Of a stretch of 64,000 nucleotides of DNA, positions 1-64,000 are shown piece after piece. Source of the stretch: Neptunitalea chrysea (GTDB lineage Bacteria > Bacteroidota > Bacteroidia > Flavobacteriales > Flavobacteriaceae). Position numbers and translations under genes: made by a program. The notes beneath the pieces were generated by a model, which saw only the letters and a program-made list of their open reading frames with translations, searched no databases and was not told where the DNA came from. The stretch's first letter is position 1. Each line of letters opens with the position of its first letter. The stretch is from NCBI RefSeq assembly GCF_027924145.1, contig NZ_BRVP01000005.1:1-64000 (forward strand). The letters are read 5' to 3'.

Positions 1-23
1 TGCTAACAAATAGGGTTGGCAAA

Positions 24-119
24 CTAGCTTCTTACCAATTTACCCAATGAATCTATTAATTGTTGATTATCCTCCAATGCTATCTTTGCTACTGATTAAT
101 ATTCACTAATCCAGTCATC
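24..119 (-). pseudogene. possible decayed 3' end of an unknown ORF
   Basis: Read on the minus strand, this stretch gives a protein-like C-terminus (… DDWISEY, stop, SVAKIALEDNQQLIDSLGKL, VRS, stop) with an in-frame TAA at 98-96. The open part is too short for a confident call. The amino-acid composition looks coding while the surrounding 400 bases do not, so a gene killed by a nonsense change or truncation is possible. The family is not recognised. Chance similarity to coding sequence is the main alternative. Confidence 0.2.
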
Positions 120-530
120 AATCTTTACAAAGATATAAAAACTACCCTACAATTAAGTAAGATAAAATCATTCAACTCAAAAACAAAGGTTATTATTATT
201 TAGAGTCTTTAATGCTGTTCAGACCTTTATATTGTTTAGTATCGGTTCGATTTTAGTTTTAGAGACGATGGTTTTAATATATTCCAATTTTTGATTTCTA
301 TGCGTAGAGTAAAGTAATTCACAACTGTTTGAATCAGTATTAGCGGAGTAAAGGCTTCTGAATCTTAGAATAAAACTATAATTCTTAAGGTTACAATTTA
401 AAAGCTGTCAGAAATTTTGGAATTTAATATGATTAAATATGGATAATGGCCATTTCCTTTGTATCAAAACAAACCATTTCACGTCATAAAAAACCACTTT
501 TTGTTTAACCATTGTTTAACCAAGTGGCAC
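120..530. other. AT-rich non-coding stretch
   Basis: No open reading frame, RNA gene or repeat can be supported here. Stops occur in all six frames and the base composition is that of intergenic DNA. It may be debris of the decayed ORF at the left edge. Confidence 0.4.
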
Positions 531-561
531 AAAAAAAGGCCTTTGATTTCTCAAAAGCCTT
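531..561 (-). terminator. intrinsic terminator of the tRNA gene
   Basis: On the minus strand an 11-bp stem (AAGGCTTTTGA paired with TCAAAGGCCTT, one G-T wobble) closes a 4-base GAAA loop and is followed by a run of T. It begins about 12 bases after the 3' end of the tRNA and so ends that transcript. Confidence 0.85.
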
Positions 562-572
562 GGTTTATCTTG

Positions 573-646
573 TAGCGAAGACGGGAGTTGAACCCGTGAC
601 CTCAGGGTTATGAATCCTGCGCTCTAACCAACTGAGCTACCTCGCC
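573..646 (-). tRNA. tRNA-Met (anticodon CAT)
   Basis: The minus strand folds into a 74-nt cloverleaf: acceptor GGCGAGG with CTTCGCT, D arm GCTC/GAGC, anticodon arm with loop TTCATAA, 5-nt variable region, and T arm ACGGG/CCCGT with loop TTCAACT. The anticodon is CAT. The pattern most resembles elongator methionine tRNA; an isoleucine tRNA with lysidine-modified CAT cannot be fully excluded from sequence. The initiator is unlikely because the 1-72 position is a G-T pair and the anticodon stem lacks three G-C pairs. No CCA end is encoded, as is usual in this phylum. Confidence 0.93.
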
Positions 647-806
647 ATATGTTGTGCATCTCTCAATGCGGGTGCAAATATATAACTTAATTTAAATACT
701 CCAAATACTAATTGAAAAAATAATTATTTCTCTTTTTATTTTGATTTTTTAATTAAATACCTATATTGTCGTTCTGATATAATTTTTACAATTAACGAGC
801 ATTTCT

Positions 807-1190
807 ATGGAAGAAAAAATAAAGTATGAGTTAGAATTTGTGGTTCAATCATCACCATCTTTGTTATATCAATATATTTCAACACCTTCAGGCCTTTCAG
901 AATGGTTTGCAGATAATGTAAATTCGAGAGGTGAGTTATTCACTTTTATTTGGGATGGAGCAGAGGAAGAAGCAAAATTGGTTAAAAAGAAAAATGGCGA
1001 ATTAGTAAAATTTCATTGGGCAGCTAACGATGATATATCGTTTTTTGAAATGAAGATTGTTGTTGATGAAATTACAAAAGATGTATCACTTTTAATTACT
1101 GACTTTGCAGATGAAGATGAAGTGGATGAGGCTAAAATGTTGTGGGAAAATCAGATATCTGATTTAAAACAAGTTTTGGGTTCTGCCTAA
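807..1190 (+). CDS. START-like / AHSA1-type domain protein
   Basis: A 127-residue cytosolic protein that matches the START-like (SRPBCC, Bet v1 fold) proteins found throughout Flavobacteriia. The N-terminal part has the hallmark of AHSA1-type domains: a strand, then a helix reading LLYQYISTPSGLSEWFADNV, then alternating strands with many acidic residues and a long C-terminal helix. Such folds make a hydrophobic ligand pocket, but the ligand of this subfamily is unknown to me. The ATG start is preceded by an A/T-rich leader. It is a single gene ended by the terminator just before the aminotransferase start. Confidence 0.8.
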   Translation: MEEKIKYELEFVVQSSPSLLYQYISTPSGLSEWFADNVNSRGELFTFIWDGAEEEAKLVKKKNGELVKFHWAANDDISFFEMKIVVDEITKDVSLLITDFADEDEVDEAKMLWENQISDLKQVLGSA

Positions 1191-1214
1191 TTCTTCTAAA
1201 AATATAGAATTAAG

Positions 1215-1222
1215 TATCTTTG
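1215..1222 (+). promoter_or_regulatory. -7 box (TATCTTTG) of the aminotransferase gene
   Basis: TATCTTTG is a perfect match to the Bacteroidota -7 consensus TAnnTTTG. It sits 25 bases before the ATG at 1248. No clear -33 TTTG is seen at the expected distance. Transcription would start about 5 nt after the box, inside the hairpin that ends the previous gene. Confidence 0.5.
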
Positions 1223-1247
1223 CCCTGAAATTTTCAGGGCTTTTTTT
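1222..1247 (+). terminator. intrinsic terminator abutting the next start codon
   Basis: GCCCTGAAA paired with TTTCAGGGC, then seven T residues that run straight into the ATG at 1248. It should end the START-like gene's transcript. A transcript begun from the -7 box at 1215 would lack the 5' arm and so escape termination. Confidence 0.7.
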
Positions 1248-2093
1248 ATGATTAATTATAACGGTACAATACAACCTACAGATAACAAGCAACTTACCTT
1301 TAATAATAGAGGTTTTAAGTATGGTGATGCACTTTTTGAAACCATTAGAGTGATTGATGGAAAGGTAATTTTTGGAGAGGAACACTATTTGAGGTTAATG
1401 GCATCTATGCGTATTATGCGTATGGAAATACCTATGGAATATACACTTGAATTTTTTGAAAGTGAAATTCTTAGACTTGTTAACGCAACCGGAATGAAAG
1501 GAAAGCCTGTTAAGGTTAGGTTTAATGTTTTTAGAAACGATGGAGGGTTGTACACACCTGTAAATAATGATGTTACGTTTTATATACAGGCTACTCCGCT
1601 AAAAAATGCCTTTTATATTATTACAGATGATGTTTATGGGGTAGATATTTTTAAAGATTTTTACCAGGCGCCGGGTTTATTGTCTTCACTTAAAACAACC
1701 AATAAAGCTTTGCAAATTATAGGGGGTGTGTATGCAAAGGAAAATGATTTACAGAATTGTTTGGTATTAAACACTAATAAAAGTGTAATAGAGGCGTTAA
1801 ACGGAAATTTATTTTTAGTAAAAGGGACTACTATTAAAACACCTCCCATTGCAGATGGTTGTTTAAATGGGATAGTAAGAAAACAGGTTTTAAAACTACT
1901 TCAGAAACTTGAAGGGTATACCGTAGAGGAAGTATCTATTTCTCCGTTTGAATTACAAAAGGCAGATGAATTGTTTATTACGAATTCGGTTATTGGTATT
2001 CAACCCATAAAAAAATATCGCAAAAAAGAATTTACAACTACTTTTGCAAAAGGGTTGATAGGTAAGCTAAACGCTGTTGCACGTTTAGGGTAG
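1248..2093 (+). CDS. aminotransferase class IV (PabC/IlvE-like)
   Basis: A 281-residue PLP enzyme of fold type IV. The N-terminus NNRGFKYGDALFETIRV is the family signature of 4-amino-4-deoxychorismate lyases and branched-chain aminotransferases. The segment SSLKTTNKA supplies the probable PLP lysine, and ALNGNLFLVKGTTIKTPP with GIVRKQVLKL matches the C-terminal half of the fold. Length is normal. Whether it makes p-aminobenzoate or transaminates branched-chain amino acids cannot be decided; the length and the GFKYGDALFET motif lean to the PabC-like side. It stands alone with its own promoter. Confidence 0.85.
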   Translation: MINYNGTIQPTDNKQLTFNNRGFKYGDALFETIRVIDGKVIFGEEHYLRLMASMRIMRMEIPMEYTLEFFESEILRLVNATGMKGKPVKVRFNVFRNDGGLYTPVNNDVTFYIQATPLKNAFYIITDDVYGVDIFKDFYQAPGLLSSLKTTNKALQIIGGVYAKENDLQNCLVLNTNKSVIEALNGNLFLVKGTTIKTPPIADGCLNGIVRKQVLKLLQKLEGYTVEEVSISPFELQKADELFITNSVIGIQPIKKYRKKEFTTTFAKGLIGKLNAVARLG

Positions 2094-2122
2094 CTTAGAG
2101 GTATTATATACAATCTAAAAAA

Positions 2123-2683
2123 TTAATTAAAACTAGGGTTTTCTGGGGCGTTTGCCCATAAAAGGTAATCTCCTCCCAACTCTTGTATTTTCTCTTTCCA
2201 GAAGGTACGAGATGGTTTTCTAATAACATTACTGCTATAGGTGTTTTTGGCAATAACCCATGAGTTGGCATTAAGTTCGTCTATTAGCTGTTCCGCTTCC
2301 CACCCTGAATAACCTAAAAAGAATTTAATATCAGATTCTCTTATTTTGCTGTCATTAATAAGATGAATAATGCTTTCAAAATCGCCACCCCAATAAATAC
2401 CTGAAGCTATTTCTATACTGTTAGGTATCATTTCAGGAATCTTATGTATAAAATAAAGGTTTTCTTGTTCTACCGGTCCTCCATTATATACCTTAAAGGT
2501 TTTATGAATTTCAGGAACAAGTTCATTTAATTTAAAGTCTAACGGTTTATTTAAAATAAATCCTACCGAACCAATTGTGTTATGATCTGCTAATAAGATC
2601 ACCGACCTATTAAAGGAAATGTCACCAATAATGGAAGGCTCGGCAATAAGTAAAAGTCCTTTCTGGGGTTTTAGAGCTTCCAT
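2123..2683 (-). CDS. YqgE/AlgH family protein (DUF179)
   Basis: About 186 residues. The start GLLLIAEPSIIGDISFNRSV, the segment GSVGFILNKPL and the later motifs VYNGGPV and FLGYSGWEAEQLIDEL are diagnostic of the YqgE/AlgH family. The family is widespread and structurally known, but its biochemical role is unsettled. I place the start at the ATG (MEALKPQK); an in-frame TTG lies two codons further up. The gene lies convergent to the aminotransferase and tail-to-head with the HU gene, separated from it by HU's terminator. Confidence 0.93.
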   Translation of the reverse strand: MEALKPQKGLLLIAEPSIIGDISFNRSVILLADHNTIGSVGFILNKPLDFKLNELVPEIHKTFKVYNGGPVEQENLYFIHKIPEMIPNSIEIASGIYWGGDFESIIHLINDSKIRESDIKFFLGYSGWEAEQLIDELNANSWVIAKNTYSSNVIRKPSRTFWKEKIQELGGDYLLWANAPENPSFN

Positions 2684-2745
2684 ACGCAATAACTTTTAAT
2701 TAAACTTAAAATATTTTATTTAGAATAACAAATAAAGCATACAAT

Positions 2746-2774
2746 AAAAAAAGCACCTTACTTTAAGGTGCTTT
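2746..2774 (-). terminator. terminator of the HU gene
   Basis: AAGCACCTTA pairs with TAAGGTGCTT around a short loop. On the minus strand the stem is followed by seven T. It lies about 25 bases after the HU stop. Confidence 0.85.
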
Positions 2775-2798
2775 GGTATATGATATATCGTAAGGATA

Positions 2799-3071
2799 TT
2801 AATTAATAGCGTCGCTTAATTCTGCACCTGCTTTAAATTTAACAACTTTTTTAGCGGCAATTTGAATTGTAGCTCCAGTTTGTGGATTTCTTCCTTCTCT
2901 TGCTGCTCTTTCAGATACAGACCATGATCCAAAACCTACTAAAGAGATTTTACCACCTTCTTTTAAAGTTTTTTCAACATTTCCTAAAAATGATTCTAAA
3001 GATTTTTTAGCTGCTGCTTTTGTTATACCAGCATCTGCTGCCATTGCATCAATTAATTCTGTCTTGTTCAT
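2799..3071 (-). CDS. HU family DNA-binding protein
   Basis: 90 residues, the usual length of HU/IHF subunits. The N-terminal helices (MNKTELIDAMAADAGITKAA) and the arm region GFGSWSVSERAAREGRNPQT followed by IQIAAKKVVKFKAG are the standard HU signature. HU bends and compacts DNA as a dimer. The gene is monocistronic, with a good promoter upstream and a terminator downstream. Confidence 0.97.
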   Translation of the reverse strand: MNKTELIDAMAADAGITKAAAKKSLESFLGNVEKTLKEGGKISLVGFGSWSVSERAAREGRNPQTGATIQIAAKKVVKFKAGAELSDAIN

Positions 3072-3123
3072 AAGTTTAAATTTAAATTATAATTTGGGTT
3101 CACTAATTTTTGTAAAACCATAA

Positions 3124-3153
3124 CAAATTTATACGGATTTCGTTATTACACAA
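3124..3153 (-). promoter_or_regulatory. promoter of the HU gene
   Basis: On the minus strand a TTG at 3153-3151 and TAAATTTG at 3131-3124 are separated by 19 bases, matching the Bacteroidota -33/-7 arrangement (TTTG, about 19-20 bases, TAnnTTTG). The box lies 53 bases before the HU start. Confidence 0.6.
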
Positions 3154-3257
3154 GTATTTCAAGGTTAAATCGGTATATTTGTTAATAACTTAACACCATT
3201 GTTAATAAACGCGCTTTTATCTTAAGGCTTTTTTAATATTGCCAGTGTTTACAAGGG

Positions 3258-4205
3258 TTAATCCATTAACGCGTTGGGTGCAAAGTTAAAGCCATTTAAA
3301 ACGGCACTAATATGCATTCGTTTTTTTGCTGGCATTTGTATTTCGTTTAATTTTATGTATCCATCTTGTACAGCTACTTTTACACTTTTTTTGGAAACTA
3401 CTAAAGTTCCTGGTTTTTCTGCTACCGAAACAATTTCTTTGCTTACATCATAAACTTTTATGTTATATGATTCTCCTTCTTGTTGTAATAGTGTCCATGC
3501 TGTAGGATACGGACTCATACCTCTAATAAAGTTATAAACGTTTTTAACGGTATCATCCCAATTTATTTTACAAGTGTTTTTATGTATTTTAAAAGCATCT
3601 TTTGTAATTTGATTATCATCTTGTAACGTAGTACTAATAGTGTCTGTTTTTATTTGTGCTACGGTTTTCACTACTAAATTTGCACCAACATGCATTAGTT
3701 TATCATGCAGTGTTCCGGCGGTATCTTTTTCATCAATAGCTACTTCTTCTTGTAAAATCATTGCACCGGTGTCAATTTTTTCGTCAATGAAAAAAGTAGT
3801 TACTCCGGTTTTTTCTTCGCCATTTATAATAGCCCAGTTAATTGGTGCTGCTCCACGGTAGTTTGGTAATAAAGAGGCATGTAAATTAAAAGTTCCGTAT
3901 TCTGGTAATTGCCATACCACTTTAGGTAACATTCTAAAGGCAACCACTATTTGTAAGTTGACCTTTAAAGCTATTAATTCTTTAGTAAAGTCCTCGTCTT
4001 TTAAGTTGGTAGGCTGTAATATATTCAGGTTTTTTTCTAGAGCGTATTGTTTCACAGCCGAATATTGTAGTTTTCTACCTCTACCGGCTGGTTTGTCTGG
4101 TGCAGTAATAACACCTACTATGTTATAGTTTTCTTCAACTAATTTATCTAAAATGGTAACCGCAAATTCTGGTGTACCCATAAAAACTATTCGCAAGTCT
4201 CTCAT
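3258..4205 (-). CDS. fmt: methionyl-tRNA formyltransferase
   Basis: Transfers a formyl group from 10-formyl-tetrahydrofolate to initiator Met-tRNA. The N-terminal domain shows RIVFMGTPEFAV at the start, VITAPDKPAGRGRKL, and the catalytic/folate signature NLHASLLPNYRGAAPINWAI followed by TGVTTFFIDEKIDTG. The C-terminal OB-like domain (INWDDTVKNVYNFIRGMSPY onward) binds the tRNA. I choose the ATG giving MRDLRIVF because it lies one base after the recQ stop and matches the family start; a longer ORF would overlap recQ by 14 bases. It is probably cotranscribed with the ATPase and recQ. Confidence 0.97.
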   Translation of the reverse strand: MRDLRIVFMGTPEFAVTILDKLVEENYNIVGVITAPDKPAGRGRKLQYSAVKQYALEKNLNILQPTNLKDEDFTKELIALKVNLQIVVAFRMLPKVVWQLPEYGTFNLHASLLPNYRGAAPINWAIINGEEKTGVTTFFIDEKIDTGAMILQEEVAIDEKDTAGTLHDKLMHVGANLVVKTVAQIKTDTISTTLQDDNQITKDAFKIHKNTCKINWDDTVKNVYNFIRGMSPYPTAWTLLQQEGESYNIKVYDVSKEIVSVAEKPGTLVVSKKSVKVAVQDGYIKLNEIQMPAKKRMHISAVLNGFNFAPNALMD

Positions 4206-4206
4206 A

Positions 4207-6105
4207 TTATAATAGGTCAAATTCGTTTTTGGTATTTATATTAATGATCTCGTCTTCCATCATTTTTTTTAATGTATTCAAGATGTGTTTTTCAGTAAAT
4301 TGTAAAGTACTGTATAATTTTTGTGATGTAGCCGGAGCTTGATTTAATATATGTATAATATCTTGTTTTACCTTTTCGTATGTAGGTTCAGATAGTTTTA
4401 GTTTATCTGCAATACATACCGAACATATTTTACACTCCTCGGTATCGGTTTCTCCAAAATAGGCTAAGAGTTGTTGGCTTTTGCAAACTGAATCGTTATT
4501 AATAAACGAGATTAGAGACAATACTTGCTTTTTTATATGTGTATTCTGTTGTACAATTTGTTTGGCTATTGTATTAATTGTTTGATTGTCTTCTCGTGGT
4601 GTTAAAAATGTAATTTCAGTATCGGCCTTGGTACTATTGTATGTTATAATATCATTTTTTTGCAATTGATTAAGCAACTCTATAATAGTAGTTTCTTTAG
4701 TACCACATTTAGTAGCAATAAGTGACGGATTAATGTTGGTTTCATAATTAAAGACACCTCCATAGGTTCTTAAAATTACGTCCATAGGCTGTTTTACATA
4801 CGAATATTTGGCTACATAATTTTCAAAAGTAGCTTGGGAAGTATGAATATGTATAAGGTGCTTTTCAAAGAAATTTTCACTTAGTGATATAATAGAAAAC
4901 CGATCGAGCATTTGTAGTGCCAAATAGGTTACCGATTGTGAAAGTTTATAGCTATTACAAAATTCATTAAAATTAAAGGAACAGGTTTCACCTGAACCTT
5001 CACCAAAAGGAATTTGAAAATAATTGGTTAGTTTTCGGTAAATGAATTTTATAATATCAACATTTGGTAATACATCTATATACTGATTAATGGCCTTGTA
5101 TTCTTCTGCTTTATTTTTAAACAAAATAGCAAACGACTTTTTACCATCTCTACCAGCTCTACCAGCTTCTTGAAAGTAACTTTCAATGCAATCTGGATAA
5201 CTAAGATGAATTACAGTACGTACATCAGGTTTATCAATCCCCATTCCAAAGGCATTGGTAGCTACCATTACCTGTATTTCATTAGAAAGCCACTGGTTTA
5301 GTCTAACCACTTTTTCATTAGCGGTAAGTCCACCATGAAAGTAAGTAGCCTTGAAATTTTCTTTTTCAAGAAATGTACTTACTTCTTGTGTGGCTCTTCT
5401 GTTTCTAACATATATAATAGAAGTACCTGTATTTTTTCTTAAAATTTGAACTAATTTAAAATTCGGATTTTCCTCTTTTAGCGTCATGTAGGCTACGTTA
5501 GGTCTCGCAAAAGAGCTTTTAAATAACGTTGCGTTTTGAATACTTAGATTCTCCTGAATATCTTCTAAAACCTGTTTGGTGGCGGTGGCGGTAAGCGCTA
5601 TTAACGGACAGGTAGGAAATAACTCTTTTAAAATTTTACAATTTCTATATGCTGGTCTAAAATTATTACCCCACTGACTAATACAATGAGCTTCGTCAAT
5701 AGCTATCATAGAAACATCCATTCGTTTTATGCGTTCTATAACGAGTTCTTGCTGAAGACGCTCAGGAGAGAGATACAAAAATTTATAATTACCGTAAATA
5801 GCATTATCCAGAGTAGCATCTAAATCAGCTTTAGATAATCCACCTGTAATAGCCAGCGCTCTTATATTTTTTTCGGTAAGCTTTTGCATCTGTTCCTTCA
5901 TTAAGGCTACTAGCGGAGATACCACAATGCAAATACCGTCCTTAACCATTGCAGGTACCTGAAAGCAAATAGTTTTACCACCTCCTGTTGGTAACAAAGC
6001 AATAGTGTCTTTGTTGTTTAAAACAGAGGTAACAATATTTTCTTGTAGGCTTCGGAAATCGTTAAATTTCCAATAATGCTTTAATATCTCCTTTGGTGTT
6101 GGCAT
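4207..6105 (-). CDS. recQ: RecQ-type ATP-dependent DNA helicase
   Basis: A 632-residue 3'-5' superfamily 2 helicase for recombination and fork repair. Walker A is LPTGGGKT (about residues 38-45) and the DEAH box is at about 137-140 inside IDEAHCISQWG. Motif VI is present as YFQEAGRAGRDG. A zinc-binding RecQ region ends in CKICSVC. There is no clear HRDC domain, so this is the shorter RecQ form common in Flavobacteriia. Four bases separate it from the upstream ATPase gene and one base from fmt, which suggests a single operon. Confidence 0.93.
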   Translation of the reverse strand: MPTPKEILKHYWKFNDFRSLQENIVTSVLNNKDTIALLPTGGGKTICFQVPAMVKDGICIVVSPLVALMKEQMQKLTEKNIRALAITGGLSKADLDATLDNAIYGNYKFLYLSPERLQQELVIERIKRMDVSMIAIDEAHCISQWGNNFRPAYRNCKILKELFPTCPLIALTATATKQVLEDIQENLSIQNATLFKSSFARPNVAYMTLKEENPNFKLVQILRKNTGTSIIYVRNRRATQEVSTFLEKENFKATYFHGGLTANEKVVRLNQWLSNEIQVMVATNAFGMGIDKPDVRTVIHLSYPDCIESYFQEAGRAGRDGKKSFAILFKNKAEEYKAINQYIDVLPNVDIIKFIYRKLTNYFQIPFGEGSGETCSFNFNEFCNSYKLSQSVTYLALQMLDRFSIISLSENFFEKHLIHIHTSQATFENYVAKYSYVKQPMDVILRTYGGVFNYETNINPSLIATKCGTKETTIIELLNQLQKNDIITYNSTKADTEITFLTPREDNQTINTIAKQIVQQNTHIKKQVLSLISFINNDSVCKSQQLLAYFGETDTEECKICSVCIADKLKLSEPTYEKVKQDIIHILNQAPATSQKLYSTLQFTEKHILNTLKKMMEDEIININTKNEFDLL

Positions 6106-6108
6106 TAA

Positions 6109-6648
6109 TTAACTGTTATTAAGAGTACTTAGTATAAAATCGGCTCTTTCTTCAATAGTACCAAAAGGCACCTCAATTAAGTTGTAACCGTACTTTTTGT
6201 AGGTGGTTTTAAGATTTTCAAAAATTAAAATAGCCTGCTCATAGTTCTCATAACGTTCGTTATCAGAAATGTAAATTTCTTTCCAGGGGGGTAAAATAAA
6301 TATAGTGTCGTAAATATACTGTTCACATGCATTTACAAAGATAGGAGGATAGGTGTTATTAATAAAATCCATATAAGCCACAACATCATGTATCCCTCTA
6401 TCAAAAAAAAGATATGGAGTATCTAAATGAATTGTTTTGTATTGTACTATTCTACCATGCAAAAGGCGTTCGCTAAACAAGATAGGGTCTTTTAAAAATA
6501 GTTGATCTATCCCTTCACGTTTGGCTTCAAGAATAATTTCTCGGGATATTTCAGGTAAACAATGATGTTTCCTTTTTAACAGTTCGTTAATTATAGAAGT
6601 TTTTCCTGAACCTGGTCCGCCGGTAATTACAATTTTTTTTGAACTCAT
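6109..6648 (-). CDS. AAA-type ATPase/kinase (AAA_28-like)
   Basis: About 179 residues. Walker A is GGPGSGKTS at residues 10-17, near the N-terminus. It is followed by REIILEAKREG, then FFDRGIHDVVAYMDF, a Walker-B-like segment, and the typical nucleoside-kinase-like fold of the AAA_28 group. The substrate is unknown. I place the start at the ATG giving MSSKKIVITGG rather than 16 codons upstream, because that puts the P-loop at the usual distance. It is first in a probable operon with recQ and fmt. Confidence 0.8.
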   Translation of the reverse strand: MSSKKIVITGGPGSGKTSIINELLKRKHHCLPEISREIILEAKREGIDQLFLKDPILFSERLLHGRIVQYKTIHLDTPYLFFDRGIHDVVAYMDFINNTYPPIFVNACEQYIYDTIFILPPWKEIYISDNERYENYEQAILIFENLKTTYKKYGYNLIEVPFGTIEERADFILSTLNNS

Positions 6649-6738
6649 ACATACTGTAAACAGGTTGTAAAAGTACTTATTTACCAGTATTAGCACAACC
6701 CCTAAATTTAAAAGAAGAAATTAATAGGAAAGATTGAG

Positions 6739-6746
6739 TATCTTTG
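6739..6746 (+). promoter_or_regulatory. -7 box (TATCTTTG) of the DUF493 gene
   Basis: A perfect TAnnTTTG box 19 bases before the ATG at 6765. The spacing predicts a short leader of about 13 nt. No convincing -33 TTTG was found. Confidence 0.5.
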
Positions 6747-6764
6747 CACTATTAATAAAAGAAT

Positions 6765-7052
6765 ATGAGTACTGAAAAAGAAGAAGAATTTTATAGTAGA
6801 TTAAAAGAAGAATTGGGTAACACTTCTTTATGGCCATCAGAATATTTGTATAAATTTATTATACCTAGCGATGCTGAAAAAATGGCTTATATAGAAGGTT
6901 TATTTAATGGTAAAAATGCAGATATAAAAACAAAAGAATCTGCTACCGGTAAATTTTGTAGTATTTCAATAAAATTGAAATTGAAAAATCCGGATGAAGT
7001 TATTTACTATTATAAAGAAGTTGGAAAAATAGAAGGAGTAATAGCATTATAA
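6765..7052 (+). CDS. DUF493 family protein (YbeD-like)
   Basis: 95 residues, a compact ferredoxin-like alpha-beta fold. The segments WPSEYLYKFIIPSDAEKM and SATGKFCSISIKLKLKNPDE fit the DUF493 pattern, with the conserved SxxGKYxSxTI-like strand. The role is unknown to me; E. coli YbeD lies near lipoate genes, which is not the case here. It is the first gene of a same-strand group with DUF4290 and murA. Confidence 0.85.
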   Translation: MSTEKEEEFYSRLKEELGNTSLWPSEYLYKFIIPSDAEKMAYIEGLFNGKNADIKTKESATGKFCSISIKLKLKNPDEVIYYYKEVGKIEGVIAL

Positions 7053-7110
7053 CTAAATGTTTTTTATTATTTTGCAAATAAATATATTGATTCTTTAATA
7101 AATTGAGATT

Positions 7111-7755
7111 TTGATAGACGCTATTGAATATAATACTGAAAGAGAAAAACTAATTATACCAGAATATGGAAGACATATTCAGAAAATGGTTAATTATTGC
7201 AAATCTATAGCTGATAGGGCAGAGAGAAATAAGGTTGCACAATCAATTATAGGAGTAATGGGAAATTTAAATCCGCACTTAAGAGATGTGCCAGATTTTC
7301 AGCATAAATTATGGGATCAGCTATTTATTATGGCCGATTTTGATTTAGATGTAGATTCACCATATCCTACTCCTTCAAGAGAATTATATGCGCAGCGTCC
7401 AGAACCTTTAAATTATCCGCAGAACTATCCAAAGTATCGTTTCTATGGAAATAATATTAAACGTATGATTGATGTTTGTAACAGCTGGGAAGAAGGCGAC
7501 CTAAAACAAGCATTGAAGTTTAGTATTGCTAACCACATGAAAAAAAGTTATTTGAACTGGAATAAAGATGTGGTAGAAGATGAAGCGATCTTTAAACATC
7601 TTTATGAGCTTAGCGATGGGAAAATAAATTTGGCTAGATTTGAAGAAGATCTTTCTTCTAGCTCAGACCTTTTACGTAGTAAACAAAAACAACGTACAAA
7701 TAACAAAAATAACAATAGAAATAAAGGAAAAGGTTATATTAAAAAACGTTATTAA
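7111..7755 (+). CDS. DUF4290 domain protein
   Basis: 214 residues. The core (EYNTEREKLIIPEYGRHIQK, MVNYCKSIADRAER, GNLNPHLRDVPDFQHKLWDQ) is the DUF4290 family, which is nearly confined to Bacteroidota and has no assigned function. The C-terminus is a low-complexity basic and Asn-rich tail after about residue 190, possibly for nucleic acid contact. The only plausible start is TTG at 7111; an in-frame TAA lies 12 bases upstream and no ATG exists between. It is 15 bases upstream of murA, suggesting cotranscription. Confidence 0.9.
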   Translation: MIDAIEYNTEREKLIIPEYGRHIQKMVNYCKSIADRAERNKVAQSIIGVMGNLNPHLRDVPDFQHKLWDQLFIMADFDLDVDSPYPTPSRELYAQRPEPLNYPQNYPKYRFYGNNIKRMIDVCNSWEEGDLKQALKFSIANHMKKSYLNWNKDVVEDEAIFKHLYELSDGKINLARFEEDLSSSSDLLRSKQKQRTNNKNNNRNKGKGYIKKRY

Positions 7756-7769
7756 TTACCTGAATTTTA

Positions 7770-9080
7770 ATGGGAACTTTTAAGATAGAGGGAGGCCACA
7801 AGCTTCAAGGGGAAATTACACCTCAAGGAGCAAAAAATGAGGCTTTACAGATATTATGTGCTGTTTTGTTAACAGACGAAAAAATTACAATTCACAATAT
7901 TCCAGATATTGTTGATGTAAATAAATTAATTAATCTTTTAGAAAACCTAGGAGTTAAAATCCAGAAAAAGGGCAAGGGAAGTTATATTTTCCAGGCAGAT
8001 GATGTAGATTTAAATTATTTACATTCAGAGCAGTTTAAGGAAGAAGGAAGAGGACTTCGTGGTTCTATTATGTTGGTAGGCCCTTTATTAGGTCGTTTTG
8101 GTAAGGGCTATATTCCTAAACCAGGGGGAGATAAAATAGGTAGAAGACGTTTAGATACGCATTTTGAAGGTTTTATAAAACTAGGGGCAACATTTAGATA
8201 TAATAAGGAAGAGCATTTTTACGGTGTAGAAGCTGAAAAACTAACAGGTGCTAATATGTTACTTGACGAGGCTTCTGTAACGGGTACCGCTAATATTATT
8301 ATGGCTGCTGTTTTAGCAGAAGGAGTTACTACCATTTATAATGCGGCTTGCGAACCCTATCTGCAACAGTTGTGTACTATGTTGAATTCGATGGGAGCAA
8401 ATATTACAGGTGTTAGTTCCAATTTATTAACCATTACAGGGGTTGATAAGTTAGGTGGATGTGAGCACACTATGTTACCCGACATGATTGAAATTGGTAG
8501 CTGGATTGGTTTGGCGGCTATGACAAAGAGTGAGTTAACCATTAAAAATGTGAACTGGGATATGTTAGGGTTGATACCTAATGTATTTAGAAAATTAGGG
8601 ATTACTGTAGAAAAGAAAGGTGACGATATTTTTATACCTGCTCATGTTGATGGATACGAAATTCAGAATTTTATAGATGGTTCTATTTTAACTATATCTG
8701 ATGCACCATGGCCAGGATTTACCCCAGATTTATTAAGTATTATTCTGGTAGTTGCCACTCAGGCTAGAGGCGAGGTATTGATACATCAGAAAATGTTTGA
8801 GAGTAGATTATTCTTTGTGGATAAACTAATTGATATGGGAGCTAAGATTATTTTATGTGATCCGCACCGTGCAACAGTTATAGGACATGATTTTAAATCT
8901 ACTTTAAAGGCAACAACTATGACTTCACCTGATATTAGAGCAGGGGTGTCTTTATTAATTGCAGCGCTTTCTGCTAAGGGTACTTCTACCATACATAATA
9001 TTGAGCAAATAGATAGAGGGTACGAGTTTATTGATACACGTTTAAGAGCAATTGGTGCTAGAATTGTTAGAGTAAGTTAA
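7770..9080 (+). CDS. murA: UDP-GlcNAc 1-carboxyvinyltransferase MurA (Asp active site)
   Basis: First committed step of peptidoglycan synthesis: adds enolpyruvate from PEP to UDP-GlcNAc in the cytosol. 436 residues, full length, with the two-domain EPSP-synthase fold; QGAKNEALQILCAVLL holds the conserved Lys-Asn pair. The active-site loop reads PKPGGDKIGRRRLDTH, so the cysteine that fosfomycin alkylates (Cys115 in E. coli) is replaced by Asp121. Cys-to-Asp forms are known to stay active and resist fosfomycin. The C-terminal half includes SVTGTANIIMAAVLAEG and DIRAGVSLLIAALSA. It sits behind DUF493 and DUF4290. Confidence 0.97.
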   Translation: MGTFKIEGGHKLQGEITPQGAKNEALQILCAVLLTDEKITIHNIPDIVDVNKLINLLENLGVKIQKKGKGSYIFQADDVDLNYLHSEQFKEEGRGLRGSIMLVGPLLGRFGKGYIPKPGGDKIGRRRLDTHFEGFIKLGATFRYNKEEHFYGVEAEKLTGANMLLDEASVTGTANIIMAAVLAEGVTTIYNAACEPYLQQLCTMLNSMGANITGVSSNLLTITGVDKLGGCEHTMLPDMIEIGSWIGLAAMTKSELTIKNVNWDMLGLIPNVFRKLGITVEKKGDDIFIPAHVDGYEIQNFIDGSILTISDAPWPGFTPDLLSIILVVATQARGEVLIHQKMFESRLFFVDKLIDMGAKIILCDPHRATVIGHDFKSTLKATTMTSPDIRAGVSLLIAALSAKGTSTIHNIEQIDRGYEFIDTRLRAIGARIVRVS

Positions 9081-9142
9081 TCTTTAAAAATTTTAGTTTA
9101 CTTTTAAGTAATAATCTAAAATCAAGAATAGGATATCGTTAT

Positions 9143-9991
9143 ATGACAAAAAAGTATATTATAGGAGTTATAATTTCGGTAGTAGTACTTACCTGTAACC
9201 AAGTATTTATACAATATTGGTTACAGAAAAAGAAGGAAGATGCTGAAATTATTAATATTGCTGGTAGACAACGTATGTTAAGTCAGCGTATTAATCTTGA
9301 GCTTTATAAAATACACAATGATCATACAAATACCGAAACACTTGAGAAATTAGAGAAGCAATGGCTAGATGCCCATGAAATGCTACTTCATGGAAATGAA
9401 AGTCTTAATTTTACGGGGGTAGAGGATACAAAATCATTAGCATTATTAAATGGCCTAACTTCTAGAATGAAGAGTATCGCTAATGATATTTCTAAAGAGA
9501 GGTATTTAAGTGAGACTTCACTTAAAGATTTATCTGTTAAATTAGATTTGTTTTTAGTTGAAATGGATATTACGGTAAAGGCCTTAGAAAATAGTGCTAA
9601 TAGAAAATTAACTTTCATAATTATAACTGAGATTATTTTAGCACTTATTTCAATAGGAGTAATTGTTGCAGAGGTTCTTTTAATTTATAAGCCTATAAGT
9701 AAACGATTAGAAGAACAAGTGTTAGAAATTCAAAAATCAGAAGTAGAGCTTAAGTTAAAAAATACAAAACTTGAAAAAATTGCTCAGATACAATCGCATA
9801 AATTAAGGAAACCACTTGCCAATATTTTAGGTTTAGTGCATCTTATTGAGTTTGATGATAGAGAAGAATTGAATGATCTTTATTTGGAAAAACTTAAGCA
9901 TTGTGCTGAAGAGTTAGATGAAACAATATCTTCAATAGTAAACCAAACTAAAACGGTAGATAAAACAGTAAACAAGGAAGATGCTTTATAA
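9143..9991 (+). CDS. membrane sensor with PilJ-type N-terminus and lone DHp-like segment
   Basis: 282 residues. A transmembrane helix at about 6-25 and another at about 155-178 frame an extracytoplasmic helical domain with the signature NIAGRQRMLSQRINLELYKI, typical of type IV pili methyl-accepting/NarX-type sensor domains. The cytoplasmic part has a coiled linker and then QSHKLRKPLANILGLVHLIE, which looks like a histidine kinase dimerisation/phosphoacceptor helix. No HATPase domain follows; the protein stops about 60 residues later. It may be a phosphoreceiver, a decoy or a dimerising sensor served by a kinase elsewhere. Its 3' end overlaps the convergent OmpA gene by 6 bases. Confidence 0.75.
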   Translation: MTKKYIIGVIISVVVLTCNQVFIQYWLQKKKEDAEIINIAGRQRMLSQRINLELYKIHNDHTNTETLEKLEKQWLDAHEMLLHGNESLNFTGVEDTKSLALLNGLTSRMKSIANDISKERYLSETSLKDLSVKLDLFLVEMDITVKALENSANRKLTFIIITEIILALISIGVIVAEVLLIYKPISKRLEEQVLEIQKSEVELKLKNTKLEKIAQIQSHKLRKPLANILGLVHLIEFDDREELNDLYLEKLKHCAEELDETISSIVNQTKTVDKTVNKEDAL

Positions 9992-10831
9992 ATAAGTTAT
10001 TTTTACCATAACTCTACGATTGGCGGCTTTATCTTCCTCCGTTTTTTCAGGATATACTTTGGGTTTTTTAAACCCATAACCTATGTACGAAAGTCTACTT
10101 TCTCTTATACCTCTTACTACAAGATAATTAAATACAGCATTTGCTCTATCTTTAGATAGTTTCATTTGCTTTTGCTTAAAGGTTTCTCTGTAATAAGTAT
10201 ATACATCTCCACAGCATACATGTCCTTCAATTCTTATTTGCACACTTTTATGGTTTTTAAGTTCCTGTACTAATGTATCTAATATTTTCTGAGATTCTTC
10301 TTCAAGATTTGTGGTGTTCAAAACAAAGTGCAAATTTTTCAATTCAATAGAGTCTCCGGGCTTAACATTAGTAAAAGGTTTCCCCATAAATTCATTAGGG
10401 TTAAGTGGTATGTATCCTGTTTTTTCTGCAAACATAATCACAACATCAACACGTCTGCTTTCAAGATCTCCCTTTTTGGCATTGTGTTGTACTAAGGTTT
10501 CTTTTGAAACCAGCTCTCCGTGTGCAGAAGTATTAATGCTATTTATAAGTTGCGGATAGTTTTGTTTAATGAAGTCTTTAATAATATCAGCACGCTTTTT
10601 GGCTAATTTCATATTATAGTCTTCAGAAGCCACATAATCCGTATATCCTGTAATATTGAAATAGTAATTATTACCATTGTTAAGCGTATCAAGTGTTTTA
10701 GATAATAATTGTTTTTGTTCTTTGGTTAGCGTATGTACATCCATACCATAAAATAATTGAACAAGTTTATTTTGTGAATACACAAAAACACTTAGGAAAA
10801 GAAAGAATAAACACAAGAGGTTAGATTTCAT
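9986..10831 (-). CDS. OmpA family protein with two OmpA-like domains
   Basis: 281 residues with a signal peptide (hydrophobic residues about 4-19, cleavage after VYSQ). Two OmpA C-terminal-like peptidoglycan-binding modules follow: the first near 25-135 with ITGYTDYVASEDYNMKLAKK and SRRVDVVIMF, the second near 160-281 with IEGHVCCGD, LSKDRANAVFNYLVVRGI, SYIGYGFKKP and ANRRVMVKI. No beta-barrel domain is present, so the protein is probably periplasmic or outer-membrane associated. The tandem arrangement is unusual but seen in this phylum. Confidence 0.85.
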   Translation of the reverse strand: MKSNLLCLFFLFLSVFVYSQNKLVQLFYGMDVHTLTKEQKQLLSKTLDTLNNGNNYYFNITGYTDYVASEDYNMKLAKKRADIIKDFIKQNYPQLINSINTSAHGELVSKETLVQHNAKKGDLESRRVDVVIMFAEKTGYIPLNPNEFMGKPFTNVKPGDSIELKNLHFVLNTTNLEEESQKILDTLVQELKNHKSVQIRIEGHVCCGDVYTYYRETFKQKQMKLSKDRANAVFNYLVVRGIRESRLSYIGYGFKKPKVYPEKTEEDKAANRRVMVKITYL

Positions 10832-10861
10832 ACTTGTTTATTTTTTCTAAAAATACAAAAA

Positions 10862-12175
10862 TCATTCACTATTTAAAGCCTCCTTGTAAGTATTTAAGCA
10901 TCTGTTTCTTGCAAACGAATGCTCCACTATAGGATTTGGATATTTAGAGGTTCCGAATTCAGGAATCCATTTTTTTACATATTTATGATGTTTATCAAAT
11001 TTGTCTAATTGTGTTTTCGGATTAAATATTCTAAAGTAAGGAGCTGCATCTACCCCAGAACCAGCAACCCATTGCCAATTACCAATGTTACTAGCCATTT
11101 CGTAGTCTAACAATTTTTCGGCGAAATAAGTTTCACCCCATTTCCAGTCAATAAGTAAATGTTTGCATAGAAAGCTACCTACTACCATACGTACTCTATT
11201 ATGCATATATCCGGTTTTGTTTAGTTCTCTCATACCAGCATCTACCATTGGGTAACCTGTTTTTCCTTCTTTCCAAAGTTCAAATTCAGATTCATCGTTT
11301 CGCCATTGTATGGCATCGTAAGCAGGTTTAAAGCTTTTGGTAATGGAATGAGGAAAATGCCATAATATTTGCATGAAAAACTCTCTCCAAATGAGTTCAT
11401 TTAAAAAGGTTTCATTACCCGATTGTTTGGCAGTTTTCACCATTTCTCTAGTACTTACTGTGCCAAAACGTAGATGTGGACTTAGATTAGATGTACTCTC
11501 TTTACCAGGAAAATTTCGTGTTTTTTCATAATTATTTATAAGTGATATAGAAGTATTAAATGGCTTTACTTTTATTTTTGAATGGGTAAAATCAATGTCG
11601 GACAAGGAAACGTTGGGGAGTGAAGAGTGCTGGTACATATTATCTAATACCTTGTCAGAAGGAAATTTATTAATCATTTCAGGAGTAAATATTTCTTTCC
11701 ATTTTTTCATATATGGTGTATAAACCAAATACGGATTTCCATCTGATTTTACGATCTCATTTTTTTCAAATATTACCTGATCTTTAAAAGTATACAATGT
11801 GCAGTCTTTAGATTTTAAAAAGACTGCAATCTCTTTATCCCTTTGTAGTGCATAGGGTTCATAATCGTGATTGGTATAAACCTCTTTAATCGTATATTTT
11901 GAAAGTAACTTTTTAAATACATTCTCAGGAGTATCATAATATATTGCAATAGAGCTATTATGTTTGTTTTGTAGTTCCGACCGTAAACTTTGTAATTGAT
12001 CAAAGATAAAAGTTACTCTTGCATCATCTTTCTGTAAAGAAGCTAGAATTTCTTTGTCGAATATGAATATAGGGAACACCTTATAACCGCTTTTTAAAGC
12101 ATTATAAAGCCCTTTATTATCATACAAGCGTAAATCTCTTCTAAACCAAAAAATGACCCGCGGCTGCTCTTTCAT
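10862..12175 (-). CDS. phrB: deoxyribodipyrimidine photolyase/cryptochrome family
   Basis: 437 residues. The N-terminal Rossmann-like antenna domain begins with IFWFRRDLRLYDNKGL. The C-terminal FAD domain has GYPMVDAGMRELNKTGYMHN, RMVVGSFLCKHLLIDWKWGE and DYEMASNIGNWQWVAGSG…DAAPYFRIFNP, all standard for class I CPD photolyases. The Trp residues of the electron-transfer chain region are present. It uses light to repair cyclobutane pyrimidine dimers, though a cryptochrome role cannot be excluded. It is one base downstream of the SRPBCC gene, so the two are probably cotranscribed. Confidence 0.9.
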   Translation of the reverse strand: MKEQPRVIFWFRRDLRLYDNKGLYNALKSGYKVFPIFIFDKEILASLQKDDARVTFIFDQLQSLRSELQNKHNSSIAIYYDTPENVFKKLLSKYTIKEVYTNHDYEPYALQRDKEIAVFLKSKDCTLYTFKDQVIFEKNEIVKSDGNPYLVYTPYMKKWKEIFTPEMINKFPSDKVLDNMYQHSSLPNVSLSDIDFTHSKIKVKPFNTSISLINNYEKTRNFPGKESTSNLSPHLRFGTVSTREMVKTAKQSGNETFLNELIWREFFMQILWHFPHSITKSFKPAYDAIQWRNDESEFELWKEGKTGYPMVDAGMRELNKTGYMHNRVRMVVGSFLCKHLLIDWKWGETYFAEKLLDYEMASNIGNWQWVAGSGVDAAPYFRIFNPKTQLDKFDKHHKYVKKWIPEFGTSKYPNPIVEHSFARNRCLNTYKEALNSE

Positions 12176-12176
12176 T

Positions 12177-12674
12177 TTAAAAAGAATTGAATTGTAAAGT
12201 CGTAGGAATGTGCTCTAATTTGCCGAAAATAGAAGCTAATTTATCAGCTCTATAATGAAATATTTCTTTGAGTTTAGGAAGTACCATTATAGGGTGTGCC
12301 ATTTGCCCTAGTATACCGCCAGGTAATTTATAGTCTACCACATCTCTCATGATGATGCCGCCATCTGTAACCTCTAAAAAATGTTTGTGATGCCAAAGCT
12401 GATAAGGACCAAAACGTTGTTCATCAACAAAATACTCTTTGTCTTGTACATGAGTGATTTCTGTAACCCACTTGGTTTTAATGTTGGCTACGGGCGTAAC
12501 AATATATTGAATAATTTGACCTTGGAACATTTTATCCTCAGTACCTGAGAGTATATTAAATCCCATATAGTCAGGGGTAATAGTTTTTAAATTTTCTGGT
12601 GCACATAAAAATTCCCATGCTTCTTCTAACGATATGGGTAAACCTTGAACTGATTTTAATTGATACATCTTCAT
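12177..12674 (-). CDS. SRPBCC family protein linked to photolyase
   Basis: 165 residues of a START-like, coenzyme Q-binding type fold: LPISLEEAWEFLCAPENLKT at the N-terminus, IQYIVTPVANIKTKWVTEI in the middle and a final amphipathic helix (FHYRADKLASIFGKLE). Such proteins bind hydrophobic small molecules; the ligand is unknown. The close coupling with photolyase, seen in many Flavobacteriia, suggests a part in the light-stress response. An alternative ATG lies two codons downstream. Confidence 0.8.
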   Translation of the reverse strand: MKMYQLKSVQGLPISLEEAWEFLCAPENLKTITPDYMGFNILSGTEDKMFQGQIIQYIVTPVANIKTKWVTEITHVQDKEYFVDEQRFGPYQLWHHKHFLEVTDGGIIMRDVVDYKLPGGILGQMAHPIMVLPKLKEIFHYRADKLASIFGKLEHIPTTLQFNSF

Positions 12675-12812
12675 GAAATTAAAGATACAATAATTTTGTT
12701 TAATAGATTTTAAAAAATATTAAACAAAATAGAATACGTTTATTTTAAGTAAATATTAACATCTACGATAATGTCTTTGTTTAATTTTAGGCTTAATCAA
12801 AAACTAATTAAA

Positions 12813-13661
12813 ATGAAGAATATTACACTTGCCATTATTTGTGCATTTGTTGGGTTTATGAGTTATGCTCAAATAAAAACACCACAAGCTAGCCCAGGAG
12901 CTAAAATTGAACAAACAATTGGTTTAACAGAAGTTACTGTTACCTATTCAAGACCTTCTATGAAAGGACGTGAGATTTTTGGAGACTTAGTTCCTTATGA
13001 TAAAATTTGGAGAACGGGTGCCAATGCCAATACAGTAATTACATTTAGTGAAAATGTATTTTTTGGTAACACCGAAGTAGAAAAAGGTTCATACGCTATC
13101 TATACGAAACCGGGGAAAAAGAGTTGGGAAATGTATTTATATGCTGATACTAACAATTGGGGTGCTCCTAGAGATTTTGATATGGAAAAAGTGGTAGCAA
13201 AGGCTACGGCAGAAGTAATGGAAGTACCTTTTCAGGTAGAAACATTTACTATTGACTTTAATAATTTAAGAAACAGTGGTGCAGATTTAGAAATGATTTG
13301 GTCTAATGTATATGTCGCATTTCCTATTAAAACTATGACTAAAGAGCAAACAGTAAATAATATTAAAAAGGTAATGAGCGGACCATCTTCTCGTGATTAT
13401 TATAGTGCTGCTGTTTTTTATTACACTGAGAATATGGAAATGAAAAAGGCTGTAGAAATGATTGACAAAGCAATTGAAATGGAAGGTGATAAGGCGGCAT
13501 TTTATATGTATCGTCAGCAGTCATTAATTCATGATAAAGCGGGTGATAGAAAAGGAGCTATAAAAGCAGCAAGAATTTCTTTACAGAAATCTAAGGAAGT
13601 GGGAAATCAGGATTATGTTAAAATGAATGAAGATACCTTAAGAGAGTGGAAGGCACTATAA
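12813..13661 (+). CDS. DUF2911 domain protein, secreted
   Basis: About 282 residues. A signal peptide (MKNITLAIICAFVGFMSYAQ) is followed by the DUF2911 domain with SPGAKIEQTIGLTEVTVTYS, RPSMKGREIFG, VPYDKIWRTGANANTVITFS and a C-terminal tetratricopeptide-like region (KKAVEMIDKAIEMEGDKAAF). The function of DUF2911 is unknown; the protein is probably periplasmic. I choose the internal ATG because it starts a clean signal peptide; the upstream ATG at 12771 overlaps a -7-like box (TGTCTTTG at 12772) and would add a poorly matching 14-residue extension. Confidence 0.88.
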   Translation: MKNITLAIICAFVGFMSYAQIKTPQASPGAKIEQTIGLTEVTVTYSRPSMKGREIFGDLVPYDKIWRTGANANTVITFSENVFFGNTEVEKGSYAIYTKPGKKSWEMYLYADTNNWGAPRDFDMEKVVAKATAEVMEVPFQVETFTIDFNNLRNSGADLEMIWSNVYVAFPIKTMTKEQTVNNIKKVMSGPSSRDYYSAAVFYYTENMEMKKAVEMIDKAIEMEGDKAAFYMYRQQSLIHDKAGDRKGAIKAARISLQKSKEVGNQDYVKMNEDTLREWKAL

Positions 13662-13679
13662 GTGATCTTTAATAATAAA

Positions 13680-13713
13680 ATGAAAAAGCTGTTCGAAAGA
13701 GCAGCTTTTTCAT
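13680..13713. terminator. bidirectional terminator between DUF2911 and ligase genes
   Basis: ATGAAAAAGCTG and CAGCTTTTTCAT form a perfect 12-bp stem with a 10-base loop, A-rich on one side and T-rich on the other. It serves both convergent genes and includes the stop codon of the minus-strand gene. Confidence 0.8.
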
Positions 13714-14231
13714 TTTAAATAATAGGTATGTACCACGTCATATTGCTTAATAAGTGGATTGTATTTTCTTAGGTAGATAGCGTTGCAATCAAAAGAAGTT
13801 GGATGAAATTTTAATACTTTCTTACCTTTTTCAATATGTTCAGGATGTAGTCTTCTTCCAATAGTTAAATGCGGATTTACTACATCTCCTTGTAAACTAA
13901 GCTTTTGATGAAATAGTCTCATAACGTTTATAATATGATCTTTAGAAGTACTATTTGGGGCAATGTAGAGCGTACCAGTTTTATCAAAACTTTTAATTTC
14001 AGCTAAGTGAATTTGAAACGATTTTAAAACGTTACAGACACTTATTATTTGTTCGTGTATATGTTGTAAAGAGTTACTGTTTCCTTCAAACTCTCCAATA
14101 GTAAAATGAGCCATCGAATTTTTACTATGATACCATCCTATACAATCAGATAGTCTTAGTTTTAGAGCTCTTACGTGCTTTACAGTGCTATCATCAGGTA
14201 TAATAGCAATTGAGTACTTATGAATATTCAT
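13710..14231 (-). CDS. 2'-5' RNA ligase / LigT-type phosphodiesterase family
   Basis: 173 residues with the two hallmark HxTx motifs of the 2H phosphoesterase superfamily: HFTIG (within MAHFTIGEFEGNS) and HLTIG (within NPHLTIGRRLHPE). Family members hydrolyse or ligate 2',5' or cyclic phosphodiester bonds. The true substrate here is unknown. The gene stands alone and ends inside the shared terminator. Confidence 0.85.
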   Translation of the reverse strand: MNIHKYSIAIIPDDSTVKHVRALKLRLSDCIGWYHSKNSMAHFTIGEFEGNSNSLQHIHEQIISVCNVLKSFQIHLAEIKSFDKTGTLYIAPNSTSKDHIINVMRLFHQKLSLQGDVVNPHLTIGRRLHPEHIEKGKKVLKFHPTSFDCNAIYLRKYNPLIKQYDVVHTYYLK

Positions 14232-14495
14232 AACACAATTATTCGTTAACGGTAGTGGTAAAAATACAGTTTAAACGTCCGAAATAAATACACAATTATG
14301 AGTATTTATTGTAAAAAGATTACCTTTTTAAACAGCTTCTTTTATATAAAAACCATTTGGTGAATTTGTGTCAAATATGTATATTTAGTAAGCACAAGGT
14401 GGGGGCAAGATTATATATCAAAACATTACCAATTTTTAGGAGAGTACTACAAATCAAACATATATATGGATAGATAATAATGTAGAAGATTAACT

Positions 14496-14678
14496 ATGAG
14501 AAATTTATTAGTTTACTTGTTGTTCTTGCTTATATTTTTTGGGTGTAGTTATTCAAAAAAAGATTTAGTAGGTATTTATGTTAAAACCCCATCAGTAAAT
14601 ACAAATGATACGCTTTACTTGTATGAAAATAATGAGTACACTCAAAAAATATATTTTAAGACAGTAGAGCTTTTTTGA
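14496..14678 (+). pseudogene. short lipoprotein, probably truncated
   Basis: Sixty residues beginning with a lipoprotein signal (hydrophobic stretch ending LIFFGCSYSKK, lipid cysteine near residue 17) and then GIYVKTPSVNTNDTLYLYENNEY, the usual first strand region of small Bacteroidota lipoproteins. It stops abruptly after KIYFKTVELF, in mid-domain. I read it as the N-terminal stump of a longer gene. A genuine short lipoprotein remains possible. No function can be given. Confidence 0.4.
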
Positions 14679-14699
14679 TAATTGTTTTTATAGAAAGAG

Positions 14700-16058
14700 T
14701 TACTCTTCCGTATCGTCATCTACTCTAGTTAACCATTTTTGGTCTATTTGTTTACTAGCTTTAGCACCTAATTTTTTTAGTTTTTCTACTTTGGTAAGCA
14801 GATTTCCTCTACCAGTAAGTTTAGTCATGGTTCCGGAGTAACTGTTTTGTACAGTTTGAATTTGTTTTCCTATTTTTTCAAAATCTTCTAGTAGTCCTTT
14901 AAACTGGTCGTATAGTCTACCTGCCTGAATTGCAATTTCTAAAGCATTCTTATGTTGCTTTTCGTTTTGCCACATACTATCTATGGTACGCAATGTTGCT
15001 AATAGGGTAGAAGGAGTAACAATTACAATGTTTTTTTCAAAAGCCCAAGAATATAAATTGGTGTCTACCTGTGAGGCAGCAGCAAAGGCTGGTTCTAACG
15101 GAATAAATAAGAGTACAAAATCAGGACTTTCTATTTTATATAAATCTTGATAGTTTTTAGCGCTTAATTGCTCAACATGTTTCTTAACAGAAAATAAGTG
15201 CTCTTTTAATAGAGCAGGTTTTAAGGTTTCATCCTCTTCATTTACATAGCGTTCATAGGCTATAAGGGAAACCTTAGAGTCGACAATCATTTTTTTGTTT
15301 TCGGGTAAATGAATAATTACATCGGGTAATACGCGTTTACCTTCTTCTGTGGTAAAACTGTTTTGTACAGTATATTCACTACCTTTTTCAAGTCCTGATT
15401 TTTCTAGTACACGCTCTAAAACTAATTCGCCCCAGTTTCCTTGCATTTTAGTATCTCCCTTAAGTGCTTTGGTAAGATTGCTGGCTTCCTTAGTTATTTG
15501 TTGGTTGAGTTCGCGCAGGCTCTTTAATTGCTCTGTCATAGACGTATGTCTAATTACATTTTCTTTATTTGAGTCGTCAACCTTTTTCTCAAAGAGCTGA
15601 ATTTTTTCTTGTAACGGACTTAATATGTTTTTAATGTTCTCTTTGTTCTGTTCTGTAAACTTAGAACTCTTTTCTTCTAATATTTTGTTAGCAAGGTTTT
15701 CAAACTCCTTAGTAAATTTTTCTTGTAACTTTTCTAATTCTCCTTTTTGTTCTTGAGAACGTTCATGCAAGTGTACATAGTCTGCTTCTTTTTTAGAAAG
15801 CTGAATAGCTATTGCTTCTTTTTCCTGACGTAGTTTTTCTGTCTCATTATGGTATATTTCTAATTGCTTTTGAAACTGCTCTTTTTGTTGTAACCATTGC
15901 TGTTCAATGGTTTTTTGCTGAGCGGTTAAAGCGTCTAACTTAGATTGTAACCCTTGGGAATTTGCATTGTTTTTAGAAGTTGCAATCGTTTTTCCGATAT
16001 AGAATCCTATAGCGCCTCCTAGAATTAATGTAATGATAGCAATAATGGTTTCTGACAT
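14700..16058 (-). CDS. rmuC: DNA recombination protein RmuC
   Basis: 452 residues. An N-terminal membrane anchor (IIAIITLILGGAIGFYIG, residues 4-21) is followed by a long Gln/Glu/Lys-rich coiled coil to about residue 190, then the RmuC nuclease-like domain with GNWGELVLERVLEKSGLEKG, LPDVIIHLPENKKMIVDSKV and FVLLFIPLEPAFAAA. RmuC restrains DNA inversions and rearrangements in E. coli and is thought to be a nuclease. The gene appears to be monocistronic. Confidence 0.95.
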   Translation of the reverse strand: MSETIIAIITLILGGAIGFYIGKTIATSKNNANSQGLQSKLDALTAQQKTIEQQWLQQKEQFQKQLEIYHNETEKLRQEKEAIAIQLSKKEADYVHLHERSQEQKGELEKLQEKFTKEFENLANKILEEKSSKFTEQNKENIKNILSPLQEKIQLFEKKVDDSNKENVIRHTSMTEQLKSLRELNQQITKEASNLTKALKGDTKMQGNWGELVLERVLEKSGLEKGSEYTVQNSFTTEEGKRVLPDVIIHLPENKKMIVDSKVSLIAYERYVNEEDETLKPALLKEHLFSVKKHVEQLSAKNYQDLYKIESPDFVLLFIPLEPAFAAASQVDTNLYSWAFEKNIVIVTPSTLLATLRTIDSMWQNEKQHKNALEIAIQAGRLYDQFKGLLEDFEKIGKQIQTVQNSYSGTMTKLTGRGNLLTKVEKLKKLGAKASKQIDQKWLTRVDDDTEE

Positions 16059-16139
16059 GAATTATTGAATTTTTTTGAACGGTAAAGATAAAAATAAAAG
16101 AGGGAATATAAATTGTGTAATAATGCTATAAACAAAAAA

Positions 16140-16162
16140 ACACCTGTGAATTTCACAAGTGT
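16140..16162 (-). terminator. terminator of the secreted hypothetical gene
   Basis: ACACCTGTGAA pairs with TTCACAAGTGT with one C-A mismatch; on the minus strand the stem is followed by a T run (16140-16134). It lies about 65 bases past the stop of the gene at 16226, with one copy of an inverted repeat in between. Confidence 0.65.
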
Positions 16163-16174
16163 TTAAATGTTGAA

Positions 16175-16216
16175 TTTTACTCTATAATTGAGATGAAATG
16201 CTCAAAGACTTGTCTC
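16175..16216 (-). repeat. inverted repeat copy A (pairs with 17345-17386)
   Basis: Read on the minus strand, this 42-bp segment matches the plus strand at 17345 in all but a few positions (shared core GAGCATTTCATCTCAATTAT, plus GAGACAAGTCT before it and GAGTAAAA after). It lies between a stop codon and its terminator. Confidence 0.7.
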
Positions 16217-16225
16217 TAAATAGCA

Positions 16226-16579
16226 TTAATTGACTAAAGAAAGTTCACCACTTTCTAATGCCTTGTTTAAATCAACCGTAACGGTTTTATAAAATCGGAA
16301 GAATTTTTTACCATCTTTTCTAGCAATGGTTACTTCATTATTTTTGCCAACTTCCGTTATTACAATAGGAGTATTATAAACACTCTTATAATTGGCAACG
16401 GTGCCTCTTTTTATAAGTGTGTTTAATTTAGGGAAATCAATAGTATGAAATTCATTTCCTTTTGGTGTATTAATTACATACACGTCTCCTTTTTTTGGTT
16501 GATGGTTAACTGTAGTGTTGGTCGTAAATGCAGTTGTAGTAACAAAGATGATAGCTGCTACGCAAAGCTTCTTTAACAT
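16226..16579 (-). CDS. secreted hypothetical protein
   Basis: 117 residues with a signal peptide (MLKKLCVAAIIFVTTTAFTT). The mature part is small, basic and beta-rich (GDVYVINTPKGNEFHTIDFP; TPIVITEVGKNNEVTIARKD) and has no motif I recognise. It is probably periplasmic. It lies between the two inverted repeat copies, together with the next lipoprotein gene. Confidence 0.65.
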   Translation of the reverse strand: MLKKLCVAAIIFVTTTAFTTNTTVNHQPKKGDVYVINTPKGNEFHTIDFPKLNTLIKRGTVANYKSVYNTPIVITEVGKNNEVTIARKDGKKFFRFYKTVTVDLNKALESGELSLVN

Positions 16580-16771
16580 TGGTTATTATAATTTAAAATT
16601 TACGGGCGTAAATTTATAACCCTTAAAAGAACTATGATAGAATAGTTTTTAACAGGTTATTAGTCTTGTAACACTTTTTGAATACTAAGAAAGTTTGTAT
16701 CATTAAAACAAACTAAATGAACTGTTTGTGTTGCAGTTTTTTAGTTTTTATAACGAAACAGGTAATAGTAT

Positions 16772-17161
16772 TTAATATATCAATACGGGTGCACTATCTA
16801 CACATTCAACCCCTGCAGGTTCTTGAGGGACATCACAGGTAGAAACCATCTCCCATTTATTATTATAAATGTTCTGAAAGCTATTGTAGTCTTCAACTAA
16901 GGCGAAAAATTGATCCGTATTTAAAGTCGTATTGTAGGCTATATACGCAGATGGACCACCACATGCTTTTTCTCCTACAGCTGTATAATCCCATTCAGAG
17001 GCATCTGTACACTCCACGCTTTGACCAAACTCAACAATTTTATCAAACTTTTCTTGTAGCTTAATGGTATCTTCTTCAAATGTAAGTTTATAATCTTCCT
17101 CGGCACATGCAACAAAAAGTAAGCTAAATATTAAAAACGCAGTGTACGATATAAATTTCAT
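16772..17161 (-). CDS. small lipoprotein, cysteine-containing
   Basis: About 129 residues. The signal FLIFSLLFVACAEEDYKL has a lipobox with the lipid cysteine at about residue 19, so the protein should be membrane anchored. The mature part carries further Cys residues (ECTDASEW, EKACGGPS, STCDVPQ, VECVDSAP) that could form disulfides. The family is not recognised. I use the ATG at 17161 since it starts the lipoprotein signal; an upstream ATG would add 20 residues. Confidence 0.65.
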   Translation of the reverse strand: MKFISYTAFLIFSLLFVACAEEDYKLTFEEDTIKLQEKFDKIVEFGQSVECTDASEWDYTAVGEKACGGPSAYIAYNTTLNTDQFFALVEDYNSFQNIYNNKWEMVSTCDVPQEPAGVECVDSAPVLIY

Positions 17162-17522
17162 GATAATAAGTTTATCTAGTAGATGTAATAATTTTAAAAT
17201 AGTTGCTTTAAGAAAGCTCACAAATTTAGTAACTATTTAAAGAAGTTTCCTTATGTTCTTAAAACTAAATTTTCAGTAAGGATTTTAGTAAACTACTTTG
17301 GGCTAAGCCTACGAAGTAATTAGTAAGCATTGCATTTCTACTTCGAGACAAGTCTCGGAGCATTTCATCTCAATTATTGAGTAAAACATAAAAGTAAAAA
17401 AAGCTCTTATTTCGGGTTTCTGTTGTTATTTTATTTTCAAAGAAATTATCTCGTCATGTGAATATAGAAACGCACTTAAGCGAAGATTATATTTGCGTAG
17501 CTAGTATTGTTTGCCATATAAA
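17162..17522. other. intergenic region with repeat copy B
   Basis: Apart from the inverted repeat at 17345-17386, no gene or RNA is seen in this AT-rich stretch. Confidence 0.4.
17345..17386 (+). repeat. inverted repeat copy B (pairs with 16175-16216)
   Basis: A 42-bp segment with an internal palindrome, CGAGACaaGTCTCG starting one base upstream, then GAGCATTTCATCTCAATTAT and GAGTAAAA. It matches copy A in inverse orientation 1.1 kb away. Two small secreted-protein genes lie between the copies. Confidence 0.7.
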
Positions 17523-18182
17523 CTAGCCATTTTTTTGTCCTATTAATAAGGTATTTGTATTTCGTACCTTTTTAAAGGTTTGTAGGTTGAAAGAAGCATT
17601 AAAAAAAGTTTCCAGCGTTTGGGTTTGTTTTTCGTTATTATCAGTAAGTGCCGCGTTAAAAATAAACCATCCGTTTGTATTAATTGAATTTTTAAGATTG
17701 ACTAGAAATTCAGATTCGTAGACTAAGTTGGGTACTTCAGTGTCAATAAATAAATCGATGATAATTAAATCGAACGAGTGTTGATGCTGTTTTAAAAACT
17801 CAAAGGCATCTGCTTTTATTATGGTAGTGGTATCGCTGTTTGCAATTCCAAATTCTTCTTTGGCTATTGTAATCATTAAAGGATCTATCTCTACAGCAGT
17901 AATCGTATTGTTATAGTTGAGTTTTTGTAAGGTTTCAATCACACTTCCTGCTCCTAATCCTAATATAAGAATTGATTCAATCTTATCTAGCGGAATTTTA
18001 TGTAACCCGAATTTCAATATTTTTTGAAGTGATCCGTAAGAGTAATTTGCATTTTCAGTATCCACCATTTTTTTTCCATTGAATAGGGTAATTTCAATGG
18101 TTCCACTAAAATTAGATTGATATTTGTTCGTGGTAACCGGAAATATAAAACTAAGTATTCTAATAAACAGGTTTTTTTTCAA
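17523..18182 (-). CDS. spermidine synthase-like SAM-binding protein
   Basis: 219 residues. The SAM/decarboxy-SAM binding fold shows SILILGLGAGSVIETLQKL, AVEIDPLMITIAKEEFG and a following KADAFEFLKQH, then FDLIIIDLFIDTEVP. This is the spermidine-synthase-like methyltransferase fold. The usual aminopropyl-acceptor residues are not clear, so a methyltransferase is as likely as a polyamine enzyme. The first codon is TTG with an in-frame TAA two codons upstream; no ATG is available near the family's usual start. Confidence 0.75.
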   Translation of the reverse strand: MKKNLFIRILSFIFPVTTNKYQSNFSGTIEITLFNGKKMVDTENANYSYGSLQKILKFGLHKIPLDKIESILILGLGAGSVIETLQKLNYNNTITAVEIDPLMITIAKEEFGIANSDTTTIIKADAFEFLKQHQHSFDLIIIDLFIDTEVPNLVYESEFLVNLKNSINTNGWFIFNAALTDNNEKQTQTLETFFNASFNLQTFKKVRNTNTLLIGQKNG

Positions 18183-18250
18183 AACTTATTTTGTATTTTG
18201 AGTGAGCAAGTAAATTTATAAATAAAAAATTCTTAATTTTACAAACCAAA

Positions 18251-18258
18251 TACTTTTG
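18251..18258 (+). promoter_or_regulatory. possible -7 box (TACTTTTG) of pyrR
   Basis: TACTTTTG matches TAnnTTTG and lies 11 bases before the ATG, which would give an almost leaderless transcript. There is no clear -33 element. Confidence 0.35.
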
Positions 18259-18269
18259 GAAATATAATT

Positions 18270-18809
18270 ATGAGTCAAAAAGTTCTTCTTTCTTCAAAAG
18301 AGATAAATGTAATCCTTCATCGTTTGGCTTGTCAACTTATTGAAAATCATTTAGATTTTAGTGATACTGTACTTGTGGGAATTCAACCGAGAGGTGTTTT
18401 TTTAGCAGACAGATTGGCAAAAATGTTGTCGGAGTTTTATGGAATAGATAACATAAAAGTAGGGAATTTAGATATTACTTTTTTTAGAGATGACTTTAGA
18501 AGGAGTGATAAACCTTTAGAAGCAAATTCTACTAAGATTAACTTTTTAGTAGATGATAAAAATGTGGTTTTTATAGATGATGTACTCTATACGGGTAGAA
18601 GTATTCGATCGGCATTAACTGCTATTCAGTCATTTGGAAGACCAAAAGCAATTGAGTTATTAACGTTAATAGACAGACGTTTTAGCAGACATTTACCTAT
18701 ACAACCTACGTATAGAGGTCGTCAGGTAGATGCAATTAATAAAGAAAAAGTTATTGTACACTGGGAAGAACAAAATGGGGAAGATACAGTGTACCTTGTA
18801 AATAGATAA
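18270..18809 (+). CDS. pyrR: PyrR-type phosphoribosyltransferase
   Basis: 179 residues, the normal length of PyrR. The PRPP-binding loop is VVFIDDVLYTGRSIRSALTA, preceded by VGIQPRGVFLADRLAKML and followed by LLTLIDRRFSRHLPIQ. PyrR has uracil phosphoribosyltransferase activity and in many bacteria attenuates pyr mRNA. The neighbouring pyrB supports a pyrimidine role. No PyrR binding loop is visible in the short leader, so here it may act mainly as an enzyme. Confidence 0.95.
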   Translation: MSQKVLLSSKEINVILHRLACQLIENHLDFSDTVLVGIQPRGVFLADRLAKMLSEFYGIDNIKVGNLDITFFRDDFRRSDKPLEANSTKINFLVDDKNVVFIDDVLYTGRSIRSALTAIQSFGRPKAIELLTLIDRRFSRHLPIQPTYRGRQVDAINKEKVIVHWEEQNGEDTVYLVNR

Positions 18810-18836
18810 TTAATTATACCAGTAAATTTATAGAAA

Positions 18837-19763
18837 ATGAGTGAGTTAAGTGTACCACACTTATTAGGGATAAAGTATATTAACGAAGCAGATATTCAAT
18901 TGATTTTTGAGACAGCAGATCACTTTAAGGAAATAATTAATCGTCCTATTAAAAAGGTGCCTTCGTTAAGAGATATTACTATTGCCAACTTATTTTTTGA
19001 GAATAGTACCCGAACCAGACTATCCTTTGAGTTAGCAGAGAAAAGGTTGTCTGCTGATGTGGTTAATTTTTCGGCGGCACAGTCTTCTGTAAAAAAAGGA
19101 GAAACACTTATAGATACCGTTAATAACATCTTATCTATGAAAGTAGATATGGTAGTTATGAGGCACCCAAACCCAGGAGCAGGCGTGTTTTTATCTAAAA
19201 ATGTAAAAGCAAGTATTGTAAATGCAGGCGATGGGGCTCATGAACATCCTACACAGGCTTTGTTAGATTCGTATTCTATTAGAGAGCGTTTAGGAGATGT
19301 AGCAGGAAAAAATGTGGTAATTGTGGGTGATATTTTACATTCTAGGGTAGCACTATCAAATATTTTTGCACTTAAGTTGCAAGGAGCCAACGTAAAAGTG
19401 TGTGGCCCAAAAACACTTATCCCAAAATATATAACTTCGTTAGGAGTTGAGGTTGAAACTAATTTACAGAAAGCTATAGAGTGGTGTGATGTGGCTAATA
19501 TGCTTCGTATTCAGAATGAGCGATTAGATATTAGTTATTTTCCATCTACCAGAGAATATGTGCAACAATATGGTTTAACTAAACCAATGTTAGACAGACT
19601 AGACAAAGAAATTGTAATTATGCACCCAGGACCTATTAATCGTGGTGTTGAAATTACAAGTGACGTAGCCGATTCTGAACAGGCAATTATCCTTGATCAG
19701 GTTGAAAATGGAGTTGCTGTTAGGATGGCGGTAATTTATTTATTAGCATCTAAAATTAAGTAA
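18837..19763 (+). CDS. pyrB: aspartate carbamoyltransferase catalytic subunit
   Basis: Second step of pyrimidine synthesis: carbamoyl phosphate plus aspartate to carbamoyl aspartate. 308 residues. The carbamoyl-phosphate loop is FENSTRTRLSFELAEKRL; later signatures are VVMRHPNPGAG, NAGDGAHEHPTQALLDSYSI and MHPGPINRGVEI, all intact. No pyrI regulatory gene is adjacent. It lies 27 bases after pyrR and 3 bases before the small STAS-like gene, so the run pyrR-pyrB-(STAS-like)-rnz is probably one operon. Confidence 0.97.
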   Translation: MSELSVPHLLGIKYINEADIQLIFETADHFKEIINRPIKKVPSLRDITIANLFFENSTRTRLSFELAEKRLSADVVNFSAAQSSVKKGETLIDTVNNILSMKVDMVVMRHPNPGAGVFLSKNVKASIVNAGDGAHEHPTQALLDSYSIRERLGDVAGKNVVIVGDILHSRVALSNIFALKLQGANVKVCGPKTLIPKYITSLGVEVETNLQKAIEWCDVANMLRIQNERLDISYFPSTREYVQQYGLTKPMLDRLDKEIVIMHPGPINRGVEITSDVADSEQAIILDQVENGVAVRMAVIYLLASKIK

Positions 19764-19766
19764 GTT

Positions 19767-20105
19767 ATGATTGTAACAAAAAGCAACAATACAAGTATTG
19801 TTACTAATGAGAAAATGACCGTAACAGACTTTTTAGCGAAACTAAAGGAGTCTTACAACGAAATCAAAAATGATCATATTATTATTAATTTGTTTTCAAT
19901 TAATAAAATAGGAACTAGTGATATATTAGAGTTTTTACCATTATCTAATGAGCATAGGGGTAAAAACAAGTCGTTTGTAATAGTAGCTACAGGTATTAAA
20001 TATGACGAGATACCAGAAGAATTAGAGATTGTACCTACTTTACAAGAAGCTCATGACATTGTTGAAATGGAAGAGATTGAGCGTGATTTAGATTTTGAAG
20101 AATAA
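19767..20105 (+). CDS. small STAS-like conserved protein
   Basis: 112 residues. The pattern of a short strand, the helix DFLAKLKESYNEIKNDHIII, a strand NLFSINKIGTSDILEFLPL and an acidic tail (VEMEEIERDLDFEE) resembles a STAS-type fold, but I see no proven family. Its stop overlaps the start of rnz by one base (TAATG), implying translational coupling. Databases may label such neighbours as ribonuclease Z, but this protein has no metallo-beta-lactamase motifs. Confidence 0.7.
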   Translation: MIVTKSNNTSIVTNEKMTVTDFLAKLKESYNEIKNDHIIINLFSINKIGTSDILEFLPLSNEHRGKNKSFVIVATGIKYDEIPEELEIVPTLQEAHDIVEMEEIERDLDFEE

Positions 20106-21010
20106 TGAAGGTTACCATTTTAGGTTGTTATAGTGCTACTCCACGAACGTTAAATAATCCAACATCTCAGGTGTTGGAAATTAATAATAGGATATTTCTT
20201 ATTGATTGTGGTGAGGGTACACAAGTACAGCTTAGAAAACATAAAATTAAGTTTTCTCGTATAAAACATGTGTTTATATCACATTTACATGGAGATCACT
20301 TTTTTGGACTTCCGGGTTTGGTGTCAACATTTCAAATGCTAGGACGCGAAACCGAATTACATATTTATGGTCCTAAAGGAATTAAAGAGGCCGTACTTTT
20401 GTATTTAAAATTAGGGAATTCATATACCAGTTACCCGCTTATATTTCATGAGCTTACCGGTGCAGAATCTGAGATAATTTTAGATGATGAAAAAGTAACT
20501 GTAAGTACTATTCCTCTAAAACATAGAGTGTATACCAATGGCTATTTGTTTAAGGAAAAACCAAAGGAACGTAAGTTAAATATTAATGCAGTTCTTAATT
20601 ATGAGATAGATAAATGCTATTATCAGAATATTAAGAATGGTAAAGATGTTACCCTTGATGACGGAACGGTTGTTTCCAATGAAGTCTTAACTTTTGATGC
20701 TCCTCCTTCTAAAAGCTATGCCTTTTGTAGTGATACTATTTATAAACCAGATATTGTACCTATAATAGAAAAGGTAACCACCTTATATCACGAATCTACC
20801 TTTTTAGATAAGCACAAACATTTATGTGCGCATACCAAACATACAACGGCGTATGAGGCAGGGTCAATTGCTAAGGAGGCAAATGTGGCTAATTTAATAT
20901 TAGGACATTATTCTACACGGTACGATAATATTCACGACTTTAAAAAAGAGGCGCAAACAGTTTTTGAAAATGTTCATCTTGCCGAAGATGGAAAAGTTTT
21001 AGAATTTTAA
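20105..21010 (+). CDS. rnz: ribonuclease Z (tRNA 3' endonuclease)
   Basis: 301 residues of the metallo-beta-lactamase fold. The zinc motif is HLHGDHFFGLPG, with FLIDCGEGTQVQLRKHKIKF before it, SYAFCSDTIY in the middle and HTKHTTAYEAGSIAKEA followed by LILGHYSTRY at the C-terminus. These match the short bacterial RNase Z. It cuts pre-tRNA just after the discriminator base, a needed step when CCA is not encoded, as with the tRNA in this window. Confidence 0.96.
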   Translation: MKVTILGCYSATPRTLNNPTSQVLEINNRIFLIDCGEGTQVQLRKHKIKFSRIKHVFISHLHGDHFFGLPGLVSTFQMLGRETELHIYGPKGIKEAVLLYLKLGNSYTSYPLIFHELTGAESEIILDDEKVTVSTIPLKHRVYTNGYLFKEKPKERKLNINAVLNYEIDKCYYQNIKNGKDVTLDDGTVVSNEVLTFDAPPSKSYAFCSDTIYKPDIVPIIEKVTTLYHESTFLDKHKHLCAHTKHTTAYEAGSIAKEANVANLILGHYSTRYDNIHDFKKEAQTVFENVHLAEDGKVLEF

Positions 21011-21159
21011 TTGTCTCGTAAGAAATAGCTTCTTTTAGTACCTGAATTATTTCATTCAAGAATGGTGTTTGTAAAATCTTCATAAAAATTAGGTAAACAC
21101 ACGTATAACTTCTTTTAAAAGATAACTAGAACTCGTAAATTGCTTATCAAATTTAGAAT

Positions 21160-21807
21160 ATGCAAAAAGATTTAGGCGAGTATAGAAAAGTATATCAGAA
21201 AAGTGAACTATTGGAAAATGAGGTTCCTGATAATCCTATGCAATTGTTTCAGACTTGGTTTTATGAAGTGGATAACCAAAATACGGTAGATGAAGCAAAT
21301 GCGATGAGCGTGGCAACCATAGGAGCAGATGGTTTTCCGAAAACACGAGTGGTATTACTTAAAAAGTATACCCATGAGGGGTTTATTTTTTATACAAATT
21401 ATGATAGTGAAAAGGGACATGCTATAGCACATAATCCGCATGTGTGTTTATCTTTTTTTTGGCCGGGTAGCGAACGTCAAATTATTATAAAAGGAACAGC
21501 TGAAAAAGTACCTGGTAATATGTCGGATGGGTACTTTGAATCGCGTCCGCACGGGAGTCAACTAGGGGCATTGGTGTCTCATCAAAGTGCTGTGATAGCT
21601 AATAGGTCGGTGTTAGAGAATGAATTGAATGTTTTAGAAGAACAATTTAAAGGGAAAGATGTACCGAGACCACCACATTGGGGTGGTTATTTAGTACGTC
21701 CGCAGTCGATGGAGTTTTGGCAGGGTAGACCTAACAGATTACATGACAGACTGCGCTATACATTACAACCCGATTACGAGTGGAAATTAGAGCGTTTAGC
21801 TCCTTAA
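21160..21807 (+). CDS. pdxH: pyridoxamine 5'-phosphate oxidase
   Basis: An FMN enzyme that makes pyridoxal 5'-phosphate. 215 residues with the expected signatures ANAMSVATIGADGFPKTRVV, GFIFYTNYDSEKGHAIAHNP, VSHQSAVIANRSVLE and the C-terminal PHWGGYLVRPQSMEFWQGRP…RLHDRLRYT. The length and ends are standard. It lies 9 bases before the phosphatase gene and may be cotranscribed with the polyphosphate genes. Confidence 0.97.
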   Translation: MQKDLGEYRKVYQKSELLENEVPDNPMQLFQTWFYEVDNQNTVDEANAMSVATIGADGFPKTRVVLLKKYTHEGFIFYTNYDSEKGHAIAHNPHVCLSFFWPGSERQIIIKGTAEKVPGNMSDGYFESRPHGSQLGALVSHQSAVIANRSVLENELNVLEEQFKGKDVPRPPHWGGYLVRPQSMEFWQGRPNRLHDRLRYTLQPDYEWKLERLAP

Positions 21808-21816
21808 AACTATACC

Positions 21817-22305
21817 ATGAAAAATCTTGTATTTATAAGACATGGGAAATCTTCTTGGGATTATGATTTTGCCGACGATTTAAGGCCATTAAAAAAACGT
21901 GGTGTTGAAGACGGAAAATTAATAGGGGAAGAATTGATAACATGGAATTTAAATCCTGATGCTATTTTTTCGAGTCCGGCTAAGAGAGCATACGACACAT
22001 GTAAGATAATCTCTGAAAAAATTGGTTATGATATAGATAATGTTGAAATTTCGGAGTTATTATATGATTTTGATGGTAAAAGAGTTCTTAACTTTATTAT
22101 AAATTTAGAAGAGGATTTGGATACAGTAATACTATTTGGGCACAATCATGCTTTTACGGCATTGGTAAACTCGTTAGGTAGTGTAAGTATATCCAATGTG
22201 CCAACAACTGGCGTTGTTTGGATTTCTTTTAATACAAATGATTGGCATATAAAACAGACAGGAACAACAGTTAAAACATTATTTCCAAAGCAACTAAAAA
22301 ACTAA
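21817..22305 (+). CDS. SixA-like phosphohistidine phosphatase
   Basis: 162 residues of the histidine phosphatase superfamily. The catalytic motif is FIRHGKSSWD at the N-terminus (phospho-His acceptor in RHG); DAIFSSPAKRAYDTCKII and LFGHNHAFTALVN supply the other Arg and His. It is short like SixA, which removes phosphate from histidine phosphotransfer proteins. The stop is immediately followed by the ppk1 ATG, a pairing that suggests work on a phosphohistidine of polyphosphate metabolism. Partner unknown. Confidence 0.85.
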   Translation: MKNLVFIRHGKSSWDYDFADDLRPLKKRGVEDGKLIGEELITWNLNPDAIFSSPAKRAYDTCKIISEKIGYDIDNVEISELLYDFDGKRVLNFIINLEEDLDTVILFGHNHAFTALVNSLGSVSISNVPTTGVVWISFNTNDWHIKQTGTTVKTLFPKQLKN

Positions 22306-24417
22306 ATGGATACTGTAAAAAAACAATACGTTAATAGGGAGCTAAGCTGGCTTCAGTTTAATGCACGAGTACTACAAGAAGCGGCCGATCCAACAGTACC
22401 TTTGTTGGATAGGTTGAGGTTTATTGGTATATTTTCTAATAATTTAGATGAATTTTTTAAAGTACGTTATGCTACGGTAAAACGTATAGCTCATTCATCT
22501 GAAACAGGAGAGAATGTACTTGGAGGTAGAGCAGCAAAAGATCTTTTAGAAGATATTACCGAAATAGTAATTAAACAACAGTCAGAAAGTTTAGATATTC
22601 TTAGTGAAATTGAAAAGCAGTTACGAGAAGAGCATATTTATATTATTGATGAGACTGGAGTTTTAGAAGCTCATAAGGCTTTTATTAAAGATTATTACCT
22701 TACGAAAGTAGCACCGGCTTTAGTGACTATCATTTTGAATGAGCTTAATGAGTTTCCCGTTTTAAAAGATAGTGTGGCTTATTTAGCGGTTCGAATGATT
22801 TCTAAAAAGGAAGCTCAGGCTTCTGGTATCAAACGTTTTATGAAATCTGTAGCGGTTATAAATGAAAGCAGATATGCTCTTATTGAAGTACCTAGAACTA
22901 TTGATAGGTTTATTGTGCTACCAAAAATAGGGGATGTTAATTATATTATCATGCTAGATGATTTAATTCGCTATTCTTTAAATTCTATTTTTGGTATTTT
23001 TGAGTATGATGAGATTTCTGCGCATATGATTAAGATTACTCGTGATGCTGAACTTGATATAGATAATGACCTTTCTAAGAGTTTTATTGAAAAAATACAT
23101 AGTAGTGTTAAGGGAAGAAGTAGTAGTGAACCAGTACGTTTTGTGTATGATGAGAAGATAGAAAAAGAAACTCTTAATTATCTGATGAAGAAAATGGGAA
23201 TAGACGATATGGATAGTGTTATTCCTGGAGGAAAATATCATTTCAGAAAAGATTATATGGGCTTCCCAAGTCTTGGTAGAACCGATTTACAATACAATAG
23301 CTATCCACCTTTGCCTATTAAAGGCCTAGATATGGAGGGCAGATTGTTACCAGTTATTGCAAAGAAAGATTACTTGCAATATACTCCGTATCATACTTTT
23401 TCTTATATCATACGTTTTTTAAGAGAAGCAGCTTTAGACCCACAGGTAAAAACCATAAAGATTACTATTTATCGTTTGGCGAAATTGTCTCAGGTGGCTA
23501 GCTCATTAATTAATGCGGTTAAAAACGGTAAAAAAGTTACTGTTCAGATAGAATTACAAGCACGATTTGATGAGGAGGCTAATATTAAATATGCAGAGCT
23601 TTTACAATCTGAAGGGGTAGATTTAAAATTTGGTGTTCCTGGATTGAAAGTACATAGTAAAATTTGTGTTATAGAGCGATTAGAGGAAGGTAATGTAAAG
23701 TATTACGGATTTATTAGTACTGGTAACTTTAATGAGTCTACCGCTAAGATATATACCGATTATACCATATTTACATCGCATCAGCCAATATTAAAAGAAG
23801 TGAATAAGGTATTTGAGTTTTTTGAAACTAATTACCGTATTCATAAGTACAAACATTTAATTGTTTCTCCGCATTATACTAAGAGTTCTTTCTCTCGATT
23901 GATTAAGAATGAGATTAAGAATGCAGAAGCAGGGAAGCCTGCTTTTATAAAGTTAAAGATGAATAGCTTAACTAGCTATAAAATGGTTGATAGGCTGTAT
24001 GAAGCGAGTAAGGCAGGTGTGAAAATACAAATGATTGTTAGGGGTGTTTGTTGCTTAGTACCTGGAATTGAAGGTTTGAGCGAGAACATTCAGGTAATTA
24101 GTATAGTGGATAAATTTTTAGAGCACCCTAGGTTATACATTTTTGGTAATGGGGGCGATCCGGTATATTATATATCATCTGCCGATTGGATGACTCGAAA
24201 TATTGAAAACAGAGTAGAGGTATCTTGTCCTGTTTATGATGAAGATATTAAAAAAGAACTTATGGATACGTTTGAGATATGCTGGAATGATAATGTAAAA
24301 GCCAGACGTATTAATGAACAACAAAATAATAAATATAGAACCAATGATAAGGCTAAAGTACGCTCACAGTTTGCTACTTATGAGTATTATCTTAAGAAGA
24401 GTAAGGTTCTGAAATAA
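22306..24417 (+). CDS. ppk1: polyphosphate kinase 1
   Basis: 703 residues. It reversibly builds polyphosphate from ATP through a phosphohistidine. The N-terminal domain starts with YVNRELSWLQFNARVLQEAA and DRLRFIGIFSNNLDEFFKVR. The head and two PLD-like domains follow: IKITIYRLAKLSQVASSLIN, VELQ-type segment VTVQIELQARFDEEANI, catalytic KVHSKICVI and GFISTGNFNESTAKIYTDY; the C-terminal domain has SSADWMTRNIENRVEVSCPV. All are intact. It is flanked by a SixA-like phosphatase and an exopolyphosphatase-type gene. Confidence 0.97.
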   Translation: MDTVKKQYVNRELSWLQFNARVLQEAADPTVPLLDRLRFIGIFSNNLDEFFKVRYATVKRIAHSSETGENVLGGRAAKDLLEDITEIVIKQQSESLDILSEIEKQLREEHIYIIDETGVLEAHKAFIKDYYLTKVAPALVTIILNELNEFPVLKDSVAYLAVRMISKKEAQASGIKRFMKSVAVINESRYALIEVPRTIDRFIVLPKIGDVNYIIMLDDLIRYSLNSIFGIFEYDEISAHMIKITRDAELDIDNDLSKSFIEKIHSSVKGRSSSEPVRFVYDEKIEKETLNYLMKKMGIDDMDSVIPGGKYHFRKDYMGFPSLGRTDLQYNSYPPLPIKGLDMEGRLLPVIAKKDYLQYTPYHTFSYIIRFLREAALDPQVKTIKITIYRLAKLSQVASSLINAVKNGKKVTVQIELQARFDEEANIKYAELLQSEGVDLKFGVPGLKVHSKICVIERLEEGNVKYYGFISTGNFNESTAKIYTDYTIFTSHQPILKEVNKVFEFFETNYRIHKYKHLIVSPHYTKSSFSRLIKNEIKNAEAGKPAFIKLKMNSLTSYKMVDRLYEASKAGVKIQMIVRGVCCLVPGIEGLSENIQVISIVDKFLEHPRLYIFGNGGDPVYYISSADWMTRNIENRVEVSCPVYDEDIKKELMDTFEICWNDNVKARRINEQQNNKYRTNDKAKVRSQFATYEYYLKKSKVLK

Positions 24418-24433
24418 TTTAAAGAATGCTATT

Positions 24434-25348
24434 ATGAAAGTTAGAAAGTTTGCCGCAATTGATATAGGTTCCAATGCAGTTAGGTTGTTAATTTCAAATG
24501 TTTTAGAAGTAGATGGGGCATCTCCTGTATTCTCTAAAAGCAGTTTGGTTAGGGTACCAATTCGTTTAGGAACAGATGTATTTTTGAACGGGAAGGTATC
24601 TGATGAGAACGCTGAGCGTTTAGCAGAATCTATGAAAGCATTTAAATTGCTAATGGGGGTTCATAAGGTAGAAGCTTATAAGGCATGTGCTACATCGGCA
24701 ATGCGCGAGGCTAAAAACGGAGAAGAACTTACCAAACTGATAAAGAAAAAGTCGGGCGTTCAAATAAACATTATAGACGGTTCTGATGAAGCGGCTATTA
24801 TTGCAAATACAGATTTACAAGCACTTATTGAAGGAGATAAAGCGTATTTATATGTAGACGTAGGTGGGGGGAGTACCGAGTTTACTGTGTATTCTAATGG
24901 AGAAACTATTGCTTCTAAATCTTTTAAAATTGGGACTGTTCGTATTTTAAATGAAATGGTAAAACATGAAACCTGGGTTGAGGTAGAACAATGGATTAGA
25001 GAGAATACCAAAGACTTTTCAAAAATATCTTTAATAGGTTCTGGAGGAAATATTAATAAAATTTTCAAAATATCTGGTAAAAAGGAAGGTACACCATTAA
25101 CATATAAGTACTTAAGTAGTTACTACCAGTTTTTAATGTCGTTTTCTTATGAAGAACGCATCTCTATTTTAGGGTTAAACCAAGATAGGGCAGATGTTAT
25201 TATTCCGGCAGCACGTATTTATATAAGTGCTATGAAATGGAGTAAGGCTATTAAGATTTATGTTCCTAAGATAGGATTGTCTGATGGTATTGTAAAAAGT
25301 TTATATTATAGCACCATAGAAGGGAATAAAGTGGTAGATACTGAATAA
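24434..25348 (+). CDS. Ppx/GppA family phosphatase
   Basis: 304 residues of the ASKHA fold. The signature FAAIDIGSNAVRLLIS opens the protein, YVDVGGGSTEFTVYSNGET is the second phosphate loop, and DGIVKSLYY lies near the end. It is about as long as the short exopolyphosphatase/guanosine pentaphosphatase forms without the C-terminal HD-like domain. It should hydrolyse polyphosphate or (p)ppGpp 5' phosphates. Its place 16 bases after ppk1 supports the polyphosphate role. Confidence 0.93.
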   Translation: MKVRKFAAIDIGSNAVRLLISNVLEVDGASPVFSKSSLVRVPIRLGTDVFLNGKVSDENAERLAESMKAFKLLMGVHKVEAYKACATSAMREAKNGEELTKLIKKKSGVQINIIDGSDEAAIIANTDLQALIEGDKAYLYVDVGGGSTEFTVYSNGETIASKSFKIGTVRILNEMVKHETWVEVEQWIRENTKDFSKISLIGSGGNINKIFKISGKKEGTPLTYKYLSSYYQFLMSFSYEERISILGLNQDRADVIIPAARIYISAMKWSKAIKIYVPKIGLSDGIVKSLYYSTIEGNKVVDTE

Positions 25349-25367
25349 GTATCTACCCTTGTATAGT

Positions 25368-25949
25368 TTATCCGTGCATGGTTTCTTTTTTACCTAAATC
25401 AAGCATTATTTCTGCTTCAAAGGTAAGTAGGTCTTGCCATTTTTGATCTACTTCTTCACGTTTTCCATATTTTCTGGCAAAGCCTAAGAACATGGTGTAG
25501 TGATTTGCTTCACTTGCCATTAAATTTTTGTAGAATTCTGCTAATTCAGGGTCGTTTATTTCTTCAGATAGTAATCTGAAACGCTCACAGCTTCTGGCTT
25601 CTATTAGAGCGGCATATAGAAGTTTGTTTACCATGAAATTAACTCTGGAACCTCCTTTAGGGAAAAAGGTCATTAATCGGTTTACATATTCATCTTTACG
25701 GTCTCTACCCAATGTCCAGCCACGAGCAATAATTCTATCGTGTACCATTTTAAAATGACTAATCTCTTCTTTTACAAGAGCGGTCATTTCTTGTACTAAG
25801 TCTGTATATTCAGGAAAAAGTACAATAAAAGATATGGCGGTACTAGTAGCTTTTTGTTCACAAAAAGCGTGATCGGTTAAAATTTCATGAATGTTTTTCT
25901 CAACAATATTTACCCATCTTGGGTCGGTAGGAAGTTTTAAGCCCAGCAT
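25368..25949 (-). CDS. miaE: tRNA-(ms2io6A)-hydroxylase MiaE
   Basis: A non-haem di-iron enzyme that hydroxylates the isopentenyl group of ms2i6A37 in tRNA. About 193 residues. It has the ferritin-like helices with iron ligands in HAFCEQKATSTAIS, EEISHFKMVHDRI, EARSCERFRLL and ASEANHYTMFLGF. I start at the ATG giving MLGLKLPTDPRW, the family start; the ORF extends 6 codons further up. It lies convergent to the ppx gene, with its own upstream region after the DUF1697 terminator. Confidence 0.95.
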   Translation of the reverse strand: MLGLKLPTDPRWVNIVEKNIHEILTDHAFCEQKATSTAISFIVLFPEYTDLVQEMTALVKEEISHFKMVHDRIIARGWTLGRDRKDEYVNRLMTFFPKGGSRVNFMVNKLLYAALIEARSCERFRLLSEEINDPELAEFYKNLMASEANHYTMFLGFARKYGKREEVDQKWQDLLTFEAEIMLDLGKKETMHG

Positions 25950-25983
25950 AATTACGTTGTTTTGCACAAAAGTAAATAAAATA

Positions 25984-26019
25984 AAAAAGACATTTCGCCC
26001 TAACCCGAAATGCCTTTTT
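25984..26019 (-). terminator. terminator of the DUF1697 gene
   Basis: On the minus strand GGCATTTCG pairs with CGAAATGTC through one G-U wobble, extended by A/T pairs, and is followed by a T run. It lies about 80 bases after the DUF1697 stop. Confidence 0.75.
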
Positions 26020-26097
26020 TAAATATGGCAATTGCAATTTTTTACTTGTACCTATTAGACGCATAAAACTTAAAAAGGTTGCGTTTAAAAAATTAAT

Positions 26098-26631
26098 TTA
26101 TTTTGAGAGTTGAACAATTTTGTTTGTGGTATTCCAGTTTCTTGCAGTGCTAGCGGTTTGTAATGCTTTTTCTATCACCTTATTAGTAAGTTTAGATTTA
26201 CCGGCAGATTCCCTATAATAAATGTAGACAACATCATTAGTAACCGTGAATTTATCGGTTCCAAAATTCATATCTAAAAAAGTTTCGATTTCTTTAGATG
26301 CCGGAATATTTTGAAGGTAACATACATACATTTTTTTTAAGTCAAAGTCAGAAAGATTGGTGTACGGATTGTTAGTTAGTATAGTTTCCATTTCATAGGG
26401 TGTTTTTATAATAACAGAAACATTTTTAGTACTAAATTTTTCTTCAATCTTTTGTTCTAATTCAGAAGCATTAGGAGTAGTGTCACTTTCAAAAATAATA
26501 TTACCACTTTGTATATAGGTGGCAACATTCTTAAAACCAAGTGATGTCCAAAAAAGTTTTAAGTCAGCCATTTTAATAATGTTTGTACCAGAAACGTTTA
26601 TACTTCGTAATAGACAAATGTATGTAGGCAT
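26098..26631 (-). CDS. DUF1697 family protein
   Basis: 177 residues with the family start YICLLRSINVSGTNIIKMAD and LKLFWTSLGFKNVATYIQSG followed by NIIFES. Later it has KMYVCYLQNIPASKEIETFL and the C-terminal TASTARNWNTTNKIVQL. This is a widespread cytosolic family of unknown role. It lies 12 bases downstream of dnaX and is probably cotranscribed with it. Confidence 0.92.
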   Translation of the reverse strand: MPTYICLLRSINVSGTNIIKMADLKLFWTSLGFKNVATYIQSGNIIFESDTTPNASELEQKIEEKFSTKNVSVIIKTPYEMETILTNNPYTNLSDFDLKKMYVCYLQNIPASKEIETFLDMNFGTDKFTVTNDVVYIYYRESAGKSKLTNKVIEKALQTASTARNWNTTNKIVQLSK

Positions 26632-26643
26632 AGCTTTTTAGTT

Positions 26644-28365
26644 TTAAATATCCAAATCGAATTCTTTTCTAAGTAAATCTATATAAGGGTTTACTTCCCT
26701 TAATTTCTCATATTTTTCTTGTGGTGTAAAGATAAACTTCTTAGAAGTTTCTTCGTTTACAGTAACGTGTAACGATAGGTGATAATTTCTAAGCTTCTTT
26801 TTAAGGTATGCCAGTAAAGCATTCTGTTGATGAATAATATCGTGCTTAATACCTTCGTTTGGAGACTCAATCCAAATAGTAGTTTCATTCTTTAAAGTAG
26901 GTGTATCTACCGTAAGGTTAGAAGCCATTATTTTTTTACCTTCTTTTTCAAGTTTAGCAACATACTTTTGCCAGTATTCCTGCATTTGTTTTTCGGTAAA
27001 CTTTTCTTTCGGAAGGTTGGATTCATCTATTACTTCCTCTCTTTTATTGGCTTCAAATTCTTTTTTTGTTCTGATACTGTTTAAAGAGAGCCCTGAAACT
27101 CTTTTGGGTAGATTTTTTAAATCAATTTTAGGGATTTCTTTTTTAGCATCATCTTTAGTATCCAGTGACTTAGGTTGTGCTACTTTAGCTGAAGTATCAG
27201 TGTTGTTAGATGTTGTTGTATGTGGAGTAGCCTCTTTAACTTCAACAGGGTGTGTACTTATAAAAAAGGAAGAAGGAATTATAAAGTTGCTACCTTTTTT
27301 TTTTTCTCCATCATAAGTGATAGAGGCAAGTTGCATAAGACAAAGTTCAATTAATAATCGTTGATTTTTACTTGTCTTGTAGTTGAGGTCGCATTCATTG
27401 GCTAGCTGCAGTGCTTGTAACAGAAATGGCATGGATGTTTTCCTGCTTTGTTCAGCATATTTTTGTTTGGCTTCATCACCAACTTCTAGTAAGCTTAACG
27501 TTGCCTCATTTTTACAAACCATTAAATCTCTAAAATGACTCGCTAGCCCTGAGATAAAATGATGTGCATCAAAACCTCTACTTAATATTTCATTAAATTG
27601 AATTAGTAAGTCAGGAATCTTATTCTCTAAAATAGCCTCAGTAGCGGCAAAGTACGTTTCAAAATCTAATACATTTAGGTTTTCTGTTACTGCTTTTCGT
27701 GTAAGCTTTTTACCAGAAAAAGAAACTACTCTGTCAAATATAGAAAGGGCATCACGCATGGCACCATCAGCCTTTTGAGCAATAATATGTAGTGCATCAT
27801 CTTCAGCTTCTATACCCTGTTCTTCGGCTATATATTTTAAATATTCCTTTGCGTCTGTTACCGTAATTCGTTTAAAATCAAATATCTGACAACGAGAAAG
27901 AATCGTAGGAATTATTTTATGCTTTTCTGTAGTAGCTAATATAAAAATAGCATGTTTAGGGGGCTCTTCAAGTGTTTTTAAAAAGGCATTAAATGCAGCA
28001 GAAGACAACATGTGAACCTCATCTATAATATACACTTTATATTTACCTACTTGAGGCGGTATACGAACCTGATCTATAAGATTACGTATGTCGTCTACCG
28101 AGTTGTTAGAAGCAGCATCAAGCTCAAAAATATTGAATGCAAAATCTTCATCTTCTTGTTCGCTTCCATCAGCATTAATCATTTTAGCAAGAATACGGGC
28201 ACAGGTAGTTTTACCAACACCTCTAGGACCGCAAAATAATAAAGCTTGTGCCAGATGATTATTCTCAATGGCATTAAGTAATGTATTGGTAATTGCTTTT
28301 TGACCAACTACATCTCTAAAGGTTTGCGGACGATATTTTCTTGCAGATACTATAAAATGCTCCAT
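26644..28365 (-). CDS. dnaX: DNA polymerase III subunit gamma/tau
   Basis: Clamp-loader ATPase. About 573 residues. The start VSARKYRPQTFRDVVGQ, Walker A GPRGVGKTTCARIL, Walker B IIDEVHMLSSAAFNAFLKTL, sensor 1 ATTEKHKIIPTILSRC and the SRC motif are all present in the first 180 residues. The four cysteines of the zinc module found in E. coli DnaX are absent; an acidic segment (DGSEQEDEDFAFNIFE) takes their place. A Lys/Ser/Asp-rich linker (about 375-450) leads to a C-terminal tau-like domain. I use the ATG (MEHFIVSA) instead of the TTG four codons upstream. Confidence 0.96.
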   Translation of the reverse strand: MEHFIVSARKYRPQTFRDVVGQKAITNTLLNAIENNHLAQALLFCGPRGVGKTTCARILAKMINADGSEQEDEDFAFNIFELDAASNNSVDDIRNLIDQVRIPPQVGKYKVYIIDEVHMLSSAAFNAFLKTLEEPPKHAIFILATTEKHKIIPTILSRCQIFDFKRITVTDAKEYLKYIAEEQGIEAEDDALHIIAQKADGAMRDALSIFDRVVSFSGKKLTRKAVTENLNVLDFETYFAATEAILENKIPDLLIQFNEILSRGFDAHHFISGLASHFRDLMVCKNEATLSLLEVGDEAKQKYAEQSRKTSMPFLLQALQLANECDLNYKTSKNQRLLIELCLMQLASITYDGEKKKGSNFIIPSSFFISTHPVEVKEATPHTTTSNNTDTSAKVAQPKSLDTKDDAKKEIPKIDLKNLPKRVSGLSLNSIRTKKEFEANKREEVIDESNLPKEKFTEKQMQEYWQKYVAKLEKEGKKIMASNLTVDTPTLKNETTIWIESPNEGIKHDIIHQQNALLAYLKKKLRNYHLSLHVTVNEETSKKFIFTPQEKYEKLREVNPYIDLLRKEFDLDI

Positions 28366-28502
28366 ACGTAAGGGCAAATATAAAAAATGACCTTTGAATT
28401 ATTGTTACTACTGTTTTTGTATTTATAAGGACTTATTAACATTGTTACGCATGTTAATTGGTAGATAGCAAGTAAATATTATTACATATCAACTAAAAAA
28501 GC

Positions 28503-28510
28503 TACTTTTG
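28503..28510 (+). promoter_or_regulatory. -7 box (TACTTTTG) of rnpB
   Basis: A perfect TAnnTTTG box ending 6 bases before the predicted 5' end of the RNase P RNA. This agreement of box and mature end supports it. Confidence 0.55.
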
Positions 28511-28515
28511 TGGCT

Positions 28516-28804
28516 AGAAGCAGGCTACCTTATCGCTCGGTTTTTCGAGAGGAAAGTCCGGACACCATAGAGTAAGTATAGCGGCTAACAGCCGTCCGTT
28601 GTAAGGCGAGGACCAGTGCAACAGAAAGAATGTACAGGTAATGCTGTAGTGAAATCAGGTAAACTCTATACGGTGCAACGCCATGTAAACCAACGTTTGA
28701 GAGCTGCTCGTTCAATGTTGGAGGGTAGGCGGTTAGAATGTACGGGTAACTGTATGTCTAGATAAATGGTAAGGCTTAGACAGAATCCGGCTTATGGCCT
28801 GCTT
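28516..28804 (+). ncRNA. rnpB: RNase P RNA (bacterial type A)
   Basis: The catalytic RNA that trims tRNA 5' ends. The 5' arm AGCAGGC pairs with the 3' arm GCCTGCT (helix P1). The universal core is present: GAGGAAAGTCCGGACACCAT near the 5' end, the ACAGAAA segment, GGTAAACTC in the middle and ACAGAATCCGGCTTATGGCC at the 3' end. About 289 nt. The 3' end directly abuts the stop of rsmD on the other strand. A 61-codon minus-strand ORF inside it is a shadow. Confidence 0.95.
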
Positions 28805-29377
28805 TTAATTTTCTTCTTCGGTATCGTCGTCTTCACTTTCAGGAATTTCAAAGAAGCTAAAAACACTTCCTCCGTATCTTTTTAAAAAGCTGAAGTTAGG
28901 CAATTGCGATAGGTCGGTATGTTTAGAATGTTCAATGATTAAGAAACCTTCCTCAGAAACTAAATTTCTTTCAAAGACTAATTTTGTTATGGTAGCAAAT
29001 TGTTCGTCTGAGAAATCATAAGGAGGATCAGCAAAGACAATATCGGCTGAAATTAATGTTTTCCCCAAGAATTTAAAAACATCACTTTTAATAGTGTTGA
29101 TATTAAAATCGAGTTCTTCACTGGTTTTAGAAACAAACTGAACACATCCCTGATTTTGATCTACCGCTGTGATTTCTGTACAACCTCTACTAGCAAATTC
29201 ATAACTAATATTTCCTGTCCCCGTAAAGAGATCTAATAATGATACTTCATTAAAATAATAGTAATTATTTAAGATGTTGAAAAGTGATTCTTTAGCAAAA
29301 TCTGTTGTAGGTCTTACCGGTAATTTAGCCGGTGCCATTAAACGTTTTCCTTTATGTTTACCAGAAATGATTCTCAC
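28805..29377 (-). CDS. rsmD: 16S rRNA (guanine966-N2)-methyltransferase RsmD
   Basis: 190 residues. The N-terminus MRIISGKHKGKRLMAPAKLP and the segment VRPTTDFAKESLFNIL are the RsmD signature; SAM motif I is LLDLFTGTGNISYEFASRG and the catalytic motif is VFADPPYDF. The start codon is GTG, sharing its G with the TAG stop of the DUF3822 gene (TAGTG), so translation is probably coupled. The acidic C-terminus (ESEDDDTEEEN) is an extension. Convergent with rnpB. Confidence 0.96.
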   Translation of the reverse strand: MRIISGKHKGKRLMAPAKLPVRPTTDFAKESLFNILNNYYYFNEVSLLDLFTGTGNISYEFASRGCTEITAVDQNQGCVQFVSKTSEELDFNINTIKSDVFKFLGKTLISADIVFADPPYDFSDEQFATITKLVFERNLVSEEGFLIIEHSKHTDLSQLPNFSFLKRYGGSVFSFFEIPESEDDDTEEEN

Positions 29378-30216
29378 TATTGCATGTTTATTAGAGCAAA
29401 ATTTTCTAAAACCTCTTCTTTAGTAAGGTTTATATATTTATTAAATAATGCTTGTTCAGAGTATATGTCTACAAATCTAATATAAGTGTAGAGTATTTTA
29501 TATAATGGATGATCGTCTTTTGTATTTGCTATAAGAATAGCGGGTATATTCTCGGTATCTAATTCTAATTGTTCAAATACAAATAATACATAATAAATAA
29601 AGTCTTCAGGAGTATTGTAATTAAAACTATTATATAAAATTAGTTTCTTCTGGTTGATAACGATAAGCTGAAATTCATTTGTATTTGTTAAGTGAATAAA
29701 CACTTTAGAGCCTTCACTAGCTTTAGAGATATTAAGTAACTTGTTTACTAATACAGTAGCTATATGCTCATATTCAAATTCGCCAAACCAGTCTAGAAAA
29801 AAGTTATTAATATTAACAAAAGGGATGTATACATTAACGAGTTCTTTCCCTTCAATCTTATCGTACGTAATAAAGTCGTTAGGAAGAATTTTAATATTAT
29901 ATTTTAAATATTCTGCAAGTAACTCTTCATTAAAAACTGCGTCAGGTACAAAAGCCGATAAATTATTTAGATAAATAACTTTAAGAGTATCAAAATTTTG
30001 TTTTAGAATTTCGGTACTATTTATAATCTTTTTTACTTCTTCTAAGAGTGATTCAGGAGAATTGTTACGAGTGGCAAATGTAACCGACTGAAGTTCTTCT
30101 ACGGTATTGCCAATGGTATTATAAATACAAAAAGAAAGTCCACTCAGACTAATCTGAATGGACAGTTCTTTATACGTTTTATGTAAGATATTATTTCTTG
30201 TTAGTTTTTGCGTCAT
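29377..30216 (-). CDS. DUF3822 family protein
   Basis: About 279 residues. It has the actin-like/ASKHA character of DUF3822: an N-terminal strand pair (LSIQISLSGLSFCIYNTIGN), LKVIYLNNLSAFVPDAVFNE, and a C-terminal LYNSFNYNTPEDFIYYVLFV. The family is typical of Bacteroidota next to rsmD and has no established role. I place the start at MTQKLTRNN, overlapping the upstream gene by 26 bases; the ORF could begin 13 codons earlier with a longer overlap. Confidence 0.85.
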   Translation of the reverse strand: MTQKLTRNNILHKTYKELSIQISLSGLSFCIYNTIGNTVEELQSVTFATRNNSPESLLEEVKKIINSTEILKQNFDTLKVIYLNNLSAFVPDAVFNEELLAEYLKYNIKILPNDFITYDKIEGKELVNVYIPFVNINNFFLDWFGEFEYEHIATVLVNKLLNISKASEGSKVFIHLTNTNEFQLIVINQKKLILYNSFNYNTPEDFIYYVLFVFEQLELDTENIPAILIANTKDDHPLYKILYTYIRFVDIYSEQALFNKYINLTKEEVLENFALINMQ

Positions 30217-30844
30217 AAATTGTTGGCCAGTTACCATTTGTACTAACTTCATCAAGAGAACCTACCAAAATTTCTGGTCCTGTAATATCTTCTGTAATAT
30301 TTTCAGAATTTTTCTCCTGTTCAACTAAGTCAGCAGGCTGATCTGCAAGAATATCTTCTTTATTAGCTTTAACCAAAAATACAGGAGCACTATAATTATT
30401 CTTTATAATTGTAGCAGCTTCTAAATCAAATTTTTTATTATCTGTATAAGGAACAAACATCATTTTCTTATATCTGTCCGATTTTTTAAATAATGAGTCT
30501 TTTACAGAAACAGTTCCAATAGTATCAATAATTTTTCCTTCTTTAAGAACATCAATAGCGTACGCTTTATCATATTCCGTCCAAGAAGTATCTCTTTGAG
30601 AAGTAAGTGTAAATTCACCTGTTTCAATAAATGTAACTAACGTATCAAAACTTCCGGTATACTTACCATTTACAGTTTTATAAGCTTCTTCGCTATTTCT
30701 GATATCTTTCAGAGTTCTAACAACTTTAGCATAACGTTTTTCTTTAAGTTTTTTAAATTCTAAAGGACCTGAAACAGATTTATAAATCATGTAACAGAAA
30801 AAACCGCTTAATATCCAAAGGACAACTTGTGCTACTATTTTCAT
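30191..30844 (-). CDS. membrane-anchored hypothetical protein
   Basis: 217 residues. A transmembrane helix at about 4-24 (AQVVLWILSGFFCYMIYKSV) anchors a soluble domain with a coiled start (KKLKEKRYAKVVRTLKDIRN), EEAYKTVNGKYTGSFDTLVT and an acidic tail. The N-terminus resembles pseudopilin-like anchors followed by a small domain. It heads the operon with DUF3822 and rsmD. No function assigned. Confidence 0.8.
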   Translation of the reverse strand: MKIVAQVVLWILSGFFCYMIYKSVSGPLEFKKLKEKRYAKVVRTLKDIRNSEEAYKTVNGKYTGSFDTLVTFIETGEFTLTSQRDTSWTEYDKAYAIDVLKEGKIIDTIGTVSVKDSLFKKSDRYKKMMFVPYTDNKKFDLEAATIIKNNYSAPVFLVKANKEDILADQPADLVEQEKNSENITEDITGPEILVGSLDEVSTNGNWPTIYDAKTNKK

Positions 30845-30988
30845 TTTATTAATTGTGAAATTATTTTATACTGGTTTACGCAAAGCTACAATTTTTTTTA
30901 ATTCCAAAAAGGATTTAACAATAAAATCATTTTGACTATTTATTTACAAGAATAATGCCAAAAATGATGAGTAACCATTTTTCTTTTT

Positions 30989-30996
30989 TAAATTTG
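30989..30996 (+). promoter_or_regulatory. -7 box (TAAATTTG) of the helicase gene
   Basis: A perfect TAnnTTTG 18 bases before the helicase ATG. The predicted leader is about 13 nt. Confidence 0.45.
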
Positions 30997-31013
30997 ACCT
31001 TCAATCAATTTGA

Positions 31014-32438
31014 ATGGATTCTTTAGCATTTTACAAACTTCTAAAAACGAAATTCCCCTTTGAACCTACTTCAATGCAAGACATAGTGTTGCAAAAGTTA
31101 GCAGAGTTCTTATTATCAAAGGATAACAATCGTGTTTTCTTACTGAAAGGGTTTGCCGGAACAGGTAAAACTACCATCATAGCCACTACAGTGATTAATC
31201 TGTGGCATGCCAAATTAAAAGCGGTATTACTAGCACCAACCGGTAGAGCAGCTAAAGTTATTACCAGTTATTCTAACACAACTGCATACACAATTCATAA
31301 GAAAATTTATTTTCCTAAGAAGCAGAAAAATGGCGGGGTCTCTTTTACATTACAGCCCAATAAGCATAGAAATACGGTTTTTATTGTAGATGAAGCTTCT
31401 ATGATACCCGATATCAATACCGATTCAAAGTTGTTTGAAAACGGATCTTTATTAGATGATTTGGTGCAATATGTATATTCTGGACACCAATGTAAGCTAC
31501 TTTTAATAGGAGATACAGCTCAGTTACCTCCTGTAAATTTAAGTGTGAGTCCTGCTCTTGAAGAACATACATTAAGTAATCATTATAATAAAGAAGTTAC
31601 ATCTTTGGAAATGGATGAAGTAATGCGTCAGGCAGAAGATTCGGGTATTCTTTATAATGCTACCAATATTAGGGAGCAAATTGCGACTTATTTCACAGAG
31701 AATTTTCAATTTCAGATTAACGGCTTTACTGATATAATTCGTTTAGTAGATGGTTTTGAAATTCAGGAGGCAATAGATCAAGCTTATTCCACTGTAGGGA
31801 GAGAAGAAACGGTGCTTATTGTACGTTCCAATAAAAGGGCTAATCTATATAATCAGCAAATAAGGAGTAAAATTTTATTTAATGAAAATGAGTTGACTCC
31901 AGGTGATTTTGTAATGGTAGTTAAAAATAATTATTTCTGGATTAAAGCTACTACAGAGGCCGGATTTATAGCTAATGGCGATATTTTAGAAGTTTTAGAA
32001 ATATTTTCTATTAAAGAGTTGTACGGTTTTCGATTTGCAGAAGTAAAAGTACAAATGGTTGATTATCCTAGTATGAAACCTTTTGAAACTGTGCTTTTGC
32101 TTGATACTATAAAGGCGGAGTCACCTTCGCTATCATATGAAGAAAGTAATCGATTATATCAGGAGGTGATGAAAGATTATGAAGAGGAAACTTCTAACTA
32201 TAAGAAGTTTTTAAAGGTGAAGAACAATCCTTTTTTTAATGCCCTTCAAGTAAAATTTTCATACGCCGTAACTTGTCATAAGTCACAAGGAGGACAATGG
32301 AATACTGTTTTTATAGAGCAACCTTATTTACCAGATGGTATTAGTATTGACTATTTAAGATGGTTGTATACGGCTATTACCAGGGCTAAAGAAAAACTCT
32401 ACTTGATAGGCTTTAAAGATGATTTCTTTATAAATTAA
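31014..32438 (+). CDS. RecD-like ATP-dependent DNA helicase
   Basis: 474 residues of superfamily 1. Walker A is LLKGFAGTGKTTIIATTVI, motif Ia region LLAPTGRAAKVI, Walker B VFIVDEASMIPD, motif III LLLIGDTAQLPPV, and the C-terminal UvrD-like motif TCHKSQGGQWNTVFIEQPY with LYTAITRAKEKLYLIG. This is the single-subunit RecD/Pif1-like form found in Flavobacteriia, lacking RecB and RecC partners here. It probably acts 5'-3' in repair. Function inferred from family. Confidence 0.9.
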   Translation: MDSLAFYKLLKTKFPFEPTSMQDIVLQKLAEFLLSKDNNRVFLLKGFAGTGKTTIIATTVINLWHAKLKAVLLAPTGRAAKVITSYSNTTAYTIHKKIYFPKKQKNGGVSFTLQPNKHRNTVFIVDEASMIPDINTDSKLFENGSLLDDLVQYVYSGHQCKLLLIGDTAQLPPVNLSVSPALEEHTLSNHYNKEVTSLEMDEVMRQAEDSGILYNATNIREQIATYFTENFQFQINGFTDIIRLVDGFEIQEAIDQAYSTVGREETVLIVRSNKRANLYNQQIRSKILFNENELTPGDFVMVVKNNYFWIKATTEAGFIANGDILEVLEIFSIKELYGFRFAEVKVQMVDYPSMKPFETVLLLDTIKAESPSLSYEESNRLYQEVMKDYEEETSNYKKFLKVKNNPFFNALQVKFSYAVTCHKSQGGQWNTVFIEQPYLPDGISIDYLRWLYTAITRAKEKLYLIGFKDDFFIN

Positions 32439-32491
32439 AAAGGTAAGAATTTTAATTAGTATTACCTTAGCATATAATAGATATAATATTT

Positions 32492-33226
32492 ATGAAAGTT
32501 ATAGCAATGATACCTGCGAGGTATGCAGCTTCTAGGTTTCCGGCAAAATTAATGCAAGAACTTGGGGGTAAAACAGTTATTTTAAGAACGTATGAGGCAG
32601 CTGTAAATACAGGCTTGTTTGATGCGGTATATGTAGTTACTGATAGCGATATTATTTTTAACGAAATAGAAGGTAATGGTGGGAAAGCTATTATGAGCAT
32701 AAAGGAACATGAATGTGGAAGTGATAGAATTGCGGAAGCAGTAGCTAATATGGATGTAGATATTGTTATTAATGTTCAAGGTGATGAGCCATTTACCGAG
32801 GCTAAAAGTCTTAGCAAGGTTATTGAAGTTTTTAAAGACGATCATGATAGAGAGATTGATTTAGCATCGTTAATGACTCCGTTATCTGATTGGGAAGATG
32901 TAGAGAATCCTAATAATGTAAAGGTTATTGTAGATAACCGAAGTTTTGCGTTGTACTTTTCTAGATCTCCTATACCTTACCCTAGAGGTAAAGAAATTGA
33001 GGCTACCTATTATAAGCATAAAGGTATTTATGCATTTAGAAAAGAAGCGTTATTGGCTTTTCCTAAAATGGAAATGAAAATGCTAGAAGCTACCGAAAAA
33101 ATTGAGGCCATAAGATATTTGGAGTATGGTAAGAAAATAAAGATGGTAGAGACAGACGTGACCGGTATTGAAATAGATACTCCTGAAGATTTAGAAAAAG
33201 CAAAGAAAATGTTATCTGATGTTTGA
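32492..33226 (+). CDS. kdsB: 3-deoxy-manno-octulosonate cytidylyltransferase
   Basis: Activates KDO as CMP-KDO for lipopolysaccharide core synthesis. 244 residues. The CTP loop is [16 protein letters not shown], followed by [30 protein letters not shown] and [17 protein letters not shown] near the C-terminus. Its end overlaps the HAD gene start by 8 bases. Confidence 0.97.
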
Positions 33227-33911
33227 TAAAATTAAAGTAATTGGATTTGATGCTGACGATACCCTTTGGGTAAATGAAACCTATTTTAGAGATACGGAAG
33301 CAGTTTTTGGAAAATTGCTTTCGGGATATGAAACACCCAATAAAATAGATCAGGAGCTTTTTAAAAAAGAAATAGAAAACCTGGAAATCTATGGATATGG
33401 TGTTAAAGGCTTTGTTTTATCTATGGTAGAATCGGCTATAGAATTATCTAACGGAACCATATCTGCAGAGATTATTGAAGAAATTTTAAATTTAGGGAAG
33501 CAAATGCTTTCTAAACCTGTTGAATTGCTTGATGGGGTTACTGAAGTTTTAGAGGCCCTTTATGGTAAGTTTACACTTATAGTATTAACGAAAGGAGATC
33601 TTTTAGACCAAAAAAGAAAACTTGAAAAATCGAATCTAAGTGGTTATTTTCACCATATAGAGGTAATGACCGAGAAATCTGAAAAAGATTATGGAGAGGT
33701 TTTAAAACACTTAGATATTCAACCAGAAGAGTTTCTGATGGTGGGTAATTCTTTAAAATCGGATGTGTTACCCTTGTTGAAAATGGGGAGTAATGCCGTG
33801 CATGTTCCTTTTCATATTACTTGGGCACATGAGAAGGTGTCTGAAAAGGTGGTTGGAGAAACTAACATTGTTACCTTATCTTCTTTAAAAGAGTTATTAA
33901 ATTACGTTTAG
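33219..33911 (+). CDS. HAD family hydrolase
   Basis: 230 residues. Motif I is [12 protein letters not shown] (nucleophile and acid Asp), motif II is LIVLTKGD, and motif III/IV is [21 protein letters not shown] helical cap of the C1 type lies at about 20-95. The substrate is unknown. Overlap with kdsB is suggestive of a KDO or sugar-phosphate task, but KDO-8-phosphate phosphatase (KdsC) is normally a smaller, capless HAD, so I do not assign it. Confidence 0.88.
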
Positions 33912-33929
33912 CCTTTTTCTCTATCAAAA

Positions 33930-34392
33930 ATGAAATCAAAAGAACAAAATTGGGATACTTCTTTATATGTAGATAAACATGCGTTTGTATATAAATATGG
34001 AACAGGGTTAATAGATGTATTAAATCCTCAATCGGGCGAAAATATTCTTGATGTTGGTTGTGGAACAGGACAATTAACTGCTCAAATTAGAGAAAAGGGG
34101 TGTCAGGTGATTGGAATCGACGCTTCTGAGGAAATGAATAAAAATTTGTCGAATTTAGTAATGTCTGATTTTGGGTAAGCCTACATATGATAGACCTACC
34201 TTATTAGCAGATACTGAAAAAGGAATTGAAGATTGGTTATATATGTTTGCAACTAGTTTTTTTAAGGGAATACCAACTGATTTGGTAGGTGATATATGTA
34301 CAGAGGTACAACAAAAGTTGTACCCCGTATTATTTAAAGATGAAAATTGGTATGCAGATTATAAACGACTACGTATAGTAGCACATAAGTAA
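33930..34392 (+). pseudogene. SAM-dependent methyltransferase with internal deletion and frame change
   Basis: The first frame (33930-34178, 82 codons) gives the N-terminal half of a class I methyltransferase: DKHAFVYKYGTGLIDVLNPQ, the SAM motif ILDVGCGTGQLTAQI and VIGIDASEEM, then stops. The second frame, shifted by one, resumes just before YDRPTLLADTEKGIEDWLYM and runs to DYKRLRIVAHK, the family C-terminus. The two halves together are about 150 residues where the family has about 250, so roughly 95 codons between the EEM and YDRP segments are gone and the frame is broken. I take it as a dead gene. Confidence 0.8.
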
Positions 34393-34395
34393 GAT

Positions 34396-35892
34396 TTAAT
34401 CGTTTAGTCCATAATTTTTAATAGACTCTATTGGTGCAATTATATTATACCCTTCCCATACATTAGGATCATATTTTTTTAACTCAATACACTTATACGA
34501 ATCCTGATTTTCGATTTTAGAAAATTCAGCTTCATCAATAATAGCATTTTCTAAAGCATAAAATTCTGTTATACTAAAAGAGTTTGTTTCAAAAGTAAAG
34601 TTTATCTTAAAAACGCTTTTGTCATCTGAACGATTGGTTTTGTTTTTCTTAAATTTTATGGGTCTACTTATATAGGCATAAACACCTTCTTCTTTTTTGG
34701 CAAACTTAAGGTTATACTTCCCTTTACTGTTTTTCTCAAAAACCCAAGAAATTCCAATACGGTCTTGTTTTACGTGAACACCTACTAAGAATTTTAGATT
34801 TAAGTTATGGAGGTTTTCACTTTCCAACATTTGGCAATCTAATCGTACTAAGGCATAATCCATTACGTTTATATACATTTTACCATAATATAAGGCACTT
34901 CCTTTTCTTGGTACAAATCTGATAATATAAGCCATCTCATTATTTATAGTTGTATAGCCTTCTAAGGTATATTCATATCTATTCTGTTTATCGAAAAAAT
35001 CAACATCTTCGTTTTCGTAAAACATATTTAATGATTTATATTTATAGCTTAATTGATTTCTTAAGAAATTGGTGCTACTGGTGCTATCTTTTTCATTTTC
35101 AGTAACTAAAAATTCTTTAGTAGTAATAGAATCTTCCATCTTAAACATTCCCGATTTAACTTTATATGTAGCAGTAGTGTCTAAGTATTTGGTTAATAAA
35201 TCGACTACCTTTGTAGTTAGCTTTTCAGAATTAATATCCTTATCATTATTTTTTAATAATACAGCCTTTTTTATTTGAATTTTAGAGGAGTCTTTATAAG
35301 TAAAAAACTTTCCATAGTATTCATCAAAAAATTCAAAATTCGAATTCTTATAGCTCTTTGTAAAATCTTCAATTTCTTCATTGAGTTTTTTTCTTTCCTT
35401 TCTATCTAAATCAGTTAATTTATTTAATTCAAGCTCTAAGTCTTCAAGCTTACTTTTATTAGTATTTCTAATAAAAAATGTTTGGTTTATATTTTCCGTA
35501 ACATAATTAGAAGGAGCCATTTCAATCATCTTATTAACAATTTCTAAAGGAGTTAATTGTTTATTAGATACCAAAACTTCCCCAAGTTCTGTTACTTGCT
35601 CAATGAGTGTATATGTATGATTATTTTCAATTTCGGAGACAGCCACTTCAAATGTTTCATACCCCATAAATGATATTTTCATAATGGAATCTTTTAAATG
35701 TGTAGGGATTAGAATTGAAAAATCACCTTCGCCATTTGACAGTACACCATTACGATCTCCTATTTGTATAGTAGCATAGGGAATGGGAGCCTCATGAATA
35801 TCTTGAATATGACCGGAAATTTGTTGGGCATTTAAACTAATTAATGAAATAAAAATTAAGAATAGAGTAGTAAGCCTTTTTTTGTGCTTCAT
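34396..35892 (-). CDS. secreted protein with carboxypeptidase-regulatory-like domain
   Basis: 498 residues. A signal peptide (LFLIFISLISLNAQQ) leads to an N-terminal CarboxypepD_reg-like beta sandwich (ISGHIQDIHEAPIPYATIQI, GDFSILIP, KISFMGYETFEV) as in the start of SusC proteins. The remainder (about 115-498) is a charged, beta-rich domain with YALVRLDCQMLESENLHNLN, similar to outer-membrane-associated proteins of this phylum. No TonB barrel is present. The precise role is unknown. Confidence 0.8.
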   Translation of the reverse strand: MKHKKRLTTLFLIFISLISLNAQQISGHIQDIHEAPIPYATIQIGDRNGVLSNGEGDFSILIPTHLKDSIMKISFMGYETFEVAVSEIENNHTYTLIEQVTELGEVLVSNKQLTPLEIVNKMIEMAPSNYVTENINQTFFIRNTNKSKLEDLELELNKLTDLDRKERKKLNEEIEDFTKSYKNSNFEFFDEYYGKFFTYKDSSKIQIKKAVLLKNNDKDINSEKLTTKVVDLLTKYLDTTATYKVKSGMFKMEDSITTKEFLVTENEKDSTSSTNFLRNQLSYKYKSLNMFYENEDVDFFDKQNRYEYTLEGYTTINNEMAYIIRFVPRKGSALYYGKMYINVMDYALVRLDCQMLESENLHNLNLKFLVGVHVKQDRIGISWVFEKNSKGKYNLKFAKKEEGVYAYISRPIKFKKNKTNRSDDKSVFKINFTFETNSFSITEFYALENAIIDEAEFSKIENQDSYKCIELKKYDPNVWEGYNIIAPIESIKNYGLND

Positions 35893-36138
35893 ATAACAAA
35901 TGTAAATTACTTAGTTTAGTAGTCACTAAAATAAAGCGAGTTCGATATAAAACGGAATAATTCGCTATAATTTCTAAAGATAAAATTACTGAAATAATTT
36001 GTTCTATTCATAACCTTTATATCAGATTTACCCAAATTAGAGAAAAAGGTTAGCACACTAATAGAAAAAATCATTGCCTATATAAGGAATAAAACTATCA
36101 TAGAATTTGATATGTATAACCTTAAACTAGCAGTTTAG

Positions 36139-39100
36139 TCATTCAACTAGTCGTACAGTTTCTTGTTGCAAGTCTAGATCAAAGCTGTTCAAACTTTCTT
36201 CTTCTTTTAGATTCAATTTTGTTTCTCGATAGGCTTTAGGAGAAATGCCATAAAAGTTTTTAAAAGAGGAAGAGAATTTTGAAATGTTTGAAAATCCAGT
36301 TGCATAAGTAACTTCAGAGATGGTTAATTTTTTGTCAGATAGTAAGATCCCTGCTTGTTTTAATCGTATATTTTTGATTAAATCTCGAGCTGACTGATTA
36401 GTTAGCTCTTTCAATTTTCTATATAAGTGAACCCTGCTTAAGCCAATTTCAGAAGCCAACATTTCAACATTCAATTCAGGATTGTTCAAATTTTCATTAA
36501 TTACAGTAATAATTTTTTGTATTAATTTTTCATCCGAAGATTTTATGGAAATTTTATCTAATTGTTCTTCCGGGATTTGGTTGCCTCTATAGGTGTTTTT
36601 AAGTAGTTCACGATTGTGAATTAAATTTTGAACAGTTTTTGTTAAAATTTGAAGATTAAATGGTTTTGGAAGGTAGGCATCGGCACCAATATTTAAGCCT
36701 TCTAAATTATCTTTTTCTCTAGATTTAGCTGTAAGAAGAATGACCGGAATGTGATTAATATTGATGTGTTGTTTTATTTTTTTGCACAAGCTAATACCGT
36801 CTAGCTCTGGCATTTTTACATCACTGATGACTAAATCATATGGAGTTTTTAATATCATAGATAAAGCCTCTTTTCCATTCTTACTTTGTGATACATGATA
36901 GTGTTCAGAGAATTCCTTGGTAAGATACGCTCTCATCTCGGCATCGTCATCTACAATAAGGATTTTATATTTGCTTTTATTTTTGTTTTTTTCATTTTTA
37001 ATGGATAGATCGGTTATGATTGGTATGGGCTGATATTCATCTAACGAGTTTGTGGTGTTTATAGACTCTTCAAATTTATCGCTATTAGATAAAAGTGAAT
37101 TTTTTACTGGAATTTCAATAATGAAACAACTGCCTTTTTTGTCTAGATTATTTTCGGCTTTGATGGTTCCATGATGCGATTTTACAATGGATTTTGTCAA
37201 ATGTAAACCGATTCCCGTACCTTTTGTGATATTCCCGGGAGATTGGTAAAATCTATCAAATATGTGGGTTGTATCTTTTTCTTCTATTCCTTTTCCATTG
37301 TCTATAATTTTAATCTGAAGAGTATCTTCTTTATGTGCTAATTCACAAAGACTAAGTTCAATTTTTATTTTACCATTATTAGGAGTGAACTTATACGCAT
37401 TCGAAAGTATATTCTGTATAATTTTATCAAAATATCTAGGATCTACATCTACAAACAAAAAGGGTAGCTCATGTTCAAATTCAAATTCTATATTTTTATC
37501 TTCTCGCTGATCTTCAAATAAAGATGCCATCTCTTCTATAAGAGTGATGATTTCTGTTTTTTGAAATTTCATTTGAATTTGACCTGCATCTATTTTTCGC
37601 ATATCCATTAATTGATCAATTAACAACATAATCCGATCACAGTTTCGCTTCATTATTTTATAGGAATATTGTCTTTTTACATCTGTATCGGTTACAATTA
37701 ATTTTCTTAGAGGATTGGCTAATAATGAAATAGGGGTCTTTATTTCATGAGCTATATTTGTAAAAAACTGTAATTTGGCTTCATGAATTTGGTTAATATA
37801 GTTTTGCTCTCTGATTTTTTCTCGTGTTTTAAATTTTTGACGATATAAGATAATGATTGCAGAGGCTATTGATAACACAATACATATATAGATTGCAATA
37901 GCTAAGGGAGTTAAATACCAAGGGTTGCGGATTATTATAGAGATACTTTTTTCAGGAGAAAAGGTCTTGTACTCTTTAGCTTTTATTTTGATATTATAGG
38001 TTCCTGGGGGTAAATCATTGAATGTAGCCAAATTGACACCTTGCGGAAGTTGATTCCACTTTTCATTGTTCATGGAGTAAAAGTAGGTAAGTCTTTCAGA
38101 TTCGATATAGTTTGATGTCGCAAACTCTATAGCAAAAGTGTTGTCGTTGTAGGCTAAGTTAATATTCTTTACCTTAGATATTTGGTCATTTAGTATATTG
38201 TTTTTTCCAGATTTAGTTCCTTTCACAACTTCTTTATTATTAAGATATAGAGCCGTAATTTTTAAATCAGGAATTTTTCCTTCATCAGTAATATGTTCAG
38301 GATCAAAATAGGTAATGCCATTGATACCTCCAAAGTAAAGGTTAGACTCATAATCATTACAGGCAGCACCTTTGGTAAATTCATTTCCTTGTAGACCATC
38401 ATTGTAAAAGTAATTTGTAAATTGTTTTTTGGTCATATCAAATTTTGAAATTCCATAATGGGTACTAATCCATAGATGGTGATCATTGTCTTCCTTTATG
38501 GCGCAAATAAAATTGGAAGGAAGACCATCACTATCAGTGTAGTGAATTAGTTTTTGGTTATTTACTTCTTTGTAAAATATACCATCAGTGGTGCCAATCC
38601 ATAGATTTCCTAGCGTATCCTCATAAATGGTGTTAATAACTTTGGTGTCAAGGATATGATTGGCGCCTAATGTATCGATAAAGCTACCGTTAGAGAGGTT
38701 TAAGGCACATAGTCCAGCGTACGTTCCTATATATAAAGTATTGTTGGTTCCAAGGTGCAAACAGTTTACCCAATTATTGAACAATCTATTTTCTTTTGCA
38801 TCTACTGGGGTTTCAGATTCTTCTATAAAACCATAATTTGAGATTTTTCCAGAATCTATATTCATAGAATATATTCCGGAGCCCATTGTAGCAATCCATA
38901 GATTGTTTTGTGTGTCTTCGGTTATATCATAAATGTGTTCTACTTTTTGACTTTGGGAGCCACTTAGATTATCCATATAGTTAAAAGTTCCATGGATTTT
39001 ATCTACTAAAGCAAGACCATTTAGATATGTTCCAACCCATAGATTATAATGACTATCTTCATAAACACATAAAATAGTTGTATTGATACCACTACGATAA

Positions 39101-40248
39101 TGAATTGTATGGCCATCTTCACGAATTCCATAAATACCATCACCATCAGTACCAACCCATAAGGTATGTTGCTTGTCTTTGTAGAGTGCGGTTATATAGT
39201 TTGAACCAATAAGATTTTTTTCAAATGATTTATTTCCGATGTAATGGAATTTGTTTGCGGTGGGAGGTACTTGAAGTAACCCTTTTTGAAAGATACCTAA
39301 CCATAGGTTTCCTGTGTTGTCAATGATGATGGAATGTACTTTAGCTTTGGATAAATTAAATTGTGAAATTCCAAAATTGGACGCTATAATCTGTTGTGTA
39401 TCGGTATTGAATGATTTAATCCCGCAGCCATCTGAACCTATTAACAACTGTTTTTTTTCAGTTAGGTAAAGAGTTTTTATTGGAAGATTATCGTTATATG
39501 GATCTTTTATTTTTTTAAAAATATTATTTGAAGCGTCATATGCATAGAGGCCACCATTGAGTTTACCAACATAAAGGGTATGATGATGGTCTTCAACAAT
39601 ACTTGTTATATTACCATCAGGCTCATCGTATTGAAAATAATGGGTGCTTTTTTTATCTACATCATATTTATACAATCCTTTGTTTTGGGTAATAATCCAT
39701 AGATTTTCATCATGGTCTTCAAATAATTTATAAATAAATCGAGTAGGGGTTAGGCCGGTTAACTGTTGGCCGTAAATTGTACCTTCTTTGGTGTGTAGTT
39801 TAAATATTCCTTCTCCTGAAGTAGCAATGAGAATATCACCATTCTTACGTTGAATCATTGAAAATATATGGGGAAATACTTCTTTTCTAGAGTTGTTATA
39901 CAAAGAAACTTGTGAGAAAGATTGATTTTTATGATCGTATTGTTGCAAACCATTAATGAAACCAAAAAATAAATTCCCTTTCAAATCCTCAAAAATAGCT
40001 CGGGAATAATTATCTAAAACCGTCGTGGCGTCCCCTTTTTGATGTTTGAACACCTTCATTTTAGCCCCATCAAATTTATTTAGCCCGTCTTCTGTAGTAA
40101 TCCAAATAGTTCCATTAGAATCTTGAAAAACTTGGTTGATCAAGCTACTGGATAATTCGGTATCTGTTGAAAATAGTCTACCTTTTTGTCCTAGTGCTCT
40201 TGTAAAGCAGCATAAGAAGAGTATAACGAATAATGTGGTTGATCTCAT
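36139..40248 (-). CDS. hybrid two-component system regulator (HTCS)
   Basis: 1369 residues combining sensor kinase and regulator. A signal peptide (LFVILFLCCFTRALGQ) is followed by periplasmic two-bladed Reg_prop propeller repeats to about residue 690 (motif NLWIGTxDGI repeated), a Y_Y_Y domain (to about 770), a transmembrane helix at about 779-802, a kinase domain with phospho-His834 in FFTNIAHEIKTPISLL, HATPase motifs (NILSNAYKFTPN, DNGKGIEE, GTGIGLHLTK), a receiver with Asp1143 in VISDVKMPELDG, and an AraC-type HTH at about 1261-1342. It should sense a xylan-derived oligosaccharide in the periplasm and activate the GH10, susC and sRNA promoters. The gene is divergent from the GH10 operon. 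Confidence 0.96.
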   Translation of the reverse strand: MRSTTLFVILFLCCFTRALGQKGRLFSTDTELSSSLINQVFQDSNGTIWITTEDGLNKFDGAKMKVFKHQKGDATTVLDNYSRAIFEDLKGNLFFGFINGLQQYDHKNQSFSQVSLYNNSRKEVFPHIFSMIQRKNGDILIATSGEGIFKLHTKEGTIYGQQLTGLTPTRFIYKLFEDHDENLWIITQNKGLYKYDVDKKSTHYFQYDEPDGNITSIVEDHHHTLYVGKLNGGLYAYDASNNIFKKIKDPYNDNLPIKTLYLTEKKQLLIGSDGCGIKSFNTDTQQIIASNFGISQFNLSKAKVHSIIIDNTGNLWLGIFQKGLLQVPPTANKFHYIGNKSFEKNLIGSNYITALYKDKQHTLWVGTDGDGIYGIREDGHTIHYRSGINTTILCVYEDSHYNLWVGTYLNGLALVDKIHGTFNYMDNLSGSQSQKVEHIYDITEDTQNNLWIATMGSGIYSMNIDSGKISNYGFIEESETPVDAKENRLFNNWVNCLHLGTNNTLYIGTYAGLCALNLSNGSFIDTLGANHILDTKVINTIYEDTLGNLWIGTTDGIFYKEVNNQKLIHYTDSDGLPSNFICAIKEDNDHHLWISTHYGISKFDMTKKQFTNYFYNDGLQGNEFTKGAACNDYESNLYFGGINGITYFDPEHITDEGKIPDLKITALYLNNKEVVKGTKSGKNNILNDQISKVKNINLAYNDNTFAIEFATSNYIESERLTYFYSMNNEKWNQLPQGVNLATFNDLPPGTYNIKIKAKEYKTFSPEKSISIIIRNPWYLTPLAIAIYICIVLSIASAIIILYRQKFKTREKIREQNYINQIHEAKLQFFTNIAHEIKTPISLLANPLRKLIVTDTDVKRQYSYKIMKRNCDRIMLLIDQLMDMRKIDAGQIQMKFQKTEIITLIEEMASLFEDQREDKNIEFEFEHELPFLFVDVDPRYFDKIIQNILSNAYKFTPNNGKIKIELSLCELAHKEDTLQIKIIDNGKGIEEKDTTHIFDRFYQSPGNITKGTGIGLHLTKSIVKSHHGTIKAENNLDKKGSCFIIEIPVKNSLLSNSDKFEESINTTNSLDEYQPIPIITDLSIKNEKNKNKSKYKILIVDDDAEMRAYLTKEFSEHYHVSQSKNGKEALSMILKTPYDLVISDVKMPELDGISLCKKIKQHININHIPVILLTAKSREKDNLEGLNIGADAYLPKPFNLQILTKTVQNLIHNRELLKNTYRGNQIPEEQLDKISIKSSDEKLIQKIITVINENLNNPELNVEMLASEIGLSRVHLYRKLKELTNQSARDLIKNIRLKQAGILLSDKKLTISEVTYATGFSNISKFSSSFKNFYGISPKAYRETKLNLKEEESLNSFDLDLQQETVRLVE

Positions 40249-40553
40249 TAGAAATATTAATTGCTTGTTGATTACTTCGGTAAACTATTTCGTTTTCGTA
40301 TAGCTTTATACGTAATCATGTATTGAATTACATGGTAGTTATATGAATGCATATAGTTTAATAGACTACAAGATATGTAATGATTTTAATATTTTCAATA
40401 TTTACCTATATATTATTGTGTAATTGTATTTTTTTAAATGTATTATTTGTTTAAAATATAATTTAACCACAATGTGTGAGTGCTCAAATGCTTTTGTAAT
40501 TCTTTTTTATAAGCGATTAAAAATTTTAAAAATTAGTATATAAAAGTACAGAT
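40249..40553. other. divergent leader between HTCS and first operator
   Basis: This AT-rich stretch must contain the HTCS promoter, but no clear box could be fixed on the minus strand. No gene is seen in it. Confidence 0.4.
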
Positions 40554-40580
40554 TGTAACCTAGAGAACATAAATTGTAAC
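40554..40580 (+). promoter_or_regulatory. HTCS operator O1 (TGTAAC direct repeat)
   Basis: TGTAAC at 40554 and again at 40575 (21-bp period). The first copy extends to TGTAACCTA, as in the two other operators. A 21-bp spacing puts both sites on the same face of the helix, as expected for AraC-type domains of a dimer. A -7-like box TAACTTCG starts exactly 37 bases after the second copy. Confidence 0.75.
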
Positions 40581-40611
40581 GAGGGGAACTATAGATTTAT
40601 ATTGGAGTTAC

Positions 40612-40619
40612 TAACTTCG
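40612..40619 (+). promoter_or_regulatory. promoter P1 -7 box (TAACTTCG)
   Basis: One mismatch to TAnnTTTG, and the same TTCG variant as in the susC promoter. Spacing from O1 equals that at the GH10 and susC promoters. No -33 TTTG, which fits an activator-dependent promoter. Predicted start near 40624. Confidence 0.65.
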
Positions 40620-40623
40620 CATA

Positions 40624-40760
40624 GTAATTAGTAAACAATTAATTACGGCGTTCATAAGGAATCATTTAATAAAGATATAGAGGATAACCCGAGTTGAGAT
40701 AGCTAGGGATATTAATTTTGGTTAGCTTAGAGGAGATATCAATCTCCTCTTGCTTTTTTT
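40624..40760 (+). ncRNA. candidate HTCS-controlled small RNA
   Basis: A region of about 135 nt between promoter P1 and a strong intrinsic terminator. It contains no ATG on the plus strand and no ORF worth naming. It lies upstream of, and separately from, the GH10 promoter. The 5' half is unstructured and AT-rich; the 3' end is the terminator hairpin with a U tail, the layout of a base-pairing small RNA. A 7-base stretch (AATTTTG at 40714) could pair with CAAAATT just before the susC AUG. Alternative: a terminated leader that attenuates the GH10 operon. Confidence 0.55.
40729..40760 (+). terminator. intrinsic terminator of the small RNA
   Basis: AGAGGAGAT pairs with ATCTCCTCT around a 4-base loop, then TGC and a T run. 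It points along the plus strand, yet no plus-strand protein gene lies upstream within this intergenic region. Confidence 0.85.
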
Positions 40761-40817
40761 TATAGAAGTTGTTCTATAAAATGTCTTTTCTTCTATAAGA
40801 TGACAATAAAAAATAGA

Positions 40818-40844
40818 TGTAACCTAAGAATAAATCTTTGTAAC
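40818..40844 (+). promoter_or_regulatory. HTCS operator O2 before the GH10 operon
   Basis: TGTAAC at 40818 (extended to TGTAACCTA) and at 40839, period 21 bp. The -7 box of the GH10 promoter starts 37 bases after the second copy, matching O1 and O3 exactly. Confidence 0.8.
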
Positions 40845-40875
40845 AAAATTTAGGCACTATCACTGGCTTTAAGAA

Positions 40876-40883
40876 TACATTTG
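40876..40883 (+). promoter_or_regulatory. promoter P2 -7 box (TACATTTG) of the GH10 operon
   Basis: A perfect TAnnTTTG, with no TTTG at -33. Expected start near 40888, giving a leader of about 74 nt to the GH10 ATG. Confidence 0.7.
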
Positions 40884-40961
40884 CTATAGAGGTGTTAATA
40901 CGTACCAGTAAGGTATTTCTACTTTAAGTAGGCCAAATTATGAATATCGAATTCAGAAAAG

Positions 40962-42086
40962 ATGAAAATTAGAAATTTTTTGTGGATATGTTTTGTAGGT
41001 ATAATCAGTTGTACCAAACCTATAGAAAAGAACTCTTTAGACAGTTTTAAAGGAGTACTAAATAATAGATTTTATATTGGAACAGCTTTGAGTAATGAAC
41101 AATTGATAAGAGAAGATAATAAAATTTTAAGAGAAGCTGCTAATCAATTCAATGCCATTGTTCCTGAAAATTGTATGAAGAGTGCTTTAATACACCCGCA
41201 AAAGGAAGTGTATAATTTTACATTAGCAGATCGATTTATTGAATATGGCTTACAACATGATATGTGGATGACAGGTCATACCCTTATATGGCATTCTCAA
41301 ACTCCTGATTGGTTTTTTAAAGATAGTAATGGAAATGAGGTAAAACGTGATGAATTGATACATCGTATGAAGGATCATATAACAACATTAGTACATAGGT
41401 ATAAAGACTTTATAAAAGGCTGGGATGTTGTTAATGAAGCGATTGAAGATGATGGTTCATATAGGGAAACTAAGTTTTACAAAATTATTGGACCTGAATA
41501 TATTAACCTTGCTTTTAAATTTGCACGAGAAGCCGATCCAAAAGCAGAGCTATATTATAATGATTATTCTATGACATTGCCAGAAAAAAGAGCGGGTGTT
41601 ATTAGAATGATAAGAGCATTGCAACGACAGGGAATAAGAGTAGATGGTATTGGTATGCAAGGGCATGTAAATCTTACATCTCCTAGTATAGAAGCATTTG
41701 AAAATAGTATTGTTGCTTACGCAGATCTCGGAGTTAAAGTAATGATTACAGAATTTGATATTTCGGTGCTACCGTTTCCGAATGAGCACTTAGGGGCAGA
41801 TATAAATACCACTGTAAGTTATAAAGAGCAATTGAATCCATATAAAGAAAAATTGCCAGATACTATTCAGCAAAAGTTCAATGATAGGTGCTTTGATTTT
41901 TTTAAGCTCTTTTTAAAGTATGATAAAGCCATCACAAGAGTAACGGTATGGGGAGTAAGTGATGAATATTCATGGAAGAATGATTGGCCTATTACAGGTC
42001 GTACAGATTATCCTTTATTGATAGGAAGGAATCATAAACCTAAAGAAATTTTAAAGCAATTAACCACGTATGTAGCTAATAAATAG
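40962..42086 (+). CDS. GH10 endo-1,4-beta-xylanase, lipoprotein
   Basis: 374 residues. A lipoprotein signal ends in VGIISC (lipid Cys17), so the enzyme is likely anchored to the outer membrane or periplasmic side. The (beta/alpha)8 GH10 domain shows WMTGHTLIWHSQTPDWFF, the acid/base Glu159 in GWDVVNEAIEDDGSYR, and the nucleophile Glu264 in MITEFDISVLP, with VTVWGVSDEYSWKNDWP near the end. It cuts the xylan main chain between beta-1,4 linked xyloses. First gene of a plus-strand operon with xylA, driven by P2. Confidence 0.97.
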   Translation: MKIRNFLWICFVGIISCTKPIEKNSLDSFKGVLNNRFYIGTALSNEQLIREDNKILREAANQFNAIVPENCMKSALIHPQKEVYNFTLADRFIEYGLQHDMWMTGHTLIWHSQTPDWFFKDSNGNEVKRDELIHRMKDHITTLVHRYKDFIKGWDVVNEAIEDDGSYRETKFYKIIGPEYINLAFKFAREADPKAELYYNDYSMTLPEKRAGVIRMIRALQRQGIRVDGIGMQGHVNLTSPSIEAFENSIVAYADLGVKVMITEFDISVLPFPNEHLGADINTTVSYKEQLNPYKEKLPDTIQQKFNDRCFDFFKLFLKYDKAITRVTVWGVSDEYSWKNDWPITGRTDYPLLIGRNHKPKEILKQLTTYVANK

Positions 42087-42107
42087 GTGTTAAATATATA
42101 ATATAAA

Positions 42108-43418
42108 ATGACAGAATTTTTTAAAAACACAGATAAAATAGCCTTTGAAGGTATAGAGAGTGATAATCCGCTAGCCTTTAAATGGTATGACGAAAATAGA
42201 ATTGTAAGAGGTAAAACTTTAAAAGAGCATTTACGCTTTGCCATGGCATACTGGCATACACTTAATAATAAAGGTGGCGACCCCTTTGGGGCACCTACCG
42301 AAACATTTGAATGGGATGCTAAAGACGATGTTATTGAACGAGCTAAAGATAAAATGGATGCTGCTTTTGAATTTGCTTTTAAAATGGGAATTCCGTACTA
42401 CTGCTTTCATGATGTAGATATTGTAGATGAGGCGCCTACACTTGCAGAATTTGAAAAAAGAATTCAAACAATGGTAGATTATGCCAAAGAAAAACAAGAT
42501 GAAACTGGCATAAAGCTATTATGGGGAACTTCTAATCTTTTTACGAACCCACGTTATATGAATGGAGCTTCTACCAATCCTAATTTTGATGTGGTAGCTT
42601 ATGCCGGAGCTCAAGTAAAGATAGCAATAGATGCTACTATAGCTCTTGGGGGAGAAAATTATGTTTTCTGGGGTGGTAGAGAAGGGTATATGAGCCTTTT
42701 AAACACCAACATGAAAAGAGAACAAGAACACATGGCACAGTTTTTAGGGATGTGTAGAGATTATGCGCGCAAACAAGGTTTTAAAGGTACTTTTTTAATT
42801 GAACCTAAACCTATGGAACCTACAAAACATCAATATGATTTTGATGCTGCTACTTGTTTAGGGTTTATAAATAAGTATGGTTTACAGAACGATTTTAAAT
42901 TAAACTTAGAAGTGAACCATGCTACCTTAGCAGGACATACTTTTCAGCATGAACTACAAGTAGCTGTAGATGCAGGGAAATTAGGAAGTATAGATGCTAA
43001 CCGTGGAGATTACCAAAACGGATGGGATACAGACCAGTTTCCTATTAATGTATTTGAAGTTACACAAGCCATGCTTGTAATACTTGAAGGTGGCGGTATT
43101 AAAGGAGGGGGTATCAATTTTGATGCTAAGGTGAGAAGAAATTCAACCGACTTGAATGATAAATTTATAGCCCATATAGCGGGCATGGATACCTTTGCGA
43201 GAGCACTCATCTCTGCAGATAAAATTTTAGAACATACAGCTTATAAAAAGCTTAGACAAGAACGCTATGCAAGTTATGATACTGGAAATGGAGCTAATTT
43301 TGAGAAAGGGACACTAACCTTAGAACAACTTTCTGAAATAGGTAAAGCTGCTGTTGAACCTCAAAAAATTAGCGGTAAACAAGAACTTTATGAACAAATT
43401 ATAGCAAATAGTATTTAA
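42108..43418 (+). CDS. xylA: xylose isomerase
   Basis: 436 residues. Converts D-xylose to D-xylulose in the cytosol with two divalent metals. Signatures include [29 protein letters not shown] (catalytic His), [34 protein letters not shown] (metal Glu), [17 protein letters not shown] and [20 protein letters not shown]. It is the long (class II) form. It is 21 bases after the GH10 gene. A xylulokinase gene, often its partner, is not in the window. Confidence 0.98.
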
Positions 43419-43644
43419 AAGCATTTAGACTAATTTTATTTGAAATTTTCTTCATCGATGTAAGCCTTGGTAGTGTAATTTAAGTAAATGTGGCTAGTAC
43501 TTATGGAGTTTGTTTTTAAAGAGAGTTTACTTCATCTCACTGAAAACACCCCTGTAAAAGGTCTTTTTAGTTTTAGAAGAAATGAAGCTACTTGTTACTA
43601 GCGGAAGGGAAGTTTCATAACGAATAATATAAATGAGTATATAA

Positions 43645-44730
43645 ATGAAAAAAAGAGCAAAGATATTTTTAGGTTTTAGCGTAGGACTGGTGTTCATATG
43701 TAGCATTTCCTGTGATGAAAAACCGAAAGAAAATAAGAATACAGAAAAAAGCGGAGGGAAGAAGTATCTTACTTCTCCTTTGATAGAAGATTTATTTACT
43801 GCCGATCCTTCGGCACATGTTTTTGAAAATAAAATTTATATTTACCCATCTCATGATATTGATGCAGAGATTCCTGAAAATGATAATGGAGATCACTTTG
43901 CGATGAAGGATTATCATGTGTATTCTATGGATAGTATTGGGGGAAAGGTTACAGATCATGGAATGGTATTAGATGTTTCGGATGTACCTTGGGCTAAAAG
44001 ACAAATGTGGGCACCGGATGCAGCTTATAAAGACGGAACGTATTTTTTGTATTTCCCTGCCAAAGATGCCAATGATATTTTTAGAATCGGAGTAGCAACT
44101 TCTGATACTCCTTACGGACCCTTTAAACCACAAAAAGAACCTATTTTAGGAAGTTTTAGTATTGATCCGGCGGTCTTTACCGATACTGATGGAAGTACTT
44201 ATATGTATTTTGGCGGTATATGGGGAGGACAGCTTCAACGATGGACCAATGGTATATACGATTCAGAAGGTTCAATGACAGATTTAGAGGTAGATTCTCT
44301 GCCAGCTCTTAGTTGTAAGGTAGCTAAGCTTAGCTCCAATATGTTGAAGTTCGATGAGCCTGTAAGAGATGTTATTATTCTTGATAGCTTGGGACAAGAA
44401 TTACGAACAGGGGATTATGATAGACGATTTTTTGAGGGTTCTTGGATGCATAAGTATCATGGTAAGTATTACTTTTCGTATTCTACTGGTGATACGCATT
44501 ACTTAGCATATGCTATAGGAGAATCTCCTTTAGGACCACTTACTTATGCAGGACATTTTATGACTCCGGTTCAAGGATGGACTACGCATCATTCTATTAT
44601 TGAAAGTAATGGAAAATGGTACCTTTTTTATCATGACACCGAACTATCTGGTAAAACTTGGTTACGAAATATTAAAGTAACAGAATTAGAGCATCTGCCT
44701 GATGGAACATTGAAAATGATTTATCCATAA
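43645..44730 (+). CDS. GH43 family glycoside hydrolase (xylosidase/arabinofuranosidase)
   Basis: 361 residues. A lipoprotein signal (lipid Cys23 in ICSISCDEK) precedes the five-bladed propeller. The catalytic set is Asp54 in FTADPSAHVF (base), Asp174 in FSIDPAVFTD (pKa adjuster) and Glu264 in RRFFEGSWMHKY (acid). In this context it most likely trims xylo-oligosaccharides or arabinose side groups; the subfamily was not assigned with confidence. It is 226 bases after xylA, so it may be read from the GH10 promoter or from an unseen one. Confidence 0.93.
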   Translation: MKKRAKIFLGFSVGLVFICSISCDEKPKENKNTEKSGGKKYLTSPLIEDLFTADPSAHVFENKIYIYPSHDIDAEIPENDNGDHFAMKDYHVYSMDSIGGKVTDHGMVLDVSDVPWAKRQMWAPDAAYKDGTYFLYFPAKDANDIFRIGVATSDTPYGPFKPQKEPILGSFSIDPAVFTDTDGSTYMYFGGIWGGQLQRWTNGIYDSEGSMTDLEVDSLPALSCKVAKLSSNMLKFDEPVRDVIILDSLGQELRTGDYDRRFFEGSWMHKYHGKYYFSYSTGDTHYLAYAIGESPLGPLTYAGHFMTPVQGWTTHHSIIESNGKWYLFYHDTELSGKTWLRNIKVTELEHLPDGTLKMIYP

Positions 44731-45123
44731 TTATAGATATATTTATTTGTTTGTTGTTAAAAGAGATATTTTCTGGGCTTAGAAAATATCTCTTTTTGTT
44801 TTGAATAGCATTTAGAATTTAATCTTTAAAAAGAAGTTAAGTAAAACGGAATAGAAGAAAATATGAGGAATATCTTTTTCTTGTAAATATGGGTGGGTAG
44901 GATTATAAATACTCTGCTCTATCATTAAAGATATTAATCAGGTAGTATTCGAAACAGTTGATATCCAATATCTATAGTGTTGCTCAAAATAGGGGATAAG
45001 ACCGTGTATTTAGCCTCGTTCAAAATAAGCAAAATCGATGTCATGGGGGAATCTTCTGTGGTATGTTTTGGGTATGGCCGATACGCAAAACAATGAAAGG
45101 TGCTAATGTAAATATCGTAAAGG
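44731..45123. other. convergent intergenic region with a spaced repeat
   Basis: Contains the bidirectional terminator listed separately and, further on, two TCAAAATA copies at 44984 and 45020 (36-bp period; both in a T/C-T-C-AAAATA-A/G-G context). No ORF can be supported. It could hold the remains of another promoter. Confidence 0.35.
44759..44797. terminator. bidirectional terminator between GH43 and GH2
   Basis: AAAAGAGATATTTTCT pairs with AGAAAATATCTCTTTT around GGGCTT: a 16-bp stem, T-rich on both exits. It lies 30 bases after the GH43 stop and would also stop transcripts of the convergent GH2 operon. Confidence 0.9.
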
Positions 45124-47874
45124 TCATTGGATTACGGAATGAATGTTAATTTGTGCGGATTGAAGTCCGGAAGCTCTTGCAGTAAGTTGAATTATACCAG
45201 GAGTATTTGTAGATTTTAGGATAGCAAGAATTTTTCCATTAAAGGCGTTTCTTTTAGACGATCCAAAAGAAGTCATATCTGAAGGATCCCCATTATCTGA
45301 AGCGATAAATACCCCAGGACCACTTATTTCAAAAGAGATCTCGTTATTTGCGGTGGGTACAGGAATCCCTTTAGCGTCTACTACTTGAACAGTAACGAAA
45401 CAGAGATCTTCCCCATTAGCAATCATTTGAGTAGAAACTGTTTCAATTTTTAACTGGTGTGGAGCCATAGAAGTTGTTACACTATCTTCAGCCCACTTTT
45501 GTCCGTTCTTGTAGGCTATTACTTTTAGTGTTCCAGGGTTGTATTTAATAGTATCCCAGCGTAGACGATATTCATAAGCGCCTTTTTTCTTTCTTCCCAT
45601 GGACTTTCCATTTAGAAATAATTCAGCTTCATCCCCAGAAGTAAAAACATGTACTGGAGTTTTTTTACCAATACGATCCGGCCAATTCCAATGGGGAAGA
45701 ATATGAGCCATCGGAAAATTTGGACGCCATTTAGACTGGTACAAATAAAAACGATCTTTTTTAAATCCAGCTAAATCAATAACTCCATAATAAGAGCTTC
45801 TTGCCAAGTAATAAGGGGAGGGTTCTCCAAGATAGTCCCAACCACTCCATACAAACCCACCTGCCACGTAAGGATGTTGATCGAGTGAGGCAAAGACTTT
45901 ATCAGCCGATGACCCAAAAGGAGCTGTGTATAACTCATAAGCACTAACATGCATGTTTTTGGAATCCCCTCCGGTACTATCCGATACAGGAGCACTGATT
46001 CGTTCTGTTACAGGGAATATATAAGTGCCACGACTACTAAGTGCCGCAGCATTTTCGCTACTTAAAATTACTTTATCAGGAAAGGTTTTATGAAATTTAG
46101 GGTATAAAGGAGCTGTATTAATTCCTTTGAGGTGTGCATAAGCGGGTGCATTTCGGATGCCTTCACCTTGGTAGTTAAGGCTAATAACATCGAGGGTTTC
46201 GGGCAAAGGCATATCAGGTTTAGCGTAATTCATAGATGCGGTCACAGGTCTTGTAGGATCTTCTTCTTTTACAATCAACTTAAGGCGTTTAGATATTTCA
46301 GCACCTGATATTCCGGTATATTGTTCTCCCACTTCATTGCCTGTACTCCATATAATTATGGAAGGATGATTTTTATCTCTTCTAACCCAGGCTCTCACAT
46401 CTTGTTCATACCAGTCGTCAAATATTAAATGAAAATCATGCGGATTCTTTTTACGCTGCCATCCATCAAACATTTCATCTACTACTAGAAAACCCATTTT
46501 ATCGGTTAAATCTAGAAGCTCTGGTGCAGGAGGGTTATGCGCTAGGCGAATGGCATTAACGCCCATTTCTGCAAGCATAGTAAGTTGTCTTTTAGCTGCT
46601 TTTACATTAAAAGCAGCACCTAAACTACCGAGGTCATGGTGTTGATTGACTCCCTGGATATATATTTTTTCTCCATTGACAAAAATACCTTTGTTGGCAT
46701 CATAAGAAATAGTTCGTACCCCAAAGGTAGTTTCATAACGATCTATAATCTGACCGTTATTCTTTACTTCTGTAACAGCCACATAGAGGTTGGGAGATTG
46801 AGTAGGGGGAGGGCCCCAGAGTTTAGGATTTTGTAACGTTACCTTTGAAGAAAAAAGTGATGTATGGTAAGCATCAACGGTACAAGATTGTATAGGAAAC
46901 GAAGTAATGACTTTATTCAAGTCTTCTGACTCGTAAATTTTGGTTAGAATTTCAACAGGCATTTTCTGGCCCGAGGTGTTTTTAAGCTTGACATCCATAG
47001 AAATTATGGCAGATGCCGATGATACATCTGTTGATGTAATGCGGGTTCCCCAATGATCAATATGTAGGCTATGAGTTTTAACGAGCCAAACATTTCTGTA
47101 AATACCGCCGCCAGGATACCACCTGGAGGAATGGTTAGGGTTGTCTATTCTAATGGCAATTTGGTTTGGAGCACCAAAATTTAGATACGGAGTCAAAGCA
47201 ACTCTCCAAGAACTATATCCATAAGGCCATCCGCCAACTAAATGTCCGTTAACCCAAACAATTGCATAGGACATGGCTCCATCAAGATCTAAATAAATAC
47301 TTTTCCCCTGATCTGAAATTGGGATATCTATTTTTTTACGATACCACGCTATCCCGTCGCTAGGGAGACGTCCCATTCCACCTCCAACTTTTGCATTCCA
47401 CCCCTCCATAAAAGGACCATTTATAGCCCAATCATGAGGTAAATTAACTTGTTCCCAAGCGCTATCATCAAAGTCATATTGAACAAAAGGAAAATTAGAT
47501 CCAGGGTCTCCTTGTGGTCTTTTGTAATGTTTTGATGAGTCTGCTAAAAACTCATTACCAGTAGGTAAAATGTATGGTTTTAACACGTGGTTATCAGCTG
47601 TCATTATCTCAGGAGCTGTAGGTTCCTGATCAGCCGGACGCGCTTCTTGTATTTCTTTTATTTCAGGACGCAGATCATAACATAAGCTATCTGCTGTTTT
47701 TTCGCTATCATATTTAAAAAATGTCCAACCATTATTTAAGCTTATGCGTTCTCTTGGAGGAGACAAAGGAGATGTTATTTTGGAATTACATGAAGAAAGG
47801 AGTGCTAAAATAAAAAGATTTTGGATCCACTTTCTATATTTTTTATGGGTATTAGCATGTGTCATAGGTTTCAT
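45124..47874 (-). CDS. GH2 family glycoside hydrolase, lipoprotein
   Basis: 916 residues, the last gene of the GH67 operon. The N-terminus ends in LALLSSCNSK, a lipoprotein signal. Domains in order: GH2 sugar-binding jelly roll (about 110-270, with AWYRKKIDIP and LDLDGAMSYAIVWVNG), an immunoglobulin-like linker (about 275-385), the TIM barrel (about 390-690) with acid/base Glu514 in WSTGNEVGEQ and nucleophile Glu607 in ILSSENAAALSSRG, then DUF4982-like and Big-like C-terminal domains. Family members are beta-galactosidases or other exo-enzymes; the specificity is open. In a xylan locus it may remove a terminal beta-linked sugar from side chains. Confidence 0.9.
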   Translation of the reverse strand: MKPMTHANTHKKYRKWIQNLFILALLSSCNSKITSPLSPPRERISLNNGWTFFKYDSEKTADSLCYDLRPEIKEIQEARPADQEPTAPEIMTADNHVLKPYILPTGNEFLADSSKHYKRPQGDPGSNFPFVQYDFDDSAWEQVNLPHDWAINGPFMEGWNAKVGGGMGRLPSDGIAWYRKKIDIPISDQGKSIYLDLDGAMSYAIVWVNGHLVGGWPYGYSSWRVALTPYLNFGAPNQIAIRIDNPNHSSRWYPGGGIYRNVWLVKTHSLHIDHWGTRITSTDVSSASAIISMDVKLKNTSGQKMPVEILTKIYESEDLNKVITSFPIQSCTVDAYHTSLFSSKVTLQNPKLWGPPPTQSPNLYVAVTEVKNNGQIIDRYETTFGVRTISYDANKGIFVNGEKIYIQGVNQHHDLGSLGAAFNVKAAKRQLTMLAEMGVNAIRLAHNPPAPELLDLTDKMGFLVVDEMFDGWQRKKNPHDFHLIFDDWYEQDVRAWVRRDKNHPSIIIWSTGNEVGEQYTGISGAEISKRLKLIVKEEDPTRPVTASMNYAKPDMPLPETLDVISLNYQGEGIRNAPAYAHLKGINTAPLYPKFHKTFPDKVILSSENAAALSSRGTYIFPVTERISAPVSDSTGGDSKNMHVSAYELYTAPFGSSADKVFASLDQHPYVAGGFVWSGWDYLGEPSPYYLARSSYYGVIDLAGFKKDRFYLYQSKWRPNFPMAHILPHWNWPDRIGKKTPVHVFTSGDEAELFLNGKSMGRKKKGAYEYRLRWDTIKYNPGTLKVIAYKNGQKWAEDSVTTSMAPHQLKIETVSTQMIANGEDLCFVTVQVVDAKGIPVPTANNEISFEISGPGVFIASDNGDPSDMTSFGSSKRNAFNGKILAILKSTNTPGIIQLTARASGLQSAQINIHSVIQ

Positions 47875-47877
47875 AAT

Positions 47878-50682
47878 TTACTTTTGATAAATACTTTCAA
47901 TTGGAGATAAATAGGTATGGAGTTGCTTGGTTGTAAATACAATTTGTTGTAGGACAACACCTGGATCAATAGCATAAATTGTTAAGGTGTGTGCCCCTTC
48001 ACTCAGTAACTCGTCTGTATGTACTTGTATACAATGATTACGGACCATATCATTCCAGTTATCGTTGGTGTCTTTTAGAAGCGTTAGTGTTGTTGGTTCA
48101 TTGTCATCAATAGCGTAAGCAAATTGGAGTCCCCCTTTATTCATAAAATCCAACGTAGGAGATACATAAAATAATAGCGTACGTGACTCATTGCTTTGAA
48201 CCGTAAACGCATAAGTTACCTTGTCCTGAAGGGTTATACTATCGGAAAACATTTTTACAGGTCTTATAGCGGAGTCTTTTCTACCTAGATATGGAATTTG
48301 TTCCCATCCACTGTTAGAGTTAAAATGGGTTGCCTTAAAGCTTACTACATCATTGTATTCAACAAAACCTTTAGGAGTAAAGCTATAAGGAACGAAGTCT
48401 ACTTTTATTGTAGCGGACCGCTTGGGGGAGGTAATCTTAAATACCCCTTTTTGTATGTGGGATAGAATTTGCGACTCTTTCACTTTTACATACACCGTAT
48501 AAACGGAGTCTACCGTTCCTTTTGTAGCAGAGAGGGAAAGCCATTTAGGTACATTCTTTATCTGAAATTTAAAAGGTTTTTTTCCTTGATTAAAAATTTG
48601 AAAACTTGTCTGTTGATGTAGGCTGTCCAATGGAGGAAGCGTAAGAATCTTTGTACTGGGAAAATAATTTATTTGGTTAGGAACAGCAATTCCCATTAGT
48701 CCTTCATCTGGTAATTCAATAGTATAAGTATCTGGTACTATATTTTCTTTTGGATCAGACCAGGAAGAATAACCAATATGGGTTTGATCCATAAAATGAT
48801 CCCACTTTCCATGATTGAGTAAATGGTATTTTTTTGAAAGTGTTGCATCCTTTTGAAATAACTGTTGCACTTGTTTACCATACTTATTTGTGGTATTGCG
48901 TTTTTCTACAGCATACATTTTGTTTTTAGCGGAAGCAACATACATTTTAGTTAAGTTTGCAACAGCATTTACAGGATATTGAACCAATTGATAATAGGCT
49001 GATTGATATGTTGATGGTAATAGATTGGCTATACTGTCTGCTTTTGCATTCATTACGTCATATTCTGAAGTAATAAGGTTCGCCTCATTATTATAGGATA
49101 AACTGTATGTTTTTTCAGAAAGTAATTCTGGAGTTCTTCGACTGTTGTAGGTTGTATATTTTTGGAGTAGCGCTCCGATGGTTTTGGCATGGGCTGTGCC
49201 AAATTGTATTGCTGCCCAATTTTCTGGATATTTTTCCAGCTCTTTTAGACCTATTTTTTCAGGATTCCAAGCATAGTCTAAGAAGAAGTTAATTGGGTAT
49301 TCCATAGGTTTGATATCACCTACATTTACAATCCATATTTTTCTGGCTTGGTAGGCATAAGCTAAAGACATTTGTTCATAGATCCGCGAAATTTGAGTAA
49401 CATTGATCCATTTATAGCTTCTAGGGGCCCCTACATAATCCAAATGGTAATAGATTCCGTACCCTCCTTTGCGGGGAGGAGCTTTTGGATTTGGTAACAT
49501 TCTTAAATTCCCCCAATTATCATCAGATAGTAAGAGTGTAACATCATCAGGCACTCGCATTCCTTGATCGTAATATTCTTGTACTTCTTTATATAAAGCC
49601 CAAACTTGCGGAGTTTCTTCAGCAGGCTTTTCGGTTACCTCTTCAATAATAAGACGTTGGTTTTTTACAATATTTTCAAGTAATTCAATAGCGGTTCCCT
49701 TCGTCATCGGTTCGTCTCCATCTCCTCGCATGCCTACGGTTACAATGCTTTCATAGTCTTGCATTCGTTGTATTCCTTTTTTCCAGAAGGCATTTAATTG
49801 CTCGGAATTTGTTGTATAATTCCATTCTCCTATTCCATATCTTCTCCATTCATCATGAGCTCTCATTAAAGGCTCATGATGAGAGGTACTTATCACAACA
49901 CCATATCGATTGGCTATTTCAGGGTTAAGAATATCATCGTCGTAAAAAGCTTTTCCCCACATAGCGGGCCATAAAAAATTTCCTTTGAGTCGTAAGATTA
50001 ATTCAAAAACTTTTTCGTAAAACTGATGGTTGAACCCCCCAAATTTTTCATAAGCCCAATTGGTTAAGGAAGGAGCTTCATCATTTATAAAAATACCTCT
50101 GTATTGTACCTTTGGCCCTGGATCACTAAAATTGATAGCTTTGAGATATAATTCTTCTGAATGGGGGATAGGTACATCTGCCCACCAATACCATGGGGAT
50201 ACTCCAATTTTTTTAGAGAGTTCATAAATTCCGTATATAGTGCCACGTTTATCACTTCCTAAAATATAGATATTATGAGGATTTGATGGGCTTTGAGTTA
50301 TCAGGTAAGCCTCCCATTTTGATTTGATACCGGAAGTATCAATATGATCGGCCACCACAAGGCTGTCAATAAAGGGAGAGTGTAAGCTACCAACAATTAT
50401 GTTGTAATGCTCAAGTTGGTTGTAAACAATTTCACAATCCTTTTTTGTAACCTTTTTAAGATCTGCTTTAAGATTATTCAGGGCAATTTTAATTCCTTCA
50501 TAATCATTGGTATCCATGACAAGAGTGGCGGTTGAATTTTCAGTCACCAAAGGAAAAGTACTCCCATCTGTTTTTGTATAAGAGACTTCAAAAATTTGAG
50601 CGGTCATTTGTATGGGCAGGCAAATTAGCATCAACAGCAGGCCGAATAGGCAACTATTTTTGCATTTAGTGGTAAGATTCAT
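47878..50682 (-). CDS. GH115 alpha-1,2-glucuronidase
   Basis: About 934 residues with a signal peptide ending in PIQMTAQ. The family signatures GTIYGIYELSKKIGVSPWYW, WADVPIPHSEELYLKAINFS, YRGIFINDEAPSLTNWAYEK, NHQFYEKVFELILRLKGNFL and WPAMWGKAFYDDD are clear, as is the C-terminal Ig/CBM-like region. GH115 removes (4-O-methyl)glucuronic acid from internal and terminal xylose units of xylan. I start at the ATG (MNLTTKCKN) since that gives a clean signal peptide; the longer ORF begins with GTG. It follows uxuA by about 90 bases and GH2 by 3 bases. Confidence 0.95.
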   Translation of the reverse strand: MNLTTKCKNSCLFGLLLMLICLPIQMTAQIFEVSYTKTDGSTFPLVTENSTATLVMDTNDYEGIKIALNNLKADLKKVTKKDCEIVYNQLEHYNIIVGSLHSPFIDSLVVADHIDTSGIKSKWEAYLITQSPSNPHNIYILGSDKRGTIYGIYELSKKIGVSPWYWWADVPIPHSEELYLKAINFSDPGPKVQYRGIFINDEAPSLTNWAYEKFGGFNHQFYEKVFELILRLKGNFLWPAMWGKAFYDDDILNPEIANRYGVVISTSHHEPLMRAHDEWRRYGIGEWNYTTNSEQLNAFWKKGIQRMQDYESIVTVGMRGDGDEPMTKGTAIELLENIVKNQRLIIEEVTEKPAEETPQVWALYKEVQEYYDQGMRVPDDVTLLLSDDNWGNLRMLPNPKAPPRKGGYGIYYHLDYVGAPRSYKWINVTQISRIYEQMSLAYAYQARKIWIVNVGDIKPMEYPINFFLDYAWNPEKIGLKELEKYPENWAAIQFGTAHAKTIGALLQKYTTYNSRRTPELLSEKTYSLSYNNEANLITSEYDVMNAKADSIANLLPSTYQSAYYQLVQYPVNAVANLTKMYVASAKNKMYAVEKRNTTNKYGKQVQQLFQKDATLSKKYHLLNHGKWDHFMDQTHIGYSSWSDPKENIVPDTYTIELPDEGLMGIAVPNQINYFPSTKILTLPPLDSLHQQTSFQIFNQGKKPFKFQIKNVPKWLSLSATKGTVDSVYTVYVKVKESQILSHIQKGVFKITSPKRSATIKVDFVPYSFTPKGFVEYNDVVSFKATHFNSNSGWEQIPYLGRKDSAIRPVKMFSDSITLQDKVTYAFTVQSNESRTLLFYVSPTLDFMNKGGLQFAYAIDDNEPTTLTLLKDTNDNWNDMVRNHCIQVHTDELLSEGAHTLTIYAIDPGVVLQQIVFTTKQLHTYLSPIESIYQK

Positions 50683-50772
50683 AGTATTATAACGTTTTCG
50701 GTAATTGATGCATAATGTCAATAGTAAAGGATAGAATTTAACTGTATCGATCACATAATAATGTGTTGTAAT

Positions 50773-51954
50773 TTATATTGAATTTTCAACGTTGTCTATC
50801 AATCCTACCTCGAGTCCTGTTAGCTCAGCAAGACCTTTGAGACGACCAATAAAGGAATATCCTGCGTAATAGGGTTTCTCTTTTTCAAGAGAGTGCAGGT
50901 AACCATGATCTGGGCGCATCGGAATTTGTTTGCCGGTATGTCTTGTATATTGTAGAATTAGCTTCATAATTGTCTTCATAGGAACATCTCCTTCAAGATG
51001 GTTTGATTCATAAAAAACACCGTTAGATGATTTAGTAACATTCCTTAAATGTAAAAAGTGAATGCGCTCTTTATGAGTTTCAAATATCGAAACTAAAGAG
51101 GTTGCGTTACCAGCACCTAAAGAACCAGTACAATAACATAGACCATTGGAAGGAGAGGGAACTTGTGAGAATATAAAATTCAATTGTTGCGCTGTACTTA
51201 CAATACGAGGAAGTCCTAGTATTGAAAATGGAGGATCATCTGGGTGAATCGCCAGTTTAATTCCAAGAGCTTCTGCAGTGGGACATATTGCTTTTAAAAA
51301 AGCAATCAAGTTGTTTTGCAGATCTTTAGTGCTAATTTTTTGATATTCTTTTATTTGCTCTAGTAATTGTTGTAACGTAAAGTTATCGTTACTACCGGGG
51401 AGCCCTAATAAAATGCTTTTAGAAAGTGCAGACTTGTCAGCTTCTGACATGGAGATATAATATGCTTTTGCTTCTTGAATCTCAGGCTGCGTGTAGTCTT
51501 GACTAGCTAAAGGTCTTTGTAATATAAATAAATCAAAAACGCTAAATTTTACAGGATTAAAAAGAAGAACTTCTGCTCCTAGGTGATTTTTAAAAAAATG
51601 ATCGGTGCGAACCCAATCTAATACAGGCATGAAATTGTAAGTAACAACTTTAATCCCTTGCTCGGCGAGATGCTTTAAACTAGTGATATAGTTTTCGATA
51701 AGTTTCTCGAAGTTTCCTGTTCTTTGTTTTATGTGTTCATGAACAGGTAGGCTTTCTACTACTTCCCATGTCAATCCATCACTTTCAATAATTTGTTTTG
51801 TGTTGGCTATTTCTTCTTTAGACCATATTTCTCCTACCGGAATGTGGTGTAATGAGGTTACAATTCCTGTAATTCCAGCTTGTTTGAGATCGGATAGGCT
51901 TAGGATATCTCCCGCTCCGTACCACCGCATTGTTTTTATTATATTACTTTTCAT
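50773..51954 (-). CDS. uxuA: mannonate dehydratase
   Basis: 393 residues. Dehydrates D-mannonate to 2-keto-3-deoxy-D-gluconate. Signatures: TMRWYGAGDILSLSDLKQAG, SLHHIPVGEIWSKEEI, VTYNFMPVLDWVRTDH, KLAIHPDDPPFSILGLPRIV, GLCYCTGSLGAGN and MRPDHGYLHSLEKEKPYYAG. It has the metal-binding His and Cys residues expected. Its start overlaps the SDR stop (TAATG), so it follows the SDR in the same operon. A glucuronate isomerase (uxaC) is not seen in the window. Confidence 0.97.
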   Translation of the reverse strand: MKSNIIKTMRWYGAGDILSLSDLKQAGITGIVTSLHHIPVGEIWSKEEIANTKQIIESDGLTWEVVESLPVHEHIKQRTGNFEKLIENYITSLKHLAEQGIKVVTYNFMPVLDWVRTDHFFKNHLGAEVLLFNPVKFSVFDLFILQRPLASQDYTQPEIQEAKAYYISMSEADKSALSKSILLGLPGSNDNFTLQQLLEQIKEYQKISTKDLQNNLIAFLKAICPTAEALGIKLAIHPDDPPFSILGLPRIVSTAQQLNFIFSQVPSPSNGLCYCTGSLGAGNATSLVSIFETHKERIHFLHLRNVTKSSNGVFYESNHLEGDVPMKTIMKLILQYTRHTGKQIPMRPDHGYLHSLEKEKPYYAGYSFIGRLKGLAELTGLEVGLIDNVENSI

Positions 51955-52697
51955 TAAAACCCAATTGAGTTACCTCCATCTATTGGTAAAATGGTTCCGG
52001 TAGTGTATTTTGCAGCTTCTGAGGCATAATAGAAAACAGCTTCAGCAATATCTGAGGGCTCTCCGAGTTTATTTAAAGGAGTTCTACTGAGTACTTTGTG
52101 CTTTCTATCTGGATCATTATCTAGCGCTTTAGAAGACATGTTTGTTTTTATAAACCCTGGAGCAACACAGTTTACCCGTATACCGTAAGGGGCTAAATCT
52201 ACAGCCATAGACCTTGTAAGTCCTTCTATCGCGGCTTTACTAGCGCTATAGGCAGGTACTTGCGGAATACCATATATAGCGGCCATAGAACTTATATTAA
52301 CAATAGATCCTTTGAGTTGTCCTTGCATTACACTGGCCACTTCACGACTTATTACAAAAACACTGGTGAGGTTGGTATGAATGATGTCTTGAAATTCTGA
52401 TGTGGTAACTTCGAAGAAGTCCTTTTTCATGTTAATTCCCGCATTGTTTATCAAGATATCAATATGCCCTTCTTTCTTTTTTATGTGATGAATTATATCG
52501 GGTATTTTAGAAAGGTCTGTAAGATCGTGAAGAATATAGTTGGCATTAGTTCCTAAAGCTTCACAAGCGAGCTTTGTTTTTTCTTCATTTCTTCCAATGA
52601 TGTAAGTGCGGATGTTTTCAGCACATAATTTCTTAGCAATAGCAAAACCAAGTCCGGCATTACCTCCGGTTACAATGGCAACTTTATTTGTTTTCAT
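51954..52697 (-). CDS. SDR oxidoreductase, probable fructuronate reductase
   Basis: 247 residues of the classical short-chain dehydrogenase family. The NAD(P) loop is VTGGNAGLGFAIAKKL, the structural motif INNAGINMKKDF, the catalytic Ser in IVNISSMAAIYG and Tyr/Lys in YSASKAAIEGLTRS. The end PIDGGNSIGF is typical of 2-keto-sugar reductases. Coupling with uxuA makes D-fructuronate to D-mannonate reduction the most likely task (the UxuB function in Bacteroidota); substrate is inferred from context. Confidence 0.85.
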   Translation of the reverse strand: MKTNKVAIVTGGNAGLGFAIAKKLCAENIRTYIIGRNEEKTKLACEALGTNANYILHDLTDLSKIPDIIHHIKKKEGHIDILINNAGINMKKDFFEVTTSEFQDIIHTNLTSVFVISREVASVMQGQLKGSIVNISSMAAIYGIPQVPAYSASKAAIEGLTRSMAVDLAPYGIRVNCVAPGFIKTNMSSKALDNDPDRKHKVLSRTPLNKLGEPSDIAEAVFYYASEAAKYTTGTILPIDGGNSIGF

Positions 52698-52706
52698 ATA
52701 ATAAGA

Positions 52707-54872
52707 TTAATTCCATGAAGGATGTATGCCAGGTGCATACGGAAACTTCAAAGCTTTATAATAGTCTAATGTATGTGGGATTTCAGGGATAAATTCTGGA
52801 AGTGGCATTTTAGCAAATTGTTGAAAATATAACAAGCAGGCATTTCTCCACCATTGAGCTTCTGAATATTGAATTTCTAGTAACATACGCGTATCTTGAT
52901 AGATGTCGTTGTTTACATAGGGCTGCATATGTTCCCATGTTTGTTGCATGTTCTTAACTTCGTTGACTCCTTGCTGATAGTACCAAGCCATTGTATACCA
53001 TAGGGTATGTCCATTTTTCATTTTAAAATCCCATGGAACATGATAAAACCATAATAGATAGGCTTCGGGAATAGTATGAATGTTAGAAAATTGTTCTTGA
53101 ATTTCTTTCGGATATTGTTCTAATGCATTACTACCGGTTTGTGTACGATCGAATCCGAGACCAAGGGAGTCAGCTCTATGATAGTATATGGAATTCCAAT
53201 CGGGTCTTGACATATTTGCAATCCATGGTCCAGGGCCATAATGATGCTCTGCATTCATAATATGATGAAGCCCAAGAGGAGTCATATAATTCACTACAGC
53301 TTCTCGTGAATTGATAAGTAAGGGAGTCATTTGCTGAATGAATAAGGAATCAGTTGTAAAGGTCATACTTAGCCATTCTTTTGCAATGGATTCTGCACTT
53401 GTGGTAGGATCCCAGGCTTGTCTACCAAATCCATACCAATTGGCTTGAGCGAACGGATGTCCTGTCCAGTTCGTTTCTGTACCAATATTAGCCACTCCAG
53501 CCATCCCTGTAATTCTATGATCTTGATATAATTCACCATCAATTATTTTAGCAATAGTACTTCCTTTTCCTTTAGCATAAGTGTCAGTAGAGAGTACTTC
53601 CTCATATAATTTAGGTAAGAAAACAAGGTGAGAACCTTGTCCTAAGTATTCTTGAGTGATTTGAAATTCCATCATTAAAGACGTTTTTGGCATGGCTCCA
53701 AATAAAGGATGGTACGGTTCTCTTGGTTGAAAATCTATGGGACCATTTTTTACTTGCACTAAAACGTTTTCTTTAAAGGCTCCATCGAAAGGAGCAAATT
53801 CATTAAAGGCTTGCTTCGCACGATCTTCGGATTGTTGTTCAGAATATACGAAAGCACGCCACATAACTACACCCTGATAAGGTTCTAAAAGAGTAGCAAG
53901 CATGTTAGCTCCTTCTACATGAGATCTTCCATATGTGTTGGGGCCGGGTTGCCCCTCTGAATTCGCTTTTATCAGAAATCCTCCAAAATCTGGGATTTCT
54001 TTATAGATTTCGCTAATTTTTGACTTCCACCATTGAATTACCTCTTCATTTAAAGGATCTGCTGTTGGAAGTTTGCCCAATTCAATAGGAGCCGAAAATC
54101 GGGCTGTTAAGTAAACCTTTATACCATAAGGTCTAAAAATATCAGCCAATGTTTTCACTTTTTGCAGGTATGGAGAGGTCAATATATACGCATTGGAATT
54201 GACATTATTTAACACTGTGCCATTAATACCAATTGATGCATTTGCTCTGGCATATTCATAATAAATTTCCTTTTTAAACCCTGGTAATAAATGCCAGTCC
54301 CAAATTGAAAAACCAGCGTATCCACGTTCAACCGTACCGTCTAAGTTGTCCCAATGATTCAGAATCCTTAATTGTATCTTAGGACTATCGGTTATAGATA
54401 TTGAGGAAATGTCTTTGTGAAGTTGCAATTGTTTTATAAAGCAATAGGTTCCATACAATAAACTAATATCGGTTTTACCTGTAATAATAAGGAGGTCTTT
54501 TTGATGAACTGTTATTGTTTGAATAATGAAACTTTCGTTGTTTACGAGTGATTGTGAATTGATTTTTTGCTTAAACTTAGAATCAAGATTGTCAATTTTA
54601 GCAATAATTATTTGAGGGGTAGTTGAGGTAAATGAAATACTGGTATCTAACATTTTGGTTGCCAGCATTTGTAATTCAGTTTTTATAATTTCCCCAGTTT
54701 CAGAGAAGGTCTTTATTTGTATATGTTTAATTTTTGAGGTATACGTTTCTTTGAGTTTATTGTTCAGTGGTTGAGAATAGGAAAGCCATAGTTCTTCGCT
54801 ACTCTGAGAAAAACAAAAATTGCACGAAAAAAAAAGAATGAGTAAGCCAATAAGTGAATTGTATCTATTCAT
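52707..54872 (-). CDS. GH67 alpha-glucuronidase
   Basis: 721 residues with a signal peptide (LIGLLILFFSCNFCFSQ). The catalytic domain has family motifs HWDNLDGTVERGYAGFSIW, IKVYLTARFSAPIELGKLPT, FLIKANSEGQPGPNTYGRSH (acid Glu region), AFKENVLVQVKNGPIDFQPR (base region) and LMMEFQITQEYLGQGSHLVF. GH67 enzymes release (4-O-methyl)glucuronic acid from the non-reducing end of aldouronic oligosaccharides. I choose the ATG giving MNRYNSL because it opens the signal peptide; another ATG lies three codons up. First gene of a five-gene operon (GH67, SDR, uxuA, GH115, GH2). Confidence 0.96.
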   Translation of the reverse strand: MNRYNSLIGLLILFFSCNFCFSQSSEELWLSYSQPLNNKLKETYTSKIKHIQIKTFSETGEIIKTELQMLATKMLDTSISFTSTTPQIIIAKIDNLDSKFKQKINSQSLVNNESFIIQTITVHQKDLLIITGKTDISLLYGTYCFIKQLQLHKDISSISITDSPKIQLRILNHWDNLDGTVERGYAGFSIWDWHLLPGFKKEIYYEYARANASIGINGTVLNNVNSNAYILTSPYLQKVKTLADIFRPYGIKVYLTARFSAPIELGKLPTADPLNEEVIQWWKSKISEIYKEIPDFGGFLIKANSEGQPGPNTYGRSHVEGANMLATLLEPYQGVVMWRAFVYSEQQSEDRAKQAFNEFAPFDGAFKENVLVQVKNGPIDFQPREPYHPLFGAMPKTSLMMEFQITQEYLGQGSHLVFLPKLYEEVLSTDTYAKGKGSTIAKIIDGELYQDHRITGMAGVANIGTETNWTGHPFAQANWYGFGRQAWDPTTSAESIAKEWLSMTFTTDSLFIQQMTPLLINSREAVVNYMTPLGLHHIMNAEHHYGPGPWIANMSRPDWNSIYYHRADSLGLGFDRTQTGSNALEQYPKEIQEQFSNIHTIPEAYLLWFYHVPWDFKMKNGHTLWYTMAWYYQQGVNEVKNMQQTWEHMQPYVNNDIYQDTRMLLEIQYSEAQWWRNACLLYFQQFAKMPLPEFIPEIPHTLDYYKALKFPYAPGIHPSWN

Positions 54873-54893
54873 GATGAGCATGTTGCTTTTTAT

Positions 54894-54905
54894 TCAATCG
54901 GTTGA
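54894..54905 (-). promoter_or_regulatory. LacI operator near the GH67 start site
   Basis: TCAATCGGTTGA is a near-palindrome with the core of CAATCGATTG. It covers the predicted transcription start of the GH67 operon, where a bound repressor would block transcription. Confidence 0.65.
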
Positions 54906-54911
54906 TACCAT

Positions 54912-54943
54912 CAAAAATAGATAAAAAAACGAATAAAAACAAA
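54912..54943 (-). promoter_or_regulatory. promoter of the GH67 operon
   Basis: On the minus strand TTTG at 54943-54940 and TATTTTTG at 54919-54912 are 20 bases apart, a full match to the -33/-7 consensus of Bacteroidota. The start near 54907-54905 gives a leader of about 33 nt to the chosen ATG. Confidence 0.75.
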
Positions 54944-54952
54944 AAAATCACT

Positions 54953-54962
54953 CAATCGATTG
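54953..54962. promoter_or_regulatory. LacI operator upstream of the GH67 promoter
   Basis: A perfect palindrome CAATCGATTG. Its centre is 58 bp from that of the downstream site, and the promoter lies between them, so looping by a tetramer or a two-site repression is conceivable. Confidence 0.7.
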
Positions 54963-55016
54963 CATGAATGTTGCGTATTGTGTTTTTAGAAGATGTTAGC
55001 GGTTATGGTTGTTGTG

Positions 55017-56033
55017 TTAATAGCGTTTCGAAGATTTTCTAATAATGATGCTTGTGTCTAAAACAAATATTTCGGAAACACCGGCTATAGTTCTATCTGT
55101 GGTGTGTTCAAGAATTCGTTGAAATGAAAGCTCTCCCATTTTATAAGCAGGATGTGATACGGTAGAAAGGCTGGGTTCTATAATAGAAGCTATGGGGTCG
55201 TCGTTAAAACCGATGATGGCAATATCTTCAGGAATTCGTATTTGTTGTTCTTTTAAATATGTAATAGCACTCAGGGCTGCGGTGTCATTTGCAGAGAATA
55301 TTCCGTCGGGTGGTAGGGGAAGTTTTAACAATTTTTCGGTAGCTATTTTTCCTTCTTCAAAGCTGAGGGATTTCAAGTTTATGATGAGTTCTTTGTCTAT
55401 AGGAATGTTATGGTGTTTCAAGGCATCAAGATAGCCACTTCTTCGTTGGTTATATACGTTTAAATGCTGTGATCCGGCAAAGTGAGCAATTCGTTTGCAG
55501 CCTTGTTCAATAAGGTGTTGTGTGGCTTGGAAAGCCGAGTTGTAGTTGTCTATGATAACTTTGTAGCTGTTAAATGAAAGCGGAACTCTGTCTACAAATA
55601 CTACTGGGATGCCTTGGTCTGTAAACTCTTTGAAGTGGTCGGTGTTTTTGGTTTCCATGGAGAGTGAAACAATTAAACCACTAACTCTGCTTTGGAGAAG
55701 GGTATTTGCGTTTGTAATTTCATCCTTATAATGATCGTTTGATTGACTAATTAAAACGTTGTACCCTGATTTTCTAGCAGCATCTTCAATACCGCTAATA
55801 AGTGTAGATACAAACGGACGGTTAATACGAGAAATGAGTATCCCAATCGTTTTGCTTTGTTTGCTTCTTAAACTGGCTGCTTGTGTGTTGGGTTTGTATC
55901 CCATTTCTTTAGCAGCTTTTTGAATATTTAAGGTAGTTTTTTTTCCGATGCTCTTATGGTTGTTTAGGGCTCGTGAAATAGTGCTTGGTGAGTAGTTGAG
56001 TTTTTTAGCAAGATCGTAGATGGTTATACTCAT
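55017..56033 (-). CDS. LacI family transcriptional regulator
   Basis: 338 residues. The DNA-binding HTH and hinge read ITIYDLAKKLNYSPSTISRA, then KSIGKKTTLNIQKAAKEMGY. The periplasmic-binding-like effector domain follows (SKTIGILISRINRPFVSTLI, DNYNSAFQATQHLIEQGCKR, FSANDTAALSAITYLKEQQI, SFQRILEH). The effector is unknown; the regulated genes suggest glucuronate or a breakdown product such as fructuronate or mannonate. I use the ATG because the first codon of the longer ORF is TTG. The gene lies between its own operators and reads toward the GH67 operon, 144 bases upstream. Confidence 0.93.
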   Translation of the reverse strand: MSITIYDLAKKLNYSPSTISRALNNHKSIGKKTTLNIQKAAKEMGYKPNTQAASLRSKQSKTIGILISRINRPFVSTLISGIEDAARKSGYNVLISQSNDHYKDEITNANTLLQSRVSGLIVSLSMETKNTDHFKEFTDQGIPVVFVDRVPLSFNSYKVIIDNYNSAFQATQHLIEQGCKRIAHFAGSQHLNVYNQRRSGYLDALKHHNIPIDKELIINLKSLSFEEGKIATEKLLKLPLPPDGIFSANDTAALSAITYLKEQQIRIPEDIAIIGFNDDPIASIIEPSLSTVSHPAYKMGELSFQRILEHTTDRTIAGVSEIFVLDTSIIIRKSSKRY

Positions 56034-56204
56034 GGCGTGCAATAATGTTTAGTTGCGTAATTAATTTTGGAAGTGTAAATATATTAAAAATGAAAGTATG
56101 CTAAAGCAATGAGGTGGTTTTTGGGCGATTTCTCTATGTTTTTGGGTTTTTGTGTTAAAATAGAAATAGAGGCTTTGTTTGAATTTAAATTGTGTAAATT
56201 TACG

Positions 56205-56214
56205 CAATCGATTG
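56205..56214. promoter_or_regulatory. LacI operator between lacI and the esterase gene
   Basis: A perfect palindrome CAATCGATTG identical to the site upstream of the GH67 operon. It sits 65 bases before the esterase ATG and 172 bases before the lacI start, so it may control both divergent genes. Confidence 0.7.
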
Positions 56215-56278
56215 TTTTTTTTAATCCGTAAGGAAAAGTTCTCGTCGTTTAAATGAGTTACAAACAAAGATATATTGT

Positions 56279-58204
56279 ATGAAGACTATAAATATAAACC
56301 TTCTAGAAATGAGGATGTTGTTAATAACATTGCTTTTAGGAGGGTGTATGTATGCCCAAATAAACTTGCCTAAGCTGATAACTAATGGTATGGTGTTACA
56401 GCGAAATGCTGAAGTAAGAATTTGGGGGTGGGCATCTCCAGGTGAAAAGGTTACAGTTACTTTTCAGCAACAACATCAAACAGTAATTACCAATGAAGAT
56501 CGTAATTGGTCAGTAAAGTTTTCTGATTTAACTGTAGGAGGACCGTATAATATGGTTGTTCAAGGGACTAATACCATCAATTTAAAAGATGTTTATGTAG
56601 GGGATGTTTATTTATGTTCTGGGCAATCCAATATGGAGTTACCAATGTATAGAGTAGCGCCTAAATATCCAGGAGAAATAGAGCAAGCTAATAATTTAAG
56701 TATACGGTATTTTAAGGTGCCAAAAGAATATACCTTGGAGGGCAGGCAAAACGATATTAGTGGTGGTAGCTGGTTACCGGTTACTCCAGAGAATTTATCA
56801 GATTTTTCGGCTGTAGCTTACTTTTATGCCAAGAATTTACATAATACATATAATATTCCAATAGGAATTATTGATGCAAGCTTGGGAGGGTCTCCGGTTC
56901 AAGCTTGGATTAGTGAGGAGTATTTAAAAGACTTTCCTACCTATGTTAAAGACATTGAACCTTTAAAAATAAAAGGAGCTATACAGCGATTGGAACAAGA
57001 GGATCAAGAACGTATTAAAGAGTGGTACCAAACGACGTATATAGGAGATGCATTAAATGAGAAAAAGGGTAGGTTTGGTGTGTTAGACTGGGAGAAGATA
57101 CATGTTCCTGGTTTTTGGAAACAAACTTTAGGAGATATACATGGAGTAGTTTGGTACCAAAAAAAGTTTATGCTTGAAAAAAAGGACGATGGCAAAGAGG
57201 CTAAGCTTTTACTTGGGCGTATTGTAGATGCAGATTCCGTTTTTGTGAATGGCGTTTTTGTTGGAAATACCACATATCAGTATCCTCCAAGAAGATATCA
57301 AATTCCTAGTGGAATTTTAAAGGAAGGTGAGAATACCCTTGTGGTGAAAGTAATTAATGAAAGAGGTGACGGAGGATTTATAACTGACAAACCTTATCAA
57401 TTGAATACAGCAGATACTGAAATTGATTTATCTGGAATTTGGTACTGTAAAATTGGAACAATAATGCCTGCGTTACAACCACAGCGTTTTTTTAGATGGA
57501 AACCTACTGGTCTTTACAACGCCATGATTCATCCTTTAAGTAATTATAGTATCAATGGGGTACTGTGGTACCAAGGGGAGTCTAATACAAATAACCCTAA
57601 CGAATATAAGGAGTTGTTTGAAACACTAATTCAGTGTTGGAGAAAACAATGGAATTCAAATATTCCTTTTTTGTATGTGCAATTGGCTAATTTTATGGAA
57701 CCTTCTAAGGTTCCAACAGATTCTAATTGGGCTAGATTACGCGAGGCACAATTGCAAACACTTGAATTACCAAATACAGCAATGGTTGTTACTATTGATG
57801 TAGGGGAGTGGAATGATATTCATCCACTTGATAAAAAGACTGTAGGAGATAGGTTGGCGAATGCAGCAGAATGTTTAGTATATCATGAGAAACAGGTAGT
57901 AGGCGGGCCTATATATAAATCGTTTAAAATACAAGATGATGCGATTATACTATCGTTTAATCAGACGGGAAGCGGATTAATGGTTAAGAATGGGCAAGAG
58001 TTAGGAGAATTCTCAATTGCAGGTTCCGATGGAATATTTTATTGGGCTCATGCTATCATTGATGGGAATACCGTTATTGTGAGCAGCAAGGAGGTATCTA
58101 GTCCGGTAGCTGTTCGCTATGCTTGGTCAAATAATCCAGTACATGCGAATTTATATAATAAAGAAGAATTTCCAGCCTCTCCTTTTCGTACCGATAATTG
58201 GTAG
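56279..58204 (+). CDS. SGNH acetylesterase, sialate-O-acetylesterase type (CE20-like)
   Basis: 641 residues with a signal peptide (residues 10-27, ending YAQ). The SGNH domain opens with NGMVLQRNAEVRIWGWASPG and the nucleophile block YLCSGQSNMELPM, is interrupted by a GH2-like jelly roll (about 270-390, with VVWYQKKFMLEKKDD and RIVDADSVFVNGVF), and resumes with NGVLWYQGESNTNNPNEY and the catalytic DxxH in WNDIHPLDKKTVGDRLA. In xylan loci such enzymes deacetylate xylose near glucuronic acid (CE20). Substrate inferred from context. It reads away from lacI, behind a LacI operator. Confidence 0.85.
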   Translation: MKTININLLEMRMLLITLLLGGCMYAQINLPKLITNGMVLQRNAEVRIWGWASPGEKVTVTFQQQHQTVITNEDRNWSVKFSDLTVGGPYNMVVQGTNTINLKDVYVGDVYLCSGQSNMELPMYRVAPKYPGEIEQANNLSIRYFKVPKEYTLEGRQNDISGGSWLPVTPENLSDFSAVAYFYAKNLHNTYNIPIGIIDASLGGSPVQAWISEEYLKDFPTYVKDIEPLKIKGAIQRLEQEDQERIKEWYQTTYIGDALNEKKGRFGVLDWEKIHVPGFWKQTLGDIHGVVWYQKKFMLEKKDDGKEAKLLLGRIVDADSVFVNGVFVGNTTYQYPPRRYQIPSGILKEGENTLVVKVINERGDGGFITDKPYQLNTADTEIDLSGIWYCKIGTIMPALQPQRFFRWKPTGLYNAMIHPLSNYSINGVLWYQGESNTNNPNEYKELFETLIQCWRKQWNSNIPFLYVQLANFMEPSKVPTDSNWARLREAQLQTLELPNTAMVVTIDVGEWNDIHPLDKKTVGDRLANAAECLVYHEKQVVGGPIYKSFKIQDDAIILSFNQTGSGLMVKNGQELGEFSIAGSDGIFYWAHAIIDGNTVIVSSKEVSSPVAVRYAWSNNPVHANLYNKEEFPASPFRTDNW

Positions 58205-58240
58205 ATGATTTGGTGTAAATAAAGATTTTTATATTTGGAT

Positions 58241-58282
58241 AAATAACCCTTTAGAATTTAATTATATTCTAAGGGGTTATTT
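58241..58282. terminator. hairpin after the esterase gene
   Basis: AAATAACCCTTTAGAAT pairs with ATTCTAAGGGGTTATTT over 17 bp with one G-U wobble and an 8-base loop. It lies 37 bases after the esterase stop. The T-tract is short, so it may protect the mRNA end as well as terminate. Confidence 0.75.
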
Positions 58283-58546
58283 CGTTGATATGGATAGGAT
58301 AGTTGTAAAGTATTAGAAGACTTCTTAACTACAAAATAATATTTTTATGGCATTACTAATAACTATTTCTACAAAAATTATTTGCTAACAACGGATAAAT
58401 GTTTTGTTAGATATGATTGTCATCATAAATATGCTTATGAGGTATAGATTGTATGGTGGTTATTGTCTAAGTGTTTGTTTTTCATTTTATTATGGCGACT
58501 TTATATAGGTGTTCTAAATTGTTAAATAAATGTTAAAAACGCATTT

Positions 58547-58573
58547 TGTAACCTACTGAAAATTATATGTAAC
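58547..58573 (+). promoter_or_regulatory. HTCS operator O3 before susC
   Basis: TGTAAC at 58547 (extended to TGTAACCTA) and at 58568, period 21 bp; the second is followed by AAA as at O2. The -7-like box TATCTTCG begins 37 bases after the second copy. Confidence 0.8.
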
Positions 58574-58604
58574 AAATGTGTAGCCCTTTGGAAAAAGTAA
58601 ATTT

Positions 58605-58612
58605 TATCTTCG
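58605..58612 (+). promoter_or_regulatory. promoter P3 -7 box (TATCTTCG) of susC
   Basis: One mismatch to TAnnTTTG and the same TTCG ending as P1. No TTTG at -33. Expected start near 58617. Confidence 0.65.
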
Positions 58613-58702
58613 AATTGTAATTTAAACAATCAAAAAGAAAACGTTGTAGTTTTTAGGTATATGATGCTTATTCTACAGCTTTAACCTATCAAAATTTATT
58701 TT

Positions 58703-61700
58703 ATGCAAAGTGTAGTTTTAAAGAGTTCTTCCCAACGATTTGGAGATTCAAGAAGAGCTAAAATAGTCTGTTCTTTAATTTTGATTTTATTTTCGGTTTT
58801 CATGTATGGTCAGGAAACCGTTACAGGTAAAATAACAGACAAAGATAAGGTGCCTTTACCTGGAGTAAGTATTCAGGTAAAAGGAACTGATAAAGGAACG
58901 TCAAGTGACTTTGATGGTAATTATACTATTGAGGCACCTACAAAAGATGCTGTATTAGTTTTTTCATATGTAGGTTTTAAGAACGAAGAGGTACTTGTAG
59001 GTAATCAGAAAGTTATTAACATCACTATGTCAGATGATCTTGAACAACTTGGAGAAGTAGTAGTGGTTGGATATGGTACTCAAAGAAAGGAAGCTATAAC
59101 TGGTTCTGTTGCTTCTTTGGCCAGTGATGAGCTTAAAGAAGTACCATCTCCTAATGTATCGCAGGCTTTACAAGGTAGGGTTGTAGGAGTTGAGCTGTCT
59201 CAAACTTCTTCAAAGCCAGGGGCAGCTATGCAGATTCGTATTCGAGGTACGCGTTCTTTAACAGCAAATAATGATCCGTTAATAGTGTTGGATGGAATTC
59301 CTTTTTTCGGTTCTATTGGAGATATCAACCCTAATGATATTAAAAGTTTAGATATTTTGAAAGATGCATCGGCCACAGCTATTTATGGATCTCGAGGAGC
59401 TAATGGTGTTATTTTGATTACAACCACCAAGGGATACAAAGGACAAACAGCTAAATTCACCTATAATAGTTATGTGGGGTTAAAAACATTATTTGCAAGG
59501 TACCCAATGATGAATGGTCCAGAATTTGTTAAGTTGCGAGCATATGCTGGGATGTTTACTCAAAACGGAGAAGACGAATATGATGATGTGAATACAGATT
59601 GGCAGGATTTATTGTACTCAAATGCTCTTCTCACAAGTCATGATTTTGGTGTTTCAGGTGGAGGTGAAAAAGGAAGTTATAATTTTGGGTCAGGATATTA
59701 CCGTGAAGAATCTGTACTTCCTGGGCAAGACTATCAACGATACTCATTAAGAGGTACTGTAAATCAGGAGATAGGAGTTTTTAAATTCGGAATTACAACC
59801 AATAACAACTATTCTGTTTCAAATGGAAATAACTTAGGTCTTTACACAACCCTAAGTACAACACCTATAGCTAATCCTTATAATGAAGATGGATCTTTAA
59901 AAGACATTGTAAAATTGTCGGCGGATAATCAGTATGTGTATACGAAAGAGCGTATAGAAGGATTAGGAGATAAATGGATTGATAGAACTAGGGCTTTCGG
60001 TACCTATAATAACCTTTATGGAGAAGTAGAAATACCAGGAGTTGAAGGGTTGAGTTATCGTACTAATATAGGTTTAAACTTAAGAGTTTCCAATAGTGGT
60101 TCTTATACAGGAGAAGGCGTATTTAGTTCAGAGCCTACAACTTTATCAAGAGCTTCCGTAGGAAATTCTTTCTTAACTCATTGGGTATTGGAAAATTTAC
60201 TAACCTATGATCGTACCTTTGCTAAAAAGCATCATTTTAATGTTGTTGGATTGTATTCAGCAGAAGAGCGTCAGTACAATAGTACATATACTTCTGCTAC
60301 TGATATTCCTTCAGATGCCTTTCAATTTTATAATTTAGGACAAGCTCAAGGAGAAATCACTGTAAATCCTGATTATCAAGGGTATTATAAAAGTGGTTTA
60401 ATGTCTTACATGGCAAGAATCATGTATGACTATGATAATAAGTATATGTTTTCTGCAACCTGGCGTAACGATGGTTCTTCGAGACTGGCTTCAGGTCATG
60501 AGTGGCATAGCTATCCAGCGGTTTCAGCAGGATGGAACGTTACAAGCGAAAATTTCATGAAGGATATTAAAGTAATCAATCAATTAAAATTCAGAGTGGG
60601 TTATGGAGAAACTTCGAATCAATCTGTAGACCCTTATGCTACTTTAGGTAGACTTACTTCAAGACCTTATAATTTTGGAGATGATTATGTGACTGGTTTA
60701 TATGTAACGACATTACCAAATCCAAATTTGGGTTGGGAATATTCGACCACCTGGAACTATGGGGTAGACTTTGGTCTTTTTGATAATCGATTGTCAGGAA
60801 CCATAGAATATTATGTAACTAACACCAAGGATTTGCTATTAGGAGTTAATTTACCTTCAACTTCAGGGGTTAGTAGTTATACAGGGAATGTAGGAGCAAC
60901 AGAGAATAAAGGAATTGAGTTTTCTTTAAAAGGAGTGATAGTTGAAACGGATGATTTCACTTGGGATGCCGGAATTAATATTTATGCCAATAAAAATAAG
61001 ATTGTTTCCTTGGCATCAGGACAAGATAGAGATGAATCAAATTGGTGGTTTGTAGGACATTCTATTAATTCTATTTATGATTATAAATATGAAGGTCTTT
61101 GGCAAGAAGGGGATCCGTATTTAGATATTTTAGAGCCTGGTGGAAATGTAGGAATGATTAAAGTGAAGTATACTGGAGGCTATGATGACGATGGTGTACC
61201 ATTAAGACAGGTTAATGCTGATGATCGCCAAATCATGAATGTGGATCCAGATTTTCAAGGGGGATTTAATACACGTGCAACCTATAAAAATTTTGATTTA
61301 AGCTTAGTAGGAGCATTTAAAAGTGGAGGCTTACTTATAAGTACGTTATATTCATCAGCAGGATATCTTAATATGTTAAGCGGGCGAAGAAATAATGTTG
61401 ATGTAGATTATTGGACCGAAGATAACACAAATGCTAAATATCCGAAACCAGGGGGAATAGAGAATAGCAATAATCCAAAATATGGATCTACTCTTGGATA
61501 TTTTGATGCTTCTTATGTAAAAATACGAGCCATTACATTAGGGTATAATTTTAACCAACAATTTATTAAGGATGTTGGTATAGACAATTGCCGACTTTAT
61601 TTTACAGTTCAGAATCCTTTTGTTCTTTTTTCTCCTTATTATAAAGAATCTGGAATGGATCCTGAAACAAATTCCTATGGGGATGAGAACCAGGCAGTAG

Positions 61701-61786
61701 CATCTTACAAAGAAAGATTTTTAGTGATTGGAACTAACACCCCTTCCAACAGAAACTTCTTATTAGGTTTGAACTTAACATTTTAA
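58703..61786 (+). CDS. SusC-type TonB-dependent outer membrane receptor
   Basis: 1027 residues. The signal peptide ends in VFMYGQ. An N-terminal carboxypeptidase-regulatory-like domain follows (GKITDKDKVPLPGVSIQVKG, DFDGNYTI), then the TonB box region VVVVGYGTQRKEAITGSVAS, the plug (DPLIVLDGIPFFGSIGDINP, ILKDASATAIYGSRGANGVI) and a 22-strand barrel ending in RNFLLGLNLTF. It imports oligosaccharides bound by SusD. It lies 9 bases before susD and is under the O3/P3 module, so the pair is HTCS induced. Ligand inferred as xylan fragments. Confidence 0.97.
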   Translation: MQSVVLKSSSQRFGDSRRAKIVCSLILILFSVFMYGQETVTGKITDKDKVPLPGVSIQVKGTDKGTSSDFDGNYTIEAPTKDAVLVFSYVGFKNEEVLVGNQKVINITMSDDLEQLGEVVVVGYGTQRKEAITGSVASLASDELKEVPSPNVSQALQGRVVGVELSQTSSKPGAAMQIRIRGTRSLTANNDPLIVLDGIPFFGSIGDINPNDIKSLDILKDASATAIYGSRGANGVILITTTKGYKGQTAKFTYNSYVGLKTLFARYPMMNGPEFVKLRAYAGMFTQNGEDEYDDVNTDWQDLLYSNALLTSHDFGVSGGGEKGSYNFGSGYYREESVLPGQDYQRYSLRGTVNQEIGVFKFGITTNNNYSVSNGNNLGLYTTLSTTPIANPYNEDGSLKDIVKLSADNQYVYTKERIEGLGDKWIDRTRAFGTYNNLYGEVEIPGVEGLSYRTNIGLNLRVSNSGSYTGEGVFSSEPTTLSRASVGNSFLTHWVLENLLTYDRTFAKKHHFNVVGLYSAEERQYNSTYTSATDIPSDAFQFYNLGQAQGEITVNPDYQGYYKSGLMSYMARIMYDYDNKYMFSATWRNDGSSRLASGHEWHSYPAVSAGWNVTSENFMKDIKVINQLKFRVGYGETSNQSVDPYATLGRLTSRPYNFGDDYVTGLYVTTLPNPNLGWEYSTTWNYGVDFGLFDNRLSGTIEYYVTNTKDLLLGVNLPSTSGVSSYTGNVGATENKGIEFSLKGVIVETDDFTWDAGINIYANKNKIVSLASGQDRDESNWWFVGHSINSIYDYKYEGLWQEGDPYLDILEPGGNVGMIKVKYTGGYDDDGVPLRQVNADDRQIMNVDPDFQGGFNTRATYKNFDLSLVGAFKSGGLLISTLYSSAGYLNMLSGRRNNVDVDYWTEDNTNAKYPKPGGIENSNNPKYGSTLGYFDASYVKIRAITLGYNFNQQFIKDVGIDNCRLYFTVQNPFVLFSPYYKESGMDPETNSYGDENQAVASYKERFLVIGTNTPSNRNFLLGLNLTF

Positions 61787-61795
61787 AAAAAAACA

Positions 61796-63742
61796 ATGAT
61801 GAAACGTAAAAATATAAAACAAATTGTAGGAATCTTTTTAGCGGTTTTATTTACGGTTGGTTGTTCAGATATCTTAGAAGAGGAACCAAGAAGTATTTAT
61901 ACTCCCGATTATTTTAAAACAGAAGAAGGTGTGTATTCAGGACTTACTTCATTATATGCCCACCTTAGGTATATTTATGGAAACGGATATTACCTAAATG
62001 CTTGTTTAACAGGAACAGATGAGTATACGTATGGTCATGGTGCAGATGGTAATTTTAAGAATATGGATCTTTCAGGTGTAGGTACTTTAACAGCTTCTTC
62101 TAGTCGTTCGGATGTCCTTTGGAATAATACATTTTACAATATCAATACAGCTAGTGGAATTATTGAGAATGCTTCTGCTGTAGGAATAACAGAAGACTTA
62201 ATCGCAGAAGCTCAGTTTTTTAGAGCATTTGATTATTTCTTATTAGTGCAAACTTTTGGGGGAGTACCTTTAGATTTGGGTGCAGGAGATTTGGCTTTTA
62301 ACACTAGTACTGTAAGAACGTCAATCAGAAATACGGTTCCAGAAGTGTATACGCTGGCTGTTTTTCCAGATTTAATTTCTACGGTCAATAATTTACCTAG
62401 TAATGGTCGTGTTACAGGGGGAGTTACAAAAACACTTGCAAGATTGTATTTATCAAAGGCCTATCTTACCTATGGTTGGTGGTTAGAAAACCCTAATAAT
62501 ATAGCTACCTATCCTGAGGCGAACCGTACGGATCCGGATGGACATGATGCTCAATGGTATTATCAACAAGCATATGATGTTGCAATGGAGGCTATCAATG
62601 ATCCAGGACCTTTCGGATTGGAGGATACGTATTACGATGTGAATGTGGGATCGAATGATCGAAATAAAGAAATGTTATTATATGCAGATCATACGGAAGG
62701 GAGTGAATATTATGATGGCTCTAGTCATTCCTATAATTCAGGATCATCTCCAGGTAATTTTGCGGTATGGATGGTTACATGGGATTACACCTTCTTACAG
62801 AGTGCCGAAGATACTAGTTGGAGCTCTGTGGTTAGATCTGTACAACGAGAAGCGGCTCAGGCTTATGGGCGTCCTTGGAAATGTATGGCTCCCCCTATTG
62901 GAGTTTTCACAAATACGTTTGCGGATAAGACTAATGACTCACGATATGATGGAACATTTGTTACTTCTTTTAGAGGAAACTGGAATAAAGGAGGATTGAC
63001 TAATAGTGTATTGTATAATGCCAATGGTTTAGCAGTAGAACCCGGTGACGCTATTCTTACTTTTTTGGATGAAGAGCCTTCCGATGCTATTGATTATTCC
63101 AATTCATCTTATGATAGCAATGTGGGTGCTGGGGTGTTACCAGGACGATCTGATTTTGTGATTTCACCTCATGGAATTAGTCGTTATGCTTGGCCTAATC
63201 TTTGGAAAATAGGAACCTATAGAACGGATAATGGGGATGGACTTGGACAACCTAATGGAGGGATTACAAGACCTTTCCCTATAGCTAAATTCTCTGAGCT
63301 TTATTTTATAGCAGCAGAAGCAGCAGTGAAAGGAGCTTCTGGTAGTATGAGTGCTCGTGAGCTTGTAAATGTTATTAGAGCAAGAGCGGGTGTTTGGAGA
63401 TGGGATAACAATGGAAATATTGAGAAAATAGAAGATGATAGCTCTGAAATGATGGCAGCTACTCCATCTGTAATTGACATTGATTATATTTTGGCAGAAC
63501 GTTCTAGAGAGTATTATGGTGAAGGATATCGTTGGTATGATTTGGTAAGAACTCAAAAGTGGAGTGAGTATGCGGCTTCCTATCAAATATGTGGCCCTGG
63601 TTTAGGGGATCATACCCCTGAGACTTTTACACGAACTATAGAAAACTATATGTATCTAAGACCCATACCTCAAGGTCAGTTAGATGCTATGGAAATGTCG
63701 GAAACTGATATAAGTGCTTATCAAAACCCGGGATATGAATAA
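61796..63742 (+). CDS. RagB/SusD family surface glycan-binding lipoprotein
   Basis: 648 residues. The lipoprotein signal ends in LAVLFTVGCSDILEEEPRS (lipid Cys about 23). Typical SusD segments follow: YTPDYFKTEEGVYSGLTSLY, EAQFFRAFDYFLLVQTFGGV, TLARLYLSKAYLTYGWW, and at the C-terminus the AELYFIAAEAA-like segment FSELYFIAAEAAVKGA, IDYILAERSREYYGEGYRW and YDLVRTQKW. It caps the SusC barrel and binds glycan at the cell surface. Partner of the preceding SusC. Confidence 0.97.
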   Translation: MMKRKNIKQIVGIFLAVLFTVGCSDILEEEPRSIYTPDYFKTEEGVYSGLTSLYAHLRYIYGNGYYLNACLTGTDEYTYGHGADGNFKNMDLSGVGTLTASSSRSDVLWNNTFYNINTASGIIENASAVGITEDLIAEAQFFRAFDYFLLVQTFGGVPLDLGAGDLAFNTSTVRTSIRNTVPEVYTLAVFPDLISTVNNLPSNGRVTGGVTKTLARLYLSKAYLTYGWWLENPNNIATYPEANRTDPDGHDAQWYYQQAYDVAMEAINDPGPFGLEDTYYDVNVGSNDRNKEMLLYADHTEGSEYYDGSSHSYNSGSSPGNFAVWMVTWDYTFLQSAEDTSWSSVVRSVQREAAQAYGRPWKCMAPPIGVFTNTFADKTNDSRYDGTFVTSFRGNWNKGGLTNSVLYNANGLAVEPGDAILTFLDEEPSDAIDYSNSSYDSNVGAGVLPGRSDFVISPHGISRYAWPNLWKIGTYRTDNGDGLGQPNGGITRPFPIAKFSELYFIAAEAAVKGASGSMSARELVNVIRARAGVWRWDNNGNIEKIEDDSSEMMAATPSVIDIDYILAERSREYYGEGYRWYDLVRTQKWSEYAASYQICGPGLGDHTPETFTRTIENYMYLRPIPQGQLDAMEMSETDISAYQNPGYE

Positions 63743-63768
63743 ATAGGATTCTGTTTTTGAAACTATAA

Positions 63769-63835
63769 AAAAACAGTAAGAGTATTACGTTCTTACTGTT
63801 TTGTTTTATAGAGAAAGAATTTATTTCTCTTTTTT
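63769..63835 (+). terminator. tandem terminators after susD
   Basis: The first hairpin pairs AAAACAGTAAGA with TCTTACTGTTTT (63769-63802). A second pairs AGAGAAA with TTTCTCT (63810-63830) and ends in a T run. Together they close the susCD transcript. The first may also serve the minus-strand gene at the window end. Confidence 0.75.
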
Positions 63836-63937
63836 AAGGTAGGTAAGTTTATTTTTTTGGATTGTAATAGACATTCATAGAATTCTACTACTTTGTACTT
63901 AATGAGATACTAATATTGGTAAATATATTATTTACAT

Positions 63938-64000
63938 TTAAGCTTCGCTTTTAATTACTAAACGGAAACCTTCTCCGTGGATATTTAAAATCTCAACGTC
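63938..64000 (-). CDS. OmpR-type response regulator, 3' end only
   Basis: The last 20 codons before the window edge translate on the minus strand as DVEILNIHGEGFRLVIKSEA followed by TAA. This is the C-terminal winged-helix wing of OmpR/PhoB-type regulators (consensus VEIxNVHGxGFxLV). The remainder lies outside the window, so nothing can be said about its receiver domain or partner kinase. It is the C-terminus of a gene convergent with susD. Confidence 0.7.
   Translation of the reverse strand, partial: DVEILNIHGEGFRLVIKSEA

Follow-up and report, generated by a model that had tools for sequence, protein, structure and literature searches.

A terminator-capped promoter with the operator of an HTCS regulon in a predicted glucuronoxylan PUL of Neptunitalea chrysea

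Why should a promoter that carries the operator of a set of xylan genes be followed by a terminator instead of a gene, and would the short RNA that it is expected to produce regulate the PUL in which it lies? We investigated this question in a window of 64,000 nucleotides from Neptunitalea chrysea (contig NZ_BRVP01000005.1, positions 1 to 64,000 of the forward strand). The gene cluster in this window, which we read from its domain content as a glucuronoxylan PUL, contains on the minus strand an HTCS gene (36139..40248; Pfam Reg_prop, Y_Y_Y, HisKA, HATPase_c, Response_reg and HTH_18), the presumed activator, which includes an AraC-type HTH. A GH10 xylanase gene (40962..42086; Pfam PF00331, 1.8e-93) and a susC homologue with TonB-dependent receptor domains (58703..61786) are encoded on the plus strand, the latter followed by SusD as the next gene at 61796. 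Further members assigned by Pfam are an AP_endonuc_2 protein, GH43, GH2, GH115, UxuA, SDR, GH67, a LacI regulator and a SASA esterase.

Three plus-strand promoters of the cluster share one operator, the direct repeat TGTAAC-N15-TGTAAC, with a TAnnTT box that starts exactly 31 nt past the second repeat. These are P1 (operator TGTAACCTAGAGAACATAAATTGTAAC at 40554..40580; -7-like box TAACTTCG at 40612..40619), P2 ahead of GH10 (operator at 40818..40844; box TACATTTG at 40876..40883) and P3 ahead of susC (operator at 58547..58573; box TATCTTCG at 58605..58612). The -7 consensus of the Bacteroidota is TAnnTTTG. When the whole 3.78-Mb genome was scanned for operator plus box at up to two mismatches, P1, P2 and P3 were the only sites recovered, and the reversed control pattern gave one match. 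P1 retains its two half-sites, spacing and box intact, and its spacers differ from those of P2 and P3 as much as the P2 spacers differ from the P3 spacers. The membership of P1 in the HTCS regulon is well supported by these features, and all three promoters would be bound and activated by the HTCS. The first-pass annotation had proposed both that P1 has its operator in common with the promoters of GH10 and susC and that P2 begins beyond the P1 terminator; the common repeat, spacing and box confirm the former, and the positions of the terminator (to 40761) and of the P2 operator (from 40818) confirm the latter. Among other candidates, a box nearer to the P1 operator (TATATTGG at 40598) was dropped, as the 31-nt spacing in P2, P3 and the relatives selects TAACTTCG at 40612, and a sigma-70 hexamer scan was disregarded because it does not suit Bacteroidota.

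We then compared the regulon across the family, using a set of at least 237 genera in which the source genus is represented by two genomes. PULs of relatives were located through HTCS orthologues with 45-53% identity (53% for the best relative). In 11 family genomes with an orthologous HTCS, 15 operator sites near or in the PULs have identical half-sites and the same 31-nt spacing, and each of them lies upstream of a same-strand gene, mostly susC, and also GH43, GH67, a SASA esterase or a sugar transporter (the first gene was typed in all genomes except G620 and G763). The exact operator pattern occurred 19 times, in 14 of 397 family genomes, and the reversed control 3 times. Both the PUL and the operator are missing from the other genome of the genus; an HTCS-led search of genome contigs returned only remote HTCSs, and a viral scan one irrelevant match. 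Since the same operator recurs with the HTCS orthologues, this HTCS and this operator are strongly linked, and the HTCS would bind the operator. Whichever reading of P1 holds, TGTAAC-N15-TGTAAC-N31-TAnnTT is a well-supported signature by which this xylan HTCS regulon can be searched for. Conservation of operator and terminator alike had been looked for in related xylan PULs: the operator and its spacing are kept at the 15 sites of the 11 relatives, and the terminator is not, with neither an orphan operator nor a terminator between operator and gene at any of these sites.

What follows P1, about 105 nt past its start, is an intrinsic terminator (40729..40761, plus strand) composed of a 9-bp stem with 4 G-C pairs and a tetraloop (40729-40750), followed by TGC and eight T (T tract at 40754-40761); the hairpin with its flanks has a predicted energy of -12.8 kcal/mol. 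In 1000 dinucleotide-shuffled versions of the interval from P1 to P2 (270 bp), no terminator as strong arose. Seven hairpins in the window pass the strict criteria, this one included, and each of the other six lies about 12-77 nt past the end of a gene or tRNA on its own strand (a tRNA at 560, an HU-like gene at 2774, and genes ending at 13661, 16226, 26098 and 30191). The plus strand has no ATG from P1 to the terminator, and of the frames that open at TTG the longest (15 codons, at 40718) overlaps the terminator stem. The first-pass description of a 9-bp terminator with a T tail about 110 nt past P1, with no ATG in between, is therefore accurate, the remaining non-ATG frames being short. Because the terminator is strong, P1 is the only nearby upstream source of plus-strand transcription and the interval has no ATG, we infer a separate transcript about 135 nt long that codes for no protein (plus strand, predicted at 40624..40759, with approximate ends taken from the -7 box and the terminator). 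That transcription from P1 should end near 40760 without reaching a gene is well supported by the sequence; the interval is best read as yielding a discrete RNA of about 135 nt that is non-coding and is made alongside the xylan genes, and production of this RNA on xylan is probable. The transcript is predicted to open with an A/U-rich 5' hairpin (40624..40646, plus strand, -4.5 kcal/mol), which overlaps a stretch resembling the 5' end of the susC mRNA.

The predicted RNA, which is intergenic and lies on the plus strand upstream of GH10, has by sequence the sRNA trait of an own promoter and terminator with no coding sequence. The whole transcript is more stably folded than its shuffles (z -2.5), but the RNA body without the terminator has a z of -0.70, which is ordinary folding. 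No Rfam family matched the RNA at gathering or permissive thresholds. Accessibility-weighted pairing with 13 PUL start regions, evaluated against shuffled-body RNAs, gave p values of 0.17-0.83 (overall p 0.75). We observed no antisense match to susC or any other PUL gene, and a DNA search of the genome returned only the locus itself. Neither in sequence nor in structure was a counterpart found among the 11 genomes with the same regulon; similarity to the leaders of the relatives was at chance level, and a search of 299 family genomes with the intergenic DNA gave just short AT-rich chance matches. With ordinary folding of the body, no Rfam family, pairing to the PUL start regions at chance and no counterpart in the 11 relatives, the step to a regulatory sRNA acting on the PUL is not supported. 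The proposal of an HTCS-controlled sRNA of about 135 nt thus survives in so far as it describes an orphan promoter with a terminator and no gene, and is not supported in the regulatory role on the PUL that it implied.

The explanation that we favour, with a probability of about 0.5, is that P1 is a genuine promoter of the HTCS regulon that was orphaned and is capped by the terminator, and that it gives an RNA of about 135 nt, non-coding and without an essential role. In this course of events, the active HTCS would start transcription at P1 from about 40624, polymerase would stop at the intrinsic terminator near 40760, and the RNA would be produced concurrently with the GH10 and susC mRNAs, the cap preventing P1 transcription from running over P2. 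P1 would formerly have served susCD or a similar operon, which either moved away or gave up its place to the GH10 cassette with P2. Two relatives (G297 and G398) have an HTCS-divergent operator that drives GH43 and then susCD, and in a third (G397) it drives susCD directly; in the source genome P1 occupies this HTCS-adjacent place, yet the gene that comes next is GH10, which has P2 for itself, and susCD is 18 kb away behind P3. In addition, the first approximately 20 transcribed bases are alike at P1 (CATAGTAATTAGTAAACAATTAA) and P3 (AATTGTAATTTAAACAATCAA), and from the box onward 26 of 29 paired bases are identical with one 2-nt gap (p 0.0008 in register, and p 0.06 anywhere in the transcribed part). 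The position of P1 at the place of the relatives' susC or GH43-susCD promoter, together with this likeness of the P1 and P3 5' ends, fits an orphaned susCD-type promoter. Such a promoter accounts for the same facts as an sRNA does, and we favour it because the RNA has no structure, Rfam family, target or conservation that points to a function, and because the terminator far exceeds chance expectation and has the quality of hairpins that mark real 3' ends elsewhere in the window. The operator, spacing, box, terminator and missing start codon can be read directly from the DNA; HTCS binding, transcription, the history of the promoter and the dispensability of its RNA are what the explanation would add to them. 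A point against it is that an unused promoter might have decayed, yet the operator, spacing and box of P1 are intact, while its spacers do not resemble those of P2 and P3.

That same intact operator would be expected if the P1 transcript were a trans-acting regulatory sRNA made with the operon, for example in feedback or feed-forward on this or another PUL. The discrete promoter and strong terminator around a gene-free interval agree with such an RNA, as does an accessible middle region with UUCAUAA, complementary to UUAUGAA, which can surround start codons, and the PUL-acting sRNAs DonS, GibS and FopS provide precedents in Bacteroides (PMC7366714, PMC11697453). The pairing, body-folding and Rfam results described above argue against it, and it is absent at 15 of 15 regulon sites in the 11 relatives, so that we consider it possible but rather unlikely. 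It is improbable that the whole interval from P1 to GH10 is instead a single long leader with an attenuator, in which a conditional hairpin lets read-through add to GH10 expression. The P1-GH10 distance of 343 nt does resemble the susC leaders of some relatives (316-350 nt), and a weak alternative hairpin (40694-40730) extends to the terminator stem; however, this hairpin leaves the stem intact, no antiterminator that unpairs the stem is predicted, and the terminator occurs in 0 of 15 leaders of the relatives. Moreover, P2, with the same operator, lies between the terminator and GH10, so read-through would add little.

Little weight also falls on the P1 operator serving mainly as DNA, to which the HTCS would bind in order to autoregulate its own divergent gene or to cooperate with P2, the RNA then being a by-product. 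The distances from P1 to the start codon of the HTCS (306 nt) and onward to the P2 operator (264 nt) speak for this, but the plus-strand -7 box of P1 sits at the exact activating distance and is followed by a terminator, as for a promoter in use, whereas there is no clear box at such a distance on the strand toward the HTCS. A very short peptide translated from a non-ATG start is highly improbable: the 15-codon TTG frame at 40718 could be its gene, but this frame overlaps the terminator stem, and the remaining frames open only from rare start codons, have at most 20 codons (range 12-20) and look like chance.

The resemblance to the susC 5' end also admits a variant in which the HTCS drives a dedicated sRNA whose 5' end copies that of the susC mRNA and which acts as a decoy, drawing off an RNA or protein repressor of the susC leader on xylan. 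We regard this as doubtful at best; if true, it would represent a feed-forward RNA arm of the PUL regulator, and no such case was found described. A separate observation concerns the susC leaders themselves. Half of the palindrome CTACAACGTTGTAG, as CTACAACGTT or in reverse complement as AACGTTGTAG, lies in susC leaders behind the operator in five genomes (58640-58649 in the P3 susC leader; 13691-13700 in L090, 3626-3635 in L069, 4730-4739 in L106 and 2854-2863 in L108), and in none of the other loci compared; it is perhaps the site of a second regulator or an RNA element.

Close known systems include the DonS-type antisense RNAs of PULs, of which 32 are annotated in B. thetaiotaomicron, some correlating positively with their PUL (PMC7366714, PMC10994844, PMC11697453). 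They are likewise short (about 78-128 nt), non-coding and PUL-linked (PMC7366714, PMC10994844), but are divergent from and antisense to susC homologues, whereas the P1 RNA comes from between genes on the strand of GH10 and is antisense to no PUL gene. GibS and FopS are similar in kind: they are short, their pairing region has little structure, and they target the start codons of carbohydrate or PUL mRNAs (PMC7366714, PMC11697453). They are trans-encoded, and their transcription starts from promoter motif 2 or from canonical sigma-ABfr promoters, in contrast to the HTCS operator of the P1 RNA and its lack of a significant target among the 13 PUL start regions; the comparison with them was made via Rfam only and gave no match of any kind. 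In Porphyromonas gingivalis, the DNA-binding Bacteroidota response regulator PG0720 activates a non-coding RNA, asSuGR, at a surface-glycan locus (PMC8757827), but that RNA is about 550 nt, antisense and located in an inverted repeat of the capsule operon, which is neither a PUL nor under an operator shared by the regulator. Bacteroides HTCS operators predicted by comparative genomics are, as here, spaced direct repeats ahead of PUL operons, and the alpha-mannan HTCS sites consist of two 16-bp sites with a 5-bp spacer, giving the 21-bp period of the P1-P3 operator; in the part of that account considered here, the operators precede protein operons and none is described before a terminated short transcript (PMC3878776). 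No HTCS-driven sRNA sharing the operator of its operon was found in the open-access literature searched, subscription literature being outside this scope. If the RNA is made and active, a single operator would let the sugar sensor of the PUL govern both enzymes and an RNA regulator, and a major class of regulators would gain an RNA layer. If P1 is an orphaned promoter, PUL rearrangement would leave capped promoters that can be mistaken for sRNAs or later become sRNAs.

Three further features of these loci were observed. The leaders from operator to susC are very long and without a terminator in L072 (4148-4890, 739 nt), L100 (about 690-1320, 630 nt) and L085 (15322-15743, 421 nt); regulatory RNA or small genes may lie within them. 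In the G301 genus and in G145, the HTCS homologues (L041, L042 and L094-L097) have one TAA or TAG within the matched stretch, possibly their own stop codon near the end. Finally, palindromes of the GCAATCGATTG type occur in the source PUL at 54952-54963 and 56204-56215, ahead of the GH67 operon and the SASA esterase gene, both adjoining the LacI-family gene at 55017-56042; the PUL thus seems to contain a second, LacI-type regulon beside that of the HTCS.
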